The notes under the pieces: generated by a model
What the model was told of the DNA's origin: nothing
Seen by the model: the letters and a program-made list of their open reading frames with translations, nothing else
Database searches by the model: none
Assembly: GCF_000307105.1 (NCBI RefSeq)
Contig: NC_018645.1
Coordinates: 3,792,001-3,856,000 of the forward strand
Length of the DNA: 64,000 nucleotides
From: Desulfobacula toluolica Tol2
Lineage (GTDB): Bacteria; Desulfobacterota; Desulfobacteria; Desulfobacterales; Desulfobacteraceae
Direction of reading: 5' to 3'
Position numbers and translations under genes: made by a program
Shown: positions 1 through 64,000 of the stretch, one piece after another
Layout of the letters: each line of letters opens with the position of its first letter
Position numbering within the stretch: position 1 is the stretch's first letter

Positions 1-1
1 T

Positions 2-601
2 TCCATAAAGGTGTCCACCCCCACGGATGTGGACATGGTGGCCATAGGGGCCTATTATGCCGGTGCCCATATCATTCATATTGACGGCAGTTACGGCGGC
101 ACTGGTGCGGCTCCTGACATTGCCAAAAAGAACATTGCCATGCCCATTGAATATGCCATTCCAAAGGTTCACCGTTTTCTTGAGGCTGAAGGTGCCAGGG
201 ACAAAATCACCCTGATCGCCAGCGGCGGCATACGGAACGGGCTTGATGTGGCAAAAGCCATTGCCCTGGGTGCTGACGGGTGTGTTATTGGAACAGCTGA
301 TCTTGTGGCGGTTGAGTGTGTCAGGTGTGGAAATTGTGAAAGCGGCCGGGGATGTGCCCGTGGGATCGCAACCACAGACCCGGAACTGGGATACATGATT
401 GATGAAGATTATGTGGAACAGAGGCTGGTCAACATGTACATGGCCTGGCGCAAACAGTGGTGCGATATTTTAAGGTCTTTTGGCTTGAAAAGCATCAGGG
501 AACTGCGGGGCCGGTCAGATCTTCTGGTACACCTGGATTATCTGGATGAACAGGAAAGAAAAAAATACCAGCCTGCACCCGGTTACAAAATGGTTTTATA
601 A
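2..601 (+). CDS. Glutamate synthase FMN-domain protein (5' partial)
   Basis: C-terminal ~200 residues of the FMN-binding catalytic domain of glutamate synthase, which aminates 2-oxoglutarate with ammonia channelled from glutamine. The reading frame is open to the window edge, so the GTG at 11 is internal and the real start lies outside. Seen: the conserved stretch DGSYGGTGAAP, the glycine-rich IASGGIRNGLDVAKA phosphate-binding segment, and the cysteine cluster CVRCGNCESGRGC, which matches the 3Fe-4S ligand region of the family. The protein stops soon after this domain instead of continuing into the GXGXG beta-helix. That part is encoded by the next gene, so the enzyme is split. RBS and regulation are outside the window. 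Confidence 0.93.
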   Translation, partial: SIKVSTPTDVDMVAIGAYYAGAHIIHIDGSYGGTGAAPDIAKKNIAMPIEYAIPKVHRFLEAEGARDKITLIASGGIRNGLDVAKAIALGADGCVIGTADLVAVECVRCGNCESGRGCARGIATTDPELGYMIDEDYVEQRLVNMYMAWRKQWCDILRSFGLKSIRELRGRSDLLVHLDYLDEQERKKYQPAPGYKMVL

Positions 602-605
602 TTTT

Positions 606-648
606 GGTTAACGGTTAGCTGTTAACGGTTAGCAATTAACGGTTAACA
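606..648 (+). repeat. Three tandem 12-bp units between the glutamate synthase genes
   Basis: The 60-base gap holds three copies of TTAACGGTTAGC or a near match (608-619, 622-633, 636-647, the last ending AAC), at about 14 bp spacing. They sit just before the ribosome binding site of the next gene. They could be a protein-binding array or a neutral microsatellite; nothing in the sequence decides. Confidence 0.7.
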
Positions 649-664
649 ATAAGGAATTTTGATA

Positions 665-3265
665 ATGACAAACATCAACAAGAATAAAATCATAAACAAT
701 ATACTGGCTTCAAGGGGCAGACTTCCCCACATTAAGACACCTGTGAACAAATGCGATGAAGAGGGCGGCTGCGGCGTGACAGGATTTATGGCCTCCATTC
801 CCGTTGCAGGAAAACATATTTACGAACCCTCGGTTCAAATGCATAACCGGGGTAACGGCAAGGGCGGCGGCATTGCTGCGGTGGGATTGAGTGCCGGCGA
901 TCTTGGGGTTCCGCAGGATGTGCTGGAAGACCATTACCTTTTGCAGGTGGCATACCTGGATGATACAGCCATTGCCCAGGTGGAGGCCACCAATATCACG
1001 CCCTTTTTTGACGTCTACTCATCTGAAAAAATACCGACGATTGATGATTACACCAGTATCGGTCTGGAGGTCAAGCCGCCGGATGTATGGCGCTATTTTG
1101 TAAGGGTCAGGCCTGCCGTGCTTGAAAAATTTATCCAGGCCAATCATTTTTATGACATGGACAAAAGAAAGGCGGAAGACGAATTTGTCTTCCAGAACTC
1201 CAACCGGCTGAACCAGGTTTATTATGCCTCACTTGGGGAAAAACAGGCTTTTGTCCTGTCCCATGCCAGGAACGTGATGATCCTCAAAGTAGTGGGTTAT
1301 GCCGAACAGGCCACTCAATATTATTGCCTGGACAATTTCAGGGCCCATGGCTGGATTGCCCACCAGCGGTATCCCACACGGGGGCGCTTGTGGCATCCGG
1401 GCGGGGCACATCCGTTTTCCGGCATGCATGAAGCCCTGGTACACAATGGTGATTTTGCCAATTATCATGCTGTCAGCGAGTACTTGAACCAGTACAATAT
1501 CTATCCCCAGTTCCTGACAGACACGGAGACTGCTGTGCTGCTGCTGGATTTGTACAACCGGGTGTTTGAGTATCCACTGGAATATATCATCGAGGCATTG
1601 GCACCGACCACGGAGTATGATTTTGACTGCCTCTCTCCTGAAAAGCAGAAGGTTTACCGTTATATCCAGTCCCAGCACATGACCGGCTCCCCTGACGGTC
1701 CCTGGTTTTTCATCATTGCCAGAAATGACCCGTACAAGGATCTGATGCAATTGATCGGTATCACGGATACGGCCATGCTCAGGCCCCAGGTCTTTGCCCT
1801 CCAGGAACGCGACGATGTCCAGATCGGTCTTGTCTGCTCTGAAAAACAGGCCATTGATGCCACCTTGCAAAGCATTGCAGCCGAAGACAGCCGATTTTGC
1901 CCCATTGCCGACAAATACTGGAATGCCAGGGGCGGCAGCTCAACAGATGGCGGTGCCTTTACCTTTACCATCAAGGATTCGGGAAAAGGCGACGGCTCAA
2001 AAAAACTGGTCACCCAGAATAAATTTGGTGAGATCGTTCAAACACCTGAGGGTCAGATGCATTTTGACGTATCTGTGAATATCTCCACTGTGGTTGAAAA
2101 AAATGCCCGGACAGCAAAAATTGAAGGATTTTTTCACGAAAATGATTTACAGGGACTCAAACAATACTGCATATCTGAATTTACTGAACTGCATTTTCAA
2201 CAAATCCTGAATTTGTGTCATAAAATAGAAGCTCTGGCCGGCACGGACGATGATAAAAAAGCCCTGGCTATTAATCTGTTAACCCATTTGAATGACAGGA
2301 TTTTTCCAACAGGCAATAAAGAACGAAGCTCTGTTCTCCAGATCATCCGGGAAAGCCTTACCGCTATTTTCAAATCCTCTCCCAAAATAGGCGATCATCA
2401 AAACAGCAGGTATGTTTATATTGACCGGGCGACCCGGAAGGACTTGCGATCCCCCCTGGGGGATGAAAAAATCCTTGTGGTGAATGCAAAAGAATTTGAA
2501 CCGGAAGGTAAAAACTGTGATTCAAGATTGATCAACAAGGCCTACCGGTTGGGATGGAAACAGTATCTGTGCTATGGCTACAAAGGCCAGAGATTTACCG
2601 GCTGCGGATTTGGGCCGAATTCTGATGAAGTTCGATTTGATGTGTACGACAGCTCCGGGGATTATATGGCCTCTGGGATTGACGGCATGCAGATCCATGT
2701 TCACGGAAATGCCCAGGATCAGCTGGGCCAGATCATGAAAAGAGGCAAATTTGTTGTACACGGAGATGTGGGGCAAACCTTCATGTATGGTGCCAAAGGC
2801 GGCGAAGTCTACATCCTGGGAAATGCTGCAGGACGTCCTCTGATCAATGCCACAGGCGGCCCCCGCGTGGTGATCAATGGAACTTGCCTTGATTACCTGG
2901 CAGAATCTTTTATGGCGGGTGATCCATTGAACGGCGGCGGTTTTGTCATTGTCAACGGGATTAACTTTGATGATAACGGCAAGGTGATTGATCTTCCCAT
3001 GCCCTACCCTGGCTCCAACCTGTTCTCCCTTGCCTCAGGCGGGGCCATTTACCTGAGAGACCCGGACAAAAAAGTGGTGGATGAACATTTAAACGGCGGT
3101 GTATTTGCAGAGTTGACAGATGCGGACTGGAAGTTGATCCGTCCCTATCTTGAAGAAAATGAAATTTTATTTGGTATCACCATTGAAGAGGATCTTTTAA
3201 CGATTAATGGAAAGCAACTGCCTTTTAATAAAGTATATCGCAAAGTCATGCCGATTCACTCATAG
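665..3265 (+). CDS. Glutamate synthase glutaminase plus GXGXG-domain protein
   Basis: An 866-residue partner of the preceding FMN-domain protein. The N-terminal half is a class II glutamine amidotransferase: the nucleophile is expected at Cys36 (GGCGVTGF) after removal of a ~35-residue propeptide, followed by the conserved HQRYPTRG, AHPFSG and VHNGDFANY segments. The C-terminal ~200 residues are a GXGXG beta-helix with many Gly-rich turns (KGGEVYILGNAAGRPLINAT). A long helical linker of about 250 residues separates them. Start: an in-frame TTG lies at 659, but AAGGAA at 651-656 sits 8 nt before the ATG at 665, so I chose 665. Together the two genes supply the domains of one large GltB subunit in rearranged order. 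The electron-donating small subunit is not in the window. Confidence 0.9.
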   Translation: MTNINKNKIINNILASRGRLPHIKTPVNKCDEEGGCGVTGFMASIPVAGKHIYEPSVQMHNRGNGKGGGIAAVGLSAGDLGVPQDVLEDHYLLQVAYLDDTAIAQVEATNITPFFDVYSSEKIPTIDDYTSIGLEVKPPDVWRYFVRVRPAVLEKFIQANHFYDMDKRKAEDEFVFQNSNRLNQVYYASLGEKQAFVLSHARNVMILKVVGYAEQATQYYCLDNFRAHGWIAHQRYPTRGRLWHPGGAHPFSGMHEALVHNGDFANYHAVSEYLNQYNIYPQFLTDTETAVLLLDLYNRVFEYPLEYIIEALAPTTEYDFDCLSPEKQKVYRYIQSQHMTGSPDGPWFFIIARNDPYKDLMQLIGITDTAMLRPQVFALQERDDVQIGLVCSEKQAIDATLQSIAAEDSRFCPIADKYWNARGGSSTDGGAFTFTIKDSGKGDGSKKLVTQNKFGEIVQTPEGQMHFDVSVNISTVVEKNARTAKIEGFFHENDLQGLKQYCISEFTELHFQQILNLCHKIEALAGTDDDKKALAINLLTHLNDRIFPTGNKERSSVLQIIRESLTAIFKSSPKIGDHQNSRYVYIDRATRKDLRSPLGDEKILVVNAKEFEPEGKNCDSRLINKAYRLGWKQYLCYGYKGQRFTGCGFGPNSDEVRFDVYDSSGDYMASGIDGMQIHVHGNAQDQLGQIMKRGKFVVHGDVGQTFMYGAKGGEVYILGNAAGRPLINATGGPRVVINGTCLDYLAESFMAGDPLNGGGFVIVNGINFDDNGKVIDLPMPYPGSNLFSLASGGAIYLRDPDKKVVDEHLNGGVFAELTDADWKLIRPYLEENEILFGITIEEDLLTINGKQLPFNKVYRKVMPIHS

Positions 3266-3324
3266 GCATTTAAAATACAAAAAAAATAATTTCCCTTTTA
3301 TTTTTATTTCCCCGAATTAGACAG

Positions 3325-3356
3325 ACCGGCTCATTTTTATATTGAGCCGGTTTTTC
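3325..3356 (+). terminator. Intrinsic terminator after the glutamate synthase genes
   Basis: Perfect 9-bp stem (ACCGGCTCA with TGAGCCGGT), 9-nt loop, then TTTTC, about 60 nt after the stop codon. A standard Rho-independent terminator for the upstream operon. Confidence 0.85.
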
Positions 3357-3495
3357 TATTATCGGCTTATCCCGGGGATATCAATCAGGCTATTCTGCCG
3401 TACAAAAATTTTGAATTATCGAATCTATGAATCATTTATGATATAAAAATAGCTTGCAGGCCTTAAAAATTGGATAAAAATGGAGAAAAAAACAA

Positions 3496-4617
3496 ATGAC
3501 AAGACTTGATCAGCCGCTCAAAATAAAAAATGTGCATATTAGAAACAGACTGGTTCTTCCTCCTATCACAACTGGCTACGGGTCTGCCGAAGGTTTAGTC
3601 ACAGAAGATATCCTTCATTTTTATACTGAAAGATCCAGGCAGGTAGGGCTTACCATTGTTGAAGCAACTGCTGTGCAATCCAATGGGTGTATCGTCCCCT
3701 GCAGTCTTGGACTTTGGAATGATTCTCAAATTTTTGGTATGGCCACACTTGCAAAAGCCATAAAAGCTCAGGGAGCTTTGGCTGTTGTACAATTAAATCA
3801 TGCAGGCCCAAAGTGTTCACCGCGTGAAAATGAAAAACAAAGACTTTCACCTTCCGGAATAGCCTTTCGAACGGATGTTGAGGCAATTGTTATGGATGCT
3901 CAGGATATTGCACAATTGATAGATGATTTTTCCAAAGCTGCTGTTCGAGCAGCAAAAGCCGGGTTTGATGGTGTTGAAATTCATGGTGCCCATCTATATT
4001 TGCTGAGTCAGTTTTTATCTCCATTAACGAATAAAAGAAATGACCGCTATGGCGGGGATGCCAAAGGCCGAGCTACTTTGGCTTTGGAAATCGTAAGAAG
4101 CGTCCGTAAAAATCTGGAACCGGAGTATCCCATCTTTTTTCGTATAAATGCTGAGGAAAAAATTGAGGGAGGGCAAACCTTTGAAGATGCTCTTGTTATA
4201 GCTAAATTGCTTGCAAGAGAAGGTGTGGATGTTTTTGATGTTTCATTGATCACCCAAGGTGGTTGGGAAGAGATTGATAATAAAAGAGTCCTCGTGGGGT
4301 CTTCAGCATTACCTAAGGATCAGCCTTCCGGAGCAAACCTTTCTTTTACCACTGTATTTAAAAAAGAAATCAAACTTCCGGTTATTGGTGTTGGTAAATT
4401 GGGTATCGGCCAGGCAGCAGCCAATGCAGTGAAAAATCAAAATATAGATATGGTTGCAATTGGGCGGCAAATGATCTGTGACCCAAAAACAGCAAAAAAA
4501 ATGCTGGATAAAAAGGATGCTGATATTATTTTGTGTGATGAATGCTTAAAATGCTTTGCTACCATAGGCAAAAGTGTGCCCATGGCCTGCAAGGTCAATA
4601 AAAATTTGCCTTTTTAA
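3496..4617 (+). CDS. Old Yellow Enzyme-family flavin oxidoreductase, single domain
   Basis: A 373-residue TIM-barrel FMN enzyme of the NADH:flavin oxidoreductase/2,4-dienoyl-CoA reductase group, which reduces activated C=C bonds. Seen: N-terminal LDQPLKIKNVHIRNRLVLPP, the FMN/substrate segment VVQLNHAGP, GVEIHGAHLYLLSQFLSP with the usual NDRYGG, and GVGKLG then GRQMICDP near the end. The C-terminus keeps four cysteines (CDECLKC then 11 residues then C), resembling the 4Fe-4S site of dienoyl-CoA reductases. The FAD/NAD domains that normally follow are absent, so electrons must come from another protein. RBS GGAG lies 10 nt before ATG. It appears monocistronic after a terminator. The substrate is unknown. 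Confidence 0.85.
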   Translation: MTRLDQPLKIKNVHIRNRLVLPPITTGYGSAEGLVTEDILHFYTERSRQVGLTIVEATAVQSNGCIVPCSLGLWNDSQIFGMATLAKAIKAQGALAVVQLNHAGPKCSPRENEKQRLSPSGIAFRTDVEAIVMDAQDIAQLIDDFSKAAVRAAKAGFDGVEIHGAHLYLLSQFLSPLTNKRNDRYGGDAKGRATLALEIVRSVRKNLEPEYPIFFRINAEEKIEGGQTFEDALVIAKLLAREGVDVFDVSLITQGGWEEIDNKRVLVGSSALPKDQPSGANLSFTTVFKKEIKLPVIGVGKLGIGQAAANAVKNQNIDMVAIGRQMICDPKTAKKMLDKKDADIILCDECLKCFATIGKSVPMACKVNKNLPF

Positions 4618-4852
4618 CGCCGGGGTTAAAAAAAAATTTCAGTAAAATTTTTAATAATTGATCTGCTATTATTATTTAGTATTGGCAGGCTTATCGTTGT
4701 GGATTAGCAACTAAAGTGTGTGTGAAGCATTGTAATGAATATTTGATAAAAAGCTATCGAGCCTGAAAAACTTATTGAAAGGATTCCATTAATACTTTAA
4801 GTTGTGATTAAAATTATTTGTTGGAGTTTGAATAATGTAACATCCTAAAAAA

Positions 4853-5227
4853 ATGGGAAATGGAGTTATGGCTAAAATTCTATTGATAGATGATTCCTGG
4901 TTGACTCGAAGAGGTCTTTCAGGAATGATTAGTTCTTCCGGACATGAAATTGTCGAGGCGGAAAATGGCATGGATGGAATTAAGAAAATTCAAGACGAAT
5001 GTCCGGATTGTATTTTCCTTGATCTTTTAATGCCTGAGATGGACGGGTATGAAGTTTTAGAGATATTAAAAGAAAAAAACATTAAAATACCAGTTATTGT
5101 ATGCAGTGCCGATATTCAGAATACTGCTAAAAGTAAATGTTTAAAATTAGGAGCTTTTGATTTCCTCAACAAACCGCCAATGGTGGAAGAGGTTTTGCAA
5201 GTATTGGAAAAAGCTCTGCAAATATAG
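4853..5227 (+). CDS. CheY-like single-domain response regulator
   Basis: A 119-124 residue receiver domain with no output domain. Seen: the acidic pair in LLIDDSW, the phospho-acceptor Asp in CIFLDLLMPEMDGYE, the Thr/Ser position in VIVCSAD and the Lys in FLNKPP. Start is ambiguous: ATG at 4868 (MAKILLID) fits the domain edge, but the GGAG before it is only 2 nt away, and ATG at 4853 has no clear RBS. It is followed after 19 nt by a CheC-type phosphatase gene, so it is the probable substrate of that phosphatase and of the CheA encoded nearby on the other strand. Its role could be motility control or signalling to the adjoining GGDEF protein. Confidence 0.88.
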   Translation: MGNGVMAKILLIDDSWLTRRGLSGMISSSGHEIVEAENGMDGIKKIQDECPDCIFLDLLMPEMDGYEVLEILKEKNIKIPVIVCSADIQNTAKSKCLKLGAFDFLNKPPMVEEVLQVLEKALQI

Positions 5228-5246
5228 ATAAATCTAAGAGAAATAT

Positions 5247-5840
5247 ATGAAAACAACAGAAAAGCAAATAGAAGCGTTAAGGGAGCTCATAAATATTGGT
5301 GTTGGCAAAAGCGCTTCAATTCTGAACACAATGTTGAACTCTCATATTATTCTTCAAGTTCCTTTATTAAAAATTCTTAACATTTCAGAATTAAATAATG
5401 AAGTAAAAGCCTTTAGCAAAGGAAAACTGTCAACTGTTATCCTAAAATTTGATGGTCCTTTTTCAGGAAGTGCTGAATTGATATTTCCCAGTGAAACCGC
5501 CATGATATTAGTAAATAGCCTGGTTGGTGAAAATCCAATAGGAATGGATTTTGATTCAATTCGATCAGGAACCCTATGTGAAATCGGTAATGTTGTTTTA
5601 AATGGGGTAATGGGATCAATCTCCAATATTTTTTCATCCTATTTTAAGTATTCCGTACCAGAGTATATAGAAGATTTTGCTGAAAATATTTTTTCTGAAA
5701 AAGCTGTTGACTTTGATATGAAAGTTTTACTTGCAAAAACAAAATTCATTATCAAAGAACTGAATATTGATGGAGATATTATGTTGTTTTTTGAAGTTTC
5801 TGCCTTGGATAGACTGATTGAAATGATCGAAGAATTATAG
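5247..5840 (+). CDS. cheC: CheC-type CheY-P phosphatase
   Basis: 197 residues, the usual CheC length and longer than CheX. Both active-site helices of the family are visible: near the N-terminus LRELINIGVGKSAS (Glu and Asn three residues apart) and in the middle GTLCEIGNVVLNGVMGS with the same Glu-x-x-Asn spacing. CheC dephosphorylates CheY-P, and its activity is often raised by CheD, which is not in this window. It lies between the CheY gene (19 nt) and the PAS/GGDEF gene (3 nt), so the three are one transcription unit. I infer that it sets the lifetime of phosphate on CheY and possibly on the receiver domain of the next protein. Confidence 0.85.
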   Translation: MKTTEKQIEALRELINIGVGKSASILNTMLNSHIILQVPLLKILNISELNNEVKAFSKGKLSTVILKFDGPFSGSAELIFPSETAMILVNSLVGENPIGMDFDSIRSGTLCEIGNVVLNGVMGSISNIFSSYFKYSVPEYIEDFAENIFSEKAVDFDMKVLLAKTKFIIKELNIDGDIMLFFEVSALDRLIEMIEEL

Positions 5841-5843
5841 AAA

Positions 5844-7532
5844 ATGAATAAAATAATATATTCCCTTGAACAATTCCGTTTACTTGATAATGTTCCCATA
5901 GCTATTTGTGTGGTTGATAAAGCATATAATATCGTTTTTTGGAACAATTGCATTGAATCCTGGACAAAAAAAAAAAAAGCTGACGTTTTAAACAAAAAAC
6001 TGGGAACAATATACCCTCATTTTAATGAAAAAAAATATACCTGCAGAATAGATCCTATCCTCTCAGGGGGGCCTCCTGCAATATTTTCATCCCAGCTTCA
6101 CGGGCATCTTTTTCCGTCAAAACTTTCAAATGGTCAATTCAGGATATTGCAAACAACTGTTTCAAATGTTCCCGCAGAGGGAGACAATCAGTATTACGCT
6201 CTTTTTGCCATAAAAGATTTTACTGAACTGTCCTACAGAATCATTGATTACCGGGAAATGCAAAAAAAAGCCCGGCAGGAAATTGAACAACGAAAAAAGG
6301 TGGAGCAAGAACTCAGGATAGCGAATGAAGAAATTGTTAAACAGCAAAAAACCGCTATTGAAGAAGAAAGACTTAAAGTTCTATTGCAAATGGCAGGTGC
6401 AACAGCTCACGAATTAAATCAACCATTGATGATTCTTCTCGGAAATATTGAATTACTGAAGCTGGATCGAAATGATCCTGAAAAACTAACCGAATATATT
6501 TCAAAGATAAGTGATTCAGGCAACAGGATCGCAAATATCATCAAAAAGATACAAAGGGTCAAACGTATTGTCAAAAAAACTTACAGTGCCGGAGCTGACA
6601 TTGTAGACATTCATCAGAAAGAAAAAATTTTGCATGTGGAAGATGATCATGCTTATTTTGAAAATATCCGCGCCTTGCTAAAGGATACAAAATACAAATA
6701 TATAAAGAATACCGATTCTTTGAGCAATGCCAAATCATTGCTGCTAAAAAAAGACTTTGATCTGATTGTCCTTGATTATTTATTGCCTGATGGAGATGCT
6801 TTTGAATTATTGGATTTTTTACGCCTGAAAAAATTAAATCTTCCTGTGATTATTCTTACAGGCCAAGGAAGTGAGAGTATCGCTTCAAGAATACTTCGGC
6901 ATGGAGCAGGTGATTATTTGTCTAAAACAAAACTGGACAAAGAATCCTTGTTGGAATCCATTGAATTTGTTCTTGAAAAGCATTATCTGAATCAGGATAA
7001 GGAAAGAGCAATGGTGGTAATGGGAGATTTGTCTGCAAAAGACGAACTGACAGGCATCTATAACAGGCGATATTTTACTGAAGCCCTGATTCGTGAAATT
7101 TCCGGCGCACAAAGATATCAAAAAAAATTAGCACTCTGCATGATTGATCTTGATCACTTTAAAATGGTCAACGATTCATATGGTCATGTGGTTGGTGATG
7201 CGGTTTTAAAAAAAATTGCTGATATTATTAAAAATGCAGTTCGCGAATATGATATTCCCTGCCGGTATGGGGGAGAAGAATTTAGCCTGATTTTGCCGGA
7301 TACGGACAGAGACGGAGCTGAAATCGTCTGTGAAAGAATAAGAAACGATGTGGCTGATTATGTGTTTAAATATGATCACATTTCTTTTCAAATAACATTG
7401 AGTGCGGGAGTGACTTTCCTGAAAAAATCAAAGGACAGCAATTCAAAACAGTCTGATATGCTCATAAAACAAGCTGATGCAGCTCTTTATAAAGCCAAGA
7501 ACATGGGGCGAAACAGGGTTTTATTTTTATGA
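5844..7532 (+). CDS. PAS - HisKA - receiver - GGDEF diguanylate cyclase
   Basis: 562 residues. In order: PAS (about 12-125), coiled coil (about 130-185), a HisKA-like dimerisation helix with AHELNQPLMILLGNIELL (about 190-255), a receiver domain (about 262-380) with LIVLDYLLPDGD, and a GGDEF domain (about 400-562) with an intact RYGGEEF active site, so cyclic di-GMP synthesis is expected. No HATPase follows the HisKA helix, so it cannot autophosphorylate. Either it serves only for dimerisation or it is phosphorylated by a separate kinase. The downstream convergent CheA is the obvious candidate. The gene contains a run of 13 A at 5966-5978 inside the PAS-coding part, a possible slippage site. 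Third gene of the cheY-cheC unit. Confidence 0.88.
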   Translation: MNKIIYSLEQFRLLDNVPIAICVVDKAYNIVFWNNCIESWTKKKKADVLNKKLGTIYPHFNEKKYTCRIDPILSGGPPAIFSSQLHGHLFPSKLSNGQFRILQTTVSNVPAEGDNQYYALFAIKDFTELSYRIIDYREMQKKARQEIEQRKKVEQELRIANEEIVKQQKTAIEEERLKVLLQMAGATAHELNQPLMILLGNIELLKLDRNDPEKLTEYISKISDSGNRIANIIKKIQRVKRIVKKTYSAGADIVDIHQKEKILHVEDDHAYFENIRALLKDTKYKYIKNTDSLSNAKSLLLKKDFDLIVLDYLLPDGDAFELLDFLRLKKLNLPVIILTGQGSESIASRILRHGAGDYLSKTKLDKESLLESIEFVLEKHYLNQDKERAMVVMGDLSAKDELTGIYNRRYFTEALIREISGAQRYQKKLALCMIDLDHFKMVNDSYGHVVGDAVLKKIADIIKNAVREYDIPCRYGGEEFSLILPDTDRDGAEIVCERIRNDVADYVFKYDHISFQITLSAGVTFLKKSKDSNSKQSDMLIKQADAALYKAKNMGRNRVLFL

Positions 7533-7536
7533 TATT

Positions 7537-9624
7537 TTAAGTGGATATTCCATTTGCGATTGATATTATCCTTGCTATATCAAGAATCAGGCAGACTTTT
7601 CCATCAGGCATAATTGTACCGCCGCAAATGCCGGGAATATTTTCCATTAAAGTGCCCAAATTTTTTCTAACAACATTTTGCTTGGCAAGAAGCTTGTCTA
7701 TCAGAAGGGCGGCTTTGAAACCGGAGTCTTCCACTACGACAACAATACCCGTATTATTGTTTGAGGCACCATTTGAGATATCATTGGAAAGATTGAAAAA
7801 TTTATGAAGCCTGAACAAAGGGATAATCTTGCCGTGTACTTTAATAAATTCACCTTTTTGAAAGACGCTTGAAATCATATCAGGTTTGAGTTCTATAGAA
7901 GTTAAAACACAAAGGGTTGGGATTACATATCTATGATCACCAACACCAACAATCATACCATCCATAATCGCAAGGGTTAAGGGAAGTTTTATCTGAATCT
8001 TTGTTCCGATTTTCTGTGTGGACTCAATATGGATTTTACCATTGTATTGGTTGATTGTTGTTTTTACCACATCCATACCAATTCCTCGACCTGAAATATC
8101 AGTGACTTGATCTGCAGTACTCAGCCCCGGGTGGAAAATAAGATTATAAATGGAATTTTGATCAAGCTGGGATGCATCATCAATTATTCTTGTTGAAATA
8201 GCTTTTTCAATAAGTTTTTTGGTATCAATTCCTTTCCCGTCATCTGTAATTTCAATATATAGACTGCCGCCTTTGTGATATCCTTCAAGAGTCACCGTGG
8301 CAATTTCAGGCTTGCCGGCTTCAAGTCTATCTTGAATATTTTGTTCAATGCCATGATCAAAACTGTTCCGAATAATATGAATAAGCGGATCACTCAGTCC
8401 GTCAACCAGGTTTTTATCCAGCTCGGTTTCTTCTCCTTTTGTGACAAAATCAAATTGCTTGTTGTTTTTGTTTGACAAATCTCTTGCAACTCTTTTCATT
8501 CTGTTGAACAAAGATTTTAAAGGAACCATCCTTAGTGACAGTCCAATTCGTTGAAGTTCTTTTGTTATCTCACTGAGAGCTCGCAGTGAATTTCTGTATT
8601 CGGAAGATTTTTTGTCTTTGTTGTCGCTATTTCGGATTACCATAGCTTCTGCAGTGGAAAGTTCACCTATTGTATCAATCAAATGATCCAATCTGTCTGA
8701 ATCAACCCTTATGGATTTTTTTACAGACGTATTGCTTTTGGCATTTTCTGCTTTTACGGGTTGAGTATCAGAAGGCATTTTGTGATGAGAAGCAAAATCA
8801 TTTTGATTTTTTTGCTCCATACCTGATTTGTTTTCATACTCTTTAAGTAATTTAAGAATTTGTTCGGAATCTTTTGGAGAAGCATCTGCTCCTGAATACA
8901 CTGAAAATGTATCAGATAACCAGTCTTTTACGCTAAAAAGAATTTCAGCAAATTTTACAGTCACGTCTTGTGAAAACAAATCCTCAGTCCGGTGACAGAT
9001 TTTTTCAACTTCTTTTAGCGCCAGAAAACCACTTTCTCCTTTTATTGTATGGATAATACGTTTCATCTCTTTTGGAGAATGTACTAGGTCACCTTTTTCA
9101 AATTCAAGAACAAGAGTTTCAAATTTATCCAGAACTGACTGCTGAGAGGATAAAAATTCAGCAAAATCCTTCATGCTCAAATAAGAAGGAAGTGTTTCAG
9201 GATGGCGTATACTTGTATTTTTATTCGTAGATTTTGATGCAGTTTCAGGCGGGTTGGAGTTTGATGCCTTGCAAATTTCATTATCAGTTTGTTTTCCCAT
9301 GGTTAAATGATCGACGATCAATTTCATTTCTGAAATGATATCTTCAATATGAATTAAGGTGTCATGATTTTCATTTTTGTTATAAGTTGTTACTTGTTCA
9401 ATATGATTGCGGATCTGTTTAACACATGAGGTAATATCATGCATGCCGCTTTTTTTTGATATATCATTAATGTCTTTTAACAAGGTGATACTATTTGAAA
9501 ATGACTCAGGGTTATCAACATCAACCAGGATAAATTCTATAGAGAGGTCTTCAAGTTTACTTCTGATTTCAGAGCTTGAGTGCAAAATAATAATCCTTAT
9601 AAATGAAGATGTTGAAAACATCAC
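7537..9624 (-). CDS. CheA-type histidine kinase with fused CheW-like domain
   Basis: 695 residues. The N-terminal ~145 residues are unrecognised. Then come an HPt (P1) domain with the phospho-acceptor His192 in RIIHTIKGESGF, a low-complexity linker with no clear CheY-binding P2 domain, the P3 dimerisation helices (RLDHLIDTIGELS), the P4 ATPase (HIIRNSFDHGIE, ITDDGKGID, GRGIGMDVVK) and a C-terminal CheW-like P5 domain. It phosphorylates CheY-type receivers. It is encoded convergently with the cheY-cheC-GGDEF unit (4 nt between stops) and upstream of a divergent chemoreceptor gene. No cheW, cheR, cheB or cheD is present in the window, which is unusual for a motility cluster and suggests a dedicated signalling module or genes elsewhere. 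Confidence 0.9.
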   Translation of the reverse strand: MMFSTSSFIRIIILHSSSEIRSKLEDLSIEFILVDVDNPESFSNSITLLKDINDISKKSGMHDITSCVKQIRNHIEQVTTYNKNENHDTLIHIEDIISEMKLIVDHLTMGKQTDNEICKASNSNPPETASKSTNKNTSIRHPETLPSYLSMKDFAEFLSSQQSVLDKFETLVLEFEKGDLVHSPKEMKRIIHTIKGESGFLALKEVEKICHRTEDLFSQDVTVKFAEILFSVKDWLSDTFSVYSGADASPKDSEQILKLLKEYENKSGMEQKNQNDFASHHKMPSDTQPVKAENAKSNTSVKKSIRVDSDRLDHLIDTIGELSTAEAMVIRNSDNKDKKSSEYRNSLRALSEITKELQRIGLSLRMVPLKSLFNRMKRVARDLSNKNNKQFDFVTKGEETELDKNLVDGLSDPLIHIIRNSFDHGIEQNIQDRLEAGKPEIATVTLEGYHKGGSLYIEITDDGKGIDTKKLIEKAISTRIIDDASQLDQNSIYNLIFHPGLSTADQVTDISGRGIGMDVVKTTINQYNGKIHIESTQKIGTKIQIKLPLTLAIMDGMIVGVGDHRYVIPTLCVLTSIELKPDMISSVFQKGEFIKVHGKIIPLFRLHKFFNLSNDISNGASNNNTGIVVVVEDSGFKAALLIDKLLAKQNVVRKNLGTLMENIPGICGGTIMPDGKVCLILDIARIISIANGIST

Positions 9625-9787
9625 TTAACAATTCGATAAAATGCATAAAAAAATATCAGACGCTCAGGTAAAAAGCAACTGCAATATAATCATTAATTTT
9701 GCATTAATCTCAAATATCAGCTGCTCCAAATCGGTCATAAAACATCCTTTTGTCATTGAGTTTTGGTTTAAAAAAGGCCTGCATTCC

Positions 9788-9805
9788 AGCTAACCAAAAG
9801 CTAAC
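9788..9805 (+). promoter_or_regulatory. 7-4-7 direct repeat upstream of the chemoreceptor
   Basis: AGCTAAC, four bases CAAA, then AGCTAAC again: an 11-bp-period direct repeat 74-95 bp before the start. The geometry equals that of the repeat before pstS (12014-12031), which is the geometry of PhoB boxes, though the half-site sequence differs. A shared regulator is possible but unproven. Confidence 0.35.
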
Positions 9806-9878
9806 TTGATTTTTGAATACCGATTGATTAGGGTTGCCCAAATAAAGACGATCATGCACATGATTTACTTATAAAATT

Positions 9879-11903
9879 ATGGGTGTAATGGAGGTGATTT
9901 TGAGAAAATTAAACATAAAAAAACAAAGCATCCGGTTCAAGCTTATGATGGCGGCGGCTTTAATGGTAACTCTTCCAATGCTGGTTCTCGGCTACTTTTC
10001 AGGCCATAAAATACAACAGACCGTGTCAGATGATGCCAAGGTGCAAGCAGTCAGAATTGCAGCCGGTCTTGCACAGTCGACAAATCTGGTGCTGGAAGAA
10101 CAAATTCGAATTATCCGCGGTCTTGCTGAAAATTTCCGGTCTTTTGGGGGTATGGATATCCGGTTTTACGGAGGACAGGGCATTGATGATCTGACTGCCA
10201 AGAGGTTGAATAAGACCATCCACAGAACCGTTAAAAAAATGGGTGCAAACTACGAGAGTATTTTCATAGCTGACGCCCAGGGTATTATTTTTGCCGGGAC
10301 TCTTGGTTCCGGGGAAACTCCTTTTTTCGGCAAGGATATAAGTGCAAAACATTTTTTTATAAATACCAAAAAATCCGTAGAACCTTGTTCAAGCGAGGTT
10401 TTATTGTCCAAATTTAACCAGAAGCCAGTCATTGTTTTTTGTGCCCCCATACTTGATAAACGCGAACAATTTGCAGGTGCCGTCGGAATGACCCTGAAAC
10501 TGGATGCTGTTTCAAACCTTATAACCGGAACACAGATAGGACAGACAGGATACGCTTATATGGTTGATCAAAATGGTCGTACCATTGCCCATCCTGATCC
10601 TGAACATGTCATGAAAACCAACATAAAAAAGCAGCCGGGCATGGAATCTTTTGCCAAAACTGTTTTATCAATGAAAACCGGCCTTGACACATACAATTGT
10701 GACGGCCTGCATGAAATAGCAGGTTTTTCAACGGTTGATGCAAAAGAATGGACGATTGTTGTCACTCAGAAAGTTGAAGATTTTATGAAAGTGGCAGACT
10801 CGCTTCAGCGATTTACCATCCTGATAGGTGGCGTTTTTCTTTTGATGTCCCTTGTGGCAGGTCTTTATTTTACCCGAAGTATAATAACTCCGGTGGAACT
10901 TGTTGCATCCGCACTTCAAAAAAGTGCTGCAAATGTCACGGATGCTGCACGCCAGGTTACGGCTGCCAGCAATTCAGTGGCAAATGGTGCAGGTATACAG
11001 GCCATGTCCATGAAAGATACGGCTGCGTCTTTATCTCAGATATCCGTCATGATAAAAGACAATGCCGACCATGCAGATCAGGCCAATCGCCTGGTGGATC
11101 AGAACCAGCTGGTTTCAAATAAATCCAACCGTATGCTCAATGAGCTGAAAATCACCATGGAAAAATTGGAGGATTCGAGCAAAGAAACGGCCCGGATTAT
11201 TAAAACCATTGATGACATTGCATTCCAGACCAATTTATTATCCTTGAACGCCTCTGTCGAAGCCGCCCGTGCAGGAGAGTCAGGAGCCGGATTTGCCGTT
11301 GTGGCTGAAGAGTTCAGGAATTTGTCTTTACGGTCTGCACAAGCAGCCAAGGTTAGCGAAAATTTCATCCATACCACTGAGAATAATGTCATAAAATGCA
11401 TTGATATGATGCAGCAGGTTTCAGATACTTTTCTGGAGGTTTTGGATAACTCTGTTAATATGAAAACCTGCATTAAAGAGATTGTGGAAGAGTCCGGCAG
11501 ACAATCCGATGGCATAGGTGTGATAGATGCGTCAGTGATAAAAATGGACAGATTAATTCAGCAGCATACAGCCCATGCAAAAGAGTCGGCTATTGCATCA
11601 AAAAGTGTGTTGCAGGAAGCCCGGAAAATGATTCAAATGGTACAAAATCTAATTGCCGTTATCGGAACATCCGGCACATCAAATCGTCACAACTGCCAAG
11701 GCCATACAGCAAACATGACACTAACAGAAGATAAACACCCGGAAAAGATAACAACAAAAGAAGTGCCGATAACAGCCCTGGGAAACCCACTTAAAACAGA
11801 TCAAAAAATCAGCAAAAACAGAACCTGGGATATTGCAGCGTTTCCAATTATGGCCGATGGCACTAAATCCGCTCCAGAATTGACCGGAAGTCCTGATTGT
11901 TAA
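9879..11903 (+). CDS. Methyl-accepting chemotaxis protein with Cache-type sensor
   Basis: 674 residues (667 if the TTG at 9900, which follows GGAGGTG by 3 nt, is used). Layout: TM1 about 22-45; an extracytoplasmic Cache-like sensor (about 50-300) with GQTGYAYMVDQNGRTIAHP, a typical ligand-binding segment; TM2 about 306-330; a cytoplasmic coiled coil. The signalling hairpin reads [23 protein letters not shown] in two parts of the usual tip, then [23 protein letters not shown] is short or degenerate. The C-terminal ~90 residues are unstructured and have no CheR-tethering pentapeptide. It sits next to a CheA and immediately upstream of the pst-pho operon. A role in phosphate taxis is possible but only by position. 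The ligand is not assignable. Confidence 0.88.
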   Translation: MGVMEVILRKLNIKKQSIRFKLMMAAALMVTLPMLVLGYFSGHKIQQTVSDDAKVQAVRIAAGLAQSTNLVLEEQIRIIRGLAENFRSFGGMDIRFYGGQGIDDLTAKRLNKTIHRTVKKMGANYESIFIADAQGIIFAGTLGSGETPFFGKDISAKHFFINTKKSVEPCSSEVLLSKFNQKPVIVFCAPILDKREQFAGAVGMTLKLDAVSNLITGTQIGQTGYAYMVDQNGRTIAHPDPEHVMKTNIKKQPGMESFAKTVLSMKTGLDTYNCDGLHEIAGFSTVDAKEWTIVVTQKVEDFMKVADSLQRFTILIGGVFLLMSLVAGLYFTRSIITPVELVASALQKSAANVTDAARQVTAASNSVANGAGIQAMSMKDTAASLSQISVMIKDNADHADQANRLVDQNQLVSNKSNRMLNELKITMEKLEDSSKETARIIKTIDDIAFQTNLLSLNASVEAARAGESGAGFAVVAEEFRNLSLRSAQAAKVSENFIHTTENNVIKCIDMMQQVSDTFLEVLDNSVNMKTCIKEIVEESGRQSDGIGVIDASVIKMDRLIQQHTAHAKESAIASKSVLQEARKMIQMVQNLIAVIGTSGTSNRHNCQGHTANMTLTEDKHPEKITTKEVPITALGNPLKTDQKISKNRTWDIAAFPIMADGTKSAPELTGSPDC

Positions 11904-12013
11904 TTATACATCGACAATAAAAAAGCCCTGGCAATATACTTTCATATACAACATACCGGGCAAACTCTGAAAGCATTCCGCACCGGAATCATTTAATGTT
12001 GCCGTAACACAAC

Positions 12014-12046
12014 TCTAATAAAATTCTAATATAAACTTAGTAGACT
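12014..12046 (+). promoter_or_regulatory. Candidate Pho box and promoter of pstS
   Basis: TCTAATA (12014-12020), AAAT, TCTAATA (12025-12031): two perfect 7-bp direct repeats 4 bp apart, exactly the layout of PhoB boxes. A weaker third unit CTTAGTA follows at 12036. A TAGACT at 12041-12046 is placed about 10 bp after the box, where a -10 element lies in PhoB-activated promoters that lack a -35. pstS starts 66 bp further on, and phoB is in the same operon. Confidence 0.6.
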
Positions 12047-12111
12047 CCTCTTTAAATTAACCATGAGGTCAATTGTAATAATACAATCTTTAAAATTGTT
12101 TTGGAGAAAAT

Positions 12112-12924
12112 ATGAACAAATATGTACCCGTATTTATTTTTATGCTCTTTTTACTGATGATATCATCAAGTGTTTTTGCAGGAGAATTGGTGATAAAAGG
12201 CTCTACAACGGTTTTGCCCATTGCTCAGAAAGCTGCTGAAGCTTATATGGCCGAACATCCTGACGTAAAAATTTCGCTTTCCGGCGGAGGGTCCGGGAAC
12301 GGAATAAAAGCGATCATTGACGGTACGGCCGACATTGGGAACGCCTCGCGTTTTATCAAGCAAAAAGAAGTTGATCTGGCACACGACAAGAGCGTTTATC
12401 CAGTGCCCTTCAGGGTTGCACTGGACGCGATAGTTCCGGTTGTAAATTACAAAAACACGGTTGACGATCTTAGCCTGGAACAGCTGAAGGATATTTATCT
12501 TGGAAAGATAACAAACTGGAGTGAGGTCGGCGGAACACCTGGTAAAATCGTCGTGATTTCACGGGACAGTTCGTCCGGAACATTTGGCGTATGGAAAGAT
12601 CTGGTCATGAAAAAAGAACGGGTCATTCCCGGCGCACTGACCGTGCCTTCAAACGGCGGTATTGTCCAGGCGGTTGCAAACACACCGGGTGCCATAGGGT
12701 ATGTCGGCCTGGGCTATCTGAATGGCGACATCAAATCTGTAAAAGTCAACGGAACACCCGGAACAGAAGAAAACACCTTGAACGGATCATTTCCCATTGC
12801 CAGAGGCTTGTTCATGTTTACAAAAGGATGGCCGACAGGTGATACCATGGGGTTTTTATCGTTTATCCTGTCACAAAAGGGACAGGAACTTGTAAAACAA
12901 GCCGGGTCCATCCCGCTGTTCTAA
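12112..12924 (+). CDS. pstS: Phosphate ABC transporter periplasmic binding protein PstS
   Basis: 270 residues with a clear signal peptide (hydrophobic core FIFMLFLLMIS, cleavage likely after VFA at about residue 23). The mature N-terminus GELVIKGSTTVLPIA and the later SGGGSGNGIKAIIDGTADIGNASR and SRDSSSGTFGVW segments are the phosphate-loop signatures of PstS. It captures phosphate in the periplasm and delivers it to PstCA. RBS GGAG lies 7 nt before ATG. First gene of a seven-gene Pho operon, preceded by a 7-4-7 direct repeat typical of PhoB control. Confidence 0.95.
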   Translation: MNKYVPVFIFMLFLLMISSSVFAGELVIKGSTTVLPIAQKAAEAYMAEHPDVKISLSGGGSGNGIKAIIDGTADIGNASRFIKQKEVDLAHDKSVYPVPFRVALDAIVPVVNYKNTVDDLSLEQLKDIYLGKITNWSEVGGTPGKIVVISRDSSSGTFGVWKDLVMKKERVIPGALTVPSNGGIVQAVANTPGAIGYVGLGYLNGDIKSVKVNGTPGTEENTLNGSFPIARGLFMFTKGWPTGDTMGFLSFILSQKGQELVKQAGSIPLF

Positions 12925-12940
12925 TGTGTAACGGAGAAAA

Positions 12941-13831
12941 ATGTTGAAACGTCAGCATATTGATAAAACAGTGCAGTCAGGATTTTTGCTCATTGCACTG
13001 TTTTCCATAACCGCCTTGTTTTTGATCATGGTATTTCTTTTTATAGAAGGCATACCCATTTTAGAGCATATCAGTATCAAAGAGTTTGTTTTCGGCAAGT
13101 TCTGGTATCCCACGGATGACCCTGCGGATTTCGGAATTCTTTCCCTTATTCTGGGCTCCGTGTGTGTCACACTTCTTTCAGGTTTGATGGCAGTTCCATT
13201 GGGAATAATGACAGCCGTTTACCTGGCGGAGATTGCTTCCCCCCGGGTTGCTGAAATAGTCAAACCCATTGTGGAACTGATGGCCTCCATGCCATCGGTT
13301 GTCATTGGTTTTTTCGGTATGGTGGTTGTGGCGCCGTTTATTCAAAAACTTTTTAACATTCCAGTCGGGTTAAACATGTTTAACGCATCCCTGATGCTGG
13401 CGTTCATGGCCATTCCCACCATTTGCAGTATTTCAGAGGATGCTGTATTTTCCGTCCCCACGGCTTTAAAAGAAGCCTCTTTTGCCCTGGGGGCCACCCA
13501 TTTTGAAACCATTGCAAAAGTTATTATCCCTGCATCATTGTCCGGCATATGTACAGCCGTTATTCTCGGGCTGTCCCGTGCCATCGGAGAAACCATGGTG
13601 GTGTTGATGGCCGCAGGCGGCGCTGCCATGATACCCTCATCCATCTTTGATCCGGTACGGCCATTGCCGGCAAGCATTGCAGCGGAAATGGCTGAAGCAC
13701 CATTCAGAAGTGAGCATTATCACGCTTTGTTTGCCATTGGCATTGTGTTGTTTGCATTTACATTTGTTTTTAATTTGATTGCCGATTATATTTCCTATAA
13801 ATTCAGGCAGGTGGGAGAGGCATCCTTATAA
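12941..13831 (+). CDS. pstC: Phosphate ABC transporter permease PstC
   Basis: 296-residue inner-membrane permease with about six transmembrane helices. The cytoplasmic EAA loop that docks on the ATPase is visible (EASFALGATHFETIAKVIIP then GICTAVILGLSRAIGETM). Only 16 nt separate it from pstS, with CGGAG just before the ATG. Its stop codon overlaps the pstA start. It forms the heterodimeric channel with PstA. Confidence 0.94.
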   Translation: MLKRQHIDKTVQSGFLLIALFSITALFLIMVFLFIEGIPILEHISIKEFVFGKFWYPTDDPADFGILSLILGSVCVTLLSGLMAVPLGIMTAVYLAEIASPRVAEIVKPIVELMASMPSVVIGFFGMVVVAPFIQKLFNIPVGLNMFNASLMLAFMAIPTICSISEDAVFSVPTALKEASFALGATHFETIAKVIIPASLSGICTAVILGLSRAIGETMVVLMAAGGAAMIPSSIFDPVRPLPASIAAEMAEAPFRSEHYHALFAIGIVLFAFTFVFNLIADYISYKFRQVGEASL

Positions 13832-14688
13832 TGATAAAACAGAGGTTATTGGCACAGAAGATATTTTTTTTATTGTTAAAAGCAGCGGCTTTGCTCAATG
13901 GTGCAGCGCTCTTAGTGATTGTATATTTCATGGTATCCCGTGGATGGCGGGCCATTTCATGGGAATTTTTAACCCAGCCGCCAAAAGATTCCATGACGGC
14001 AGGCGGCATTTTACCCTGTATTGTGGGAACATTGTCTCTTTGTTTGATGACCATTATGGTGGCGTTGCCCATCGGGGTTTCCTCTGCCATATATTTAAAT
14101 GAATACGCAAGACAGGGCAAACTGGTCAGGATCATCCGCCTGGGCATTAACAATCTGGCCGGGGTTCCGTCCATTGTATTTGGATTGTTCGGACTTGCCT
14201 TTTTTTGTATCGTACTGAAAATGGGAGTATCCATTGCAGCAGGCGGCTTAACATTGGGGATCATGACCCTGCCCGTGATCATCGGTGCTTCTGAAGAGGC
14301 ATTAAAGGCCGTTCCCAACACCTATCGTGAAGCTTCCCTTGCCATGGGGGCAACCAAATGGCAGACCATAAGAAAAGTGGTGCTGCCGTCAGCTTTTCCA
14401 GGAATTATTACAGGATCAATACTGGGGTTGAGCCGGGCGGCAGGTGAAACCGCCCCGATCATGTATACCGGCGCTGTTTTTTTTACCCCTGATCTTCCCG
14501 GTTCCCTTCTGGATGAAGTCATGGCATTGCCCTATCACATATATGTATTGGCCACGGCAGGAACCAATATTGAAGCCACAAGGCACCTGCAATACGGAAC
14601 CGCCCTTGTGCTGATTGTCCTGGTTTTCGGCATGAACCTTGCAGCAATCATCCTGCGGTCTAAAATGAGAAAAAAGTTAAGGATTTAG
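13831..14688 (+). CDS. pstA: Phosphate ABC transporter permease PstA
   Basis: 285-residue inner-membrane permease, partner of PstC. The EAA loop reads [20 protein letters not shown], followed by [19 protein letters not shown], a PstA hallmark. The ATG overlaps the pstC stop by one base, implying translational coupling, and pstB follows after 5 nt. Confidence 0.94.
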
Positions 14689-14693
14689 CTTCA

Positions 14694-15455
14694 ATGAAAC
14701 ACAATTTTAAAATGCATACTCAGGATCTGAGTTTTTTTTATGGTAACTTTCAGGCCCTTCACACAATTTCAATTGAGTTTATCGAAAACCAGGTAACAGC
14801 GCTTATCGGTCCGTCAGGGTGCGGGAAAAGCACCTATTTAAGATGCTTGAACCGCATGAACGATCTGATTCCCGGCATCCGGGTCAAGGGCCGGGCCATG
14901 CTGGATGCAAATGACATTTACGATCCGTTGGTTGATGTGGTGAGCCTGAGAAGAAGGGTCGGCATGGTATTTCAAAAGCCCAACCCGTTTCCCAAATCTA
15001 TTTTTGAAAATATTGCTTACGGATTAAAGGTCAATGGCGTTAAAGACAGGGCAAAAATCACTCAAATTGTGGAAAAAAGCTTAAAACAGGCCGCTATCTG
15101 GGATGAAGTCAAAGACCGGTTGAACGAATCCGCTCTTGGTCTTTCCGGGGGCCAGCAGCAGCGATTGTGCATTGCCCGAGCCCTTGCTGTGGGACCTGAC
15201 GTGCTGTTGATGGATGAACCGGCTTCAGCCCTTGATCCCATTGCCACGCAAAAAATTGAAGAACTGATCACCACCCTGTCTTCAAAACTGACCATTATCA
15301 TTGTCACCCATAATATGCAGCAGGCAGCACGGGTGTCTGACAGAACCGCTTTTTTTTATATGGGAAAACTCATAGAAGTCAACGATACCGACACCTTGTT
15401 TACCAAACCGGCATTAAAACAGACCGAAGATTATATTACCGGAAGATTCGGATAA
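14694..15455 (+). CDS. pstB: Phosphate ABC transporter ATPase PstB
   Basis: 253 residues. Walker [11 protein letters not shown]-loop in [13 protein letters not shown] signature LSGGQQQRL, Walker [14 protein letters not shown], and the H-loop in [12 protein letters not shown] are all present. The LNRMNDL and NPFPKS segments are specific to PstB among ABC ATPases. It powers phosphate import through PstCA. phoU begins 10 nt after its stop. Confidence 0.96.
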
Positions 15456-15465
15456 GGAGAAAATC

Positions 15466-16113
15466 ATGGCAAGCCATTTGCAAAAAGAAATAGAAAAAAT
15501 AAAAAAAGAGATCCTCTCCCTTGGGGCCATGGTGGAAGACCGGTTTAAAAAAGCTGTGTATGCCATCAAAACAGAAGATCTAAAATTGGCACAGACCATC
15601 ATTGATACGGATTTTGAAGTGGATGAACGTGAAATCGAAGTGGAAGAGGAATGCCTGAAGATTCTTGCGCTGTACCAGCCGGTGGCCATGGACCTGCGTT
15701 TTCTTGTGGCAGTTGTCAAGATAAACAATGACCTTGAACGAATTGCGGATTATGCAGCAAATATTTCAAAACGGTTCAAGGCATCTTCTGAAAATCCCAA
15801 TAAGTTCAGGTATGATTATACTGCCATGGGAGAGCAGACTGCAAAAATGCTCAGAATGAGTCTGGATGCCCTTGTAAAAATGGATGTGGATATGGCATAT
15901 GAAGTCAGAGATATGGACTCTGATGTGAACATCATGCGAAATGATGCCTATGATTCAATGAAAGAAGACATACAAAAACATCCTGAAATGGTGGGTGAAA
16001 TTATTAATATGTACCTTATTTCCAGGCATTTGGAACGTATCGGGGATCATACCACCAATATTGCGGAAGAGGTGATCTATCTGATAGAGGGCGAAATTAT
16101 CAGGCATACTTAA
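15466..16113 (+). CDS. phoU: Phosphate signalling protein PhoU
   Basis: 215-residue all-helical protein of two similar three-helix bundles. The metal-binding motifs are visible: ERIADYAANIS in the first repeat and ERIGDHTTNIAEE in the second. PhoU links PstSCAB occupancy to PhoR and keeps the Pho regulon off when phosphate is plentiful. RBS AAGGAG precedes the ATG. After it, a 150-nt gap containing a dispersed intergenic element separates it from phoB, so phoBR may have its own transcript level. Confidence 0.95.
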   Translation: MASHLQKEIEKIKKEILSLGAMVEDRFKKAVYAIKTEDLKLAQTIIDTDFEVDEREIEVEEECLKILALYQPVAMDLRFLVAVVKINNDLERIADYAANISKRFKASSENPNKFRYDYTAMGEQTAKMLRMSLDALVKMDVDMAYEVRDMDSDVNIMRNDAYDSMKEDIQKHPEMVGEIINMYLISRHLERIGDHTTNIAEEVIYLIEGEIIRHT

Positions 16114-16130
16114 ATGCCCGGCCTCTCAAT

Positions 16131-16230
16131 TTTTATATGAAAGTTTTCGAAAATTTCAACAGTGACTTTCATGTTTTGTTGTGGGCAAACCAAGTTGAAT
16201 GACCAGGTCTGCCAGTGGCAGTTATTTGAA
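16131..16230 (+). repeat. Dispersed ~100-bp intergenic element, copy A
   Basis: Begins TTTTATATGAAAG, contains TTGTTGTGGGCAAACC and ends near GTCTGCCAGTGGCAG. It aligns along its whole length, by eye nearly 90 percent, with the reverse complement of 38171-38270. The core GGCAAACC...GGTCTGCC can pair with one mismatch, giving a hairpin. It occupies the phoU-phoB gap. No reading frame is conserved between copies. Confidence 0.75.
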
Positions 16231-16264
16231 ACAATAATAAATTTATGCATACAGGAAAAAAAAG

Positions 16265-16954
16265 ATGTTAAAAGAAACCATTCTGATCGTGGATGATGAA
16301 GAAGATATTGTTGAGTTGATCAAATATAATCTGGAAAATGAAGGGTATGGCATATTGACGGCATTAACCGGTGAACAGGCCATAAAAATGGCCAAGCAAT
16401 TCCATCCGGATCTGATTGTCCTTGATCTGATGCTGCCGGGAATTGACGGACTTGAGGTCACCAAATACCTTAAAAACAATGACAACACAAGTTACATTCC
16501 CATTGTCATGCTCACGGCAAAAGGAGAAGAATCCGACATCGTTATAGGGCTTGAAATCGGTGCCAACGATTATATTTCAAAACCCTTCAGCCCCAAAGTC
16601 CTGATTGCCAGAATCCGTTCCATATTACGCCGCCGTAAAAAAGATCTGGGCCAGCCGCCGGAAAGGATCAACCAGGAAGGAGATCTGATCATTGACCGGG
16701 CAAAGCATCTGGTGACAATTGAAGGAAATGTATTGGATCTGACTTTTTCAGAATTTGAACTGCTCTCCTTTCTTGTGGACAAAAAGGGGTGGGTCTTTAC
16801 CAGAAAACAGATTGTTGATGCAATTCATGGTGAAAGCTATTCTGTAACCGAAAGAAGTGTCGATGTTGTTATTGTCGGCCTGAGAAAAAAATTAAAAAAT
16901 CATGCATCCTCTATTGAAACCGTCCGGGGTGTTGGTTACAGGTTTAAAGAATAA
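16265..16954 (+). CDS. phoB: Phosphate regulon response regulator PhoB
   Basis: 229 residues: a receiver domain (DDEEDI, phospho-acceptor in LIVLDLMLPGIDG, YISKPFSP) and a C-terminal OmpR-type winged helix (LTFSEFELLSFLVDKKGWVFTR, ending VRGVGYRFKE). It activates Pho promoters when phosphorylated by PhoR. phoR starts 2 nt after its stop. It likely binds the 7-4-7 repeat before pstS. The assignment to PhoB rests mainly on the operon context, since OmpR-family regulators are similar to one another. Confidence 0.92.
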   Translation: MLKETILIVDDEEDIVELIKYNLENEGYGILTALTGEQAIKMAKQFHPDLIVLDLMLPGIDGLEVTKYLKNNDNTSYIPIVMLTAKGEESDIVIGLEIGANDYISKPFSPKVLIARIRSILRRRKKDLGQPPERINQEGDLIIDRAKHLVTIEGNVLDLTFSEFELLSFLVDKKGWVFTRKQIVDAIHGESYSVTERSVDVVIVGLRKKLKNHASSIETVRGVGYRFKE

Positions 16955-16956
16955 AA

Positions 16957-18738
16957 ATGGAAAAAAGAAAAAAGAAATTAATCTGGCATATTTTCCCTTC
17001 GTTTCTTTTGATAATTTTTCTTTCGCTTTCAGCGATCACATCATACTCAACCAGTTATTTTAAAAAGTTTTTTCTGAAGAACTCGGAAAAAGAGTTGACC
17101 ATCAGGACAACATTATTGCAAAAAAAATTTTCAGATATGCTGAAAAATGGTCCTGATAATTATCATCAGATTGATATGCATTGCAAAGATATAGAAGAAA
17201 AAACAGATACCAGGGTAACGGTTTTGCTGCCGTCAGGTGTTGTGATAGGGGATTCTTCAGGTGATATTGCAACCATGGAAAACCATATGAAACGGCCGGA
17301 AATAATGGAGGCGATGAAACGGAAAAAAGGTATCTGTGTGCGATACAGTGCAACTCTGGATAAGAATATGATGTATATTGCTTTGCCTGTTCTGCAGGAC
17401 AAAGAGGTTGCCGCTGTTGTTAGAACAGCCGTATCCATCTCCGGCATAGACACACAGATCAAATCAATCCGGAATAATATTCTGATTGCGCTGCTGGTTA
17501 CCATTATTATTGCCGGATTGACAAGCCTTTATGTTGCAGGGAGAATCAGTCATCCTGTTGAAGAGATGACAAAAGGCACTGCCGAATTTGCCAAAGGGAA
17601 TCTTACGGCAAGAATTGCGGTTCCTGAATCAGAAGAATTGTCTGAGCTTGCCGTCACCATGAACCATATGGCACAAGCCCTGGATGATAAAATCACGGCA
17701 TTTGAAAATCGAAGCATGGAATTGGAGGCAGTCCACTCCAGTATGCAAGAAGGTGTTATTGCAATTGATAAAAATGAAAGAATCATAACAATCAATGATG
17801 CTGCAGCCAGGGTTTTCGGCTTTTCAGCATCAAAGTTAAAAGCCAGGTATATACTTGAAATAGCAAGGCATTTTGAACTTCAAAAATTTATTCAAAAAGC
17901 TTTGGCAACCCATAAGCCGGTTGAAGATGATATTGTTATTGCAGGGGATAAAGAACGAATTTTAAATATCCATTCAACAGCGCTTTATGAAACAGCAGGA
18001 CGGCGGATGGGAACCTTGATTATTTTTCATGATATCACCAGGATTCGGCGACTTGAAAGAATGCATATAGATTTTGCAGCCAATGTGTCCCATGAGCTGA
18101 AAACACCGCTTACAACCATAAAAGGCTTTGTTGAGACCCTTCAGCAAATGACGGTTAAAAATGAGCTGAAAGAGGGGGAAGCTTTTTTAAATATTATTGA
18201 AAAAAATGTAGACAGGATGATTGATCTGATCAATGATCTGCTGGCCCTGGCAAAACTTGAACGCCTTCAGGGAACCAAAATCCAGCTTGAAAAACACAAT
18301 ATCTCAGGCTTGATTCAGGGAGCTGTCAGCAATTGTGATTTCAGCATTGAGAAAAAAAATATTTCCGTGAGTATTGATTGCCCGGAGGATATTTCTGCCA
18401 TGGTTGATCCTGGTTTAATGGAACAGGCCATCATAAATATCGTGGACAATGCTGTTAAATACAGCCCTGAAGGAAAATCAATCCACATATCGGTCACAAG
18501 TCAGGGCCGGTTTGTGGATATAATGATCAAGGATAACGGCAATGGAATGAACAAGGAACACCTGTCCAAAATTTTTAACCGGTTTTACAGGGTGGACAGG
18601 GCCAGAAGCCGAAACGAAGGAGGTACAGGCCTGGGACTGGCCATTGTGAAGCATATTGTCCAGTATCACAACGGGAAAATTGATGTTACAAGTACAAAAG
18701 GCCGGGGCAGCTGTTTTACGCTCAGTATCCCTGCCTGA
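16957..18738 (+). CDS. phoR: Phosphate regulon sensor histidine kinase PhoR
   Basis: 593 residues. TM1 about 10-30, an extracytoplasmic domain of about 130 residues, TM2 about 170-193, HAMP, PAS (about 255-350), HisKA with the phospho-acceptor His379 in AANVSHELKTPLTTIKGFVETL (split across the helix) and a HATPase with NIVDNAVKYSP, IKDNGNGM and GGTGLGLAI. It autophosphorylates and phosphorylates PhoB under phosphate limitation. The large extracytoplasmic region exceeds that of E. coli PhoR, which has almost none, and matches the longer PhoR type of many other bacteria. Last gene of the Pho operon. Confidence 0.92.
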   Translation: MEKRKKKLIWHIFPSFLLIIFLSLSAITSYSTSYFKKFFLKNSEKELTIRTTLLQKKFSDMLKNGPDNYHQIDMHCKDIEEKTDTRVTVLLPSGVVIGDSSGDIATMENHMKRPEIMEAMKRKKGICVRYSATLDKNMMYIALPVLQDKEVAAVVRTAVSISGIDTQIKSIRNNILIALLVTIIIAGLTSLYVAGRISHPVEEMTKGTAEFAKGNLTARIAVPESEELSELAVTMNHMAQALDDKITAFENRSMELEAVHSSMQEGVIAIDKNERIITINDAAARVFGFSASKLKARYILEIARHFELQKFIQKALATHKPVEDDIVIAGDKERILNIHSTALYETAGRRMGTLIIFHDITRIRRLERMHIDFAANVSHELKTPLTTIKGFVETLQQMTVKNELKEGEAFLNIIEKNVDRMIDLINDLLALAKLERLQGTKIQLEKHNISGLIQGAVSNCDFSIEKKNISVSIDCPEDISAMVDPGLMEQAIINIVDNAVKYSPEGKSIHISVTSQGRFVDIMIKDNGNGMNKEHLSKIFNRFYRVDRARSRNEGGTGLGLAIVKHIVQYHNGKIDVTSTKGRGSCFTLSIPA

Positions 18739-18801
18739 TAATTTTTGACCCTGAAACCTTTAACGCATTGTTGGACAAAGCCATCCAGTATCATAGACAA
18801 A

Positions 18802-18818
18802 CCTGATATTTTATCAGG
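18802..18818. terminator. Bidirectional terminator-like hairpin between phoR and the activase gene
   Basis: CCTGATA, TTT, TATCAGG: a perfect 7-bp stem between two convergent genes, overlapping the last codon of the minus-strand activase. The T-tracts on either side are weak, so termination strength is uncertain. Confidence 0.45.
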
Positions 18819-19647
18819 CATTTATCTTCTGTTTGAAATAGTCTATCCAGGCTCTGTTTTCAGCCATGGAAACCGGTTTGTCACTCAAATTCTCATGAGG
18901 CTTACGGTTCAGCCGGATCATTTTTTCCCGCGAACCTGGATTATAATAAAGGAACTCACAATGCTTTACTCTGTATTTTAAAAAGAAATCAGCTATGGCG
19001 GCAAGATTTTCTTTGTTTGCCACAAAATGAGGAATCAGGGGAATCCTTGGCAGTACGGTGATATCTTGTTCAAGAAGCTGCCTGAAGTTTTCAAGTATAA
19101 GATGATTTGACTTCCCAAGCAGGCGCTTATGAATCTCGTTATCCATGATCTTAAAATCAAAACAGATCAAATCAATGTTCGGCAAAATTTTTAAAACAAA
19201 TTCATTAAAATCAAAATATCCGCAGGTTTGAACGGCAATATGAATCTGCTCTTTTTTTAGCAACAAGATTACCCGGGAGATATAATCTATAAACCCCAGG
19301 GATTCTCCCCCGGAAAATGTCACCCCTCCCCCTGATGTCTCATAATAGTGTTTGTCCTGCAACACAAGACTTGCCAGCCGTTCAGGAGAATAAGTTTTCC
19401 CGATATTCCGCCGTGCAAGTGCAAAACATTTTTTTCCCTTGGTACAGTTGCCGCAATGAATACAGTCTTCCGGAAAAAACATGGTCTCCATTTCATAATT
19501 CTGGGATTCGGGATTATGACACCAGGGACATGAAAGGGGGCAGCCTTTAAAAAAGACTGTTGTCCTCACGCCCGGACCGTCAACAAAAGATCCTCTGGCA
19601 ATATCGAAAATCAATGGCTCCGGTCCGGTTGTGATACACTTATGCAT
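18814..19647 (-). CDS. Glycyl-radical enzyme activating enzyme (radical SAM)
   Basis: 277 residues. The radical SAM cluster is C36-x3-C40-x2-C43 (CPLSCPWCHNPE), preceded by DGPGVRTTVFFKGC as in all activases of this family. It is followed by GGGVTFSGGES, the SAM-contacting motif. A ferredoxin-like insert carries only four cysteines (C62, C65, C68, C74), enough for one accessory cluster, whereas most activases outside the pyruvate formate-lyase type carry eight. It should install the glycyl radical on Gly790 of the enzyme encoded two genes upstream. It overlaps the SCP2-like gene by 8 nt, so the two are co-translated. The reductant is not encoded nearby. Confidence 0.92.
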   Translation of the reverse strand: MHKCITTGPEPLIFDIARGSFVDGPGVRTTVFFKGCPLSCPWCHNPESQNYEMETMFFPEDCIHCGNCTKGKKCFALARRNIGKTYSPERLASLVLQDKHYYETSGGGVTFSGGESLGFIDYISRVILLLKKEQIHIAVQTCGYFDFNEFVLKILPNIDLICFDFKIMDNEIHKRLLGKSNHLILENFRQLLEQDITVLPRIPLIPHFVANKENLAAIADFFLKYRVKHCEFLYYNPGSREKMIRLNRKPHENLSDKPVSMAENRAWIDYFKQKINA

Positions 19648-20173
19648 GATCTTTTAACAATTCTTTAAAATCATTGATTCCCAGCAGTTCAGGAATCAGC
19701 CACAGCAAATATATGAATTTGAAAAGATAATTCAGGTTTCCTGAAACGCTCAACTGGTTATTCAGCATCCCTGCAATCACATCGGTATTACCGGACAGCA
19801 GGAAATCAGCCATTGCCTTTCCGTCCTTGAACGTCACTGTAGTGGTCGGGTTTTCAACAAGGCTGTCCATAGCCTTCATCCCGTCTTGTTGAGCAAACAA
19901 CACATTGACCTTTTTGAATACGGCAGAAACATCTATTTTTTTGTCCCTGCTGCAGATGGCATATGAGGCGGTAAAATCCTTGATGTTTTTCCGGTAATCT
20001 TTGTTGACAACAAACAAAAGGCTCATGGCCTTGAGCAGCAGATAAAGCAGGTTGTCCAGGGCTCCTCCGGCAACTTCGTTTTCAATATCATTTTTAAGTG
20101 TTCTCAAGTTGTTTGCAATCAGTGTTTTTTGCATCCTTTCTGAAAGCCCCTCGAGCTGATCAAATAAATTCAT
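19640..20173 (-). CDS. SCP2-like (sterol carrier/lipid-binding) protein in a glycyl-radical operon
   Basis: 177 residues, no signal peptide. The C-terminal half fits the SCP2 lipid-binding fold by pattern: a strand TTTVTFKDG, then a helix AMADFLLSGNTDVIAGMLNNQ, then LSVSGNLNYLFKF, the order and hydrophobic spacing seen in SCP2 domains. The end (FIYLLWLIPELLG) is strongly hydrophobic. SCP2 proteins bind fatty acids, sterols or acyl-CoA. It sits between the glycyl-radical enzyme (1 nt away) and its activase (8 nt overlap), so a direct functional tie is very likely: a small subunit, a substrate carrier or a stabiliser. It does not resemble the known small subunits of benzylsuccinate synthase or hydroxyphenylacetate decarboxylase, which are short cysteine-rich proteins. 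Confidence 0.6.
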   Translation of the reverse strand: MNLFDQLEGLSERMQKTLIANNLRTLKNDIENEVAGGALDNLLYLLLKAMSLLFVVNKDYRKNIKDFTASYAICSRDKKIDVSAVFKKVNVLFAQQDGMKAMDSLVENPTTTVTFKDGKAMADFLLSGNTDVIAGMLNNQLSVSGNLNYLFKFIYLLWLIPELLGINDFKELLKDHA

Positions 20174-20174
20174 A

Positions 20175-22658
20175 TTAAGACTCCTTTTTGATTAATGGGA
20201 CAAATTCACCTGAAGAGAGTTTGTACTGGCTTCGCATAATCAATTCGTCTTTCATTGCCTCGTTCAAGGATTTAAAATAAGCAGAATATCCTGACACTCT
20301 GACCAGAAGATGGGGATGGCTGTCAGGATCGGCTCTGGCTTCTTCCAGAGTTTTATAATCCTGTATATTGAACTGAACCTGCTGTCCGCCTTTTTCCATA
20401 TAGGCTTGAACAACGCTTCCAAATCGATCTGCATTTTCAAGAGAACATTCCACGGGAGAAAATTTCATATTCAGGGCATAGGCTCCGGGTATATGCTTGC
20501 TGTTGAGGCCTGCAACGCAATTGAGTGCGGTTGTCAAACAAGTGTCTATCTGTGAAGCCGGTGTGATGCCGCTGGAAAAAGGTATGTTTGCTTTTCTTCC
20601 GCTGGGCAGGGCTCCTGTTACACTGCCGTATCCTGCATGGTTTGTCATTGTCCAGTAAGCAACCCTGTAATTGCCGCCCCTATAGTTTTGCTTTGTGTTG
20701 AACACTTCATATCCAAGATCAATTAATCTTCCGGAAATATCAACGGCAACAGGATGGTCTGTGCCGTACTTGGGCGCCTTGTTTTTCAGATATGCGCAAA
20801 GCAACTCATGCCCTTTGAAATTATTGTCAACCGCCTCAACCAGTTCGGCAAGGGACAGATTCATGCCGGTGTTGTTTTCATTGAAACACAGATCCTTTAT
20901 GGCACAAATGGAATCGCAGACATCAGGAAAACCAATATGAGTGACTCCTGAAGAATTATAGATCGCCCCACCCTGAATCAGATCTTTGCCCTTGTCCAAA
21001 GGTCCTTTGAATATGGCTGACAAAAGCGGAGTCGGAAGGAATTGCTGGTGTGTCTTTCCATAGGTGTTGTTCAATGAGATCGCATTTTCAGCCATAAGCT
21101 TTGTCTGTTCCGCATAGGCATCCCAGAAATCTTCAAAGGTATTGAACTCAGATGGATTACCGGTTGCCTTCCAGAGCGGTTTTTCTCCTGTAACCGTTGT
21201 TCGGCCGTTGTGAAGGGTCATGTATAAAATCGTATACATCATCATGAATATGGAGGAACTGGCGCTGTAATCCCTTCCGGCGCTTCCCAGCTCAACACAT
21301 CCTATGACGGCATAATCTCGGGCATGCTCAAGAGTCTCCCCCTGGTTGACAAGGGTCCTGATATTTTGAATATCATTGAAAAAAGCAGGAATGGCCTTGT
21401 TGGTAAGGATGACCCTGCTGACCTCATTTCTGTATTCAACGGGATTTTTTTCCGGATGAAACCTGGCATTTACATTGGGGTCCCGAATCGGCAAAAGCTC
21501 CGTGATTTTCAATAAAACATATGTCAGTTCATTGACCGCATTGTTCCCCTTTTTGTCCACTCCGCCAAGGGTGACAGCGGGAACCGCGCCCGCACCCCCG
21601 AAAAGTTTTTCTGCAGCTTCAGGCACAAGGTTAACATTATCGGCAATTTTAAACCACAAGGATCCTGAAATTTTCAGCGCCTCCTCAATACTAAGCACTC
21701 CGGATTCATAATCCCTGATAAAATAAGGATATAATATTTGATCAAGGCGTCCTGGATTGATGGCCATGTTCGAGTTTTCTGCAAACACACAGACCTGACA
21801 GATCCAAAGGGCATTTACAGCTTCATGATAGGTTTCTGCCGGTTTTGCCGGAACTCTTTTGCAAATTTCTGCAATACTTTGAAGGTTTTTTTTTCGTTCC
21901 GGGTCGGTTTCATTATCAGCTTTCCTGGCCGCCTCCCTGGAAATATTGGCTGCATAATCAAGTATGCCCTGCATCGCGATCCTGACAGACCTGTAAAAAA
22001 ACAATTTTTCCTTATCATTGCCTTGTTCCTCTTCTTTGTTTGCCGCCTCTTCCATTATGCGTTGAATCCCTTTTTCAAGTACCAACTCATAACAAGGAGT
22101 GGTATGTGAAATGGTCGCGGCCTTGGCAATGGTATAGATAATCATTTTTTCCAGCAGGCCCTGCCGAAAAGGATCCACTTTCCGGACTTCCTCGGACATT
22201 GATTTTTCCATCCAGTAGGGGAATACGTCAAAATTCAAAATATCGGCATCTTTTTTGTCAAGAAACTGTGGATTATCTTTTCTTTTACTGATAGTTCCCA
22301 GCTCAGGCCAGATACTCAAACCAAAAAACTCGGGATAAACCGGGGCTCCCAGAGCTTTTGCAGTGGTGGCCCCGCCGAGCATATTGTCGTCATGGAAACA
22401 TATTTCCCTGTTGGACAGATAACCGGCAACAGCCTCAGCTCTTCTGACCGGCATGGGCAGGTTCAGATGTTCGGTTTCCTTGAGATAGGCCGTCATATAC
22501 TTGGCTCTTTCAATATCGACGGCGGCAGTGGCGCTGCGGTGCAACTCCAGCAATGTATCCAGAAGGGGAAGTTTTGTTTTCAGATTTCCAGGGGTATACT
22601 CCTTGAGTTTATCTCTTACTTCATCTGTTTTTTTATACACGTCAAATTTCCTTTTCAT
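20175..22658 (-). CDS. Glycyl-radical enzyme, PFL-like family, substrate unknown
   Basis: 827 residues from the ATG at 22658. A TTG at 22724 would add 22 poorly conserved residues. The catalytic thiyl residue is Cys454 in VIGCVELGSA, with Glu456 two positions on, and the radical site is Gly790 in LLVRVSGYSAYF, followed by the usual ELIMRSQY tail. The Cys-x-Glu pair is the general acid/base arrangement of the eliminase and decarboxylase branch (diol and glycerol dehydratases, choline and sulfonate lyases, arylacetate decarboxylases). Pyruvate formate-lyase has adjacent cysteines, and fumarate-adding enzymes lack the Glu as I recall. The residues after Glu456 (LGSAGRDY) differ from the CVEP most of those enzymes share. 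It shares its operon with SCP2-like and DUF6765 proteins, so a lipid-derived substrate is possible. Confidence 0.9.
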   Translation of the reverse strand: MKRKFDVYKKTDEVRDKLKEYTPGNLKTKLPLLDTLLELHRSATAAVDIERAKYMTAYLKETEHLNLPMPVRRAEAVAGYLSNREICFHDDNMLGGATTAKALGAPVYPEFFGLSIWPELGTISKRKDNPQFLDKKDADILNFDVFPYWMEKSMSEEVRKVDPFRQGLLEKMIIYTIAKAATISHTTPCYELVLEKGIQRIMEEAANKEEEQGNDKEKLFFYRSVRIAMQGILDYAANISREAARKADNETDPERKKNLQSIAEICKRVPAKPAETYHEAVNALWICQVCVFAENSNMAINPGRLDQILYPYFIRDYESGVLSIEEALKISGSLWFKIADNVNLVPEAAEKLFGGAGAVPAVTLGGVDKKGNNAVNELTYVLLKITELLPIRDPNVNARFHPEKNPVEYRNEVSRVILTNKAIPAFFNDIQNIRTLVNQGETLEHARDYAVIGCVELGSAGRDYSASSSIFMMMYTILYMTLHNGRTTVTGEKPLWKATGNPSEFNTFEDFWDAYAEQTKLMAENAISLNNTYGKTHQQFLPTPLLSAIFKGPLDKGKDLIQGGAIYNSSGVTHIGFPDVCDSICAIKDLCFNENNTGMNLSLAELVEAVDNNFKGHELLCAYLKNKAPKYGTDHPVAVDISGRLIDLGYEVFNTKQNYRGGNYRVAYWTMTNHAGYGSVTGALPSGRKANIPFSSGITPASQIDTCLTTALNCVAGLNSKHIPGAYALNMKFSPVECSLENADRFGSVVQAYMEKGGQQVQFNIQDYKTLEEARADPDSHPHLLVRVSGYSAYFKSLNEAMKDELIMRSQYKLSSGEFVPLIKKES

Positions 22659-22712
22659 ATGAAAGAATTTCCAACTTCTTGAAATCAAAGATTTTTTACT
22701 ATTTATTGAAAG
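22656..22712 (+). repeat. Divergent copy of the intergenic element at the glycyl-radical gene start
   Basis: CATATGAAAGAATTTCC... through AAATCAAAGAT...TTTATTG aligns with 39138-39190 at roughly three bases in four, without gaps. In both places it lies directly upstream of a minus-strand gene, so the similarity may reflect a shared control region rather than a mobile repeat. Confidence 0.45.
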
Positions 22713-22739
22713 ATAACATATCAATTCAAACGTACCTTG

Positions 22740-23852
22740 TCAGGCCACACAGATTCCGTATTTTGGAAGGATATCCCTGATGATATCAATCCTGTGGATC
22801 TGTAGAGCATCATGAAACAGTTTCCAGTCACTCCGGAGGAATTCAGGGGAGAATGGAAACAACTCGTGTTTTGTCTCGGATTCCCTTTTCGTTTTCAGTG
22901 CCTTATATTTCCACGAATCCTTACCATTGTGTATATATGACAAGTTTTCCTCGCCTTTTTCAGCAAAACTAAAATCGCCGGCAGCAATGGATTTCAACCA
23001 TTTCATATGGCGGTCTTCGCCTTCTTCATCTTCAAAGGCCCTGAAATTTTCCTCGATTTTATTGAGGTCTTTGGCGGGTATCTCATCCCAATCTTCCAGA
23101 GTGTAATCCGGATCTTTCATCCGAAAGCAGACCATAGCCTGGTGCATTCTCTTTACGGCATCCATAAAAATTTTTGTATTATCCCGCACAATCTCTTTTC
23201 CAAAGCCATTTTTATACTGCCATTTCAGGTAGGGAAGGTCCGGAAAAGCCAGTACCGCGCCATGACCTAACGGAAATGCATCATTGATTATTTTGCTTGT
23301 CTCACGGTTAAAACAATGAGCAAAATAGTTGGCCACCTTATCCAAAAGAGTTGTATTATCATCATCTTTTTTCTTTAAGCCTTCAACCTCGTTTATTTGA
23401 TGATTAATACCGGCAAAACCCTGATGGGCAAAGGTGTCTGCCAGCACATGCATGGTAATGCCCAGCCTGTGCAGCCCGTATGGCAAGTCATGACAGTCGA
23501 TGCAGGATTTCATCATATCTTCTGCAACATAACTGTCCGGGTAACAGACCAGCTTGTTGACAAAACTGCCGTCCGGATTATCCCCTGCCCTTTTCCCGCC
23601 GTTTCCCGGTAAAAAATGAAACGGCACCCATGTAAAATGATTGGCCAGCTCCTCAAAATTTCGATAATCCAGCATTTTATGGGCTGAACTGATCCGACTG
23701 TACATGGCTTTATTTCGAAATTTTATGCTGCCTGAATTAACTGCGTCATCCACATATTGAGCAGAATGGCTGATTATATTGGCATCCTGCATTGAAAACT
23801 TTGCCAGCCGTGCCGTAACGTAGGTAACTGTGTGATGAAAATCAATTTGCAC
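22740..23852 (-). CDS. DUF6765-type protein, histidine-rich, possible metal hydrolase
   Basis: 370 residues, cytoplasmic by sequence. I recognise the DUF6765 family, which has no assigned function. Conserved-looking features: IDFHHTVTYVTARLAKF at the N-terminus, ISHSAQYVDDA, FTWVPFHFLPG, and GITMHVLADTFAHQGFAG. The scattered His and Asp, especially H-x3-D-x3-H in the last motif, recall the trinuclear zinc site of phospholipase C/S1-P1 nucleases. That is an inference from pattern only. RBS GGAGG precedes the ATG. It ends 82 nt before the glycyl-radical start on the same strand, so it is probably cotranscribed, and a lipid-acting role would fit the SCP2-like gene. Confidence 0.75.
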   Translation of the reverse strand: MQIDFHHTVTYVTARLAKFSMQDANIISHSAQYVDDAVNSGSIKFRNKAMYSRISSAHKMLDYRNFEELANHFTWVPFHFLPGNGGKRAGDNPDGSFVNKLVCYPDSYVAEDMMKSCIDCHDLPYGLHRLGITMHVLADTFAHQGFAGINHQINEVEGLKKKDDDNTTLLDKVANYFAHCFNRETSKIINDAFPLGHGAVLAFPDLPYLKWQYKNGFGKEIVRDNTKIFMDAVKRMHQAMVCFRMKDPDYTLEDWDEIPAKDLNKIEENFRAFEDEEGEDRHMKWLKSIAAGDFSFAEKGEENLSYIHNGKDSWKYKALKTKRESETKHELFPFSPEFLRSDWKLFHDALQIHRIDIIRDILPKYGICVA

Positions 23853-23957
23853 TGTAAACCTCCTTGCTTTTAAAATTTAAGTTTCCCGGACATCAAAAGC
23901 GATGATATACATAAAGATGTTCATAGCAATGCCCGGGAACCACAGTTGTTTTCCTGT

Positions 23958-24374
23958 TTACTCTGCTTCATTGCTTGAAAAGATATAAGCAAAAGGAATT
24001 GCAATGATATCCCCGATAATAAAGGTCAGATAGCTTAAGAAAAAGAACCATCCATAGCCTTGCAATTCCCCCCTAAATAGAATGGGCAAGATAACAAATA
24101 TTGACCAAAGTAATTTATAAGTCATCTGAAAAAACAGAACAGGTGAAAATTTAAGGGGGGTTTTCAGAACCAAGGCAAGTATGCAGCAAATACCTACAGA
24201 AAGATCAGCTCCACCCGTGATACCGAACATAACCGGTTCCTGTGGGGGCAGCTTAAATATGGAAATCATCATATCGGGCGCAAGTAGTATGCCCAATCCA
24301 AAGGCACTTGCTATTACTGCGGAATAAATATACATGGCTTTAAGCCAATTCCAGCGAACATTCTGCAACTTCAT
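23958..24374 (-). CDS. Four-helix inner-membrane protein of unknown function
   Basis: 138 residues from the second ATG (MKLQNVRWNW), which has AGGAGG 7 nt upstream; the first ATG at 24380 is only about 1 nt from it. About four transmembrane helices are visible (starting near AMYIYSAVIASAFGLG, DLSVGICCILALVL, LLWSIFVILPILF and GWFFFLSYLTFIIGDIIAI). No catalytic motif is seen, and I do not recognise the family. It is 105 nt upstream of the DUF6765 gene on the same strand and may be the first gene of the glycyl-radical operon. Confidence 0.75.
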   Translation of the reverse strand: MKLQNVRWNWLKAMYIYSAVIASAFGLGILLAPDMMISIFKLPPQEPVMFGITGGADLSVGICCILALVLKTPLKFSPVLFFQMTYKLLWSIFVILPILFRGELQGYGWFFFLSYLTFIIGDIIAIPFAYIFSSNEAE

Positions 24375-24380
24375 GATCAT

Positions 24381-24898
24381 TCCTCCTTGAGTTTAAATAA
24401 TTGTTATGATGCTCAAATTCATTTGTTTACAGATAGACGATATCTGCTTTATGCATAATATACTTAATTTTATCAAGTATATTGGTAACCGTATTGATAA
24501 GCAAAAATCTGATTGTATGAAGATCTAAAAAACAAAATTAACGATTTTAACAAGTCACAAATCGTGCAACTAAAAATAAAAGCAGGATTACTATAATTGC
24601 AAACTGTCAGCTGAAACCCAGCGTAATATAATCATAGTTCCGCTCTGTAAATTACTATTACAATCTGTTAAACAGTCTATAAACAAGTAATATTTTTTTG
24701 CCATTTATTTGTATAAAGGAAGGATGAAAAAAACAATAGGTAAAAACCCCTAGTTTTTTAAAAAGATGTGTAATACACGCATAAATAGGGATTATAATAT
24801 AAAAATTAATTTAATTTTTATATTATAATATCTTTTGCAGGTGTCTTAGTATTTCCCTGACACGAAATTGTACAAACCGGCCAAAAAAAGAATTGAGA
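24381..24898. other. 518-bp AT-rich gap with a 39-bp all-AT palindrome
   Basis: No gene is supported here. The notable item is 24791-24829: two 19-base arms (beginning ATTATAATATAAAAATT) around a single T, perfectly complementary and made only of A and T. It lies 70 bp beyond the stop of the minus-strand REC-GGDEF gene, and between that operon and the start of the next minus-strand operon. It could be a cruciform, a terminator of unusual composition or an operator. Confidence 0.6.
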
Positions 24899-25819
24899 TC
24901 ATATTTTTCCACGGCAGATTTTATTTCGTCCTGTTCTTTTAGCTTCATACAATGCCCTGTCAGCCGCTTCTACAATTAACTCCAAACCTATTTTCATATC
25001 GGGAAGAATACTTATAAGGCCGTAGCTTAAAGTTATATAGGGCGATACTTCAGAGGTTTTATGGGGTATTTTAAGTGTTGCTATGGCATCTCGTATTTTA
25101 ACAGATATGTCAAACGCCTCATTTTCATCGGCATAGGGCAAAACAGCTACAAATTCTTCTCCGCCATAACGGGCAACAAAATCTCCTGCTCTTTTTAAGG
25201 TACTCTGGAGCATAAGGGCGACCTGTCTTAAAGCGCTGTCACCTTTGCCATGTCCATAGGTATCGTTATATTTTTTAAAAAAGTCAATATCCATAAAAAG
25301 AAGGGATATGGATTGTGAAGAACGACAGGCACGAAGCACTTCATTTTCAAACACCTGATCAAATCTTCGTCTGTTGGGTATCTCGGTAAGAGCATCTATA
25401 AAGGCAAAGTCTTCTAACAGTTTTTGTTTTCTCTGATAGGCAAGGTGAAGATTGACCCGGGCCAAAACCATTGGAGGATGAAAAGGTTTGGTTATATAAT
25501 CCACGGCCCCTGCTTCAAACCCCTTGGTGGCATCCATCACCTCTGAGATCGCCGTAACAAATAAAACTGGAATATGGCGGGTTTCAGGATTGTTCTTAAG
25601 CGATGTACATAGCTGGTAACCGTCTATTTCAGGCATCATAATATCGGTAAGAATAATATCCGGCGGATTCTTGGATGTTGCAATTTTAAGAGCCCTTTCT
25701 CCCGATGTTGCCGGGACAACTCTGAACTCTTGTTCAAAAAGGCTGACCAAAAGTTCTACATTCTGCTTATTATCATCCACAATAAGAATTTTGGGCAAAG
25801 ATTTTCTGTTGTTGTGCAT
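24899..25819 (-). CDS. Response regulator with GGDEF domain (diguanylate cyclase)
   Basis: 306 residues: a receiver domain (about 10-125; IVDDNKQN, phospho-acceptor in IILTDIMMPEIDGYQ, ITKPFHP) and a GGDEF domain (about 140-305) with the intact active site RYGGEEF and upstream DIDFFKKYNDTYGHGKGD. It makes cyclic di-GMP when phosphorylated, like PleD/WspR-type proteins. Its ATG shares a base with the stop of the large hybrid kinase upstream, so the two are translationally coupled, and the kinase HPt domain is the likely phosphodonor. No RxxD inhibitory site was evident immediately before the signature. Confidence 0.92.
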   Translation of the reverse strand: MHNNRKSLPKILIVDDNKQNVELLVSLFEQEFRVVPATSGERALKIATSKNPPDIILTDIMMPEIDGYQLCTSLKNNPETRHIPVLFVTAISEVMDATKGFEAGAVDYITKPFHPPMVLARVNLHLAYQRKQKLLEDFAFIDALTEIPNRRRFDQVFENEVLRACRSSQSISLLFMDIDFFKKYNDTYGHGKGDSALRQVALMLQSTLKRAGDFVARYGGEEFVAVLPYADENEAFDISVKIRDAIATLKIPHKTSEVSPYITLSYGLISILPDMKIGLELIVEAADRALYEAKRTGRNKICRGKI

Positions 25820-28800
25820 TAAGCATTAACTCCTGAAGTTAAATGATCAATAATACTTTGAATCTTTTCTTCAGCCTCTTCCAGTGCAAAGTCAGACAGA
25901 TATGATTTTAACAGATCAAAGGATTCAGCGCCTAAATAATATTGAAAACTATGCTCATGTTTGTTGATATATCGGTTCACAGAATTGAGATCATCAAAGA
26001 TATCGTGTTCAACTTCTTGTAAAAGGTTAATAAAAGTATTCACATCTATCACAGAAGGAGGTTGCGGGGGCAAATTCAGATCTGTTTGTATCTCTTGTTT
26101 TGTTTTTTTACAAAAATCGGCAAGTCCTTCCATAACTTTTTTAATCTCTTTTAAGAACTCTTTATTTTCTTTACCTGAAAAATCAGGTACGGTTTCCAGA
26201 TCAGCGGCTTTATCGGACAGATTTTGAGCCCCTAGGTTGGCGGCAATACCTTTTATTGAATGAAGATATCGCTTGAGATCATCATATTTTTTTTCATTTT
26301 TCATAGTCTTGATCTTTTCAGAAGCATCAAAAAAATCGTTGTAAAAACTTTTGAGCAGTTTTTCATAGAGAAGGGTATTGTTATTGGATCTAAAAAGCCC
26401 TGTAGCAAGGTCTATGCCTGCAATATCAGTCAAGTGGAGGGGCAAACTCTTTTTTGAAGAGTTAATTCTTCCTGATCGTAAAAAAGGCTTAAGATATATG
26501 GAAAGTGTTTTAAAAAGAAGGGCTGGATCAATGGGTTTGGTTATATAATCATTCATCCCGGCCTCTATGCCTTTTTCCCTGTCTCCGCTCAATGCATGGG
26601 CTGTCATGGCAATGATCGGCAGAGAATTAAATTTTTTTCTTGATCTGAGAATACGGGTTGCTTCAAGACCGTCCATGACCGGCATCTGAATATCCATCAA
26701 TACAAGATCAAAAGGCCTGGCTTCAAGCTGGTCAATGGCTTCACGCCCATTTTCCACACAAAGAACGTTTAATCCTGCCTGGGTGAGCCACTCCAGAGCA
26801 ATTTCCTTGTTAATTGTATTATCCTCCACCAGCAGGATATTTCCTTTGATGTGGGGAATGGCCGCAGTGTTTTTCTGGGCGCTGCCTAAAAAATCACCTT
26901 CCTGAAAGCTATTTTCCTGAAAATTTTCATCCTGTCTTTTTCGCCCATAGATCTCCATTATAGAGTTAAAAAGAAGTGACGGGTTGATCGGCTTATGAAG
27001 AAAAACATCAAGAAAAGACCGATCTGCTTCTTGCATGAGATCTTCTCTTCCATAGGCTGATATCATACAGATGATAGGCAGCTTATCCAATTTCACACCT
27101 CTTTTTATCTGCCTTGCTGTTTCTATTCCATTCATGCCGGGCATTTTCCAGTCAAGAAGAATCAAATCATAGGTGTTGTTTCCATTTTCCAGCATAAAAA
27201 GAGCTTGTTCACCTGAAGAGGCTGTTTCCACCTTCATTTGAAAAGAGACAATTATTTCACTGATAATTTCCCTTGCTGCCTGATTATCATCAACCACAAG
27301 AACGCTAAGCCCTCGAAGATCTTTTGGAGGGTTAATGATCAGCTGCTTGTCCAAGGGCTGGGATTTGAAACACACGGTAAAAGAGAACTTACTGCCTTCA
27401 CCAAGCTTGCTCTCAACTGATATGTCTCCTCCCATTATTTCCACCAATTGTTTTGTGATGGCAAGACCGAGCCCAGTTCCGCCATATTTTCTCGTAACAG
27501 ATTGGTCTTCCTGGGTAAAAGAGTCAAAAATACTGTTGATGCGTGACGGTTCAATTCCGGGTCCAGTGTCCTTGACAGAGAAACCAAAAACAAGAGAACC
27601 ATCTTCTTTTTCCTCCTCAAGTCCCGCTTTGATAACAATCTCTCCTTTTTGAATAAACTTAAGGGCATTACCCGTAAGATTGATGAGAATCTGACCTAAG
27701 CGTGTCGGATCTCCAATTAAAGCGTTGGGTATTCCCTTTTCAATTGCAACAAGAAATTCGATCTCTTTCTCATTTGCCTTAAGGCCGAACATCTCCGTGA
27801 GGTTTTCTATAACCTCGTAGAGAGAAAAAGGGATCGCTTCAAGCTCAAGATGCCCTGCTTCTATCTTTGAAAAATCAAGGATATCGTTAATAAGAGCAAG
27901 AAGAGCATGGGAGGAAGAGTTCATTTTACTCAAATACTGCTCCTGCTTTTCAGACAACGCTGTTCTTCTCAGGAGATCTCCTAACCCGATAACAGCATTA
28001 AGGGGAGTGCGAATTTCATGGCTCATGTTAGCCAGGAATTTGCTTTTTGCATTAGATGAGGCCAATGCGGCCAGACGTTCATTTTCAGCTTTTTCAACCT
28101 CAAGGCGTTCAGATATATCTAAAATCCTACCTTCGAAAAGACCTTCACTTTCAATATAACGTGTATTCATTTCCGCCCAGAAAAAAGAGTTGTCATTCCG
28201 ACGTATCTGAAATCGAAACCCGTACACTTTTTTATCTTTATCAATAAGCTGCAAAAATCTTTTTTTATCCTCTTTAAATGCGTAAAAATCTTCATCCATA
28301 TTCTTTATTTTTTCCAGCATATTCCCGGGAGATCCATAGCCTGTCATGGCAGCAAGTGACTTATTAACCGTAATGAGTTTTCCTTCATGGCTCGATTGGA
28401 AAATACCCTCTATTGCGTTGTCAAAAAGGCCCCGGTATTTTACGATCATAGCTTCCATCTCAGCATGATTGTTTTGAAGCTGTTCTGCCATAATATTAAG
28501 ACTGTCGCCAAGATCTCCTAATTCATCATCACTTTCAAAAAAAATTCTTTGATCGAAATTGCCCTTACCGATCTCTTCTGAGGCCCGGGTCATCTGAATA
28601 ATGGGATTAACAAGTGTTTTGCCAATGAGGTAACCGAAAAGAAGAATAAAAGGAAATGATGAAAAGAAAATTAAAGCAGCCTGGATTAAAAGTTTATCCG
28701 TGTATTGTTTTATTGTGCTTGCGGAAATATCCATACCAAGAATTATCGGATATTGCGTACTCTTTAAAGGTATATACCCTGAAAGCCAGCTTCCCCATTG

Positions 28801-29277
28801 GTCGGTGTATATTTTTTTTTCTACCAGCGGTCCCGACATCTTGTAAAAATATTTTTTAAGGACATTGCCCGGCTCTTCATAGACCTGACCGATTTTTGCC
28901 GCTGTCAGAGGATTTACTTCTGCATCCACCAAAAAAACGATTTCTCCCTTATCATTTCCTGTCATGGTATACACATAATAGATATCATTGATTTCATCAC
29001 GAATATTTTGAAGACTTTTTTGAATGTCGCGATATAATGCAGTGTCAGGTTTTTTAAAATCAAGAAAACCTTCGTGGGAATTTTTATCCACGAAATAGCG
29101 GCTGACAGAAACAATATTCAAAAGCCTGGTTTGAAGATTTGCCATCATCTGTTTGCGCCCTGTAATGAAAAAAACAATGGAAAAAGATACTGACAATAAA
29201 ACGCAAACCGTTAAAAAGCAAACTGTACAACGTCCGGATAATGACAGCAGCCTTTTTCTTTTTTTATTCAGTTTCAC
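25819..29277 (-). CDS. Membrane hybrid histidine kinase (HAMP-PAS-HisKA-HATPase-REC-REC-HPt)
   Basis: 1152 residues from the GTG at 29277, which has AAGGGGA 7 nt upstream; the longer frame to 29328 has no RBS. TM1 lies near residues 10-35, then an extracytoplasmic sensor of about 150 residues, TM2 near 190-215, HAMP, PAS with PAC, HisKA with His420 (NMSHEIRTPLNAVIGLGD), HATPase (GTGLGLAITKQLVE), two receivers and a C-terminal HPt with His1006 (YLHSIKGIAANLGA). This is a complete internal phosphorelay. The coupled downstream gene encodes a REC-GGDEF protein, so the output is probably cyclic di-GMP. The ligand is unknown. Confidence 0.9.
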   Translation of the reverse strand: MKLNKKRKRLLSLSGRCTVCFLTVCVLLSVSFSIVFFITGRKQMMANLQTRLLNIVSVSRYFVDKNSHEGFLDFKKPDTALYRDIQKSLQNIRDEINDIYYVYTMTGNDKGEIVFLVDAEVNPLTAAKIGQVYEEPGNVLKKYFYKMSGPLVEKKIYTDQWGSWLSGYIPLKSTQYPIILGMDISASTIKQYTDKLLIQAALIFFSSFPFILLFGYLIGKTLVNPIIQMTRASEEIGKGNFDQRIFFESDDELGDLGDSLNIMAEQLQNNHAEMEAMIVKYRGLFDNAIEGIFQSSHEGKLITVNKSLAAMTGYGSPGNMLEKIKNMDEDFYAFKEDKKRFLQLIDKDKKVYGFRFQIRRNDNSFFWAEMNTRYIESEGLFEGRILDISERLEVEKAENERLAALASSNAKSKFLANMSHEIRTPLNAVIGLGDLLRRTALSEKQEQYLSKMNSSSHALLALINDILDFSKIEAGHLELEAIPFSLYEVIENLTEMFGLKANEKEIEFLVAIEKGIPNALIGDPTRLGQILINLTGNALKFIQKGEIVIKAGLEEEKEDGSLVFGFSVKDTGPGIEPSRINSIFDSFTQEDQSVTRKYGGTGLGLAITKQLVEIMGGDISVESKLGEGSKFSFTVCFKSQPLDKQLIINPPKDLRGLSVLVVDDNQAAREIISEIIVSFQMKVETASSGEQALFMLENGNNTYDLILLDWKMPGMNGIETARQIKRGVKLDKLPIICMISAYGREDLMQEADRSFLDVFLHKPINPSLLFNSIMEIYGRKRQDENFQENSFQEGDFLGSAQKNTAAIPHIKGNILLVEDNTINKEIALEWLTQAGLNVLCVENGREAIDQLEARPFDLVLMDIQMPVMDGLEATRILRSRKKFNSLPIIAMTAHALSGDREKGIEAGMNDYITKPIDPALLFKTLSIYLKPFLRSGRINSSKKSLPLHLTDIAGIDLATGLFRSNNNTLLYEKLLKSFYNDFFDASEKIKTMKNEKKYDDLKRYLHSIKGIAANLGAQNLSDKAADLETVPDFSGKENKEFLKEIKKVMEGLADFCKKTKQEIQTDLNLPPQPPSVIDVNTFINLLQEVEHDIFDDLNSVNRYINKHEHSFQYYLGAESFDLLKSYLSDFALEEAEEKIQSIIDHLTSGVNA

Positions 29278-29546
29278 CAAAAAATCCCCTTTTCCGGAAA
29301 GTCTCCAAAGCAACGCTAAGTTAAACACAAATTCATACCAAATTCCACATAAGAATCCACTATAAATAAAAATAAAAGTCTGATTGCATCAGACATGTCA
29401 AATAATGCCGTAAAACAGATGGTGAGAAGCTGTTTTTTATGCATGATTAATTATTTATTTTAAAAGGCCATCCATTATGCTGCCATTTAATCTGATTTTA
29501 TTGTAATATAACACCTGTTTATTTAAATCAGACAAAGAGGAATTTT

Positions 29547-30221
29547 ATGAAATACCATACCATATCAACGTCAAAAACCGGACATGGAGCAATCTTTACA
29601 AATTCTAAAGAAGCAAAGGCTTACCAGGTTAACCATCCCGGAAGTGTTTATCAGGTCTTTGCCACCATGCCTTCAAAGATACCGGCTATAAGGGAAAAGA
29701 ATAATAGTGAATCAGAAAAAGCCGTGAGAATTACCAAAGGCCAGTCAGGAAGCATCACGGTCTACACAGACGGATCAGCCCTGAACAATCCGGGACCGGG
29801 AGGATATGGTGTCATAATTCAGTCAAACGGAACAACCCATGAATTTTCTCAAGGATACCAACACACCACCAATAACCGAATGGAAATGATGGCTGTTATA
29901 ACTGCCTTAAAGAATATTGAAGACCGTGACTGCCCTGTAACGATCCACAGCGACTCCCAATACACGATCAACGGGATCACCAAGGGTTGGGCCAAAGGAT
30001 GGAAAAAGAAAGGCTGGAAAAAATCTGACGGGAAACCCGCTCTTAATTCTGATCTTTGGGCTGTCATGCTTGATCTTGTTGAACATTTCCCGAAGCTGTC
30101 CTTTAAATGGGTCAAGGGACATGCCGGCAATGTTCTCAATGAAAGAGCCGATATCCTTGCAAACAGTGCTGCCAGTCAGCAAGGAGGCGGCATGCTGGTT
30201 GATGAGGGTTATGTAAGATAA
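29547..30221 (+). CDS. rnhA: Ribonuclease HI with an N-terminal extension
   Basis: 224 residues. The C-terminal ~150 residues are RNase HI with all catalytic carboxylates and the His: Asp in VYTDGSAL, Glu in NNRMEMMAV, Asp in IHSDSQYT, His in KGHAGN, Asp in NERADILA, plus the basic handle region GWAKGWKKKGWKK. It removes RNA from RNA:DNA hybrids. The N-terminal ~45 residues (GAIFTNSKEAKAYQVNHPGS, then VYQVF) resemble, loosely, the hybrid-binding viroplasmin-like domain found in eukaryotic and some bacterial RNases H1; a linker follows. RBS AGAGGAA precedes ATG. Monocistronic. Confidence 0.9.
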   Translation: MKYHTISTSKTGHGAIFTNSKEAKAYQVNHPGSVYQVFATMPSKIPAIREKNNSESEKAVRITKGQSGSITVYTDGSALNNPGPGGYGVIIQSNGTTHEFSQGYQHTTNNRMEMMAVITALKNIEDRDCPVTIHSDSQYTINGITKGWAKGWKKKGWKKSDGKPALNSDLWAVMLDLVEHFPKLSFKWVKGHAGNVLNERADILANSAASQQGGGMLVDEGYVR

Positions 30222-30274
30222 CTGTTAAAACCATGGAAATGGGGGATGTCATTGATGTCCCCAGGCTGCTTGGA

Positions 30275-32959
30275 TCAGTTGGGCATCTGCTGATGCTTAT
30301 TGTCATTGAGTACTTCGCGTATCTTTTTTGCAAGTTTTTTCCTTACAATCGGTTTCAATAAAAAACCTTTAATACCAAGAGCCATGGCCTTTTCAGCAAA
30401 CATGGTCTCACTGAACCCGGTACAAAGCAAGACAGGAATATCAGGACGTATTCGGATCAATTCAACTGCAAGTTTATCTCCAGGCAAATTTGGCATTGCC
30501 ATATCAGTGATAACCATGTCAAATTTATCAGGATCATCACGAAAAGCATTCAGGGCTTCACGGCTGTCGGAAAACGGTGTAACCTTATACCCCAACCTTT
30601 CCAGCATTTGTTTTTCCATTTTAACAATCTCTTTTTCATCATCCACCAGCAAAATTTGTTCCACTCCGGTCGGCATTGCCTCATGGGTTTGAGTTGTATG
30701 CTGTTCAAAACAACTGTCTTCCAAAGGAAAATAGAGTTTAAATTCACTTCCTATGCCGGGCTCACTGTAAACATGAATGGCACCCCCCATGCTTTTAACA
30801 ATTCCATGCACTGCAGAAAGTCCCATTCCAGTACCTTTTCCCTGTTCTTTGGTAGTAAAAAACGGGTCAAAAATTTTACATATCAACTCTTTGTCCATCC
30901 CTTCACCTGTGTCGGCAACCATGAGACATGCATAAACACCCGGAGTTATATCAGGCGCTATAATATTATGCTCATCTGATTCCACCTCCTTTAAAACGAC
31001 TGTCAGGTCCCCGCCTTTTTTTTCCATGGCATGAAATGCATTGGTTGTAAGATTCATCACAATCTGGTGAATCTGTGTGGGATCAGCTTTAATCACACCG
31101 CATTCAGGCCTGATATCATGCTTGATATTAATGGTTGCCGGGATTGAAGACCGGATAAACTTTAACGCTTCCTTGACAATCGGTTGAATCTTCATGGGGT
31201 GTAATTGATTCATTTCCTGACGGGAAAAGGTAAGAATCTGTTTTACAAGTTCACCGGCTCTCAATGCACTGCTGTAAATTCCGTTCAGGCCGTTGCGGAA
31301 CGGACTGTCTTCCGGAGCATCCTCCAGCAGCATTGTTGCATGACCCAGGATGGGAAAAAGAATATTGTTAAAATCATGGGCAATACCACCTGCAAGCGTG
31401 CCAATGGCTTCCATTTTCTGGGATTGCTTGAGCATGGTTTCCATTTTTTGCAGTTGAGTAACATCCCTGAACACATTCAATGAGGAGATGGAGCCGTCAT
31501 TATTCACAAGGGGAGTTGAAGAGATATGATATGAACAATTATCTTTGGGACTGACCACATCAAACTCATTGGTATTGCCGTTTATAACGTTTTCATGATT
31601 GCACCACGGGCATTTTTCATCAAAACCGTGAATCGCCTTGAAACAATATTCTCCGGTTGCATCACGACCTGTTCTTGTGATCATGGTTGGGTTCATATAT
31701 TCAATGATCAAATCCTTGGAACCCTTATATATCGGTTCTTTCATTGATTCCATGATAGCTTGATATTTCTTTTCACTCTTTTGCAATCTATTTTCCGCGC
31801 GCTTTAGCCCGGTGATATCCATAAATATGGTGGCGAAATATCCTTTTTTAGGCGAATAGGCCACAACCTGATACCATTTTGACAGTACTTCAGAAAAAAG
31901 TTCAAAACTGATTTCTTCTCCGGTTAATGCCACTTTTCCATATTTGCCGATCCAGTCGGCAGTATCGGCCTGGGTACCTGGAAGCACTTGAGTTACTGTT
32001 TTGCCGATAATATCATTACGGTTCAGCCCTGTTTGTTTTTCAAAAGCTTTGTTCACTTCAACAAACCGGTAATCCACAGGTTGGTTGTTTTGGTTGAGAA
32101 TAATTTTATGTAACGCAAAACCATCCATCATTTTCTCAAATAACAACCTGTATTTTTCTTCACTTTTTGTCTGGGCAATTATCTTTTCATTGATTGCCAA
32201 AGCCATTTGATTAAAACTTTGTGCGAGAACAACATACTCATAAAAGCCCTTTTCCTTAACTTTTTTATCAAACTGACCGGAAGCTATTTTTGAGGTTTCA
32301 AAGGCAAGGATATTCAACGGCACAGACAGCATTCTTGCAAGAATATAACTGAGTATCAGTCCGGCAAGCAAAAAACCTGCGCCAAAAATTATTGACTCTT
32401 TCAGACTACGTCTGAGCAACCCATCCACCCTTGACAGCTTCATACCTGCACCAAACAGATATGGCCTGCCGTGACTGTCCACAAAAGGGATGAGAACCAC
32501 CTGAATCTTCCCCCATTTATCCATATGCTGCTGATACTGTGGTTTTTGAGTTAAAAAGGCGGTTTCATATAATTCAGGATTTGTATGACTCTCAAAAAAT
32601 TTGGCATGATTTTCATTATTTGTAATTTTATCAGGAGATGTCGAGGAGGTGAAAACAATTTCTCCATTGATTTTCATCAGGCTCCAAAGGTACTCCATCT
32701 CCAATTCAACACAAAGCTCATTATATCTGTTAACAATTTCATTAAATCTTTTTTTTGCCACAGAAGCGGCATCAACGATACTGTCATGATAATCACGGGG
32801 CAAAGTGGCCCTGGCCATCATGGCAGCAGTATAAAGTTGTTTATCAATACCATTAATCAGCATGGTCCGCTGCCTGAGATAACTTTGATATGAGGATGCG
32901 CCTGAAAATAATATGACAAGGAGCAGCATCAATGCAAAAATTCCATATTTAATCTTCAT
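30275..32959 (-). CDS. Membrane hybrid histidine kinase with two PAS domains and C-terminal receiver
   Basis: 894 residues. TM1 at about 5-25; an extracytoplasmic domain of about 165 residues; TM2 about 190-210 followed by HAMP; PAS1 (about 270-385); PAS2 (about 395-500); a HisKA of the AHDFNN type with His528; HATPase (GTGMGLSAVHGIV); and a receiver (LLVDDEKEI, MVITDMAMPNLPGD). PAS2 has a three-cysteine motif, YCFKAIHGFDEKCPWC, also present in the sigma-54 activator at 36249-38063. It ends 54 bp from the convergent RNase HI gene. RBS GGGAGGAGG is just upstream of the ATG. No cognate regulator is adjacent, so its partner is unassigned. Confidence 0.9.
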   Translation of the reverse strand: MKIKYGIFALMLLLVILFSGASSYQSYLRQRTMLINGIDKQLYTAAMMARATLPRDYHDSIVDAASVAKKRFNEIVNRYNELCVELEMEYLWSLMKINGEIVFTSSTSPDKITNNENHAKFFESHTNPELYETAFLTQKPQYQQHMDKWGKIQVVLIPFVDSHGRPYLFGAGMKLSRVDGLLRRSLKESIIFGAGFLLAGLILSYILARMLSVPLNILAFETSKIASGQFDKKVKEKGFYEYVVLAQSFNQMALAINEKIIAQTKSEEKYRLLFEKMMDGFALHKIILNQNNQPVDYRFVEVNKAFEKQTGLNRNDIIGKTVTQVLPGTQADTADWIGKYGKVALTGEEISFELFSEVLSKWYQVVAYSPKKGYFATIFMDITGLKRAENRLQKSEKKYQAIMESMKEPIYKGSKDLIIEYMNPTMITRTGRDATGEYCFKAIHGFDEKCPWCNHENVINGNTNEFDVVSPKDNCSYHISSTPLVNNDGSISSLNVFRDVTQLQKMETMLKQSQKMEAIGTLAGGIAHDFNNILFPILGHATMLLEDAPEDSPFRNGLNGIYSSALRAGELVKQILTFSRQEMNQLHPMKIQPIVKEALKFIRSSIPATINIKHDIRPECGVIKADPTQIHQIVMNLTTNAFHAMEKKGGDLTVVLKEVESDEHNIIAPDITPGVYACLMVADTGEGMDKELICKIFDPFFTTKEQGKGTGMGLSAVHGIVKSMGGAIHVYSEPGIGSEFKLYFPLEDSCFEQHTTQTHEAMPTGVEQILLVDDEKEIVKMEKQMLERLGYKVTPFSDSREALNAFRDDPDKFDMVITDMAMPNLPGDKLAVELIRIRPDIPVLLCTGFSETMFAEKAMALGIKGFLLKPIVRKKLAKKIREVLNDNKHQQMPN

Positions 32960-33092
32960 GCCTCCTCCCTTTTTCCCTTTATTTATATCCCAATGGCCTA
33001 TCCGGTCTTAATGCCTGATCTTAATATCAGAAGTCCGTGTATCATATTTTTTTTTACCTAACAATTTTATAAATCTTATAAAATGCAGGACA

Positions 33093-33112
33093 GGATGGAG
33101 CCGTAACCATCC
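33093..33112 (-). terminator. Possible terminator after the CZB chemoreceptor
   Basis: GGATGG, 8-nt loop, CCATCC about 30 nt past the stop on the minus strand, followed by a moderately T-rich stretch. The stem is short and the U-tract imperfect. Confidence 0.35.
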
Positions 33113-33142
33113 CGCCTTAATTATACAATTGATTTGAATATG

Positions 33143-35491
33143 CTAAAAATCTTTAAAATCATCGTCATCAAACGGAATGATCTGTTCCGGTTTAACCTCT
33201 TTTGGATGGTAAACCGACGTTTGTTTGTTTCCGGAACCGGACAATTGCAAATGCCGGGAAGATGTTTTCACTTGTTTATTTCTGCCCGTACTGATATTCT
33301 GTTCTTTTTTGCCCGTAACCATCATCACCAGTTCACCCACATAATCTCTTAGCTGATCAGCCTGGCCATTCATTTCTTCAGCCGCAGAAGCGGATTCTTC
33401 TGCATTGCCGGCATTTTGTTGAACCACTTTGTCCATTTCTGAAATAGCCACGTTCACCTGCTCTATTCCATTGGCCTGTTCACCAGACGCATCTGAAATT
33501 TCAGCGACAAGATCTCCAACCTTGACAGCAGTGTCTGCAACCTTGGCAAAGGCTTCACTTGTAGTTGATACGAGTTCTGACCCGTCACTAACTTTTTTAA
33601 CAGTGCCTTCAATAAGTTCAGCCGTGTTTTTTGCCGCATCCGCCGCCCTCATGGCAAGATTTCTTACTTCGTCTGCCACAACCGCAAACCCTGCCCCTGC
33701 TTCTCCTGCCCTGGCAGCTTCTACAGCGGCATTAAGGGCCAGCAGATTAGTCTGAAAAGCAATCTCATCAATGGTTTTTATAATCTTAAAGGTTTCTTCA
33801 CTTGCCTTGGAAATATCTTCCATTGATCTTTTCAACTGTTCCATTGAGTTATTTGCCGTAATAACAACATGGTTGGCATCTTTCATAAGGGTATCGGCAT
33901 GGTTTGAACTCTCAGCATTTTTCTTTATCATGGAAGACATCTCTTCCATTGAGGATGATGTTTCTTCTATGGAAGCAGCCTGCTGAGACGAACCTTCCGC
34001 CAAGGACTGGCTTGATGAAGACACCTGGCCTGCTGCTGAAGCCACCTGATTGGCGCCCTCGCTCATCCCAAGAGTAATTTTTTGCAACACAACGATAATT
34101 CCCCTGGCAATAACAAAAGCCAGAAAAATCGCGGCAAAAATAGCCGCAACCGAAACAATTGCCACATTTCTTTTGGTTATGGTAGCAGCTTCCAGCATGG
34201 CCTGATCTGTGAGCATATGTTTTTTAACTTCCTGACGTAATTCATTAAGAATCGTTTGAACCACTTTCAGGTTAGGCGCTGTGTGATTGGCATAAATTTC
34301 AGCCGCCTGGTACTGACCTTCAAGCATTTTCTGGGCTCTGTGTTTAAGTTTATCCAAAAGCTGCTTTGTTTCTGAAAGCATTGGCAAGGTTTCATTTTTA
34401 AAAATTTGTATGGCCTGATCGCGCCCTGCCACCAGACTGTCTTCATATTGTATTGCCTGGCCAAAAAGGCCTGAAACAATTGTAAGGTATTGAGTTGTTT
34501 CTGTATTGAAAATAATTTTTGCCTGTTTTGGATTGCCACTCAAAATGGCATCATTGATTTTAACAGCTGTCTTATGAAGGGCATCATGAGCCGGTTTTAC
34601 CTTTGTAAAAATTTCTTTAAATTTGTCATCTTTTTCCATCAGTTCAACAGTTTGTTTTGATGCAAGCCATCTGCCAAAACCACATTTATCAGGATCTGTT
34701 TCCACATTAATTGTTGAGCCCGCCATAAGCCCCCGGGCTATGACGGCCGACCATTTTCTATGATCGTCAAGCCTCATGCTCAGTGTATTTCGAAGGCCTT
34801 CATTTACCTGTTTGTAAGATGACATTATTTTTTTTGCTGACGCATGCAGTTTTTTATGGGGTTCTTTAACCTGTTCAAGCAGGTGTCCAAGTTCCGTATC
34901 CGAATTTGCAGTTTTTGTGGCAGCATCGCTGTAAAGCCATTTGCCGAATTCACACATGGCATGATCAGTCTGAATATCAATATTTTTTTGATTTTCCAGT
35001 ATGGACTCTTGAATAACAGATGCCCATTCAAGATGATCACTGAGCTTGCTTGCGATAAATCCGGGAAGCCCCGGGTCGGCCTGTGAATATACCATACCTA
35101 TATTAATTGCAGATTCATGCAAAAGCCTATGAGGCTCCTTAAGCTTGTTTAACAGCGGTGCCAGGGAAGGAACAATGGCTTGTGCTTTCTGCCCCCCCTC
35201 ACCATACAGCCATTTGCCGCAACTGCATTTGGCATGGTCTGTCTGCACATTTAGTTTGTTGACCTTGGAATCTGTTAGCAGTTTATTTACTTCACCGATC
35301 CAGTTGAGGTGATCCACTTCTTTCTGGGCAAGTTCTGCGTCAAGTGCCTTTCCTTCAATCACTTCGGATGCATTTTTTACTATATTGCCCACGCCAGTAA
35401 AGCTTATGACTCCCAGTATCATCAGACAAATTATAACAAGACTGAATCCTGTTGCAATTTTTTTCCCAATTGTTAAATTTTTCCAACTCAT
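33143..35491 (-). CDS. Chemoreceptor with three tandem CZB zinc-binding domains outside the membrane
   Basis: 782 residues from the ATG at 35491, which has AAGGAG 6 nt upstream; the longer frame to 35536 lacks an RBS. TM1 about 14-34. Then three CZB (chemoreceptor zinc-binding) repeats, each with H-x2-W, C-x2-G-K/R-W and H-x3-H. Predicted ligands are His61, Cys89, His121 and His125; His153, Cys180, His212 and His216; and His244, Cys270, His302 and His306. A helical region follows, with TM2 at about 442-469. The signalling domain has [20 protein letters not shown] and [22 protein letters not shown] domains are usually single and cytoplasmic. Here three lie between the membrane helices, so zinc, redox or hypochlorite sensing in the periplasm is a plausible inference. 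Confidence 0.9.
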
Positions 35492-35671
35492 AATGTCTCC
35501 TTTTATGATTCTTTTTATATTTTTTTTAAAAAACAATATGATATCAAGCTTTTTCAGCTTTGCAGCCTTGTTTTGAAAAGGAATGATATTAATTACTATG
35601 GCTGTAATTGGCGAATTTTATAAAAATCAATCACTAAAAATAGATTGCGAAATATTAGAATATATGTGTTG

Positions 35672-36037
35672 TTAGTTATCGATTTTTTTGCTCATATGCT
35701 GAATAATACTTTTAAGCTCAACAAGAGACACCGGTTTTTCCATGTAGTACATAATTCCATGACTTCGGACTTTTTTTTCAACATCCTTGGAGCTGTAGCC
35801 GGTCATGGTAATGATATTCATACCAGACCACTCTTTTTTCATTTTTGGAATTAAATCATAGGCAACAGTATCCGGAAGAAAAATATCCATCAAAATAAGA
35901 TCAAATATTTCATTTTTAATTATTTCTAAAGCTTTTTTACCGGTATCAACTACTGTTACCTTGTGTTTCCATTTCTCTATATGTAATTTCAGTAATTTTG
36001 AAATCGGCTCTGTATCTTCAATTATTAAAATTTTCAT
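35672..36037 (-). CDS. Single-domain response regulator
   Basis: 121-residue receiver: IIEDTEP acidic pocket, phospho-acceptor in LILMDIFLPDT, Thr in IITMTGYS and Lys in YMEKPVS. No output domain. It is alone on its transcript, between the CZB chemoreceptor and the sigma-54 activator genes (all minus strand). It may serve one of the orphan hybrid kinases nearby. Confidence 0.85.
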   Translation of the reverse strand: MKILIIEDTEPISKLLKLHIEKWKHKVTVVDTGKKALEIIKNEIFDLILMDIFLPDTVAYDLIPKMKKEWSGMNIITMTGYSSKDVEKKVRSHGIMYYMEKPVSLVELKSIIQHMSKKIDN

Positions 36038-36144
36038 CGCGCTTATTTAATTAGCAATTAATGTACCATATAAACAATATTTTTTATATCATTGATTTTA
36101 TAGAATAATTTTGTTTTTAAAGAAGATAATGCAAAATTGATACA

Positions 36145-36166
36145 ATGGGGTTGAACCACCCCATTA
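36145..36166. other. Perfect 8-bp hairpin between the two regulator genes
   Basis: AATGGGGT, TGAACC, ACCCCATT. A second short hairpin, GCCTC-AAAT-GAGGC, lies at 36229-36242 close to the activator stop. Either could end or process the activator mRNA, but neither has a good U-tract on the minus strand. Confidence 0.35.
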
Positions 36167-36248
36167 TTGCACATTTATAAGGATAACACATTGTAATAAA
36201 ATAACAATCGCATATCGTGGGGTCAAATCGCCTCAAATGAGGCATTTT

Positions 36249-38063
36249 TCAGAATTTCACAATGCCGTACTTTTTAATTTTTGTGTAAAGTGTTTTTCTG
36301 TTTACCCCTAAAATCAAAGCAACCCTGCTTTGTTTCCATTGGTTTTTTTTCAAACAATGGGTAATTATTTTTTTCTCATATTTCTGAATTGCATCGTTTA
36401 AATTAAGAATCTGGCGATTCAGACTTAATTCAACTTCCTGAACAGATTCGCTCTCTCCTCTTTTTGAAAAAAAAGAATCAAACACATCAAGCTTATTTAA
36501 AACAACATATCTGTGAATAATATTCTGCAGCTCCCGGACATTACCCGGCCAATCATAATTTTCCAGTTCCGTCATTATTTGGGGAGGAATATGGGGAATG
36601 GGGTTGTTTCCACTGAATCTTCGTAAAAAATGATAAATTAAAAGCATAATATCTTCTTTTCTTTTTCGAAGAGGAGGAATATGTATTGGAACAACATTTA
36701 TTCTGTAAAAAAAATCAGCACGCATGATTTTTTTTGTTACAAGATTGTTCAAATCTTTGTTTGTAGCGGCAATAACGCGTATATTCGGCTTGATAGGCAT
36801 ATTGCCGCCAAGTGGTGTATAACCTTCTCCGTCGAGAACCCGAAGCATTTTTACCTGCATATTCAAATTAATATCCCCGATTTCATCCAGAAACAAGGTG
36901 CCTTCATCTGCTATAGCCAGAAAACCGGACTTATCAATATTTGCACCGGTAAAGGCCCCTTTTTGATATCCGAAAAATTCACTTTCAATCAGATTTTCAG
37001 GGATTCCTCCACAATTTACAGGCAAAAAAACCTGATCCTTTCGAGACCCTAAATTATGAATTGCATTGGCTACAAGTTCCTTACCCGTACCAGACTCACC
37101 GGATATAAGAACTCCTGCATCAGAAGAAGCAACATCCAAAATAAGGTTATAAATTCTCTGCATTTGAAGACTGTGTCCGACTATATTATCAAGGCCGTAA
37201 CGATTAATGTTTACAGATTTTAATAATATATTTTCCTGCTGCAGTTGTTTTTTGCTCTTTTCAAGCTCATTTTCCCTCATTTTCCGATCATTGATATCTA
37301 TGGCAACAATCTGCTGAGCCACAGTTTTTCCATTGGAATCCAATCGAGGTGTACTGGCATAATAATACCATTTGTTGTCTTTCGGGCTTTTCTGCTCAAA
37401 GCTTGAAACTTCTCCTGAAAATACGCTTTTGCCACGGCACCATGGACATTTTTCATCAAGCCCGTGAATGACCTTAAAACAATTTTCACCCACCGCATTA
37501 TAGCCGACATAATTGAGCAACGCGGTATTCATAAATTCAATTTGATAATTTTCCAAAACAGTATAGATAAAACCGTTAAAACTGTTGACAATCAATTTGA
37601 GAAGATTTTTGTTTTGCTTAAGTTCATCCTCTTTTTTCCGATAGGTGGTGATATCCTGAAAAATGCAATGGGTTTGCTTAAAACAACCGTATTCATCCTT
37701 TCCTACTTTACCGTTCAATGAAACAAGGATGGATGAGCCATCTTTTTTAACCATTTTCAATTCAACCCCCAAAACCTCTCCAACAGCTTTGAAACGGGGA
37801 AAATTTTCATTAAAATGATTTTTCCAGTCAGAGTGTAAAAAGTGACGAAAAGATTTTCCAATCACCTCTTCACGCAAATATCCAAGGGCCTCAAGCCAGG
37901 ATGAATTCACCTCAAGAATAAGTCCGTTTTCATCCAATGACTGGTATGCAATGGGAGAACCCTCATAAAGCTTGTGTGTCCGGGACGAAGTCTCCAGTTG
38001 CAGTGCCTGCTCTAATTGCAGAACCCTTTCTTCTAATTCTTCATAGGTAGGTTTTTCAGCCAT
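36249..38063 (-). CDS. PAS-PAS sigma-54-dependent transcriptional activator
   Basis: 604 residues. An N-terminal coiled coil (PTYEELEERVLQLEQAL), two PAS domains (about 35-150 and 155-270), then a sigma-54 AAA+ domain (about 300-530) with Walker A GESGTGKELVANAIH, the GAFTGA loop that touches sigma-54, and LFLDEIGDIN. It ends in a Fis-type helix-turn-helix (QSRVALILGVNRKTLYTKIK). The second PAS carries the cysteine motif NCFKVIHGLDEKCPWC. There is no receiver domain, so the signal is read directly by the PAS domains. Targets are unknown; I saw no convincing -24/-12 promoter in the window to assign to it. Confidence 0.92.
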   Translation of the reverse strand: MAEKPTYEELEERVLQLEQALQLETSSRTHKLYEGSPIAYQSLDENGLILEVNSSWLEALGYLREEVIGKSFRHFLHSDWKNHFNENFPRFKAVGEVLGVELKMVKKDGSSILVSLNGKVGKDEYGCFKQTHCIFQDITTYRKKEDELKQNKNLLKLIVNSFNGFIYTVLENYQIEFMNTALLNYVGYNAVGENCFKVIHGLDEKCPWCRGKSVFSGEVSSFEQKSPKDNKWYYYASTPRLDSNGKTVAQQIVAIDINDRKMRENELEKSKKQLQQENILLKSVNINRYGLDNIVGHSLQMQRIYNLILDVASSDAGVLISGESGTGKELVANAIHNLGSRKDQVFLPVNCGGIPENLIESEFFGYQKGAFTGANIDKSGFLAIADEGTLFLDEIGDINLNMQVKMLRVLDGEGYTPLGGNMPIKPNIRVIAATNKDLNNLVTKKIMRADFFYRINVVPIHIPPLRKRKEDIMLLIYHFLRRFSGNNPIPHIPPQIMTELENYDWPGNVRELQNIIHRYVVLNKLDVFDSFFSKRGESESVQEVELSLNRQILNLNDAIQKYEKKIITHCLKKNQWKQSRVALILGVNRKTLYTKIKKYGIVKF

Positions 38064-38170
38064 ATAAAATTTCTTTTTATATTAAAACAAAAGAGCTTGA
38101 TAAAAACACAAACAAAATCATTCACAACATCGGCTATTTGGGAGTGACGAAAGGCATTGCAATCAAGCCC

Positions 38171-38270
38171 AAATAAATGCCACGGGCAGACCTGGTATTT
38201 CATCCTGGTTTGCCCACAACAAAACATGAAAAGTCACTGTTTAGATTTTTGAAAACTTTCATATAAAAAA
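38171..38270 (-). repeat. Dispersed ~100-bp intergenic element, copy B
   Basis: Reverse complement of the family consensus. On the minus strand it starts TTTATATGAAAG and contains TTGTTGTGGGCAAACC and CAGGTCTGCCCGTGGC. It matches copy A along its length and copy D (60636-60730) at about four bases in five. GGGCAGACC...GGTTTGCCC forms a hairpin with one wobble pair on the plus strand. It lies between the nitroreductase stop and the activator start. Confidence 0.75.
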
Positions 38271-38285
38271 TACTTGGTGTATGTA

Positions 38286-39113
38286 TTAAATATGATAACG
38301 TATAACCGGGGCATTTCTTCTCGGTGCCCTGTGATACTTTAATTTTGGAAATCCCACCATGAGTACGCCATGACAGGTATGTTTTTCAGGCAGACTCAAC
38401 TCCTGTGCAAGCGCTGGCCACTGGCTTGCCGCATAATTGACATAACCGGCCCAGCAGCTGCCAAGGCCGAAAGAGGGCAAGGCAAGTTCCAGGTATGCCA
38501 GTGCAGTATGACAATCTGCCGCAGCATTTCCAAACACATCGGATGCATAAGCAAACACCAGCTGAGGAGCATCCCTGCATATTTTGTCTATCCCTTTATC
38601 CCATTCGGAAATCAAAACTTCCATATTCAGTATCCGGGCAAACTTTGGACGGGTTTTGACTACATCCCGCATCCAATCGGCTACATGAGAACCTATTTTC
38701 ACTACATCCGCCTTTTTATCGACTACAAGCCATTTAACGGTTTGCCGATTTGCGGCAGTCGGCGCACAGCAGGCTATGGTCAGGATTTGTTCAAAAACAT
38801 CCTTTGGAACTATCTGATCCTTGTACTGCCGAACAGACCTGCGGGATCTTAAAAAATGCTCGGCATGCACTGCCGTCAGTTCCAGTTCCTTTTCAAAAGG
38901 CATGCACTGGTCCGGCGAAAGAAACCCCAGGCTAAAAGCCCCTTTCGGACAAACCGCCACGCAATGGCCGCACTGGATACAAATTTTTTCAGCCCCCTTT
39001 ACCGGAACCGGCCCTTTCTCGCTCATTTTAATAATATGAACAGGGCATGCCATGGCACACACACCGTCTTTATCACATTTATCGCCATCTATTTTGAACA
39101 GGTTCACTTTCAC
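38286..39113 (-). CDS. Ferredoxin-nitroreductase fusion protein
   Basis: 275 residues. The N-terminal ~60 residues bind two 4Fe-4S clusters (CDKDGVCAMACP and CIQCGHCVAVCP). The rest is an FMN-dependent nitroreductase-family domain starting near RSRRSVRQYKDQ, with AANRQTVKW and the late GLGSCWAGYV segment. Such fusions are common in anaerobes and pass electrons from ferredoxin to FMN. The natural substrate is usually unknown. Its upstream region contains two relatives of the dispersed element. Monocistronic by spacing. Confidence 0.9.
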   Translation of the reverse strand: MKVNLFKIDGDKCDKDGVCAMACPVHIIKMSEKGPVPVKGAEKICIQCGHCVAVCPKGAFSLGFLSPDQCMPFEKELELTAVHAEHFLRSRRSVRQYKDQIVPKDVFEQILTIACCAPTAANRQTVKWLVVDKKADVVKIGSHVADWMRDVVKTRPKFARILNMEVLISEWDKGIDKICRDAPQLVFAYASDVFGNAAADCHTALAYLELALPSFGLGSCWAGYVNYAASQWPALAQELSLPEKHTCHGVLMVGFPKLKYHRAPRRNAPVIRYHI

Positions 39114-39130
39114 TCTCTCTTTTTTTTGTC

Positions 39131-39215
39131 TTTTTTTTATATGAAATAACTTTTAACTTGCTAAAATCAAATATCTTTCATTGTTTATTGTGGCAGAATG
39201 ATCTGCCATGGCCGT
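39131..39215 (+). repeat. Divergent intergenic element C' with a GGCAGA hairpin
   Basis: Starts TTTATATGAAATAAC and includes CTTTCATTGTTTATTGTGG, like the family start. It ends with GGCAGA-ATGA-TCTGCC (39192-39207), a perfect 6-bp stem, and GCCATGGC. Its first 55 bases also align with 22656-22712. Confidence 0.55.
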
Positions 39216-39221
39216 CATAAG

Positions 39222-39310
39222 GAAGTCTTAAAAAATTCACACAGAAACTTTCAATCTTTATTATGGGCAAACCTTGATGAAAGACCAAGCCCGCCCATGG
39301 CAATTATTTT
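39222..39310 (+). repeat. Dispersed intergenic element, copy C
   Basis: AAGTCTTAAAAAATTCACACAG... followed by ACTTTCAATCTTTATTATGGG and CAAACC. The first ~50 bases align closely with the reverse complement of copy D. The end, GCCCATGGCAATTATTT, matches the GCC-N2-TGGC ending of the others. It lacks the initial ATATGAAAG. Confidence 0.65.
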
Positions 39311-39456
39311 ACACAAAATATCATGTCCTTTTCCGAAAAGAAATATCAAAAATTTCAATCCGGTCCAACGCCAATATGCCCGGACAAGATACTTACCTCA
39401 AGAGAAATAAGGCAGACACATATATAACATCATTTCATGGCGTTATAATTCTTTAA

Positions 39457-39485
39457 TTGACTTGAACTAATTTTGATCGGATACT
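39457..39485 (+). promoter_or_regulatory. Sigma-70-type promoter of the thioesterase gene
   Basis: TTGACT, 17 bp, GATACT. The predicted start is about 43 nt before the ATG at 39535. Confidence 0.5.
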
Positions 39486-39534
39486 GTGTCTTAAAGTAAC
39501 ATCATTTTTAACACAGACGGCAAAGGCGGATTCA

Positions 39535-40038
39535 ATGAAAAAAGAAAGATACATACAGGATTCCAGCGTAATTATCTCCCGGGTCATGCTGCCCGGGGAT
39601 GCCAATCCGGCAGGTATTGTTCACGGCGGTGTCATCATGAAAGAAATCGACAATGCAGCAGGTGTTACAGCAGTAAGACATACCCGAAGAATCTGCGTCA
39701 CTGCATCCATAGATCGCCTGGATTTTCACAAGCCCGCATTTATAGGCAACCTTATAACTGTAAAAGCAGGCATCAACATGACGGGTAAAACATCCATGGA
39801 AATCGGGGCAAGGGTTGAAACCGAAGATCTGCTGACCGGGGTCAAGACCCACCTTGCATCTGCCTACCTGACCTTTGTTGCCTTAGATGAAAACAACCGG
39901 CCCGTAAAAGTACCTCCTCTGAAGCTTGTGACAAAAGAAGATGCCAGGAGAAACAGGGAAGCCCTTGCAAGAAGAACGCTGCGGCTGTCTGAAAAAAAAA
40001 AGGAATCAGAATGCCAGACAGACAACAGGCGGTGTTAA
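39535..40038 (+). CDS. Hotdog-fold acyl-CoA thioesterase
   Basis: 167 residues of the YciA/BACH-type hotdog family: MLPGDANPAGIVHGGVIMKEID contains the conserved Asn and the catalytic Asp region, followed by the strand CVTASIDRLDFHKPAF and the late YLTFVALDENNRPV typical of this subgroup. It hydrolyses acyl-CoA to free acid and CoA, and may recycle CoA for the acyl-CoA pathway implied by the dehydrogenase/ETF operon 3.5 kb away. Chain-length preference cannot be read. Monocistronic with its own promoter. Confidence 0.88.
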   Translation: MKKERYIQDSSVIISRVMLPGDANPAGIVHGGVIMKEIDNAAGVTAVRHTRRICVTASIDRLDFHKPAFIGNLITVKAGINMTGKTSMEIGARVETEDLLTGVKTHLASAYLTFVALDENNRPVKVPPLKLVTKEDARRNREALARRTLRLSEKKKESECQTDNRRC

Positions 40039-40039
40039 A

Positions 40040-40113
40040 GCGTTTAATCCGGTATCACAATGGTTTTGACACCATTTATATCTGCGCTGGCAACACTGTC
40101 ATATGTTAAACGC
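40040..40113. other. Inverted repeat between convergent thioesterase and CBS genes
   Basis: GCGTTTAA (40040-40047) and TTAAACGC (40106-40113) flank a small ATGGT-TTTGAC-ACCAT hairpin. This nested structure at two converging gene ends could serve as a bidirectional terminator, though U-tracts are absent. Confidence 0.35.
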
Positions 40114-40129
40114 ACAACTCAAAACAAAC

Positions 40130-40672
40130 TTAAATCGGACAGGCCAGCATTGCTTTTCTTACCATTTCAAACAGGTCCCCAAACCTCAGCACGCCGGTAA
40201 TTTCATCTTCTTTTTTAACAATCAGCGGCTGATGGACATCCATTACGTATTTATGAAGGGCTTGTTCAAGAGAATCTTCTTCTCTTACATACTCATGAGC
40301 TTCGGGTATATGCATAACGTCTGAAACCATTAAGCCAAAACCTCTTTGACACAAGTTATACATGGGTTCACGCCACAGGTTGAAATCTTTAACTGCTTTC
40401 ATTACATATTCTTTTGTCAGGGTACCGTCTTTATAATTTTTGATCAATTTTTTATAATTAGGCTCAAGTACTCTGAAAATATCAATCATGGTTACTTTTC
40501 CCACAAATTTGCCTTTGCCGTTCACCACAATTGCATCTCTGTGAGCATGTCTTGTGTTATCTTTTTTGTTTTCTTCAAGGATCTGAAAAACTTCATACAA
40601 TGTATTGTTTTCTTTTATTGTCACATAATTTGAGACAGGTATCATCACCTCTTTAATCAGAATATCTTTCAT
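40130..40672 (-). CDS. Two-CBS-domain protein
   Basis: 180 residues with two CBS motifs: EVMIPVSNYVTIKENNTLYEVF...DAIVVNGKGKFVGKVTMIDIFR and DVMHIPEAHEYVREEDSLEQAL...PLIVKKEDEITGVLRFGDLFEMV. A helical insert (LIKNYKDGTLTKEYVMKAV) separates the halves. Stand-alone CBS pairs bind adenosyl nucleotides and regulate partner proteins. The RBS GGAGGATCA before ATG is strong. The partner is unknown; the gene is alone on its strand. Confidence 0.85.
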   Translation of the reverse strand: MKDILIKEVMIPVSNYVTIKENNTLYEVFQILEENKKDNTRHAHRDAIVVNGKGKFVGKVTMIDIFRVLEPNYKKLIKNYKDGTLTKEYVMKAVKDFNLWREPMYNLCQRGFGLMVSDVMHIPEAHEYVREEDSLEQALHKYVMDVHQPLIVKKEDEITGVLRFGDLFEMVRKAMLACPI

Positions 40673-40786
40673 TGATCCTCCAATAAAATTAGGTTTGAAT
40701 TAATTTAGGTTTACCTTGTGATGAATCAAGAATCGTAAACACCGAGAACAGCAGAAACATCAATCACCTTTTTTTAACAGTATAAA

Positions 40787-40855
40787 ACGGTTTAAAGGAA
40801 ATTAAAAGGAGTTGCTTTTAAAAAGGGCCATTTTATAAAAAAAGCAACTAACCGT
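40787..40855 (+). other. Long stem-loop upstream of the small export protein gene
   Basis: AGTTGCTTTT (40810-40819) pairs perfectly with AAAAGCAACT (40840-40849). Directly outside, ACGGTT (40787-40792) can pair with AACCGT (40850-40855), leaving a 17-nt bulge on the left. It sits about 95 nt before the start at 40951 and could be a structured leader. Confidence 0.45.
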
Positions 40856-40950
40856 GGTGGATTTGAAGATTGTATCCTTCTTGACATTATTCCCGGCTTA
40901 CTTTATAAGTCTCTGGCTGGAATAATGACTTTAACATTGTAAAAAAAGAT

Positions 40951-41616
40951 ATGAAAAACACCCTTTTAAATACAACCGAAGGAAGACTTCTGATAGGCGG
41001 TATTGTCTTAAGTGCGCTGCTCTTGATTCTTATCGGATTCTATGGCATCACCGAACTTCACATAGCCAAAACCCTTGTTCTTGTTTTTTTTGCCCATGCT
41101 TTTGGTGGCCGGGCCGCAGGCATTGGCCTTTGTATTCTCAATGAATTTGGTGCCCTTCCAACTATTATATACAATTTTTATATTGAAGTACTCATTGTCT
41201 GCTTCACCTATGCCGCTTTTGTTTTAAGCACCACCAATTATTTAAAGGCTGAATGGCTGACAAAATTCATGGACCGGCTGTCTGCAAAAGCTCTTGAGCA
41301 GACACAAAGAGTAAAACCCCTGGGCTGGATCGGTATTTTTATCTTTGTCATGCTTCCGCTCCCGGTGACAGGACCTGTGGTGGGCTCCATTATCGGATAC
41401 ATGATCAGGTTAAACCCGTTCAGAAATTTCAGTGCCACGTTTTCAGGCACCCTGGCCGCCATCATTGTCTGGTTTTACTGCTTTGATTTTTTAGAGCAGC
41501 GCTTTCACATGATCCAGTACCTGTTTGCAGCCATTATCATTATGGTATTGATTCCCCACATAAAAAAAATAAAAAATTTTATTACCGATAAAAAAACAGA
41601 CAAAAAAGACAATTAA
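40951..41616 (+). CDS. Small multidrug export-type membrane protein (PF06695-like)
   Basis: 221 residues, about five transmembrane helices, with the family signatures FGGRAAGIGLCILNEFGALP and FVMLPLPVTGPVVGSIIGYMI. This family is annotated as putative small multidrug export protein, but transport activity is poorly documented. The C-terminus is lysine-rich (KKIKNFITDKKTDKK). RBS is weak. The next gene is convergent, only 3 nt away. Confidence 0.75.
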   Translation: MKNTLLNTTEGRLLIGGIVLSALLLILIGFYGITELHIAKTLVLVFFAHAFGGRAAGIGLCILNEFGALPTIIYNFYIEVLIVCFTYAAFVLSTTNYLKAEWLTKFMDRLSAKALEQTQRVKPLGWIGIFIFVMLPLPVTGPVVGSIIGYMIRLNPFRNFSATFSGTLAAIIVWFYCFDFLEQRFHMIQYLFAAIIIMVLIPHIKKIKNFITDKKTDKKDN

Positions 41617-41619
41617 GAC

Positions 41620-42621
41620 TCAAGTTCTGATCTTCTCTTTTATGGCCTTGATGATACCAAGGCACATCTGGTTGGCATCTGCAACAATAGCCAGATCCGC
41701 CATTTTCATCATGGTGGCATTGGGATTTTTATTGACCGCAATAATAAAATCAGCACCCATTAATGCAGACGTATGCTGAATCGCACCACTGATACCAAAT
41801 GACAATAGTATTTTCGGCTTTATATTTTTCCCGGCCTGTCCCACCAAAGAGTCATGAGATGCCCATTCAGAATAGACAACAGGTCGTGTGGCCCCAACCT
41901 CAGCATTCATGAGTTCAGCCAGCTCAAAAAGCTTTTTAAACTTCCCTTTACTTCCCATGCCCCTGCCCCCGCAAATCACAATATCTGCATCTTCAATTTT
42001 TTGTTTCTCGGAAGGCCTGCGCTCGGATGTGACCAGCCGAATGGCATCCTTTGGAAGATCTTCGGGAACCGGCAGGCAAATCACTTCGCCTTTAGCATCA
42101 TAATCATGGGGCAGCTCCTGGAAAGTTCCAGGCCGGATCGTTGCCATCTGCGGGCGCTGCACAGGAGTGATGATTTTTGCAATCAAATTGCCGCCAAAGG
42201 AAGGCGCAATCTGAACCAGACGCCCTTTTTCATCAAGTTCAAGATCAATACAATCGGCAGTTAAACCTGTTTTAAGCTTTTTTGCAACCCTTGGGGCAAT
42301 CTCCTGGCCGAATCTTGTGGCACCCACCAGCAGGGTTTCAGGCTTATACAGTTTTACCAGCCGACTCATCAACCATGAATAGGTCTCAATAGAGTAGGTA
42401 TTGAGAACAGGGTCATCCATCACAAAAACCTTTTGCGCACCATGGGCAATATATTCCGCCACATATTCATCCACATCCCTGCCAAACACAACCGCACAGA
42501 CGCTTGAGCCTGTCGTTGATGCAAGATCAGCTGCCCTTGCAAGGATCTGAAGGGTTACCCTGTTTTGAAAATAATTTCTGTAATCGCCAAAAACCCAGAT
42601 ATCTTTATTGCTGCTCATCAT
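41620..42621 (-). CDS. etfA: Electron transfer flavoprotein alpha subunit
   Basis: 333 residues. The C-terminal FAD-binding domain is clear: ICGGRGMGSKGKFKKLFELAE, GATRPVVYSEWASHDSLVGQ, then LLSFGISGAIQHTSALMGAD and AVNKNPNATMMKMADLAIV. With EtfB it accepts electrons from the acyl-CoA dehydrogenase encoded just upstream and hands them to a membrane oxidoreductase or a bifurcation partner. The ATG overlaps the etfB stop by 4 nt. Nothing in the sequence read here settles whether this is a bifurcating ETF. Confidence 0.93.
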   Translation of the reverse strand: MMSSNKDIWVFGDYRNYFQNRVTLQILARAADLASTTGSSVCAVVFGRDVDEYVAEYIAHGAQKVFVMDDPVLNTYSIETYSWLMSRLVKLYKPETLLVGATRFGQEIAPRVAKKLKTGLTADCIDLELDEKGRLVQIAPSFGGNLIAKIITPVQRPQMATIRPGTFQELPHDYDAKGEVICLPVPEDLPKDAIRLVTSERRPSEKQKIEDADIVICGGRGMGSKGKFKKLFELAELMNAEVGATRPVVYSEWASHDSLVGQAGKNIKPKILLSFGISGAIQHTSALMGADFIIAVNKNPNATMMKMADLAIVADANQMCLGIIKAIKEKIRT

Positions 42622-43451
42622 GCCTCATCATGTTCATGTGTTTTAAGATCTTTGCCCATGGCAGAGCTGATAACTTTGCCATATTCGTCAAACAGCTGAT
42701 CCACTAATTTTTTAACCGCACCTTTCATTACCCTGTTCTCTTTTTGAGCCGTGGGAGAGTAGACATCAACTATCCTTGTGGGAGAATCCTTTAACGCATT
42801 AAAGGACGCATCAAGCCCCAGTTGTTCAGCGTTAATTTGCCTGATGCAAGGTTTTTCAAAAGCTGTTTCCACCCCTTCAAGGGCAAGATACCTGGGTTTA
42901 TAGGCACCAAGATCAATGGTCACCAATCCGGGCAGATCCATATTAAAAATTTCAAAAAAATCATCCACCTGGCGCTGAACTTCAATGGTTTGATCTTTTA
43001 TCTCCACATGGTTGGCATAGGTAATGGCCGGGATATTCAACTCCTCGGCAAGCTGAGGACCGACCTGGGCAGTCTCGCTGTCACTTGTCTGTGAGCCGCA
43101 CAGCACCAGATAAAACTCCTTGCATTCCTGCCGGATAAATTTTGCCAGTATATGACTGGTCAAAAAAGTGTCTGCCCCGGCCATTCTCCTGTCCGTCAGC
43201 AAAACCCCTTCATCGGCTCCCAGAGCCTGAGCCTGATGCAGTATTTCTTCGGCCATGGCAGGTCCCATTGCAATGGCACAGATATGTGCCGGTCGGCTTT
43301 CTTTGATCTGCAATGCCGCCTCAAGGGCTCTTCGGCTTGCAGGGTCCATAATTCCTTCGGCCAGGTTCCGCTTCAAAGTTCCGGTTCTGGAATCCCAGGG
43401 CAATTCCGAAACCATGGGTACCTGTTTGATACATACAATAATCTTCAACAT
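42618..43451 (-). CDS. etfB: Electron transfer flavoprotein beta subunit
   Basis: 277 residues, starting MLKIIVCIKQVP as EtfB proteins do, with VLLTDRRMAGADTFLTSHILA, LVLCGSQTSDSETAQVGPQLAE and the AMP/FAD-contact region. It forms the heterodimer with EtfA. It follows the acyl-CoA dehydrogenase gene by 35 nt on the same strand. The order dehydrogenase-etfB-etfA is the usual beta-oxidation/butyryl-CoA arrangement of anaerobes. Confidence 0.93.
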   Translation of the reverse strand: MLKIIVCIKQVPMVSELPWDSRTGTLKRNLAEGIMDPASRRALEAALQIKESRPAHICAIAMGPAMAEEILHQAQALGADEGVLLTDRRMAGADTFLTSHILAKFIRQECKEFYLVLCGSQTSDSETAQVGPQLAEELNIPAITYANHVEIKDQTIEVQRQVDDFFEIFNMDLPGLVTIDLGAYKPRYLALEGVETAFEKPCIRQINAEQLGLDASFNALKDSPTRIVDVYSPTAQKENRVMKGAVKKLVDQLFDEYGKVISSAMGKDLKTHEHDEA

Positions 43452-43486
43452 TTGCTTTACCTTAATTCAATTGGGTTGGGACAAAT

Positions 43487-44635
43487 TCAACTGGATTGAG
43501 ACAGAATAGACCGGGCAATCACCATTTTCTGAACCTCACTGGTTCCCTCATAAATCTGTGTCACCTTGGCATCCCTGAAATATCGTTCCACGTCATACTC
43601 TTTGCTGTAACCATATCCCCCATGGATCTGGACGGCCATATCAGTCACCTCTTTTGCCGTGGCACTGCAATAAAGTTTTGCCATGGAGGCTTCTGAGGAA
43701 AAAGGTTTGTTGCCGTCCTTGCATGCAGCTGATCTGTACAGCAAAAGCCGTGATGCATCTATTTTGGTGGCCATATCAGCCAGATAATTTTGAATGGTCT
43801 GAAATTTAGACAGAGACTTGTTAAACTGCTGGCGCTCCCTGGCATAGGAGACCGAACTTTCAAAAGCTGCCTGGGCAATGCCAAGGGCTTGGGCTGCAAT
43901 CCCTATCCTGCCAGTATCAAGAGCTGTCAACCCGATATTTATTCCCTGCCCCAACTTGCCCAAAAGATTTGTTTTCGGCACTTTGCAGTCCTCAAAAAAC
44001 AGGGACGACACAGGGTTGGCACGCATTCCGCAAAGGTCTTCTATCTCACCCACACTAAATCCGGGCCGGTCTTTTTCCACGATAAAAACACTGGCCCGAT
44101 TTTTCTTATTCTCGGTTTCAGAAATGGCAAACACCAGTATTGTACCGCACACACCACCATTGGTAACAAAAATTTTAGTGCCGTTCAACACAAATGCGTC
44201 CATAGTCTCCACGGCATTGGTTTCCACCCCACCTGCGTCAGAGCCTGCATTGGCTTCGGTAATACAAAAGGCACCAATACTGTCCCCCCTGGCCATGGCA
44301 GGTACAAATTTTTCTTTTTGCTCTGTGGTCCCGAATTTAAGGATAGGAAATATTCCCACACTGTTATGGACAGTCACACAAAGGCCTAATGCAGCTGACA
44401 CCCTTGACAACTCTTCAATAGCAATGGCATAGCTGATGGTATCAAGACCTGCACCTCCATAATCTCTTGGCACCTGAAGTCCGAAAAAATTCAAGGGCTT
44501 CATTTTTTCAACAATTTCCCAGGGAAACCGTGATTCCGCATCCATAAGGGAAACATGGGGTTTGATTTCACTTTCCGCAAACTCTCTTACTGTTTTACGT
44601 ATCAACTGGTGTTTCATACAGGGATTAAAATCCAC
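43487..44635 (-). CDS. Acyl-CoA dehydrogenase
   Basis: 382 residues, FAD-dependent oxidation of acyl-CoA to enoyl-CoA. Seen: the N-terminal helical domain, FCITEANAGSDAGG, the middle beta domain, ARERQQFNKSLSKFQTIQNYLADM, and the C-terminal QIHGGYGYSKEYDVERYFRDAKVTQIYEGTSEVQK. The Glu in QIYEGTSE marks the usual catalytic position for short/medium-chain enzymes. Start: ATG at 44641 is only 1 nt from GGAG, whereas GTG at 44635 is 7 nt away, so I prefer the GTG. It is the first gene of a three-gene operon with etfB and etfA. Upstream lie an intrinsic terminator and paired palindromes. Confidence 0.93.
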   Translation of the reverse strand: MDFNPCMKHQLIRKTVREFAESEIKPHVSLMDAESRFPWEIVEKMKPLNFFGLQVPRDYGGAGLDTISYAIAIEELSRVSAALGLCVTVHNSVGIFPILKFGTTEQKEKFVPAMARGDSIGAFCITEANAGSDAGGVETNAVETMDAFVLNGTKIFVTNGGVCGTILVFAISETENKKNRASVFIVEKDRPGFSVGEIEDLCGMRANPVSSLFFEDCKVPKTNLLGKLGQGINIGLTALDTGRIGIAAQALGIAQAAFESSVSYARERQQFNKSLSKFQTIQNYLADMATKIDASRLLLYRSAACKDGNKPFSSEASMAKLYCSATAKEVTDMAVQIHGGYGYSKEYDVERYFRDAKVTQIYEGTSEVQKMVIARSILSQSS

Positions 44636-44694
44636 GGACATACTCCATTGTTTGTTTTTTATATGATAATAGCCTTAACAAGGCGCTTAAAACT

Positions 44695-44723
44695 TAAAAA
44701 GGCTGCTTCTTTTGGAAGCAGCC
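44695..44723 (-). terminator. Intrinsic terminator in the acyl-CoA dehydrogenase leader
   Basis: Minus strand GGCTGCTTC, CAAAA, GAAGCAGCC, then TTTTT: a perfect 9-bp GC-rich stem with U-tract. It lies 350 nt beyond the ahcY stop but only about 60 nt before the dehydrogenase start, so it can end either ahcY readthrough or a leader transcript. Confidence 0.8.
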
Positions 44724-44910
44724 TAATTAAGAAAAGGGAAAAAAGATGAAAAAATCAATCTTTTGTAATTTAATAAAAGCAAGGATCGTACCACACAACC
44801 TTAAAAAAACAATAAACTCAAAAACCACTTATTTTACAGTCAGTTAAAGCAATATTTTTTTTAATATGCAACTCAAGCAAAACCCTTGTTTACTTTTTCA
44901 GACATCAAAA

Positions 44911-44926
44911 GTTCAAAATTTTGAAC
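44911..44926 (-). promoter_or_regulatory. 16-bp palindromic operator, proximal
   Basis: GTTCAAAATTTTGAAC, a perfect palindrome about 40-50 bp downstream of the predicted transcription start. It shares a 14-bp core with the site at 45000. TetR- or FadR-like regulators bind such sites, but no regulator gene is adjacent. Confidence 0.6.
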
Positions 44927-44969
44927 CAAAACATATCATTATTTTTCATATCAACCATAACAAATTGAA

Positions 44970-45013
44970 ATAATAATATAAAAAACCAACCAATGACAAT
45001 TCAAAATTTTGAA
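44970..45013 (-). promoter_or_regulatory. Promoter with abutting distal palindromic operator
   Basis: TTCAAAATTTTGAA at 45000-45013 directly abuts a TTGTCA -35 on the minus strand; TATTAT follows 18 bp later. The centre-to-centre distance to the proximal palindrome is 88 bp, so DNA looping between them is possible. Confidence 0.5.
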
Positions 45014-45075
45014 CCAATTTAACATCACAGACTAAAGCCTTACCCCTTTTCACCCAAAGACCAAAACAGACAAAA

Positions 45076-46521
<1,446 letters not shown>

Positions 46522-46556
46522 TTAAAAATACTCCTTATTAATTTCACTTCAAGATA

Positions 46557-46622
46557 AACATATCAAAATATATTGATATGTTGTTTTTAGTCCAAAATAC
46601 AAGTATCGGTTTTTATTGTCAA
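46557..46622 (-). promoter_or_regulatory. ahcY promoter with SahR-like operator
   Basis: On the minus strand: TTGACA (46622-46617), 17 bp, TATTTT (46599-46594), then the inverted repeat AACATATCAA-N6-TTGATATGTT (46582-46557) across the initial transcribed region. The same boxes and the same palindrome occur before metK. SahR-type ArsR-family repressors control SAM-cycle genes in Deltaproteobacteria; assignment to SahR is by context. Confidence 0.75.
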
Positions 46623-46666
46623 TAAAAAACCGCCTCAACTTTAATTTTCAAGCTGGAGCGGCTTTT
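46620..46666 (-). terminator. metK terminator merging into the ahcY promoter
   Basis: Minus strand: CCGCTCCAGCTT pairs with AAGTTGAGGCGG (one mismatch, two G-T pairs) around an 8-nt loop, followed by TTTTTTATT. The T-tract runs directly into the TTGACA of the ahcY promoter. Confidence 0.7.
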
Positions 46667-46697
46667 ATCAAAACTTAAAATCCCGGAGTACAGGCAA

Positions 46698-47873
46698 CTA
46701 TAATCCGGCCAGATCCCTTATCTGATCAGCTTTGTCTGTTCTTTCCCAGTAAAAATCAGGGTCTTTTCTTCCAAAATGTCCATAAGCTGATGTTTTCCTG
46801 TAAATAGGACGAAGCAGGTCAAGGGTTTCAATGATGGCGGCAGGCCTTAGATCAAACACCTCTTTGACAATATCAACAGCCCTGGTTTCAGATATTTTCC
46901 CTGTTCCCATAAAATCAACCAGAAGAGATACAGGCTGGGCAACCCCGATGGCATATGCCACCTGGATCTCACATTTATCAGCCACACCGGATGCAACAAG
47001 ATTTTTTGCGATATACCTGCCCATATAGGACGCACTTCTATCTACTTTTGAAGGATCTTTTCCTGAAAAACATCCTCCCCCATGACTGCCCTGGCCGCCA
47101 TAGGTATCAACGATGATTTTTCTGCCGGTAAGCCCGCAGTCTCCCATAGGGCCTCCCACAACAAACCGGCCTGTGGGATTAATGAAAAAACGGGTATCTC
47201 CGTCTATCATCTCTTCGGGAATTACTTTTCTAATGACTTCTTTTATGATTGCAGCCTTTAAATCATCATAAGAAACATCAGGCGAATGCTGGGTGGAAAC
47301 AACAACAGTATCAACTCTTTTGGGCTGGCCTCCATTTATGTATTCAATTGTTACCTGGGATTTTCCATCAGGCCTTAAAAAATCAAGGGCACCGTTTTTT
47401 CGGACCTGGGCCAAACGTTTGGTCAGTTTATGAGCATAGGTAATCGGCATGGGCATCAGTTCCGGAGTTTCGTTTGTGGCAAACCCAAACATCAGGCCCT
47501 GGTCACCGGCACCCTGCTCTTTATAAAGACCTGCGCCTTCATCCACTCCCTGGGCAATATCGGCTGATTGCTGGTCAATACTTGTAACAACCGAGCAGGT
47601 CTGCCAGTCAAATCCCATGTTTGAAGAGTTATATCCAATATCTTTGATGGTGCTTCTGACCACATCCGGAATATCCACATAGCAGTCTGTGGTAATTTCT
47701 CCTGCAACCATTGCAAGGCCTGTAGTTACCAATGTTTCACACGCAACCCGGCATTTTTTATCCTGAGTCATTATGGCATCAAGGATACCGTCAGATATGG
47801 CATCTGCTACTTTATCAGGATGACCTTCTGTTACAGATTCGGATGTAAACATGAAAGATTTTTTTTCTGACAT
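46698..47873 (-). CDS. metK: S-adenosylmethionine synthetase
   Basis: 391 residues. It makes SAM from methionine and ATP. Seen: [20 protein letters not shown] with the ATP-site His, [10 protein letters not shown], the metal/phosphate site [18 protein letters not shown], and [28 protein letters not shown] precedes the ATG. It is transcribed separately from ahcY but with the same promoter-operator design, so both should respond together to S-adenosylhomocysteine or SAM status. Confidence 0.97.
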
Positions 47874-47937
47874 TCCAAACTCCTTATTATCTGGGATAAT
47901 TATATTGTCAATTCAATATTCGTTTCAGCTAAAAATA

Positions 47938-48003
47938 AACATATCAAAATATATTGATATGTTAGTTCCCATCCAAAATACAAGTCCCGATTTTTATTGT
48001 CAA
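47938..48003 (-). promoter_or_regulatory. metK promoter with SahR-like operator
   Basis: Minus strand TTGACA (48003-47998), 17 bp, TATTTT (47980-47975), then AACATATCAA-N6-TTGATATGTT (47963-47938). The -35, -10, spacer length and palindrome are the same as before ahcY; only the bases between differ. Confidence 0.75.
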
Positions 48004-48051
48004 TAAAAAAATCCGCCTAACTTTATTATTTTTCATTAAATTATAAATTAC

Positions 48052-48080
48052 TTGACAATTATTTCATAATTTTTATTCTT
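48052..48080 (+). promoter_or_regulatory. Promoter of the adenosine kinase-like gene
   Basis: TTGACA at 48052-48057 with TATTCT 16 bp downstream (48074-48079). The predicted start near 48086 leaves a leader of about 38 nt to the ATG at 48124 but almost none to the ATG at 48091, supporting the later start. Confidence 0.5.
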
Positions 48081-48123
48081 TGATGATTTTATGACAATGG
48101 AACTTAACACGTTTGGAGAAAAT

Positions 48124-49104
48124 ATGCCGGAAAACAGACGAACGAGAATCACAGGAATCGGATCTGCCTTGGTTGATATTTTAATCAATGAATCCGATCA
48201 ATTTTTAAAAACACTTGAAAAAGAAAAAGGCGGAATGACCCTTGTGGGGGATAAGGATATCCAGCAGATATTAGCTGAAACAAACCAAACCCCTTTTGTT
48301 GTTCCAGGTGGTGCGGCGTGCAATACCATTGTCGGGATAGGCAACCTTGGCGGTGATGCCAGGTTTATCGGCAGAAGAGGAGATGATGAGTTCGGCCAAA
48401 CATTTGAACAACAGATGGTCGACTGCAATGTTGAACCCCTTGTTTCAATCTCCGGTTCTCCGACAGGCAAGGTCTTATCGGTTATAACACCGGATGCTCA
48501 AAGGTCAATGTTCACTTTTCTGGGTGCATCCACAGAGCTTGACCCAAACTCAATCACGCCGGATATGTTTCAAGATACTGCCATCTCCATGATTGAAGGT
48601 TATCTTTTATTCAACAGGGACTTAATGATAGCTGCACTAACGGCTGCCAAAGCGGCAGGATCTCTGGTCGCTCTGGACCTGGCAAGTTTTGAAGTGGTCA
48701 ATGCATCAGGCGATATTCTCGAAGATATCATAAAAGACTTTGTTGATATCCTTATTGCCAATGAAGATGAGGCAAAAGCATATACCGGATTTGATGACGA
48801 ACAAAAAGCCGTTGAAAAATTATCCCAGGGAGTATCCTATGGGGTATTGAAAGTTGGAGAAAGAGGCAGTTATGTCTCGCACCATAACGATATCATACGA
48901 ATTGATGCCATCAAAGGAAAAGCCCCTGTTGATACAACAGGAGCAGGAGATCTCTGGGCTGCGGGATTTCTTTTTGGCATTGCCCATGGATTTTCCATTG
49001 AAAAAAGCGGACAGATCGCTTCCGCATGCGGCTATGAGGCCTGCCAGGTCATGGGTGCCCAGCTTCCAGAAGAGGTCTGGTCAAGAATAAAAAAACTGAT
49101 CTAA
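48124..49104 (+). CDS. PfkB-family kinase, probable adenosine kinase
   Basis: 326 residues from the ATG at 48124, preceded by TTTGGAG at the right distance; an in-frame ATG at 48091 has no RBS. Ribokinase fold: GIGSALVDILI, GGAACNTIVGIGNLGG, and the C-terminal catalytic motif DTTGAGDLWAAGFLFG with the base Asp. Divergent from metK and close to ahcY: phosphorylating the adenosine released by AhcY would pull the hydrolysis forward, which is why adenosine is my preferred substrate over a sugar. The family also contains ribokinases and fructokinases, so this rests on context. Confidence 0.82.
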   Translation: MPENRRTRITGIGSALVDILINESDQFLKTLEKEKGGMTLVGDKDIQQILAETNQTPFVVPGGAACNTIVGIGNLGGDARFIGRRGDDEFGQTFEQQMVDCNVEPLVSISGSPTGKVLSVITPDAQRSMFTFLGASTELDPNSITPDMFQDTAISMIEGYLLFNRDLMIAALTAAKAAGSLVALDLASFEVVNASGDILEDIIKDFVDILIANEDEAKAYTGFDDEQKAVEKLSQGVSYGVLKVGERGSYVSHHNDIIRIDAIKGKAPVDTTGAGDLWAAGFLFGIAHGFSIEKSGQIASACGYEACQVMGAQLPEEVWSRIKKLI

Positions 49105-49865
49105 TCTGATGAATCTATCTTGATCTTGGGAGGGTTGACAGATTTCAAATCTGTCAACCCTCCCTTATTGCTCCCCTTAATTTTATAAACACCTGCCAGT
49201 TTTTCAGGTTTGACACCTAAAAAAAACAAGGTTAAAATCGCCCAGTTTCTAAGGGTTCCGTAAATCCTTCCTTCCTGCTCCCATCGCCTTGATGATGTGG
49301 ATGTCCGGATGTTTATAAATTTTAATCTGCCTTTGTCTTGTTTGATTCTTACCATCAGATCAACATCTTCCATAATGGGAATTTCACGATATTGCCCGAT
49401 GTCGAAAAAATAATTTTTCCTGATAAAAACAGCCTGGTCACCATAGGGAATCCTTGTGATACGGGAACGAAGGGAAGCTGTTTTTTCAACCATCCTGTAA
49501 AAAAAATCCCTGCCGTCAATTGACAGATCAAAGGCACCTGCTTTTACAGACAAATTTTCCATCACTGTTTGCACGGCATTCAGACCGCCTTCCGGCAGAC
49601 TTGTATCGCAGTGAAGAAACAAAAGAATGTTCCCGGAAGCCATTCTTGCACCAGAATTCATCTGGCGCCCTCTCCCCGGAGGAGAAACAACAGTTATGAC
49701 ATCTTTGTTTTTAACGCAACAAATCGTACTGCCATTTTTGCCTCCATCCACCACAATCACTTCCAATGTTCCTGAAAAGTCCTGCTGATAAATATTTTCT
49801 ATGGCTTGGTTTATACCTTCCTGCTCATTTAACACAGGTATGATAATTGATATATCCGTCTTCAT
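49101..49865 (-). CDS. Glycosyltransferase family 2, TIGR04283-like
   Basis: 254 residues from the ATG at 49865 (an in-frame TTG lies at 49874). GT-A fold: ISIIIPVLNEQEGINQAIENI, the DGGKNGST position, FLHCDTSLP as the DxD-like site, and YGDQAVFIRK with IMEDVDLMVRIKQ. This matches the group annotated as rSAM/selenodomain-associated transferase 2, typically next to a transferase 1 gene, as here. The biochemical role of the pair is not established. Its start overlaps the end of the upstream gene by about 40 nt. The last 20 residues are encoded by a perfect 37-bp palindrome, so this tail may be foreign to the fold. Confidence 0.85.
   Translation of the reverse strand: MKTDISIIIPVLNEQEGINQAIENIYQQDFSGTLEVIVVDGGKNGSTICCVKNKDVITVVSPPGRGRQMNSGARMASGNILLFLHCDTSLPEGGLNAVQTVMENLSVKAGAFDLSIDGRDFFYRMVEKTASLRSRITRIPYGDQAVFIRKNYFFDIGQYREIPIMEDVDLMVRIKQDKGRLKFINIRTSTSSRRWEQEGRIYGTLRNWAILTLFFLGVKPEKLAGVYKIKGSNKGGLTDLKSVNPPKIKIDSSD
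49128..49164. repeat. Perfect 37-bp palindrome at convergent gene ends
   Basis: Two 18-base arms (starting GGGAGGGTTGACAG) around a central C. It lies inside the 3' end of the glycosyltransferase gene and 24 nt past the stop of the kinase gene. It can fold into a very stable hairpin in either transcript. Only TTATT follows on the plus strand, so it is not a classical terminator. Confidence 0.85.
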
Positions 49866-50517
49866 ATGCGTCAAGAATACGATGAGTTCTTTTTCCTGCC
49901 TTTCCGCCTTTTTTCACCCGTTCAATCAAAGCGTTAAAATCCGCTGGCGTATCAATATCATTCATTTCTTCAAGCAATTTATAACGAATGGACATCCGGT
50001 TCATAATCTTAATCGTCTGATCCATAACTGCCGATGTTGACCAGTCAATTCCATCAAACATGTTTTTTAAAAACGCGGATTTTTCAAATCCTATCAAATA
50101 ATACCCGCCGTCACTTGAGGGTCCGATCACGGCATCTTTGGTTTGAAGTGCATCATAAGCAAGACAAATTAAATTTGTACTGAGTTCCGGTATATCAGTA
50201 CCGACAAGCAAGGCAGAGTCATATCCTTTTTTGAATATATCAACAAACGCATTGGCCATTCGTTGTCCGATATCCTCCCCTTGCTGCAAAGAATATTGAT
50301 ACTGAGTTCCAAGCCATTTTTGAAGTATTTTTTCTTTTCCCCTGGGCCAGAAATAAAGGTGTTTATCCCCAGTTAACGCCAGAGCTTCCAGGGTATCGCA
50401 GACAAATGCCTTATACAACTCCAGCACAAAGGCATTGCTCAATCCCCTGGAAAGTCTTGTTTTTACCCTTCCCTCTTCAGGAGCCCTTAAAAAAACAATG
50501 ATCGCCTTAGAAATCAT
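49825..50517 (-). CDS. TIGR04282-like nucleotidyl/glycosyltransferase (DUF2064)
   Basis: 230 residues from the ATG at 50517, where the conserved AIIVFLRAPEEGRVKTRLS begins. The open frame runs 48 codons further upstream but overlaps lon and is not conserved-looking. Other motifs: LLVGTDIPELS (DxP metal site) and VIGPSSDGGYYLIG, typical of the rSAM/selenodomain-associated transferase 1 group with a GT-A fold. ATG overlaps the last 11 nt of lon (in another frame), so it is translationally coupled to the protease gene. Function in the cell is unknown. No selenium or radical-SAM partner is seen in this window. Confidence 0.85.
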   Translation of the reverse strand: MISKAIIVFLRAPEEGRVKTRLSRGLSNAFVLELYKAFVCDTLEALALTGDKHLYFWPRGKEKILQKWLGTQYQYSLQQGEDIGQRMANAFVDIFKKGYDSALLVGTDIPELSTNLICLAYDALQTKDAVIGPSSDGGYYLIGFEKSAFLKNMFDGIDWSTSAVMDQTIKIMNRMSIRYKLLEEMNDIDTPADFNALIERVKKGGKAGKRTHRILDAYEDGYINYHTCVK

Positions 50518-52906
50518 TAAAGACGACTTTAAACACGTCCTTGTATTTTTTTGCAAAATGGAAATCAATACCGTCTTTAATGTGTTCGGGAAGTTTTTTA
50601 AAATCAGGCGTACACCCTTCCGGCAGAATAATTTCTCGAATACCGGTCCGCCTTGCAGCAATAATTTTTTCTTTTATTCCACCGACAGGCAGGACATCTC
50701 CTGTCAAAGTGATCTCCCCTGTCATGGCAAGGGGACGGTTGATGGTCTTGCCCGTGGCAAGGGACACCAGGGCCGTTGCAATGGTGACACCGGCACTTGG
50801 GCCGTCTTTAGGGGTTGCTCCTTCAGGAACATGGATATGTATAAAGGCATTGTCAAAATATTTTTTACTGATTTTAAATGATCCCAGATTGGCCCTGACA
50901 TGGCTGTATGCAATGGCTGCTGATTCCTGCATCACATCCCCGAGCTTGCCGGTAAGTTTAAATCCCGCATTTTTTTCATGAACCCGGACCGCCTCAATAG
51001 GAAGGGTTGCACCGCCCATCTGGGTCCAGGCAAGACCTGTTACCACCCCAATGCCGGACATGGGCTTTTCCTGTTTGAAAACCGGCGGCCCCAGTAAATC
51101 TTCCAGGGATTTAATGTTGATCCTGATCTGATCTTTTTTTTCCTTTAATATGGTCACAATGCTTTTTCTGATTATTTTATTGAGCTGCTTTTCAAGATTT
51201 CTGACCCCGGCTTCTCTTGCATAACCTTCAATCAGATACCGGATGGTGGGTTCTGTTATGGTGATCACCTGGGATGTCAGGTTATTTCGCCGCAAAAGCT
51301 TTGGCCACAGATGTTTTCTTGCAATCTCCATTTTTTCTTCCGTAATATAACCGGACAGATTAATACGGTCCATCCTGTCCAGAAGGGGCCGCGGGATGGT
51401 ATCCAGCTGATTGGCCGTGCAGATAAACAAAACCTTTGACAAATCAATCCGAAGATCCATGTAATGATCCAGAAACTCGGTATTTTGTTCAGGATCAAGC
51501 ACTTCGAGCAAAGCAGATGCAGGGTCCCCCTGGTAGGATGCCCCGATTTTATCCACCTCATCCAGCATGATCACCGGGTTTGCCACTCCCGTATCCTTTA
51601 AGGCCTGTACCAGTTTTCCAGGCAATGCCCCCACATAGGTTCTTCGATGCCCTTTGATCTCGGCCTCATCCCTCATCCCGCCAAGGCTGAACCGATAGAA
51701 CTTTCTTCCCAGGGCCTCGGCAATTGATTTTCCAATGGAGGTTTTACCCACACCAGGAGGACCGACAAACAGGATAATGGAACCTGAAATATCTTTTTTG
51801 TAAATACCGGCGGCAAAAAATTCTATAATCCTTTCTTTGACGTCCGACAGCCCTGCATGATCCCGGTCAAGAACTTCTTCAGCCCTTTGAATATCAATAT
51901 TGTCTTCGGAATGGACTCCCCATGGAAAAGCGGTGATCCAGTCCAGGTAATTTCTGGTGACTCCGTATTCAGCTGATCCTGTCTCCAGCACGGATAATTT
52001 TTCAATCTCTTCATCAAACCGCTTCACCACATGTTCGGGCGGATCAAGTTTTTTAAACTTTTCTTTAAATTTATCCACATCCGAAGTTTTATCATCTTTT
52101 TGCAGTCCGAGTTCTTTTTGAATTGCTTTGAGCTGTTCTTTCAAAAAAAAGGTTCGCTTGCTTTCATCCACCTGAATATTGATATCTTTCTGGATTTTGG
52201 ATTGAAGCTTTCCTATTTCTATCTCTTTTTGAAGCAGCATCATCACTTTTTTCATACGTTCTATAACAGATGAAAATTCCAGAATTTCCTGCAGTTCATC
52301 ACCCGATGCCGTGGTAATTCCAGCGGCAAAATCAGTCAGGGGTGAGGGTTGGTCCGGGCTGAACATTCCCAGGTATTGCTTTACCTCTTCAGAATATAAT
52401 GGATTCAATGAAAGCAATTGCTTGATGGAATTGATAATAGCAATAGCATAGGCTTTAAGCTCATCTTCATTTTCTTTTGTTTTTTCAAAGTACTCCACTT
52501 CAACCACAAAAGGGGGTTTATCCGAAAGAAACCGCTTGATTCGAAATCTTTCAAGCCCCTGGGCAATAAACTGAATATTCCCCTGAACATCTGCTATATT
52601 CATCATCCTTGCAACACATCCTACTTTGGGAAAATTTTCCTTATATATATATTTTCCTTTTACTTCTTTCACATATGCGATACCCAGAAGATTTTTAGAA
52701 TCTTTGGATGCTTTGGTCAGTGTTTCTTCCCATCTTTGCTTGCTGACGATAAGGGGTTGAACCTGTGCAGGCAAATGAGGCCGTCCCGTAATGGGAATCA
52801 AGTATAAAACATCCGGTTTTGAGATTTGCTGAACCAGTTGACCATCTGACTTTTCATTCTCTTCTTCAACTATTTCAGGTGTAATCGGCTTGCTGTCATC
52901 AGTCAT
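50507..52906 (-). CDS. lon: ATP-dependent protease Lon
   Basis: 799 residues. N-terminal substrate-binding LON domain (starting near PDVLYLIPITGRPHLPAQVQPL), a coiled coil, AAA+ domain with Walker A GPPGVGKTS and Walker B VIMLDEVDKIG, and a C-terminal protease with the catalytic Ser in PKDGPSAG and Lys in GGIKEKIIAARR. It degrades misfolded and regulatory proteins in the cytoplasm. RBS AGAGGTGG precedes ATG. Two transferase genes follow in the same direction with overlaps. No heat-shock element was recognised upstream. Confidence 0.97.
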   Translation of the reverse strand: MTDDSKPITPEIVEEENEKSDGQLVQQISKPDVLYLIPITGRPHLPAQVQPLIVSKQRWEETLTKASKDSKNLLGIAYVKEVKGKYIYKENFPKVGCVARMMNIADVQGNIQFIAQGLERFRIKRFLSDKPPFVVEVEYFEKTKENEDELKAYAIAIINSIKQLLSLNPLYSEEVKQYLGMFSPDQPSPLTDFAAGITTASGDELQEILEFSSVIERMKKVMMLLQKEIEIGKLQSKIQKDINIQVDESKRTFFLKEQLKAIQKELGLQKDDKTSDVDKFKEKFKKLDPPEHVVKRFDEEIEKLSVLETGSAEYGVTRNYLDWITAFPWGVHSEDNIDIQRAEEVLDRDHAGLSDVKERIIEFFAAGIYKKDISGSIILFVGPPGVGKTSIGKSIAEALGRKFYRFSLGGMRDEAEIKGHRRTYVGALPGKLVQALKDTGVANPVIMLDEVDKIGASYQGDPASALLEVLDPEQNTEFLDHYMDLRIDLSKVLFICTANQLDTIPRPLLDRMDRINLSGYITEEKMEIARKHLWPKLLRRNNLTSQVITITEPTIRYLIEGYAREAGVRNLEKQLNKIIRKSIVTILKEKKDQIRINIKSLEDLLGPPVFKQEKPMSGIGVVTGLAWTQMGGATLPIEAVRVHEKNAGFKLTGKLGDVMQESAAIAYSHVRANLGSFKISKKYFDNAFIHIHVPEGATPKDGPSAGVTIATALVSLATGKTINRPLAMTGEITLTGDVLPVGGIKEKIIAARRTGIREIILPEGCTPDFKKLPEHIKDGIDFHFAKKYKDVFKVVFNDF

Positions 52907-53586
52907 AAACCACCTCTTAAGAAAAAAATTAATGTTAGTATTATTATAGCGAATATGGATTTATTATAATATCATATTAACATCTGACAACCTAAAAAAT
53001 AAAAACCAGTACAAGCTACCAATTCCATACACACTGAAAAGAAATGGATTTACACGGCCTTTATTTTTTATGTATCACTTGAAAATCCGGGGGCATGATT
53101 TTTTTGACAAGAATGCACACCCCTATGCCGCAACTGCATCATTACTTTTTTTTGCAAGTATTGACAAAACGTTTAATCATAAAAACGACCCCACCTGCAA
53201 CTGATAAGGGTGATACCAAGATAAGCTGTAAAATTTTCCATGATCCACGGTGATGTTTCCAGAAATAACTATAAAGTTCAAGTCTTTGCAAATGATATTT
53301 TTCCCATAAACACCTGGACACAAGTTCCTTCCTGTATATAGCAATGAAATTTCCTGATTGAGAGGCCGTCTTCAAAGCTGGAATCGGAAAAAATTTTAGC
53401 CAGGTGCTTATTAATGGACCAGGTGTTTAACTTCAATAACAGGTGTCATGGCATTTTTCCCAGGGATATGTTTAAAAAAGTCGGGTACTGTCTGATGGTT
53501 GAAACAAATCATAAAAGATGTCGCACTCACCAAACAGGACCCGGCATAAACAGTCTGCACAGAATGTACAAACTGCAGGAAGGCTA
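52907..53586. other. 680-bp gap with no convincing gene
   Basis: Upstream of lon and downstream of the DUF4198 gene on the same strand. The only candidate is a 77-codon minus-strand frame with TTG start (53142-53375), which has no clear RBS but encodes a hydrophobic stretch (KILQLILVSPLSVAGGVVFM) near its end; I consider it unproven. The 100 bp before lon are very AT-rich and likely hold its promoter. Confidence 0.5.
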
Positions 53587-54399
53587 CTATTTCATATCAA
53601 CGGCCTTGATCCAGATAACAGCATCCCTGGAACACTTTTTACCCTTGTGGGTATAGTCGGGATCAAGGTCAAGTGCGGCAAATCCCCACCATCCTGCCTT
53701 GGGAATACCAAAGGTGAATACACCGTTTTCATCTGCAAAAATGGTCTGGAGAACAAAGGCGTCCTGGGGCGCAGTGGCCTTGGCTTCTTTGGCAAAGGTT
53801 TTTTTGTCCAGCAAGGGCTTGTGGTTCATGAATTCGATTTCAATTTCCGCACCGGAAACCGGTTTACCGTTGAAAAGTACCTGGCCCTGGAAGACATTGC
53901 CGGTCCAGCGGTCATAGGGTTTGGCCATGGGAACGATTTCCGTGGGAAGGCCGACAGGCTCCATCCATGCACCAGGCTCTCCGCCCACATTAATGATGAC
54001 CTTGGTGTTCTGTTTGATATAAAAAGATTCATTGGCTTCCCAGTAAGGATCAGGAATCAGACAAAAAATATGATCACCTCCCCGGGCGGAATAAGTGGTT
54101 TCCCAGGCGTTGCCCGAATTGGTCAGGCTGGTCCAGGTAATGGGTTTCAAACTGTCCAGAAGATCAATTTTCTTGGGTGTGTTTTCTCCTCTGGAACGGA
54201 CGGCAAAAAACTGCTCGGGCTTTCCCATATCCATGGTATGACCGGCTTCAAAGGGATGGGTAAATACCAAAGCCAGAGGAATTTTGCCGCCTTTGTTCAA
54301 GGCTGCTTCCGGCGTATAAATCATTTGAAAATGAGCAAATGCAGGAACCGTCATCGCCATAACAGCCAAGCTTGTTAACATAACATACAACTTTTTCAT
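53587..54399 (-). CDS. Exported DUF4198 (COG5266-like) protein of the feo locus
   Basis: 270 residues with a signal peptide (MKKLYVMLTSLAVMAMTVPAFA, cut near residue 22; the mature protein starts HFQMIY). The THPFEAGHTMDMGKPEQFF and AKPYDRWTGNVFQGQVLFNGKPVSGAEIE segments and the C-terminal GWWGFAAL are typical of DUF4198. Relatives (COG5266, NikK-like) are linked to nickel or cobalt importers, where they are thought to handle metal in the periplasm. Here the partner operon is feoAB, so a role in iron uptake is inferred. Cys residues are few; His residues near the mature N-terminus could bind metal. Confidence 0.82.
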   Translation of the reverse strand: MKKLYVMLTSLAVMAMTVPAFAHFQMIYTPEAALNKGGKIPLALVFTHPFEAGHTMDMGKPEQFFAVRSRGENTPKKIDLLDSLKPITWTSLTNSGNAWETTYSARGGDHIFCLIPDPYWEANESFYIKQNTKVIINVGGEPGAWMEPVGLPTEIVPMAKPYDRWTGNVFQGQVLFNGKPVSGAEIEIEFMNHKPLLDKKTFAKEAKATAPQDAFVLQTIFADENGVFTFGIPKAGWWGFAALDLDPDYTHKGKKCSRDAVIWIKAVDMK

Positions 54400-54485
54400 C
54401 TAAATTTTCTCCTTTAACATTCTGTTATTTTTTCCATATGAGCATCGTGGGATTTAAGCCGTAGTAAACCATCGGTTCTCATATC

Positions 54486-54809
54486 TCATTCCATAATCTC
54501 TTTGCCGTCCACTTCAATTTTATGGCCTTCACCTGCATCAAATATCACCTTGTATGAATCGGAAGGTTTGTCAAAGGTATATTCACTGTCTTCGTCCATT
54601 TTACCTTTGATGAGTATTTTGCCGGCCTTGTCCTCTACTCTAATTTGCACTCCTGAAGCAGAAGAACCGTCTGAAAATCCTCCTTCGCAGGTAATTGTAC
54701 CGTCTGCGTTGTCATAGCAGGAACATAAGGGTGTGTGGGCATAACAGATTCCCGCCATAAAAAATCCAAACCCTATTATGCCGATGAAAAATTTTGTTTT
54801 GTTTAACAT
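54486..54809 (-). CDS. Small exported protein with cysteine-containing N-terminus, feo-linked
   Basis: 107 residues. Signal peptide to about residue 24 (FFIGIIGFGFFMAGICYA), then HTPLCSCYDNADGTITCEGGFSDGS with three cysteines and one His, followed by a beta-rich domain (GVQIRVEDKAGKILIKGKMDEDSEYTF in two strands) like carboxypeptidase-regulatory or transthyretin-type modules, ending VDGKEIME. It follows feoB by 18 nt and precedes the DUF4198 gene by 86 nt, so it is part of the feo operon. NikL-type proteins pair with NikK in nickel systems in a similar way, which makes a periplasmic metal-binding role a reasonable guess. Confidence 0.72.
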   Translation of the reverse strand: MLNKTKFFIGIIGFGFFMAGICYAHTPLCSCYDNADGTITCEGGFSDGSSASGVQIRVEDKAGKILIKGKMDEDSEYTFDKPSDSYKVIFDAGEGHKIEVDGKEIME

Positions 54810-54827
54810 GAAATCAATCTCCTTTTT

Positions 54828-57296
54828 TTATGCGTGTTCTGATTTTGGTTTAATAAAACCCATTATAATTGTGATGGTCAGTGCCAGCCCATAAAATGCT
54901 ACCATTGCCTGAAGCCCTGTAAGTCCAAGGATGCTTCCGCCCGTAAAAATCAGGGTTGAAACAATGATACCCAGAAGCATTTGGTATGTCATAGAAAACA
55001 TCATCCACTTTACAGAACCCGACAGCAGTTTCACGGCAATGGAAGTGGCAAGACAGGGCGGATATAATACCATGAACATCATCAGGGCCAGAGCATGCAG
55101 AGGAGTAAATCCTTCTTCTCCTTTGGCCATGCGATTTTCAAGGGATTCACCTGCATCATCCTGTTCATACAGGGCTCCCAGGGTGGCAACTGAGCTTTCC
55201 TTGGCAGCAAAAGCGGAAAGCAGCGCTACATTGACCCGCCAGTTAAAACCGGCCCACTGGGTCGCCGGTACAATTGCCTTCCCAAGACGTCCCAAAAAAC
55301 TTTGATCAATACGTTCCTTACGCATCTCGCGCAAAATTTTTTTTCTGGCCTTAACCAGTTTTTTAAATGCCCTGTTCACTTTTTTAGCGACCTTATCCTT
55401 GCCGGGCTGGGCAATGGTGAAAAAAACAGGATTCCTGGCCTTAAATTTCTCCTTTAGAACCTTGCCTGCCTCAGGTCCCCTGGTCAACACTTTCTTGTTC
55501 TTATAACTCTCCCAGAAAAGAATCATGGCCATGAGGTTTTTCCCTTCCAATGCTTGTTCATAGGAGGTGTCTGCAATCTTTTCCCGGAAGTTTGCAATGG
55601 CCTTATCTTTTCCTACATTATAATTGTCAATGCTTTCCCTGCTGATGCCGGGGAATTGCAAAAGAATGAAAATGACCACAGCCAGGGCCACCACAATGGT
55701 GGTAATCTTGCGGATAAACATCCAGACCCTTTCTATTGCCCGTCCCAGAACCCCACGAATGGTAGGCATGTGGTAGGGAGGCATTTCCATGACAAAGGGA
55801 GCGGTTTCCTTGTTCCTTAAAATCGTCATGGTCAGAAGCTTTGATACGGGCAGCACCATCAAAAGACTGATGGTAGAAATAAAAAACATGGCCATTGCCT
55901 TGTGCTCTGCAAAATAAATATTGATCAGTAGAACATAAAGAGGCACCTTGGCAAGACAGTTAAGCATTGGAATAATAAAGATGGTGGTCAGCCGGGAGCG
56001 TTCATCCGGTATGCCCCTGCAGGACATTACACCGGGGACCGCGCACCCCCCCACATAAATGCCGCCCAGAACCATAGGCAGGGTGGACTGGCCGTGGAGG
56101 CCGAAACGGTTAAACAGCCTGTCCATGATAAATGCCATGCGGGGCATGTACCCACTGTCCTCCAGCATGGCAATCAAGGCGAACAGGATGAAAAAAATGG
56201 GAATATAATTGAGCAGGGCATTGACCGAGTCCACCAGCCACAAAGTAAAGGCCCGGATCAGCGGTATGTCGATAAATCCCGGATCAGGCATTGCCGCTGC
56301 CGCAAGATTCCGTATTTTGGCCAGCCAAGGCCAGGTATAATTGGTCAGGTTATAGCCCTGGACAATGGACAGGTAATACAAAAGCCAGATAACACCCACC
56401 ATGACGGCAGGCCCTAAAAATTTATGGCAGACGACATTATCAATTTTATCGGATAATGGTCTTTTTGCCGTAGCAGGCATGGTCAGGCAGGGTTTGCAAA
56501 CGGCTTCGGCCGCCATGTACCGGCACTGGGCCACATACATCTCCGCTGTTTCCTCAAGGTCTGTCTCAAATTTTTCCCTGATGAGCGTAACCCTTGCCAG
56601 AAGCTCTTCTGCACGAGATACTTTTTCCCGGATAAGGCGCCGGACCTCCTCATCACCTTCCATGAGCTTGATGGCCATCCAGCGTATGGGGTATACATCC
56701 TCAAAATCTGTGCCGGATTTAAGCAAATCCCTGATATCCCTGAGATAGGATTCCATTTCCTTGTAATCCACCCGGACCGGAGTCTGGGGGGCTTTCCGGT
56801 TTCCAACAGCCTGTACGGCATCTATAAGCTCTTTTTTACCCCGGCCCTGTTTCATGGACGTGGCAACCACTGGAATACCCAGTTGCCTGGACAGGGCTGC
56901 ACGGTCAATGGTCATTCCACGACTTTTCGCCACATCCATCATATTCAGGTTTAAAATGACCGGAATTTCCATTTCCAGGAGCTGAAAAGTAAGATACAGA
57001 CAGCGCTTGAGGTTGCTTGCATCCATGGTGTTAATGACCACGGACGGATTTTCATGAAGGATAAAATCCCTGGACACCCGTTCTTCAGGAGAATAGGATG
57101 TCATGCTGTAGGTACCCGGCAGATCCACCACTTCCACCCGGGTGCCGTTACAATGATACCAACCCACCATCTTATCCACGGTTACACCGGGATAATTGGC
57201 TACATGCTGTTTGGCACCGGTAAGGGCATTGAAAACGGTTGATTTCCCGCAATTGGGCTGGCCAGCCAGGCTGACAAGCAGCTTATCTGTCCCCAT
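54828..57296 (-). CDS. feoB: Ferrous iron transport protein B
   Basis: 822 residues. N-terminal G domain with GQPNCGKST (G1), the PGVTVDK region (G2), DLPGTYS (G3) and NLNMMD (G4), a helical GDI segment, then a membrane domain with two Gate regions, including GGIYVGGCAVPGVMSCRG and NVALLSAFAAKESSVATLG. It imports Fe(II) across the inner membrane. A ~100-residue Lys/Arg-rich cytoplasmic insert (near RKKILREMRKERIDQSFL) precedes the second gate. Overlaps feoA by 14 nt, so they are co-translated. Confidence 0.96.
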   Translation of the reverse strand: MGTDKLLVSLAGQPNCGKSTVFNALTGAKQHVANYPGVTVDKMVGWYHCNGTRVEVVDLPGTYSMTSYSPEERVSRDFILHENPSVVINTMDASNLKRCLYLTFQLLEMEIPVILNLNMMDVAKSRGMTIDRAALSRQLGIPVVATSMKQGRGKKELIDAVQAVGNRKAPQTPVRVDYKEMESYLRDIRDLLKSGTDFEDVYPIRWMAIKLMEGDEEVRRLIREKVSRAEELLARVTLIREKFETDLEETAEMYVAQCRYMAAEAVCKPCLTMPATAKRPLSDKIDNVVCHKFLGPAVMVGVIWLLYYLSIVQGYNLTNYTWPWLAKIRNLAAAAMPDPGFIDIPLIRAFTLWLVDSVNALLNYIPIFFILFALIAMLEDSGYMPRMAFIMDRLFNRFGLHGQSTLPMVLGGIYVGGCAVPGVMSCRGIPDERSRLTTIFIIPMLNCLAKVPLYVLLINIYFAEHKAMAMFFISTISLLMVLPVSKLLTMTILRNKETAPFVMEMPPYHMPTIRGVLGRAIERVWMFIRKITTIVVALAVVIFILLQFPGISRESIDNYNVGKDKAIANFREKIADTSYEQALEGKNLMAMILFWESYKNKKVLTRGPEAGKVLKEKFKARNPVFFTIAQPGKDKVAKKVNRAFKKLVKARKKILREMRKERIDQSFLGRLGKAIVPATQWAGFNWRVNVALLSAFAAKESSVATLGALYEQDDAGESLENRMAKGEEGFTPLHALALMMFMVLYPPCLATSIAVKLLSGSVKWMMFSMTYQMLLGIIVSTLIFTGGSILGLTGLQAMVAFYGLALTITIIMGFIKPKSEHA

Positions 57297-57516
57297 TACG
57301 TTCCACCTCTATAAAACGGGCCTCATCATGACGCAGACTGATGAAATAACCGTCTACTTCCACTTCCAGGGGATCTTCCAATGGGGCATTCCTTACAACT
57401 TTGAGATTCAGACCCGGATAAATCCCCATATCCATAAGCCTTTGTCCCAGCTTGTCTCGTGCTGACAGTTTTTTAATGTTACATTCATTGCCCGGTTGAA
57501 GTTCATCCAAAGTCAT
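57283..57516 (-). CDS. feoA: Ferrous iron transport protein A
   Basis: 77-residue SH3-like protein: MTLDELQPGNECNIKKLSA, LGQRLMDMGIYPGLNLKVVRNAPLEDPLEVEV, ISLRHDEARFIEV, the complete FeoA pattern. It supports FeoB in the cytoplasm. RBS GGAG precedes ATG. First gene of feoA-feoB-small exported protein-DUF4198. A DtxR-like box lies about 145 bp upstream. Confidence 0.95.
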   Translation of the reverse strand: MTLDELQPGNECNIKKLSARDKLGQRLMDMGIYPGLNLKVVRNAPLEDPLEVEVDGYFISLRHDEARFIEVERNGDR

Positions 57517-57848
57517 ACGCTCTCCTTAAAAAATCAATGGTTTAATCACAGATAATGAGCCCGTTTCCGTTTATGAAAGGATAGTGGTTTAATTATCTTA
57601 GATTATCACCCATCCTTTTTTTATTAGACAGAATCTAAGTTATAAGTACCATATCCTTATGTTAGGCTAACCTAATTAAGACTTGAAAACCTTAAATGTC
57701 ATTATGGAATTATTTTGTCAAGTAGTTTTTTAAGCTGAGAGACAAAAATCAAGCCAAGTCCGGATGTCTCAATTTTAGATTGCCCCTTTTACTTCTTTAT
57801 GTTAGGCATATAAAGTTCTGTATGACTAATTGTTTCCGGGAGAAAAAA
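57517..57848. other. 332-bp divergent metal-control region
   Basis: Between feoA (minus) and the P-type ATPase (plus). Contains a TTAGA-N5-TCTAA inverted repeat (57624-57638), the DtxR-like box (57661-57675), a minus-strand TTGACA (57721-57716) that could drive feoA with a poor -10 17 bp on, and a single GTTAGGC half-site (57801-57807) about 40 bp before the ATPase start. Confidence 0.6.
57661..57675. promoter_or_regulatory. DtxR-like operator
   Basis: GTTAGGCTAACCTAA matches 13 to 14 bases of the DtxR/IdeR consensus TTAGGTTAGSCTAACCTAA. It lies downstream of the putative feoA promoter, so a metal-loaded DtxR-family protein, such as the one encoded at 59870-60289, would block feo transcription. 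Confidence 0.65.
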
Positions 57849-59717
57849 ATGACTGCAAAAATATTTATAAAAAGAACAATAGTTGCTTTCACTGCTGTTA
57901 TATGTTTTACCCTGAATTCATGGACAGACTTCTCACCTGTTAAATGGATAGGAATGATCTTCTATTTTGTCTGCTTTGCAATGTACCTGAAGACTCTCTA
58001 TCTTGCCCTGTTCAAAATGAAAAAGGTAACCGCAGATCTTCTGGTGGTAACCGTCATGATAGTTTCTCTTCTGGCGGGACAAATATTGAGCGGTGCATTG
58101 GTTGCATGGTTTATCAGCATGGGTCTTGCAATATCTTTTACCATCATAGAAAGGACCGGACGTAAAATTGCAGCCCTCACCAGGGAAACAAACAAGGTCG
58201 TCCGGGTTGTAAGGGATGGTATCATCAAGGCAATTCCCATTGACCAAGTTTGCCCTGGTGATGAGGTAGTGGTTCCCCAAGGGGAGATGATACCCGTTGA
58301 CGGAGTGATCACAGAGGGTGCCTCATCCATTGACGAATCCGTTATCACGGGCGAGCCCTTTGCCTTGTTTAAGCAGACGGGAGATTGCGTAACATCGGGT
58401 TCAATCACCACCACGTCTCAGCTTAAAATCAAGGCAGAAAAGGCAGGGAACAAGGGATTTTTCTATGTAATGGCAAAACAGATAGAAGCATCCCTTAAGG
58501 TTAAACCCAAAACTCACATCACCGCTGACAGGATTGTTCAATTCTTTATTTCCGGTGTGGTCATCTATGCCCTGGGAGTATTTATTGTTACCGGATTTCT
58601 CACAAAAGACCTTACAGCCGGTCTTATTCGAATGGCTGCTGTGACGGCGGTGGCTTGTCCATGCGCCTGGGCACTTTCGGTTCCCACAGCCTTTGCTGCT
58701 GCAATAGGCGGTTTGAGCAGCCGCGGCATCCTTGTTCGGGGTGGAACACCCCTGGAAATTGCCGGACATGCTGCAAACGTAATACTTGACAAGACAGGTA
58801 CCGTCACTCTGGCCGAGCCAAGGGTTGCTGGAATCAAAAGCTTTGGACTGCCTGAGGATGAACTGCTTCAAATCGCAGCCTCCATTGAAACAGGCTTTAA
58901 CCATCCTATTGCCAATGCCATTATCTCCCATGCATCCGGGAACAAAACTCACCCCTTAACGGCGGAAGGATCAGAATATCTGCCGGGCTTTGGCATAAAA
59001 TCTTCGGTAAAAGGCCGTAAAGTGGTCATAGGTTCCATCGAAACAATAAAAAAACTGGGCATGACGGTGCCGAAGGGGATTGAAATCAAAGGACGTGCCA
59101 CATGGATAGCCATTGACGGCAAAACAGCAGGGGTTATTGATATCCAGGATGAACTCAGAGAATATTCAAAAAATATGGGGGAAAGACTTCATGACATCGG
59201 CGTAAAAAAAGTTATCCTTGCAACCGGGGACAATGAGGAATCCGAGGCAAGGCGGGTTGCAAATCTTATAAAGTCAGACGGGTATCTTTATGGTTTAAAA
59301 CCCGATGATAAAAAATCCCTGGTAAAAGAATTAAAAACTGAAGGTTTTACCGTGATGATCGGAGACGGGGTCAATGATGCAGCATCCTTAGCCGCAGCAG
59401 ATGTGGGAATTTCCATTGGACGTACCAAAGCTGATCTTGCTGTCAAGTCTTCCGACATCATAGTGATGCGGGATGATGCCGCAAGCCTGATTGTCATCCT
59501 GGAAAAGGGTAAAAAACTGATCCGTATTATCAAGGAAAATTATGCCTGGGCCATTGGCTTCAATACCATCGGCATTGTACTTGCCACGGTGGGAATCCTG
59601 AGTCCGTGGCTTGCCGCCTTGTTTCACCATATAAGTTCGGTGCTGGTTGTACTCAATTCCGCAAGATTGATCCGAAACGACAAAACCAGTTTACAACGAC
59701 ACCCTGAAACTGATTAA
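57849..59717 (+). CDS. P1B-type metal-transporting ATPase
   Basis: 622 residues from the ATG at 57849, which has GGGAG 7 nt upstream; the frame extends 23 codons further but without an RBS. Seen: TGEP in VDESVITGEPF-like actuator (SIDESVITGEPF), the metal-binding CPC in AVACPCAWALSVPTA, phosphorylation motif DKTGTVT, the P1B-specific HP dipeptide in GFNHPIANAI, and GDGVNDAASLAAADVG. There is no N-terminal metal-binding domain. The CPC class transports Cu+, Zn2+, Mn2+ or other ions; the specific metal cannot be read, but placement between feoAB and a DtxR-family regulator suggests Mn or Fe efflux. Confidence 0.88.
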   Translation: MTAKIFIKRTIVAFTAVICFTLNSWTDFSPVKWIGMIFYFVCFAMYLKTLYLALFKMKKVTADLLVVTVMIVSLLAGQILSGALVAWFISMGLAISFTIIERTGRKIAALTRETNKVVRVVRDGIIKAIPIDQVCPGDEVVVPQGEMIPVDGVITEGASSIDESVITGEPFALFKQTGDCVTSGSITTTSQLKIKAEKAGNKGFFYVMAKQIEASLKVKPKTHITADRIVQFFISGVVIYALGVFIVTGFLTKDLTAGLIRMAAVTAVACPCAWALSVPTAFAAAIGGLSSRGILVRGGTPLEIAGHAANVILDKTGTVTLAEPRVAGIKSFGLPEDELLQIAASIETGFNHPIANAIISHASGNKTHPLTAEGSEYLPGFGIKSSVKGRKVVIGSIETIKKLGMTVPKGIEIKGRATWIAIDGKTAGVIDIQDELREYSKNMGERLHDIGVKKVILATGDNEESEARRVANLIKSDGYLYGLKPDDKKSLVKELKTEGFTVMIGDGVNDAASLAAADVGISIGRTKADLAVKSSDIIVMRDDAASLIVILEKGKKLIRIIKENYAWAIGFNTIGIVLATVGILSPWLAALFHHISSVLVVLNSARLIRNDKTSLQRHPETD

Positions 59718-59811
59718 CCATGGAGCTGTAAAAGGAGCTATAAAATATTTTTTTCCGCCTAACTTTTATGCAATCCGACAAAAGAATTAGTCGTTTGACC
59801 AAAATAATTAT

Positions 59812-59844
59812 TTGACTTACTATATGTTTAAATATAAACATATA
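59812..59844 (+). promoter_or_regulatory. Promoter and perfect palindrome before the DtxR-family gene
   Basis: TTGACT at 59812-59817, then TATATGTTTA-AATA-TAAACATATA (59821-59844), a perfect 10-bp inverted repeat that covers the expected spacer and -10 (a TATAAA falls at 59833). This is the placement of an autoregulatory operator. A GCCTAAC half-site lies further up at 59757-59763. Confidence 0.6.
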
Positions 59845-59869
59845 AAAACAAATATAATGGAGAAATGAC

Positions 59870-60289
59870 ATGGCCAAAAAAAATCAACTTTCAGAAAGTC
59901 TTGAAGATTATCTTGAAACCATACTTGAACTACAAAAAACAAAAACCGTTGCCCGTTCCAAGGATATTGCCGAGAAAATGGACATTAAAAGAGGTTCCGT
60001 TACAGGAATGTTAAAAAAGCTTGCCGGAAAAGAACTTATCAACTATGAGCCCTATGGATATGTCACATTAACCCCTGAAGGCAAAAAAATCGCATTGGAG
60101 ATTGAGCGCCGTCATATTTTTTTAAAAGATTTTTTCTATAGAGTTTTAAAGGTGGATGAAAAAACAGCAGACCGTACGGCATGCCAAATGGAACATGCAA
60201 TGAATCAACAGACCTTTAATAAGTTTAAAAAGTTTATAAACAAAATTGACACCTGCCCCCATAATGATATTAACCCGAACAGCGATTAG
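59870..60289 (+). CDS. DtxR/MntR-family metal-dependent regulator
   Basis: 139 residues: an N-terminal winged helix (SESLEDYLETILEL, AEKMDIKRGSVTGMLKKL, YVTLTPEGKKIA) and a dimerisation/metal domain (ERRHIFLKDFFYRVL, ACQMEHAMNQQ, then IDTCPH). It lacks the SH3 domain of DtxR, so it is of MntR size. Metal ligands are expected among Glu and His of RRHIF and MEHAM. RBS TGGAGAA precedes ATG. It likely senses Mn or Fe and controls feo and the ATPase. Confidence 0.9.
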   Translation: MAKKNQLSESLEDYLETILELQKTKTVARSKDIAEKMDIKRGSVTGMLKKLAGKELINYEPYGYVTLTPEGKKIALEIERRHIFLKDFFYRVLKVDEKTADRTACQMEHAMNQQTFNKFKKFINKIDTCPHNDINPNSD

Positions 60290-60762
60290 CCTTTTCGACG
60301 AAACAAGCCAAGCCTAACTTTTTTTATTAAAAAATCAAGCACATATCTACACCGTTACCCTAAAAAGATAGCCTACACAAACTCTTTTTTTCTTATCTTT
60401 TAAAATCACACAAGACAAACACTAACATCTATCATATAAATAATCTGTTTTGATTTAATATGTTTGACATACAAAACATTATATTGTTTATAATAAAAAT
60501 TTTAAAATTAAAATCATTTGACCTCAAAGCTAATTAAATTTAATTTTTATTAAAATTTTAGTTGAAACAAATAATATTATGTTGTATAGCATATTTTCAA
60601 ATCTTTTCAGTATCGAACTTATCGGCGGATTTTTTACTAACCGCCACAGGCAAACCTGGTATCTCATCCTGGCTTGCCAACAACAAAGATTGAAAGTCTC
60701 TGTATGATTTTTTTAAGACTTTCATATAAAAAAAGACCCTCGGAAAATAAGGAGGTAATTCA
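60290..60762. other. 473-bp gap with one repeat copy
   Basis: A GCCTAAC half-site at 60312-60318, then a very AT-rich 300 bp in which I recognise nothing, then copy D of the dispersed element (60636-60730) ending 20 nt before the strong RBS of the TonB-system operon. Confidence 0.6.
60636..60730 (-). repeat. Dispersed ~100-bp intergenic element, copy D
   Basis: Reverse orientation. On the minus strand it runs TTTATATGAAAGTC ... GACTTTCAATCTTTGTTG ... GGCAAGCC-AGGATGAGATACCA-GGTTTGCC. The two 8-base arms pair with one G-T. It aligns with copy B at about 80 percent over 95 bp and with copy C over its first half. Confidence 0.75.
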
Positions 60763-61548
60763 GTGTATTATCGAAAGATACTATTAAATATTATTATAGC
60801 AGGACTGACATGTTTGATTGCCCTGCCCCCGTCTTTAGCTCAAAATTTTGATATCACAAGTCATGCTGTTCGTAATGAAATATCCAAAGCCATGGATGTT
60901 GAAAAAAAAATTCAAAAAAGAGTAACTGCCTGGACTGAAAAAGCAGCAGATCTGTCGGACAAGCTTAACCGGCTCAGGGAAGAAAAACAACGTATGGAAA
61001 AAAAGTTGCAAAAGCTTATGCGCCTCAAGACCCTGGAAGAAAAAAAACATGCGGAAAACAAGCGCAAGAAAAAAGAGGCTGACCGTGTACGCAATGAATT
61101 GTCCGATTATCTGGATTCCGTACTGGTAAAACTTGAAACCCATATCAAGCAGGATCTGCCGTTTCTAATGGCTGAAAGACAGGCAAGAATAGATTCCCTG
61201 AAAGACATGATGGTGGACCCAACAGAATCCTCAGCAGAAAAATTCAGGCGGCTTTTTGAAGCCCTCCAGATTGAAACGGAATACGGCACCACCATAGAGG
61301 CAAGCCAGAAAACAATCACCTTTGAAGGCACACAGGTATTGGTGAATGTTTTCAGGCTGGGCCGGGTATCGCTTTTCTGCCAGACCATTGACAAGAAAAA
61401 AAGCGGTTATTTTGACATAAGGGAAAAAAACTGGAAAATTCTGCCCGAAGATGTAAACCGGGATATGGCAAAAGCTCTTGCCATGGCGAGACTGGAACGG
61501 AGTGTTGAACTTGTTAAACTACCCCTGGGAAGGATTGTACGACCATGA
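60763..61548 (+). CDS. DUF3450-type periplasmic protein of a TonB system
   Basis: 261 residues from a GTG with a full GGAGG RBS 6 nt away. Signal peptide (LLNIIIAGLTCLIALPPSLA, cut near 26), then a long charged coiled coil (about 45-110) and a C-terminal domain (GTQVLVNVFRLGRVSLFCQ, DKKKSGYFD) typical of DUF3450. In Vibrio-like TonB2/TtpC systems this protein accompanies ExbB-ExbD-TonB, but its exact role is unsettled. It overlaps the next gene by 4 nt. Confidence 0.85.
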   Translation: MYYRKILLNIIIAGLTCLIALPPSLAQNFDITSHAVRNEISKAMDVEKKIQKRVTAWTEKAADLSDKLNRLREEKQRMEKKLQKLMRLKTLEEKKHAENKRKKKEADRVRNELSDYLDSVLVKLETHIKQDLPFLMAERQARIDSLKDMMVDPTESSAEKFRRLFEALQIETEYGTTIEASQKTITFEGTQVLVNVFRLGRVSLFCQTIDKKKSGYFDIREKNWKILPEDVNRDMAKALAMARLERSVELVKLPLGRIVRP

Positions 61549-62927
61549 AAAAAACATTATTAACTCTCTTTGTGCTGATCTGTTTCATATCTCCCCTTCA
61601 TGCCGAAGATATGCGCAAGGCAGCCTTGATGGCAAAAAAAGAACTGGAAATGACCCTTGAAAGGGATCAACAAAGCCAAACCGATATTCAAAAAAGCAAA
61701 CTTTCAATCACTCAGGAGATAGACCGCCTTGAAGCCCGAAACACACAATTGAAACAAAATATCAAAACCATAGATCAAGAAATTGCATTATTGCATACTG
61801 AAAATGAAACGATGGAACAAGAAGCTGCCCGGGACAAGGCGCAAATGGACGAATTATCCGGTGCAGTCCGTGTGGCGGCAGGAAACCTCAGCGCCATACT
61901 TACCGCCTCAATGTATACGGCGGATGATACCGGCCGCAGGGACAAACTTGCCCCTGTTCTGGATACCGACCGCTTCCCCGGCATTGATGATATGAAGACA
62001 ATCTCAAATCTTTTCCTGGAAGAAAGCGCGCTTGCCGGAGGCATTGAGCTAAAACCAATGAATTTTGTCTCGGATACGGGTGAAAAGGTACGGGGAGATG
62101 TACTGATCCTTGGGGGATTCACTTCTGCCTACAGGCTTGGGGACAAGACAGGATTTTTAAATTATTCCCCTGAAGGCAACCAATTGTATGCCCTGTCCGC
62201 CCTTCCCTCCCGGCATGTCCGAAAAACCTTGGACCGATACATGAGCGGTGAATCCGATTCAGTCTTTATCGATATTTCCAGGGGCGGAGCCCTTCGCCAG
62301 ATCACCCACAAACAAAGCCTCAAGGATCAGATTCAAAAAGGAGGATTACTGGTCTGGCCCATTCTCGCTTTGGGTATGTTTGCCGTATTCATCGGTATTG
62401 AAAGAACATTTTTCCTGGGAAGGGTCCATGCCAATACAGACAAAGTCATGGGAAAGGTAAACCAATTGGCGGCCAAAGGGCTCTGGGAAGACTGCAACGC
62501 CATGGTAGGAGAGAAGAAAATCCCTGTTTATAATGTATTGCGGTCCGGCCTGGGTGCCAGATCTGAAAATCGGGAAACCCTGGAAAGTATCCTCCAGGAG
62601 TCTATTTTAAAGGAACTGCCCAGACTGGAACGATTCCTTCCCATGCTCAATATCATGGGGTCCATCGCCCCTCTCATAGGACTTTTAGGAACTGTTACAG
62701 GAATGATCTCCACCTTTCATGTCATCACCCTGTACGGCACCGGAGACCCGAGAATGATGTCCGGCGGCATCTCAACCGCCCTTGTGACAACCATGATGGG
62801 ACTGGGCGTGGCCATCCCCATCATGCTGTTGTACACCTTTTTGTGCAGACGGGTGGAGCATGTGATAGGGGATATGGAAGAAAAGGCCGTCGCCCTGACC
62901 AATATTATTTACAGGGAGATCAAATAG
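61545..62927 (+). CDS. TtpC-like MotA/TolQ/ExbB protein with periplasmic coiled coil
   Basis: 460 residues. Signal peptide (LLTLFVLICFISPLHA), coiled coil about 30-110, a periplasmic domain, TM near 265-285 (GGLLVWPILALGMFAVFIGI), and a C-terminal MotA/TolQ/ExbB channel domain with APLIGLLGTVTGMISTF and STALVTTMMGLGVAIPIML. The mixed build is that of TtpC, which links a periplasmic arm to an ExbB-like channel. Works with the ExbB, ExbD and TonB proteins of the same operon to energise outer-membrane import. Confidence 0.88.
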   Translation: MKKTLLTLFVLICFISPLHAEDMRKAALMAKKELEMTLERDQQSQTDIQKSKLSITQEIDRLEARNTQLKQNIKTIDQEIALLHTENETMEQEAARDKAQMDELSGAVRVAAGNLSAILTASMYTADDTGRRDKLAPVLDTDRFPGIDDMKTISNLFLEESALAGGIELKPMNFVSDTGEKVRGDVLILGGFTSAYRLGDKTGFLNYSPEGNQLYALSALPSRHVRKTLDRYMSGESDSVFIDISRGGALRQITHKQSLKDQIQKGGLLVWPILALGMFAVFIGIERTFFLGRVHANTDKVMGKVNQLAAKGLWEDCNAMVGEKKIPVYNVLRSGLGARSENRETLESILQESILKELPRLERFLPMLNIMGSIAPLIGLLGTVTGMISTFHVITLYGTGDPRMMSGGISTALVTTMMGLGVAIPIMLLYTFLCRRVEHVIGDMEEKAVALTNIIYREIK

Positions 62928-62933
62928 AAACCA

Positions 62934-63527
62934 ATGGATATGGCAAATGAAATCTACCTTTATCTGAGGCAGGGGGGACTGATTATGGTTCCCCTTATCC
63001 TGTGTTCCTGCATCATGTGGACATTGATCCTGGACCGGGCAATCTTTTTTTTCAGGCTTGAAAAAAAAGATATAGAGCTGCACCAGATGTTCCGTATACT
63101 TGAACAGGATCAGAGGCCTGACAAACATCCGGGAATCCGTGCCTACCTTATCAATCAGATCATGAGCCGCAGAACCCATGACCGTGTGGCAGACAAACGG
63201 ATCATTGACGAATGTGCCATGCCGCTTTTTTCCCGGCTGGAACGTTTCCTGGCAACCATTGCAGTACTGGCGGCAGTATCCCCCCTGTTCGGACTGCTGG
63301 GCACAGTCACCGGCATGATCACTACCTTTGACGTTATCACGCTGTTTGGCACAGGAAATGCCAGGGCTATGGCCGGCGGAATTTCAGAAGCCCTGGTCAC
63401 CACCCAAAGCGGGCTTTTGGTGTCCATACCAGGGCTTTTCATGAGTGTTTTTTTATACAGGCAGTCGTCCCGGGCCAGGACCCGTTTAGAAGAGGCGGTT
63501 ATGATTTTAAAAAGGAGTTTAAAATGA
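62934..63527 (+). CDS. exbB: ExbB-type proton channel protein
   Basis: 197 residues, three transmembrane helices: near the N-terminus (GLIMVPLILCSCIMWTLIL), AVSPLFGLLGTVTGMITTFD, and TTQSGLLVSIPGLFMSVFLY. Standard short ExbB/TolQ. It forms the inner-membrane proton channel with ExbD. Begins 6 nt after the TtpC-like gene and overlaps exbD by 4 nt. Confidence 0.92.
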   Translation: MDMANEIYLYLRQGGLIMVPLILCSCIMWTLILDRAIFFFRLEKKDIELHQMFRILEQDQRPDKHPGIRAYLINQIMSRRTHDRVADKRIIDECAMPLFSRLERFLATIAVLAAVSPLFGLLGTVTGMITTFDVITLFGTGNARAMAGGISEALVTTQSGLLVSIPGLFMSVFLYRQSSRARTRLEEAVMILKRSLK

Positions 63528-63949
63528 TAAATGTCAGAAGTTCTGTCAGGATGCGAAGCAAAGAAGTGGGCATCAATATGTCCCCGCTGATTGATCTTGT
63601 TTTTCTGTTACTGATCTTTTTTATGGTGACCACAAGCTTTGTCAGGGAGACTGGAATTGATGTCCAGAGACCGTCGGCATCATCAGCCGCTCTTACTGAA
63701 AACGGAAATATCCTGGTAGCAGTCTCCAATGAAGGAACCATTCACTTTGACGGCAAAAAAATTGATATCAGGAGCTTAAGATCCCACATCACCCGGGCCA
63801 TTTCAGAGAACCCCGAAGGATCAGTAGTCATTGTAGCCGACAAAATCAGCTATACCGGTATTGTAATCAGGGTAATGGACCAGTGCCGGTTGGCCGGGGC
63901 CAGGCGGGTGAGTATTGCCGCATCTAAAAAAAGCGGTGAAAACCGATGA
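63524..63949 (+). CDS. exbD: ExbD-type protein
   Basis: 141 residues. Single TM near residues 20-38 with the proton-path Asp24 in SPLIDLVFLLLIFFM, then a periplasmic domain (VVIVADKISYTGIVIRVMDQCRLAGA). Its stop overlaps the start of the next gene (cgATGA). Confidence 0.93.
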   Translation: MINVRSSVRMRSKEVGINMSPLIDLVFLLLIFFMVTTSFVRETGIDVQRPSASSAALTENGNILVAVSNEGTIHFDGKKIDIRSLRSHITRAISENPEGSVVIVADKISYTGIVIRVMDQCRLAGARRVSIAASKKSGENR

Positions 63950-64000
63950 AAAACCTTGTATTCAAATCTTATCTTGTACAGGGTTTTCTGGGGGCACTTA
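63946..64000 (+). CDS. tonB: Energy transducer TonB (3' partial)
   Basis: First 18 codons only: MKNLVFKSYLVQGFLGAL, a short basic start and the beginning of a hydrophobic helix. Identity as TonB is inferred from position after exbD and overlap with its stop; the proline-rich and C-terminal domains lie beyond the window. Confidence 0.6.
   Translation, partial: MKNLVFKSYLVQGFLGAL

Follow-up and report, generated by a model that had tools for sequence, protein, structure and literature searches.

The glycyl-radical enzymes (GREs) that have been characterised act, to our knowledge, on small soluble substrates or, in the case of the succinate synthases, on hydrocarbons, and we know of none that works with a lipid carrier. 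Benzyl- and alkylsuccinate synthases (Bss/Ass) have accessory small subunits and no Glu two residues after the catalytic Cys. Hydroxyphenylacetate decarboxylase, like benzylsuccinate synthase, has a small subunit, and the arylacetate decarboxylase branch carries Cys-x-Glu. PFL2 of Archaeoglobus fulgidus has no assigned function that we know of. The alkylsulfatases Pisa1 and SdsA1, which also enter the comparison, are metallo-hydrolases. The locus described here lies in a 64,000-nucleotide stretch of the Desulfobacula toluolica Tol2 genome (positions 3,792,001 to 3,856,000 of NC_018645.1), referred to as the window, in whose numbering coordinates are given unless prefixed with a locus. The ORFs of five minus-strand genes at 18814-24380 are all found where the preliminary description of this DNA had placed them:

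23958..24380, minus strand: hydrophobic 140-aa membrane protein (ORF), a putative member of the system
22740..23852, minus strand: DUF6765 protein of 370 aa, with a GTG start (Pfam)
20175..22658, minus strand: GRE of 827 aa from its ATG (Pfam PFL-like and Gly_radical)
19640..20173, minus strand: SCP2-like protein of 177 aa (SCP2 fold predicted)
18814..19647, minus strand: GRE-activating radical-SAM enzyme (activase) of 277 aa (Pfam radical SAM)

The SCP2-like gene starts 1 nt after the GRE stop codon and shares an 8-nt overlap with the activase gene; this tight spacing, reported earlier, is plain in the ORF coordinates. The grouping of all five genes has fared less evenly: GRE, SCP2-like protein and activase hold together, DUF6765 is a looser partner, and the membrane protein falls away. 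The latter matches no Pfam family above cut-off, and among the loci collected at that stage it adjoins just two other relatives (L006; L009 = L037). Its place in the system is doubtful, and as a member of the cassette it was set aside for its rarity beside relatives. A scan of the region found promoter-like sites at the level of shuffled sequence (17 observed, 15.8 expected) and terminator-like sites above it (13 observed, 6.2 expected, sd 3.0); one terminator-like stem, at 18801-18819, spans the activase stop codon. No match to the SCP2-like protein was found in plasmid records.

Cassette content was compared at 41 loci of the separate type, in which the SCP2-like protein is encoded by its own gene. 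GRE and SCP2 occur together in 37 of them; three of the others are cut by contig ends and L173 has GRE fragments only. The activase adjoins the cassette in 32 of the 41. The hosts are Desulfobacterota, together with MAGs labelled Calditrichaeota (L011) and Bacteroidota (L014). In a sister clade, GREs of ~1000 aa carry a homologous SCP2 domain at their own N-terminus, and this fusion of SCP2 with a GRE is the main new result. A profile of the SCP2-like protein finds 43 places in 291 genomes of the order, 42 of them beside or fused to a GRE and one at a contig edge. The preliminary description had agreed to be refuted if the SCP2-like gene were not conserved beside the GRE; that did not occur.

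No SCP2 profile of Pfam or NCBIfam matches the SCP2-like protein at E <= 1. Its predicted model (pLDDT 84.8) nevertheless has an SCP2-like fold, so that the label given to it earlier agrees with the fold and draws nothing from the profiles. In Foldseek the model reaches only moderate TM-scores, no higher than 0.48 on the query and 0.69 on the target; SCP2 domains that bind lipids or long-chain compounds are among its best matches. From the model we infer a lipid-carrier-like protein that would bind lipid. Alternatively, the SCP2-fold protein may be a subunit with a structural or activating role in a GRE whose substrate is not a lipid. Obligate pairing and fusion fit a subunit and a carrier equally well; SCP2 folds can also serve as complex scaffolds, which counts against the carrier reading, and only one of 20 neighbouring-locus proteins scanned (one a fused GRE) is lipid-enzyme-like, an acyltransferase beside L014. 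A subunit role is unlikely all the same, in view of the fold matches just referred to, of a DUF6765 model that leans to the phospholipase C fold and of the hydrophobic pocket residues in the separate-gene group of GREs (the last two are taken up below).

Several loci show arrangements of their own. In L014:8007-10492 and L042:4847-7331 the GRE is read in two frames; the shifts are opposite in sign, both breaks fall at about residues 348-370 of the window GRE, and assembly error or gene decay may account for them. L035:3436-18575 has a separate-type GRE-SCP2-DUF6765 set without an adjoining activase, 7 kb from a fused GRE that has one, and activation is possibly shared between the two. L041:7608-13551 has a tandem pair of fused SCP2-GREs that belong to different subgroups and overlap by 11 bases, and at L137:7996-12580 a 403-aa ORF interrupts the fused GRE. 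TetR-family regulators (Pfam) adjoin fused SCP2-GREs at L132:8507-9151, L133:9301-9981 and L044:12007-12672; the similarity cluster that includes them is represented at 12 of 25 fused loci.

DUF6765 is present in 26 of the 41 separate-type loci; because six of the 26 had been fetched through DUF6765 itself, 20 of 35 is the fairer figure. It is missing from ten loci with usable flanks, five more being cut, and in L142 it lies 2.3 kb from the cassette. Gene order varies: DUF6765 comes first in the window and last in L042, L136, L162, L171 and L172. It is found in 43 of 297 genomes of the phylum and also occurs without a GRE nearby. Strict partnership was rejected because just 7 of 30 fetched DUF6765 loci (window included) have a GRE, SCP2 or activase gene within ~1.5 kb. 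The window protein matches PF20551 (Pfam, E 1.2e-104) and its GTG start lies behind AAGGAGG; relatives start MQIDFH. H6, D35, H58, H135, D139 and H143 are invariant in 10 aligned members and, by analogy, may serve as ligands of three zinc ions. The phospholipase C-like character proposed for the protein at the outset finds an echo in its predicted model, which leans weakly to the zinc phospholipase C/S1-P1 nuclease fold, but no sequence match of significance and no Foldseek match at E <= 0.001 go with it. A PMC search found no paper on DUF6765.

A conserved flanking pathway was also sought at separate-type cassettes. No downstream pathway genes were seen travelling with the cassette at the neighbouring loci scanned, and one extra recurrent family was found:

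L143:2447-4480, L156:5408-7549, L167:11594-13506, L040:17611-19998 and 12 other loci: family with a domain of ~300 aa

Its members are often in tandem and share the motif LNYRW...DEiVeIa.GLyLGQL.YAT...FGYFlLMD; judged by eye, some copies start like lipoproteins. The family has no relatives in Pfam, NCBIfam or PDB, and DUF4334, guessed to be one, was found in none of 118 genomes and none of 14 controls. It is near 16 of 35 separate-type loci and in 15 of 291 genomes of the order (by size the same draw as that searched with the SCP2 profile); 14 of the 15 are among the 22 genomes with separate-type GRE-SCP2. The Fisher p of 1.8e-17 for this association is uncorrected for kinship and inflated, because the profile was built from seven of the 14 genomes and another three were known neighbours beforehand. 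Five genomes (G232, G297, G324, G344, G350) are new finds, four of them with the cassette; in G350 family and cassette are ~960 kb apart. No copy was seen in the window genome, and the family is therefore not essential to the system.

The GRE has the PFL-like and C-terminal Gly_radical domains of its superfamily (Pfam), with catalytic Cys and radical Gly, and the cognate radical-SAM activase is adjacent. The activase scores 235 bits with TIGR02494 (cut-off 174); in this protein and four near relatives there is a single auxiliary 4-Cys cluster motif with a spacer of 62 aa, and in 13 other activases measured there are two such motifs and a spacer of 88-89 aa. The GRE is 23-32% identical to reference GREs, the figure for CutC (choline TMA-lyase), HpsG (sulfopropanediol dehydratase), HypD (hydroxyproline dehydratase) and the B12-independent glycerol dehydratase (GD) being 27-31%. 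With the NCBIfam equivalogs for HpsG, HpfG, HypD, CutC and two decarboxylases it scores 215-453 bits, against cut-offs of 1000-1150 (HpsG, 453 against 1000; HypD, 440 against 1100; CutC, 398 against 1050; the decarboxylases, 297 and 215 against 1100 and 1150). With TIGR01774, the PFL2/glycerol dehydratase subfamily, it scores 518 bits against a curated cut-off of 678. Its best PDB match is the A. fulgidus PFL2 (2f3o; 398 bits), above isethionate lyase at 297 bits.

Phylogenetic placement points the same way. A first tree of 67 GRE domains took as references CutC, HpsG and HypD (all above their own family cut-offs), GD, PFL2, and E. coli YbiW and PflD; domains shorter than 600 residues (E. coli PflB, with 508 matched residues, among them), exact duplicates and one HypD fragment (L153) were left out. 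The window GRE falls within an SCP2-linked clade of 39 rows, which has an SH-aLRT support of 100 and sits on a long stem (0.51). When a second tree was built under a mixture model from 42 of the rows, selected by hand, this clade came out again (25 rows; support 100), divided into two sister groups, one of separate-SCP2 members (support 88) and one of fused-SCP2 members (support 100); the mutual order of the outside rows is unsure, since several are long branches. The first tree also took in three further GREs from the window genome (L126-L128; G000:C1 175816, 582571 and 1845076). These group together, are 23-25% identical to the window GRE and have Ser where Cys-x-Glu has Glu; by sequence they are possibly fumarate-adding types.

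On these comparisons of sequence, the GRE fits none of the characterised classes tested and is a member of a separate, SCP2-linked clade; the tight clustering with a characterised class that would have told against the original proposal did not occur. It is accordingly very improbable that the GRE is a known small-molecule lyase (of glycerol/propanediol, choline, isethionate, sulfopropanediol or hydroxyproline) beside which SCP2 lies by chance: superfamily fold and Cys-x-Glu are shared with these enzymes, but the HpsG, HypD and CutC scores are far below cut-off, the identities low and the clade apart, and for isethionate lyase, which like the arylacetate decarboxylases is outside both trees and the alignment and is covered by NCBIfam/PDB scores only, the PDB score is below the best. 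Decarboxylation of a hydrophobic acid, in the manner of hydroxyphenylacetate or indoleacetate decarboxylase, would be compatible with Cys-x-Glu; given the two decarboxylase scores, on which the comparison with that branch turns, we regard it as quite improbable.

Active-site residues were read from the 67-row alignment in GD numbering, a pocket reading from sequence, with GD Cys433, Glu435, His164, H281, S282, Y339 and D447 in the roles that we take them to have. The window GRE has Cys454-Val-Glu456, His185, Trp669 and Gly790. Cys454, Glu456 and Gly790, singled out in the preliminary description, align with GD C433, E435 and G763. Cys433, Glu435 and His164, the diol-dehydratase set, are kept in 39 of 39 clade rows, and Gly763 in every clade row that reaches it. 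Outside the clade, His164 recurs in 15 of 28 rows, and in HpsG, a dehydratase, the position is Gln; the His thus supports a leaving oxygen without proving it. GD Tyr640 is replaced by Trp in 38/38 clade rows and 0/28 outside rows, and Asp447 by Ser, Gly, Asn or Ala in the clade. The GD polar contacts H281, S282, Y339 and D447 become M298, A299, V359 and S468 in the window GRE. Throughout the separate-SCP2 group H281 is Met (18/19), S282 Ala (19/19) and Y339 Val (16/19); fused members have Thr, Ala, Ser or Val, then Gly or Ser, then Asp or Thr. As predicted from the alignment, then, the pocket of the separate-SCP2 group is lined by hydrophobic residues and that of fused members is polar at some of the same positions, and the two groups may therefore not share one substrate.

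Glu456 also bears on hydrocarbon activation by fumarate addition, of the benzyl- or alkylsuccinate synthase type. The genome has three putative fumarate-adding GREs and an SCP2 protein could carry alkanes, but those three have Ser in place of this Glu and are distant from the window GRE, and no small-subunit-like ORF lies between or beside the cassette genes; such a function is extremely improbable.

The candidate that we read as best is a C-O lyase or dehydratase that receives a hydrophobic substrate through the SCP2 protein. That the GRE represents an uncharacterised class, cleaving a C-O bond by elimination in a membrane-derived hydrophobic substrate held or delivered by an SCP2-fold carrier, seems to us somewhat better than an even proposition. 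The earlier suggestion of a lipid or long-chain substrate presented by the SCP2-like protein is thereby supported in part. An eliminase that is accompanied by a lipid carrier, and often by a phospholipase C-like hydrolase, suggests head-group removal, delivery of a lipid alcohol and radical C-O cleavage, and the order of steps that we infer is as follows. DUF6765, where present, would first free a terminal hydroxyl by removing phosphate or a head group. The carrier, a separate protein here and an N-terminal domain in the sister clade, would hold or deliver the substrate. The activase would place a radical on Gly790, to be passed to Cys454, whose thiyl would take H from the carbinol carbon; Glu456 would take the hydroxyl proton and His185 would protonate the leaving oxygen. 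A 1,2-elimination, in which a lipid diol is dehydrated or an alkoxy group is lost, would cut the C-O bond and give an aldehyde or ketone for further oxidation. The GRE-SCP2 pairing thus points to uncharacterised anaerobic lipid processing, and the existence of both a two-gene unit and a fusion opens the idea of a lipid-type radical enzyme to direct test.

Alkylglycerol monooxygenase (AGMO) is O2-dependent. In the text available of a review it is the only known alkylglycerol-degrading enzyme (PMC7911779; also PMC3617469), and the word anaerob- is absent from that text (PMC7911779); synthesis of ether lipids by a sulfate reducer is on record, according to the excerpt of PMC11150832. Ether lipids are for these reasons an attractive substrate. 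DUF6765 would strip the head group, SCP2 would hand over the freed alkylglycerol, HO-CH2-CH(OR)-, and the GRE would expel the long-chain alcohol as leaving group of a radical 1,2-elimination, all independently of O2. This is a long shot, and the boldest candidate: the evidence favours ether lipids over diols or sphingoid bases in no respect. If true, it would bear on how anaerobes break ether bonds and would let them recycle bacterial or archaeal ether-lipid remains. Among the PMC matches listed, glycyl radical, SCP2 and sterol carrier come together only in a fungal genome paper, and none of those for GRE and lipid terms has 'glycyl radical'. A benzene-activation cluster (PMC13101534) and limonenylsuccinate synthase (PMC12583861) were considered as similar gene sets and dropped, the word SCP2 being absent from the excerpts of both.

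Among the closest known systems, the zinc phospholipase C and S1-P1 nucleases (1ca1, 2ffz, 5fb9) give no significant sequence or Foldseek match to DUF6765, which also differs from them in having, by eye, no signal peptide. GD (1r8w; 30.4% identity) shares Cys, Glu, Gly and His164 with the GRE and likely the same elimination logic, but is polar where the GRE has M, A, V and S. PFL2 of A. fulgidus (2f3o) is on the same larger side of the tree, with Cys-x-Glu and the His; in contrast to the GRE it is outside the SCP2 clade (31.6% identity) and has Tyr for Trp669 and Asp for Ser468. The alkylsulfatases Pisa1 (2yhe) and SdsA1 (2cfu) are not radical enzymes, and the Pisa1 match is C-terminal (2yhe residues 548-652), unlike the N-terminal SCP2 domain of the fused GREs; like the system described here, they have an SCP2-fold module, one that is among the best fold matches of the putative carrier, attached in their case to an enzyme of long-chain substrates.
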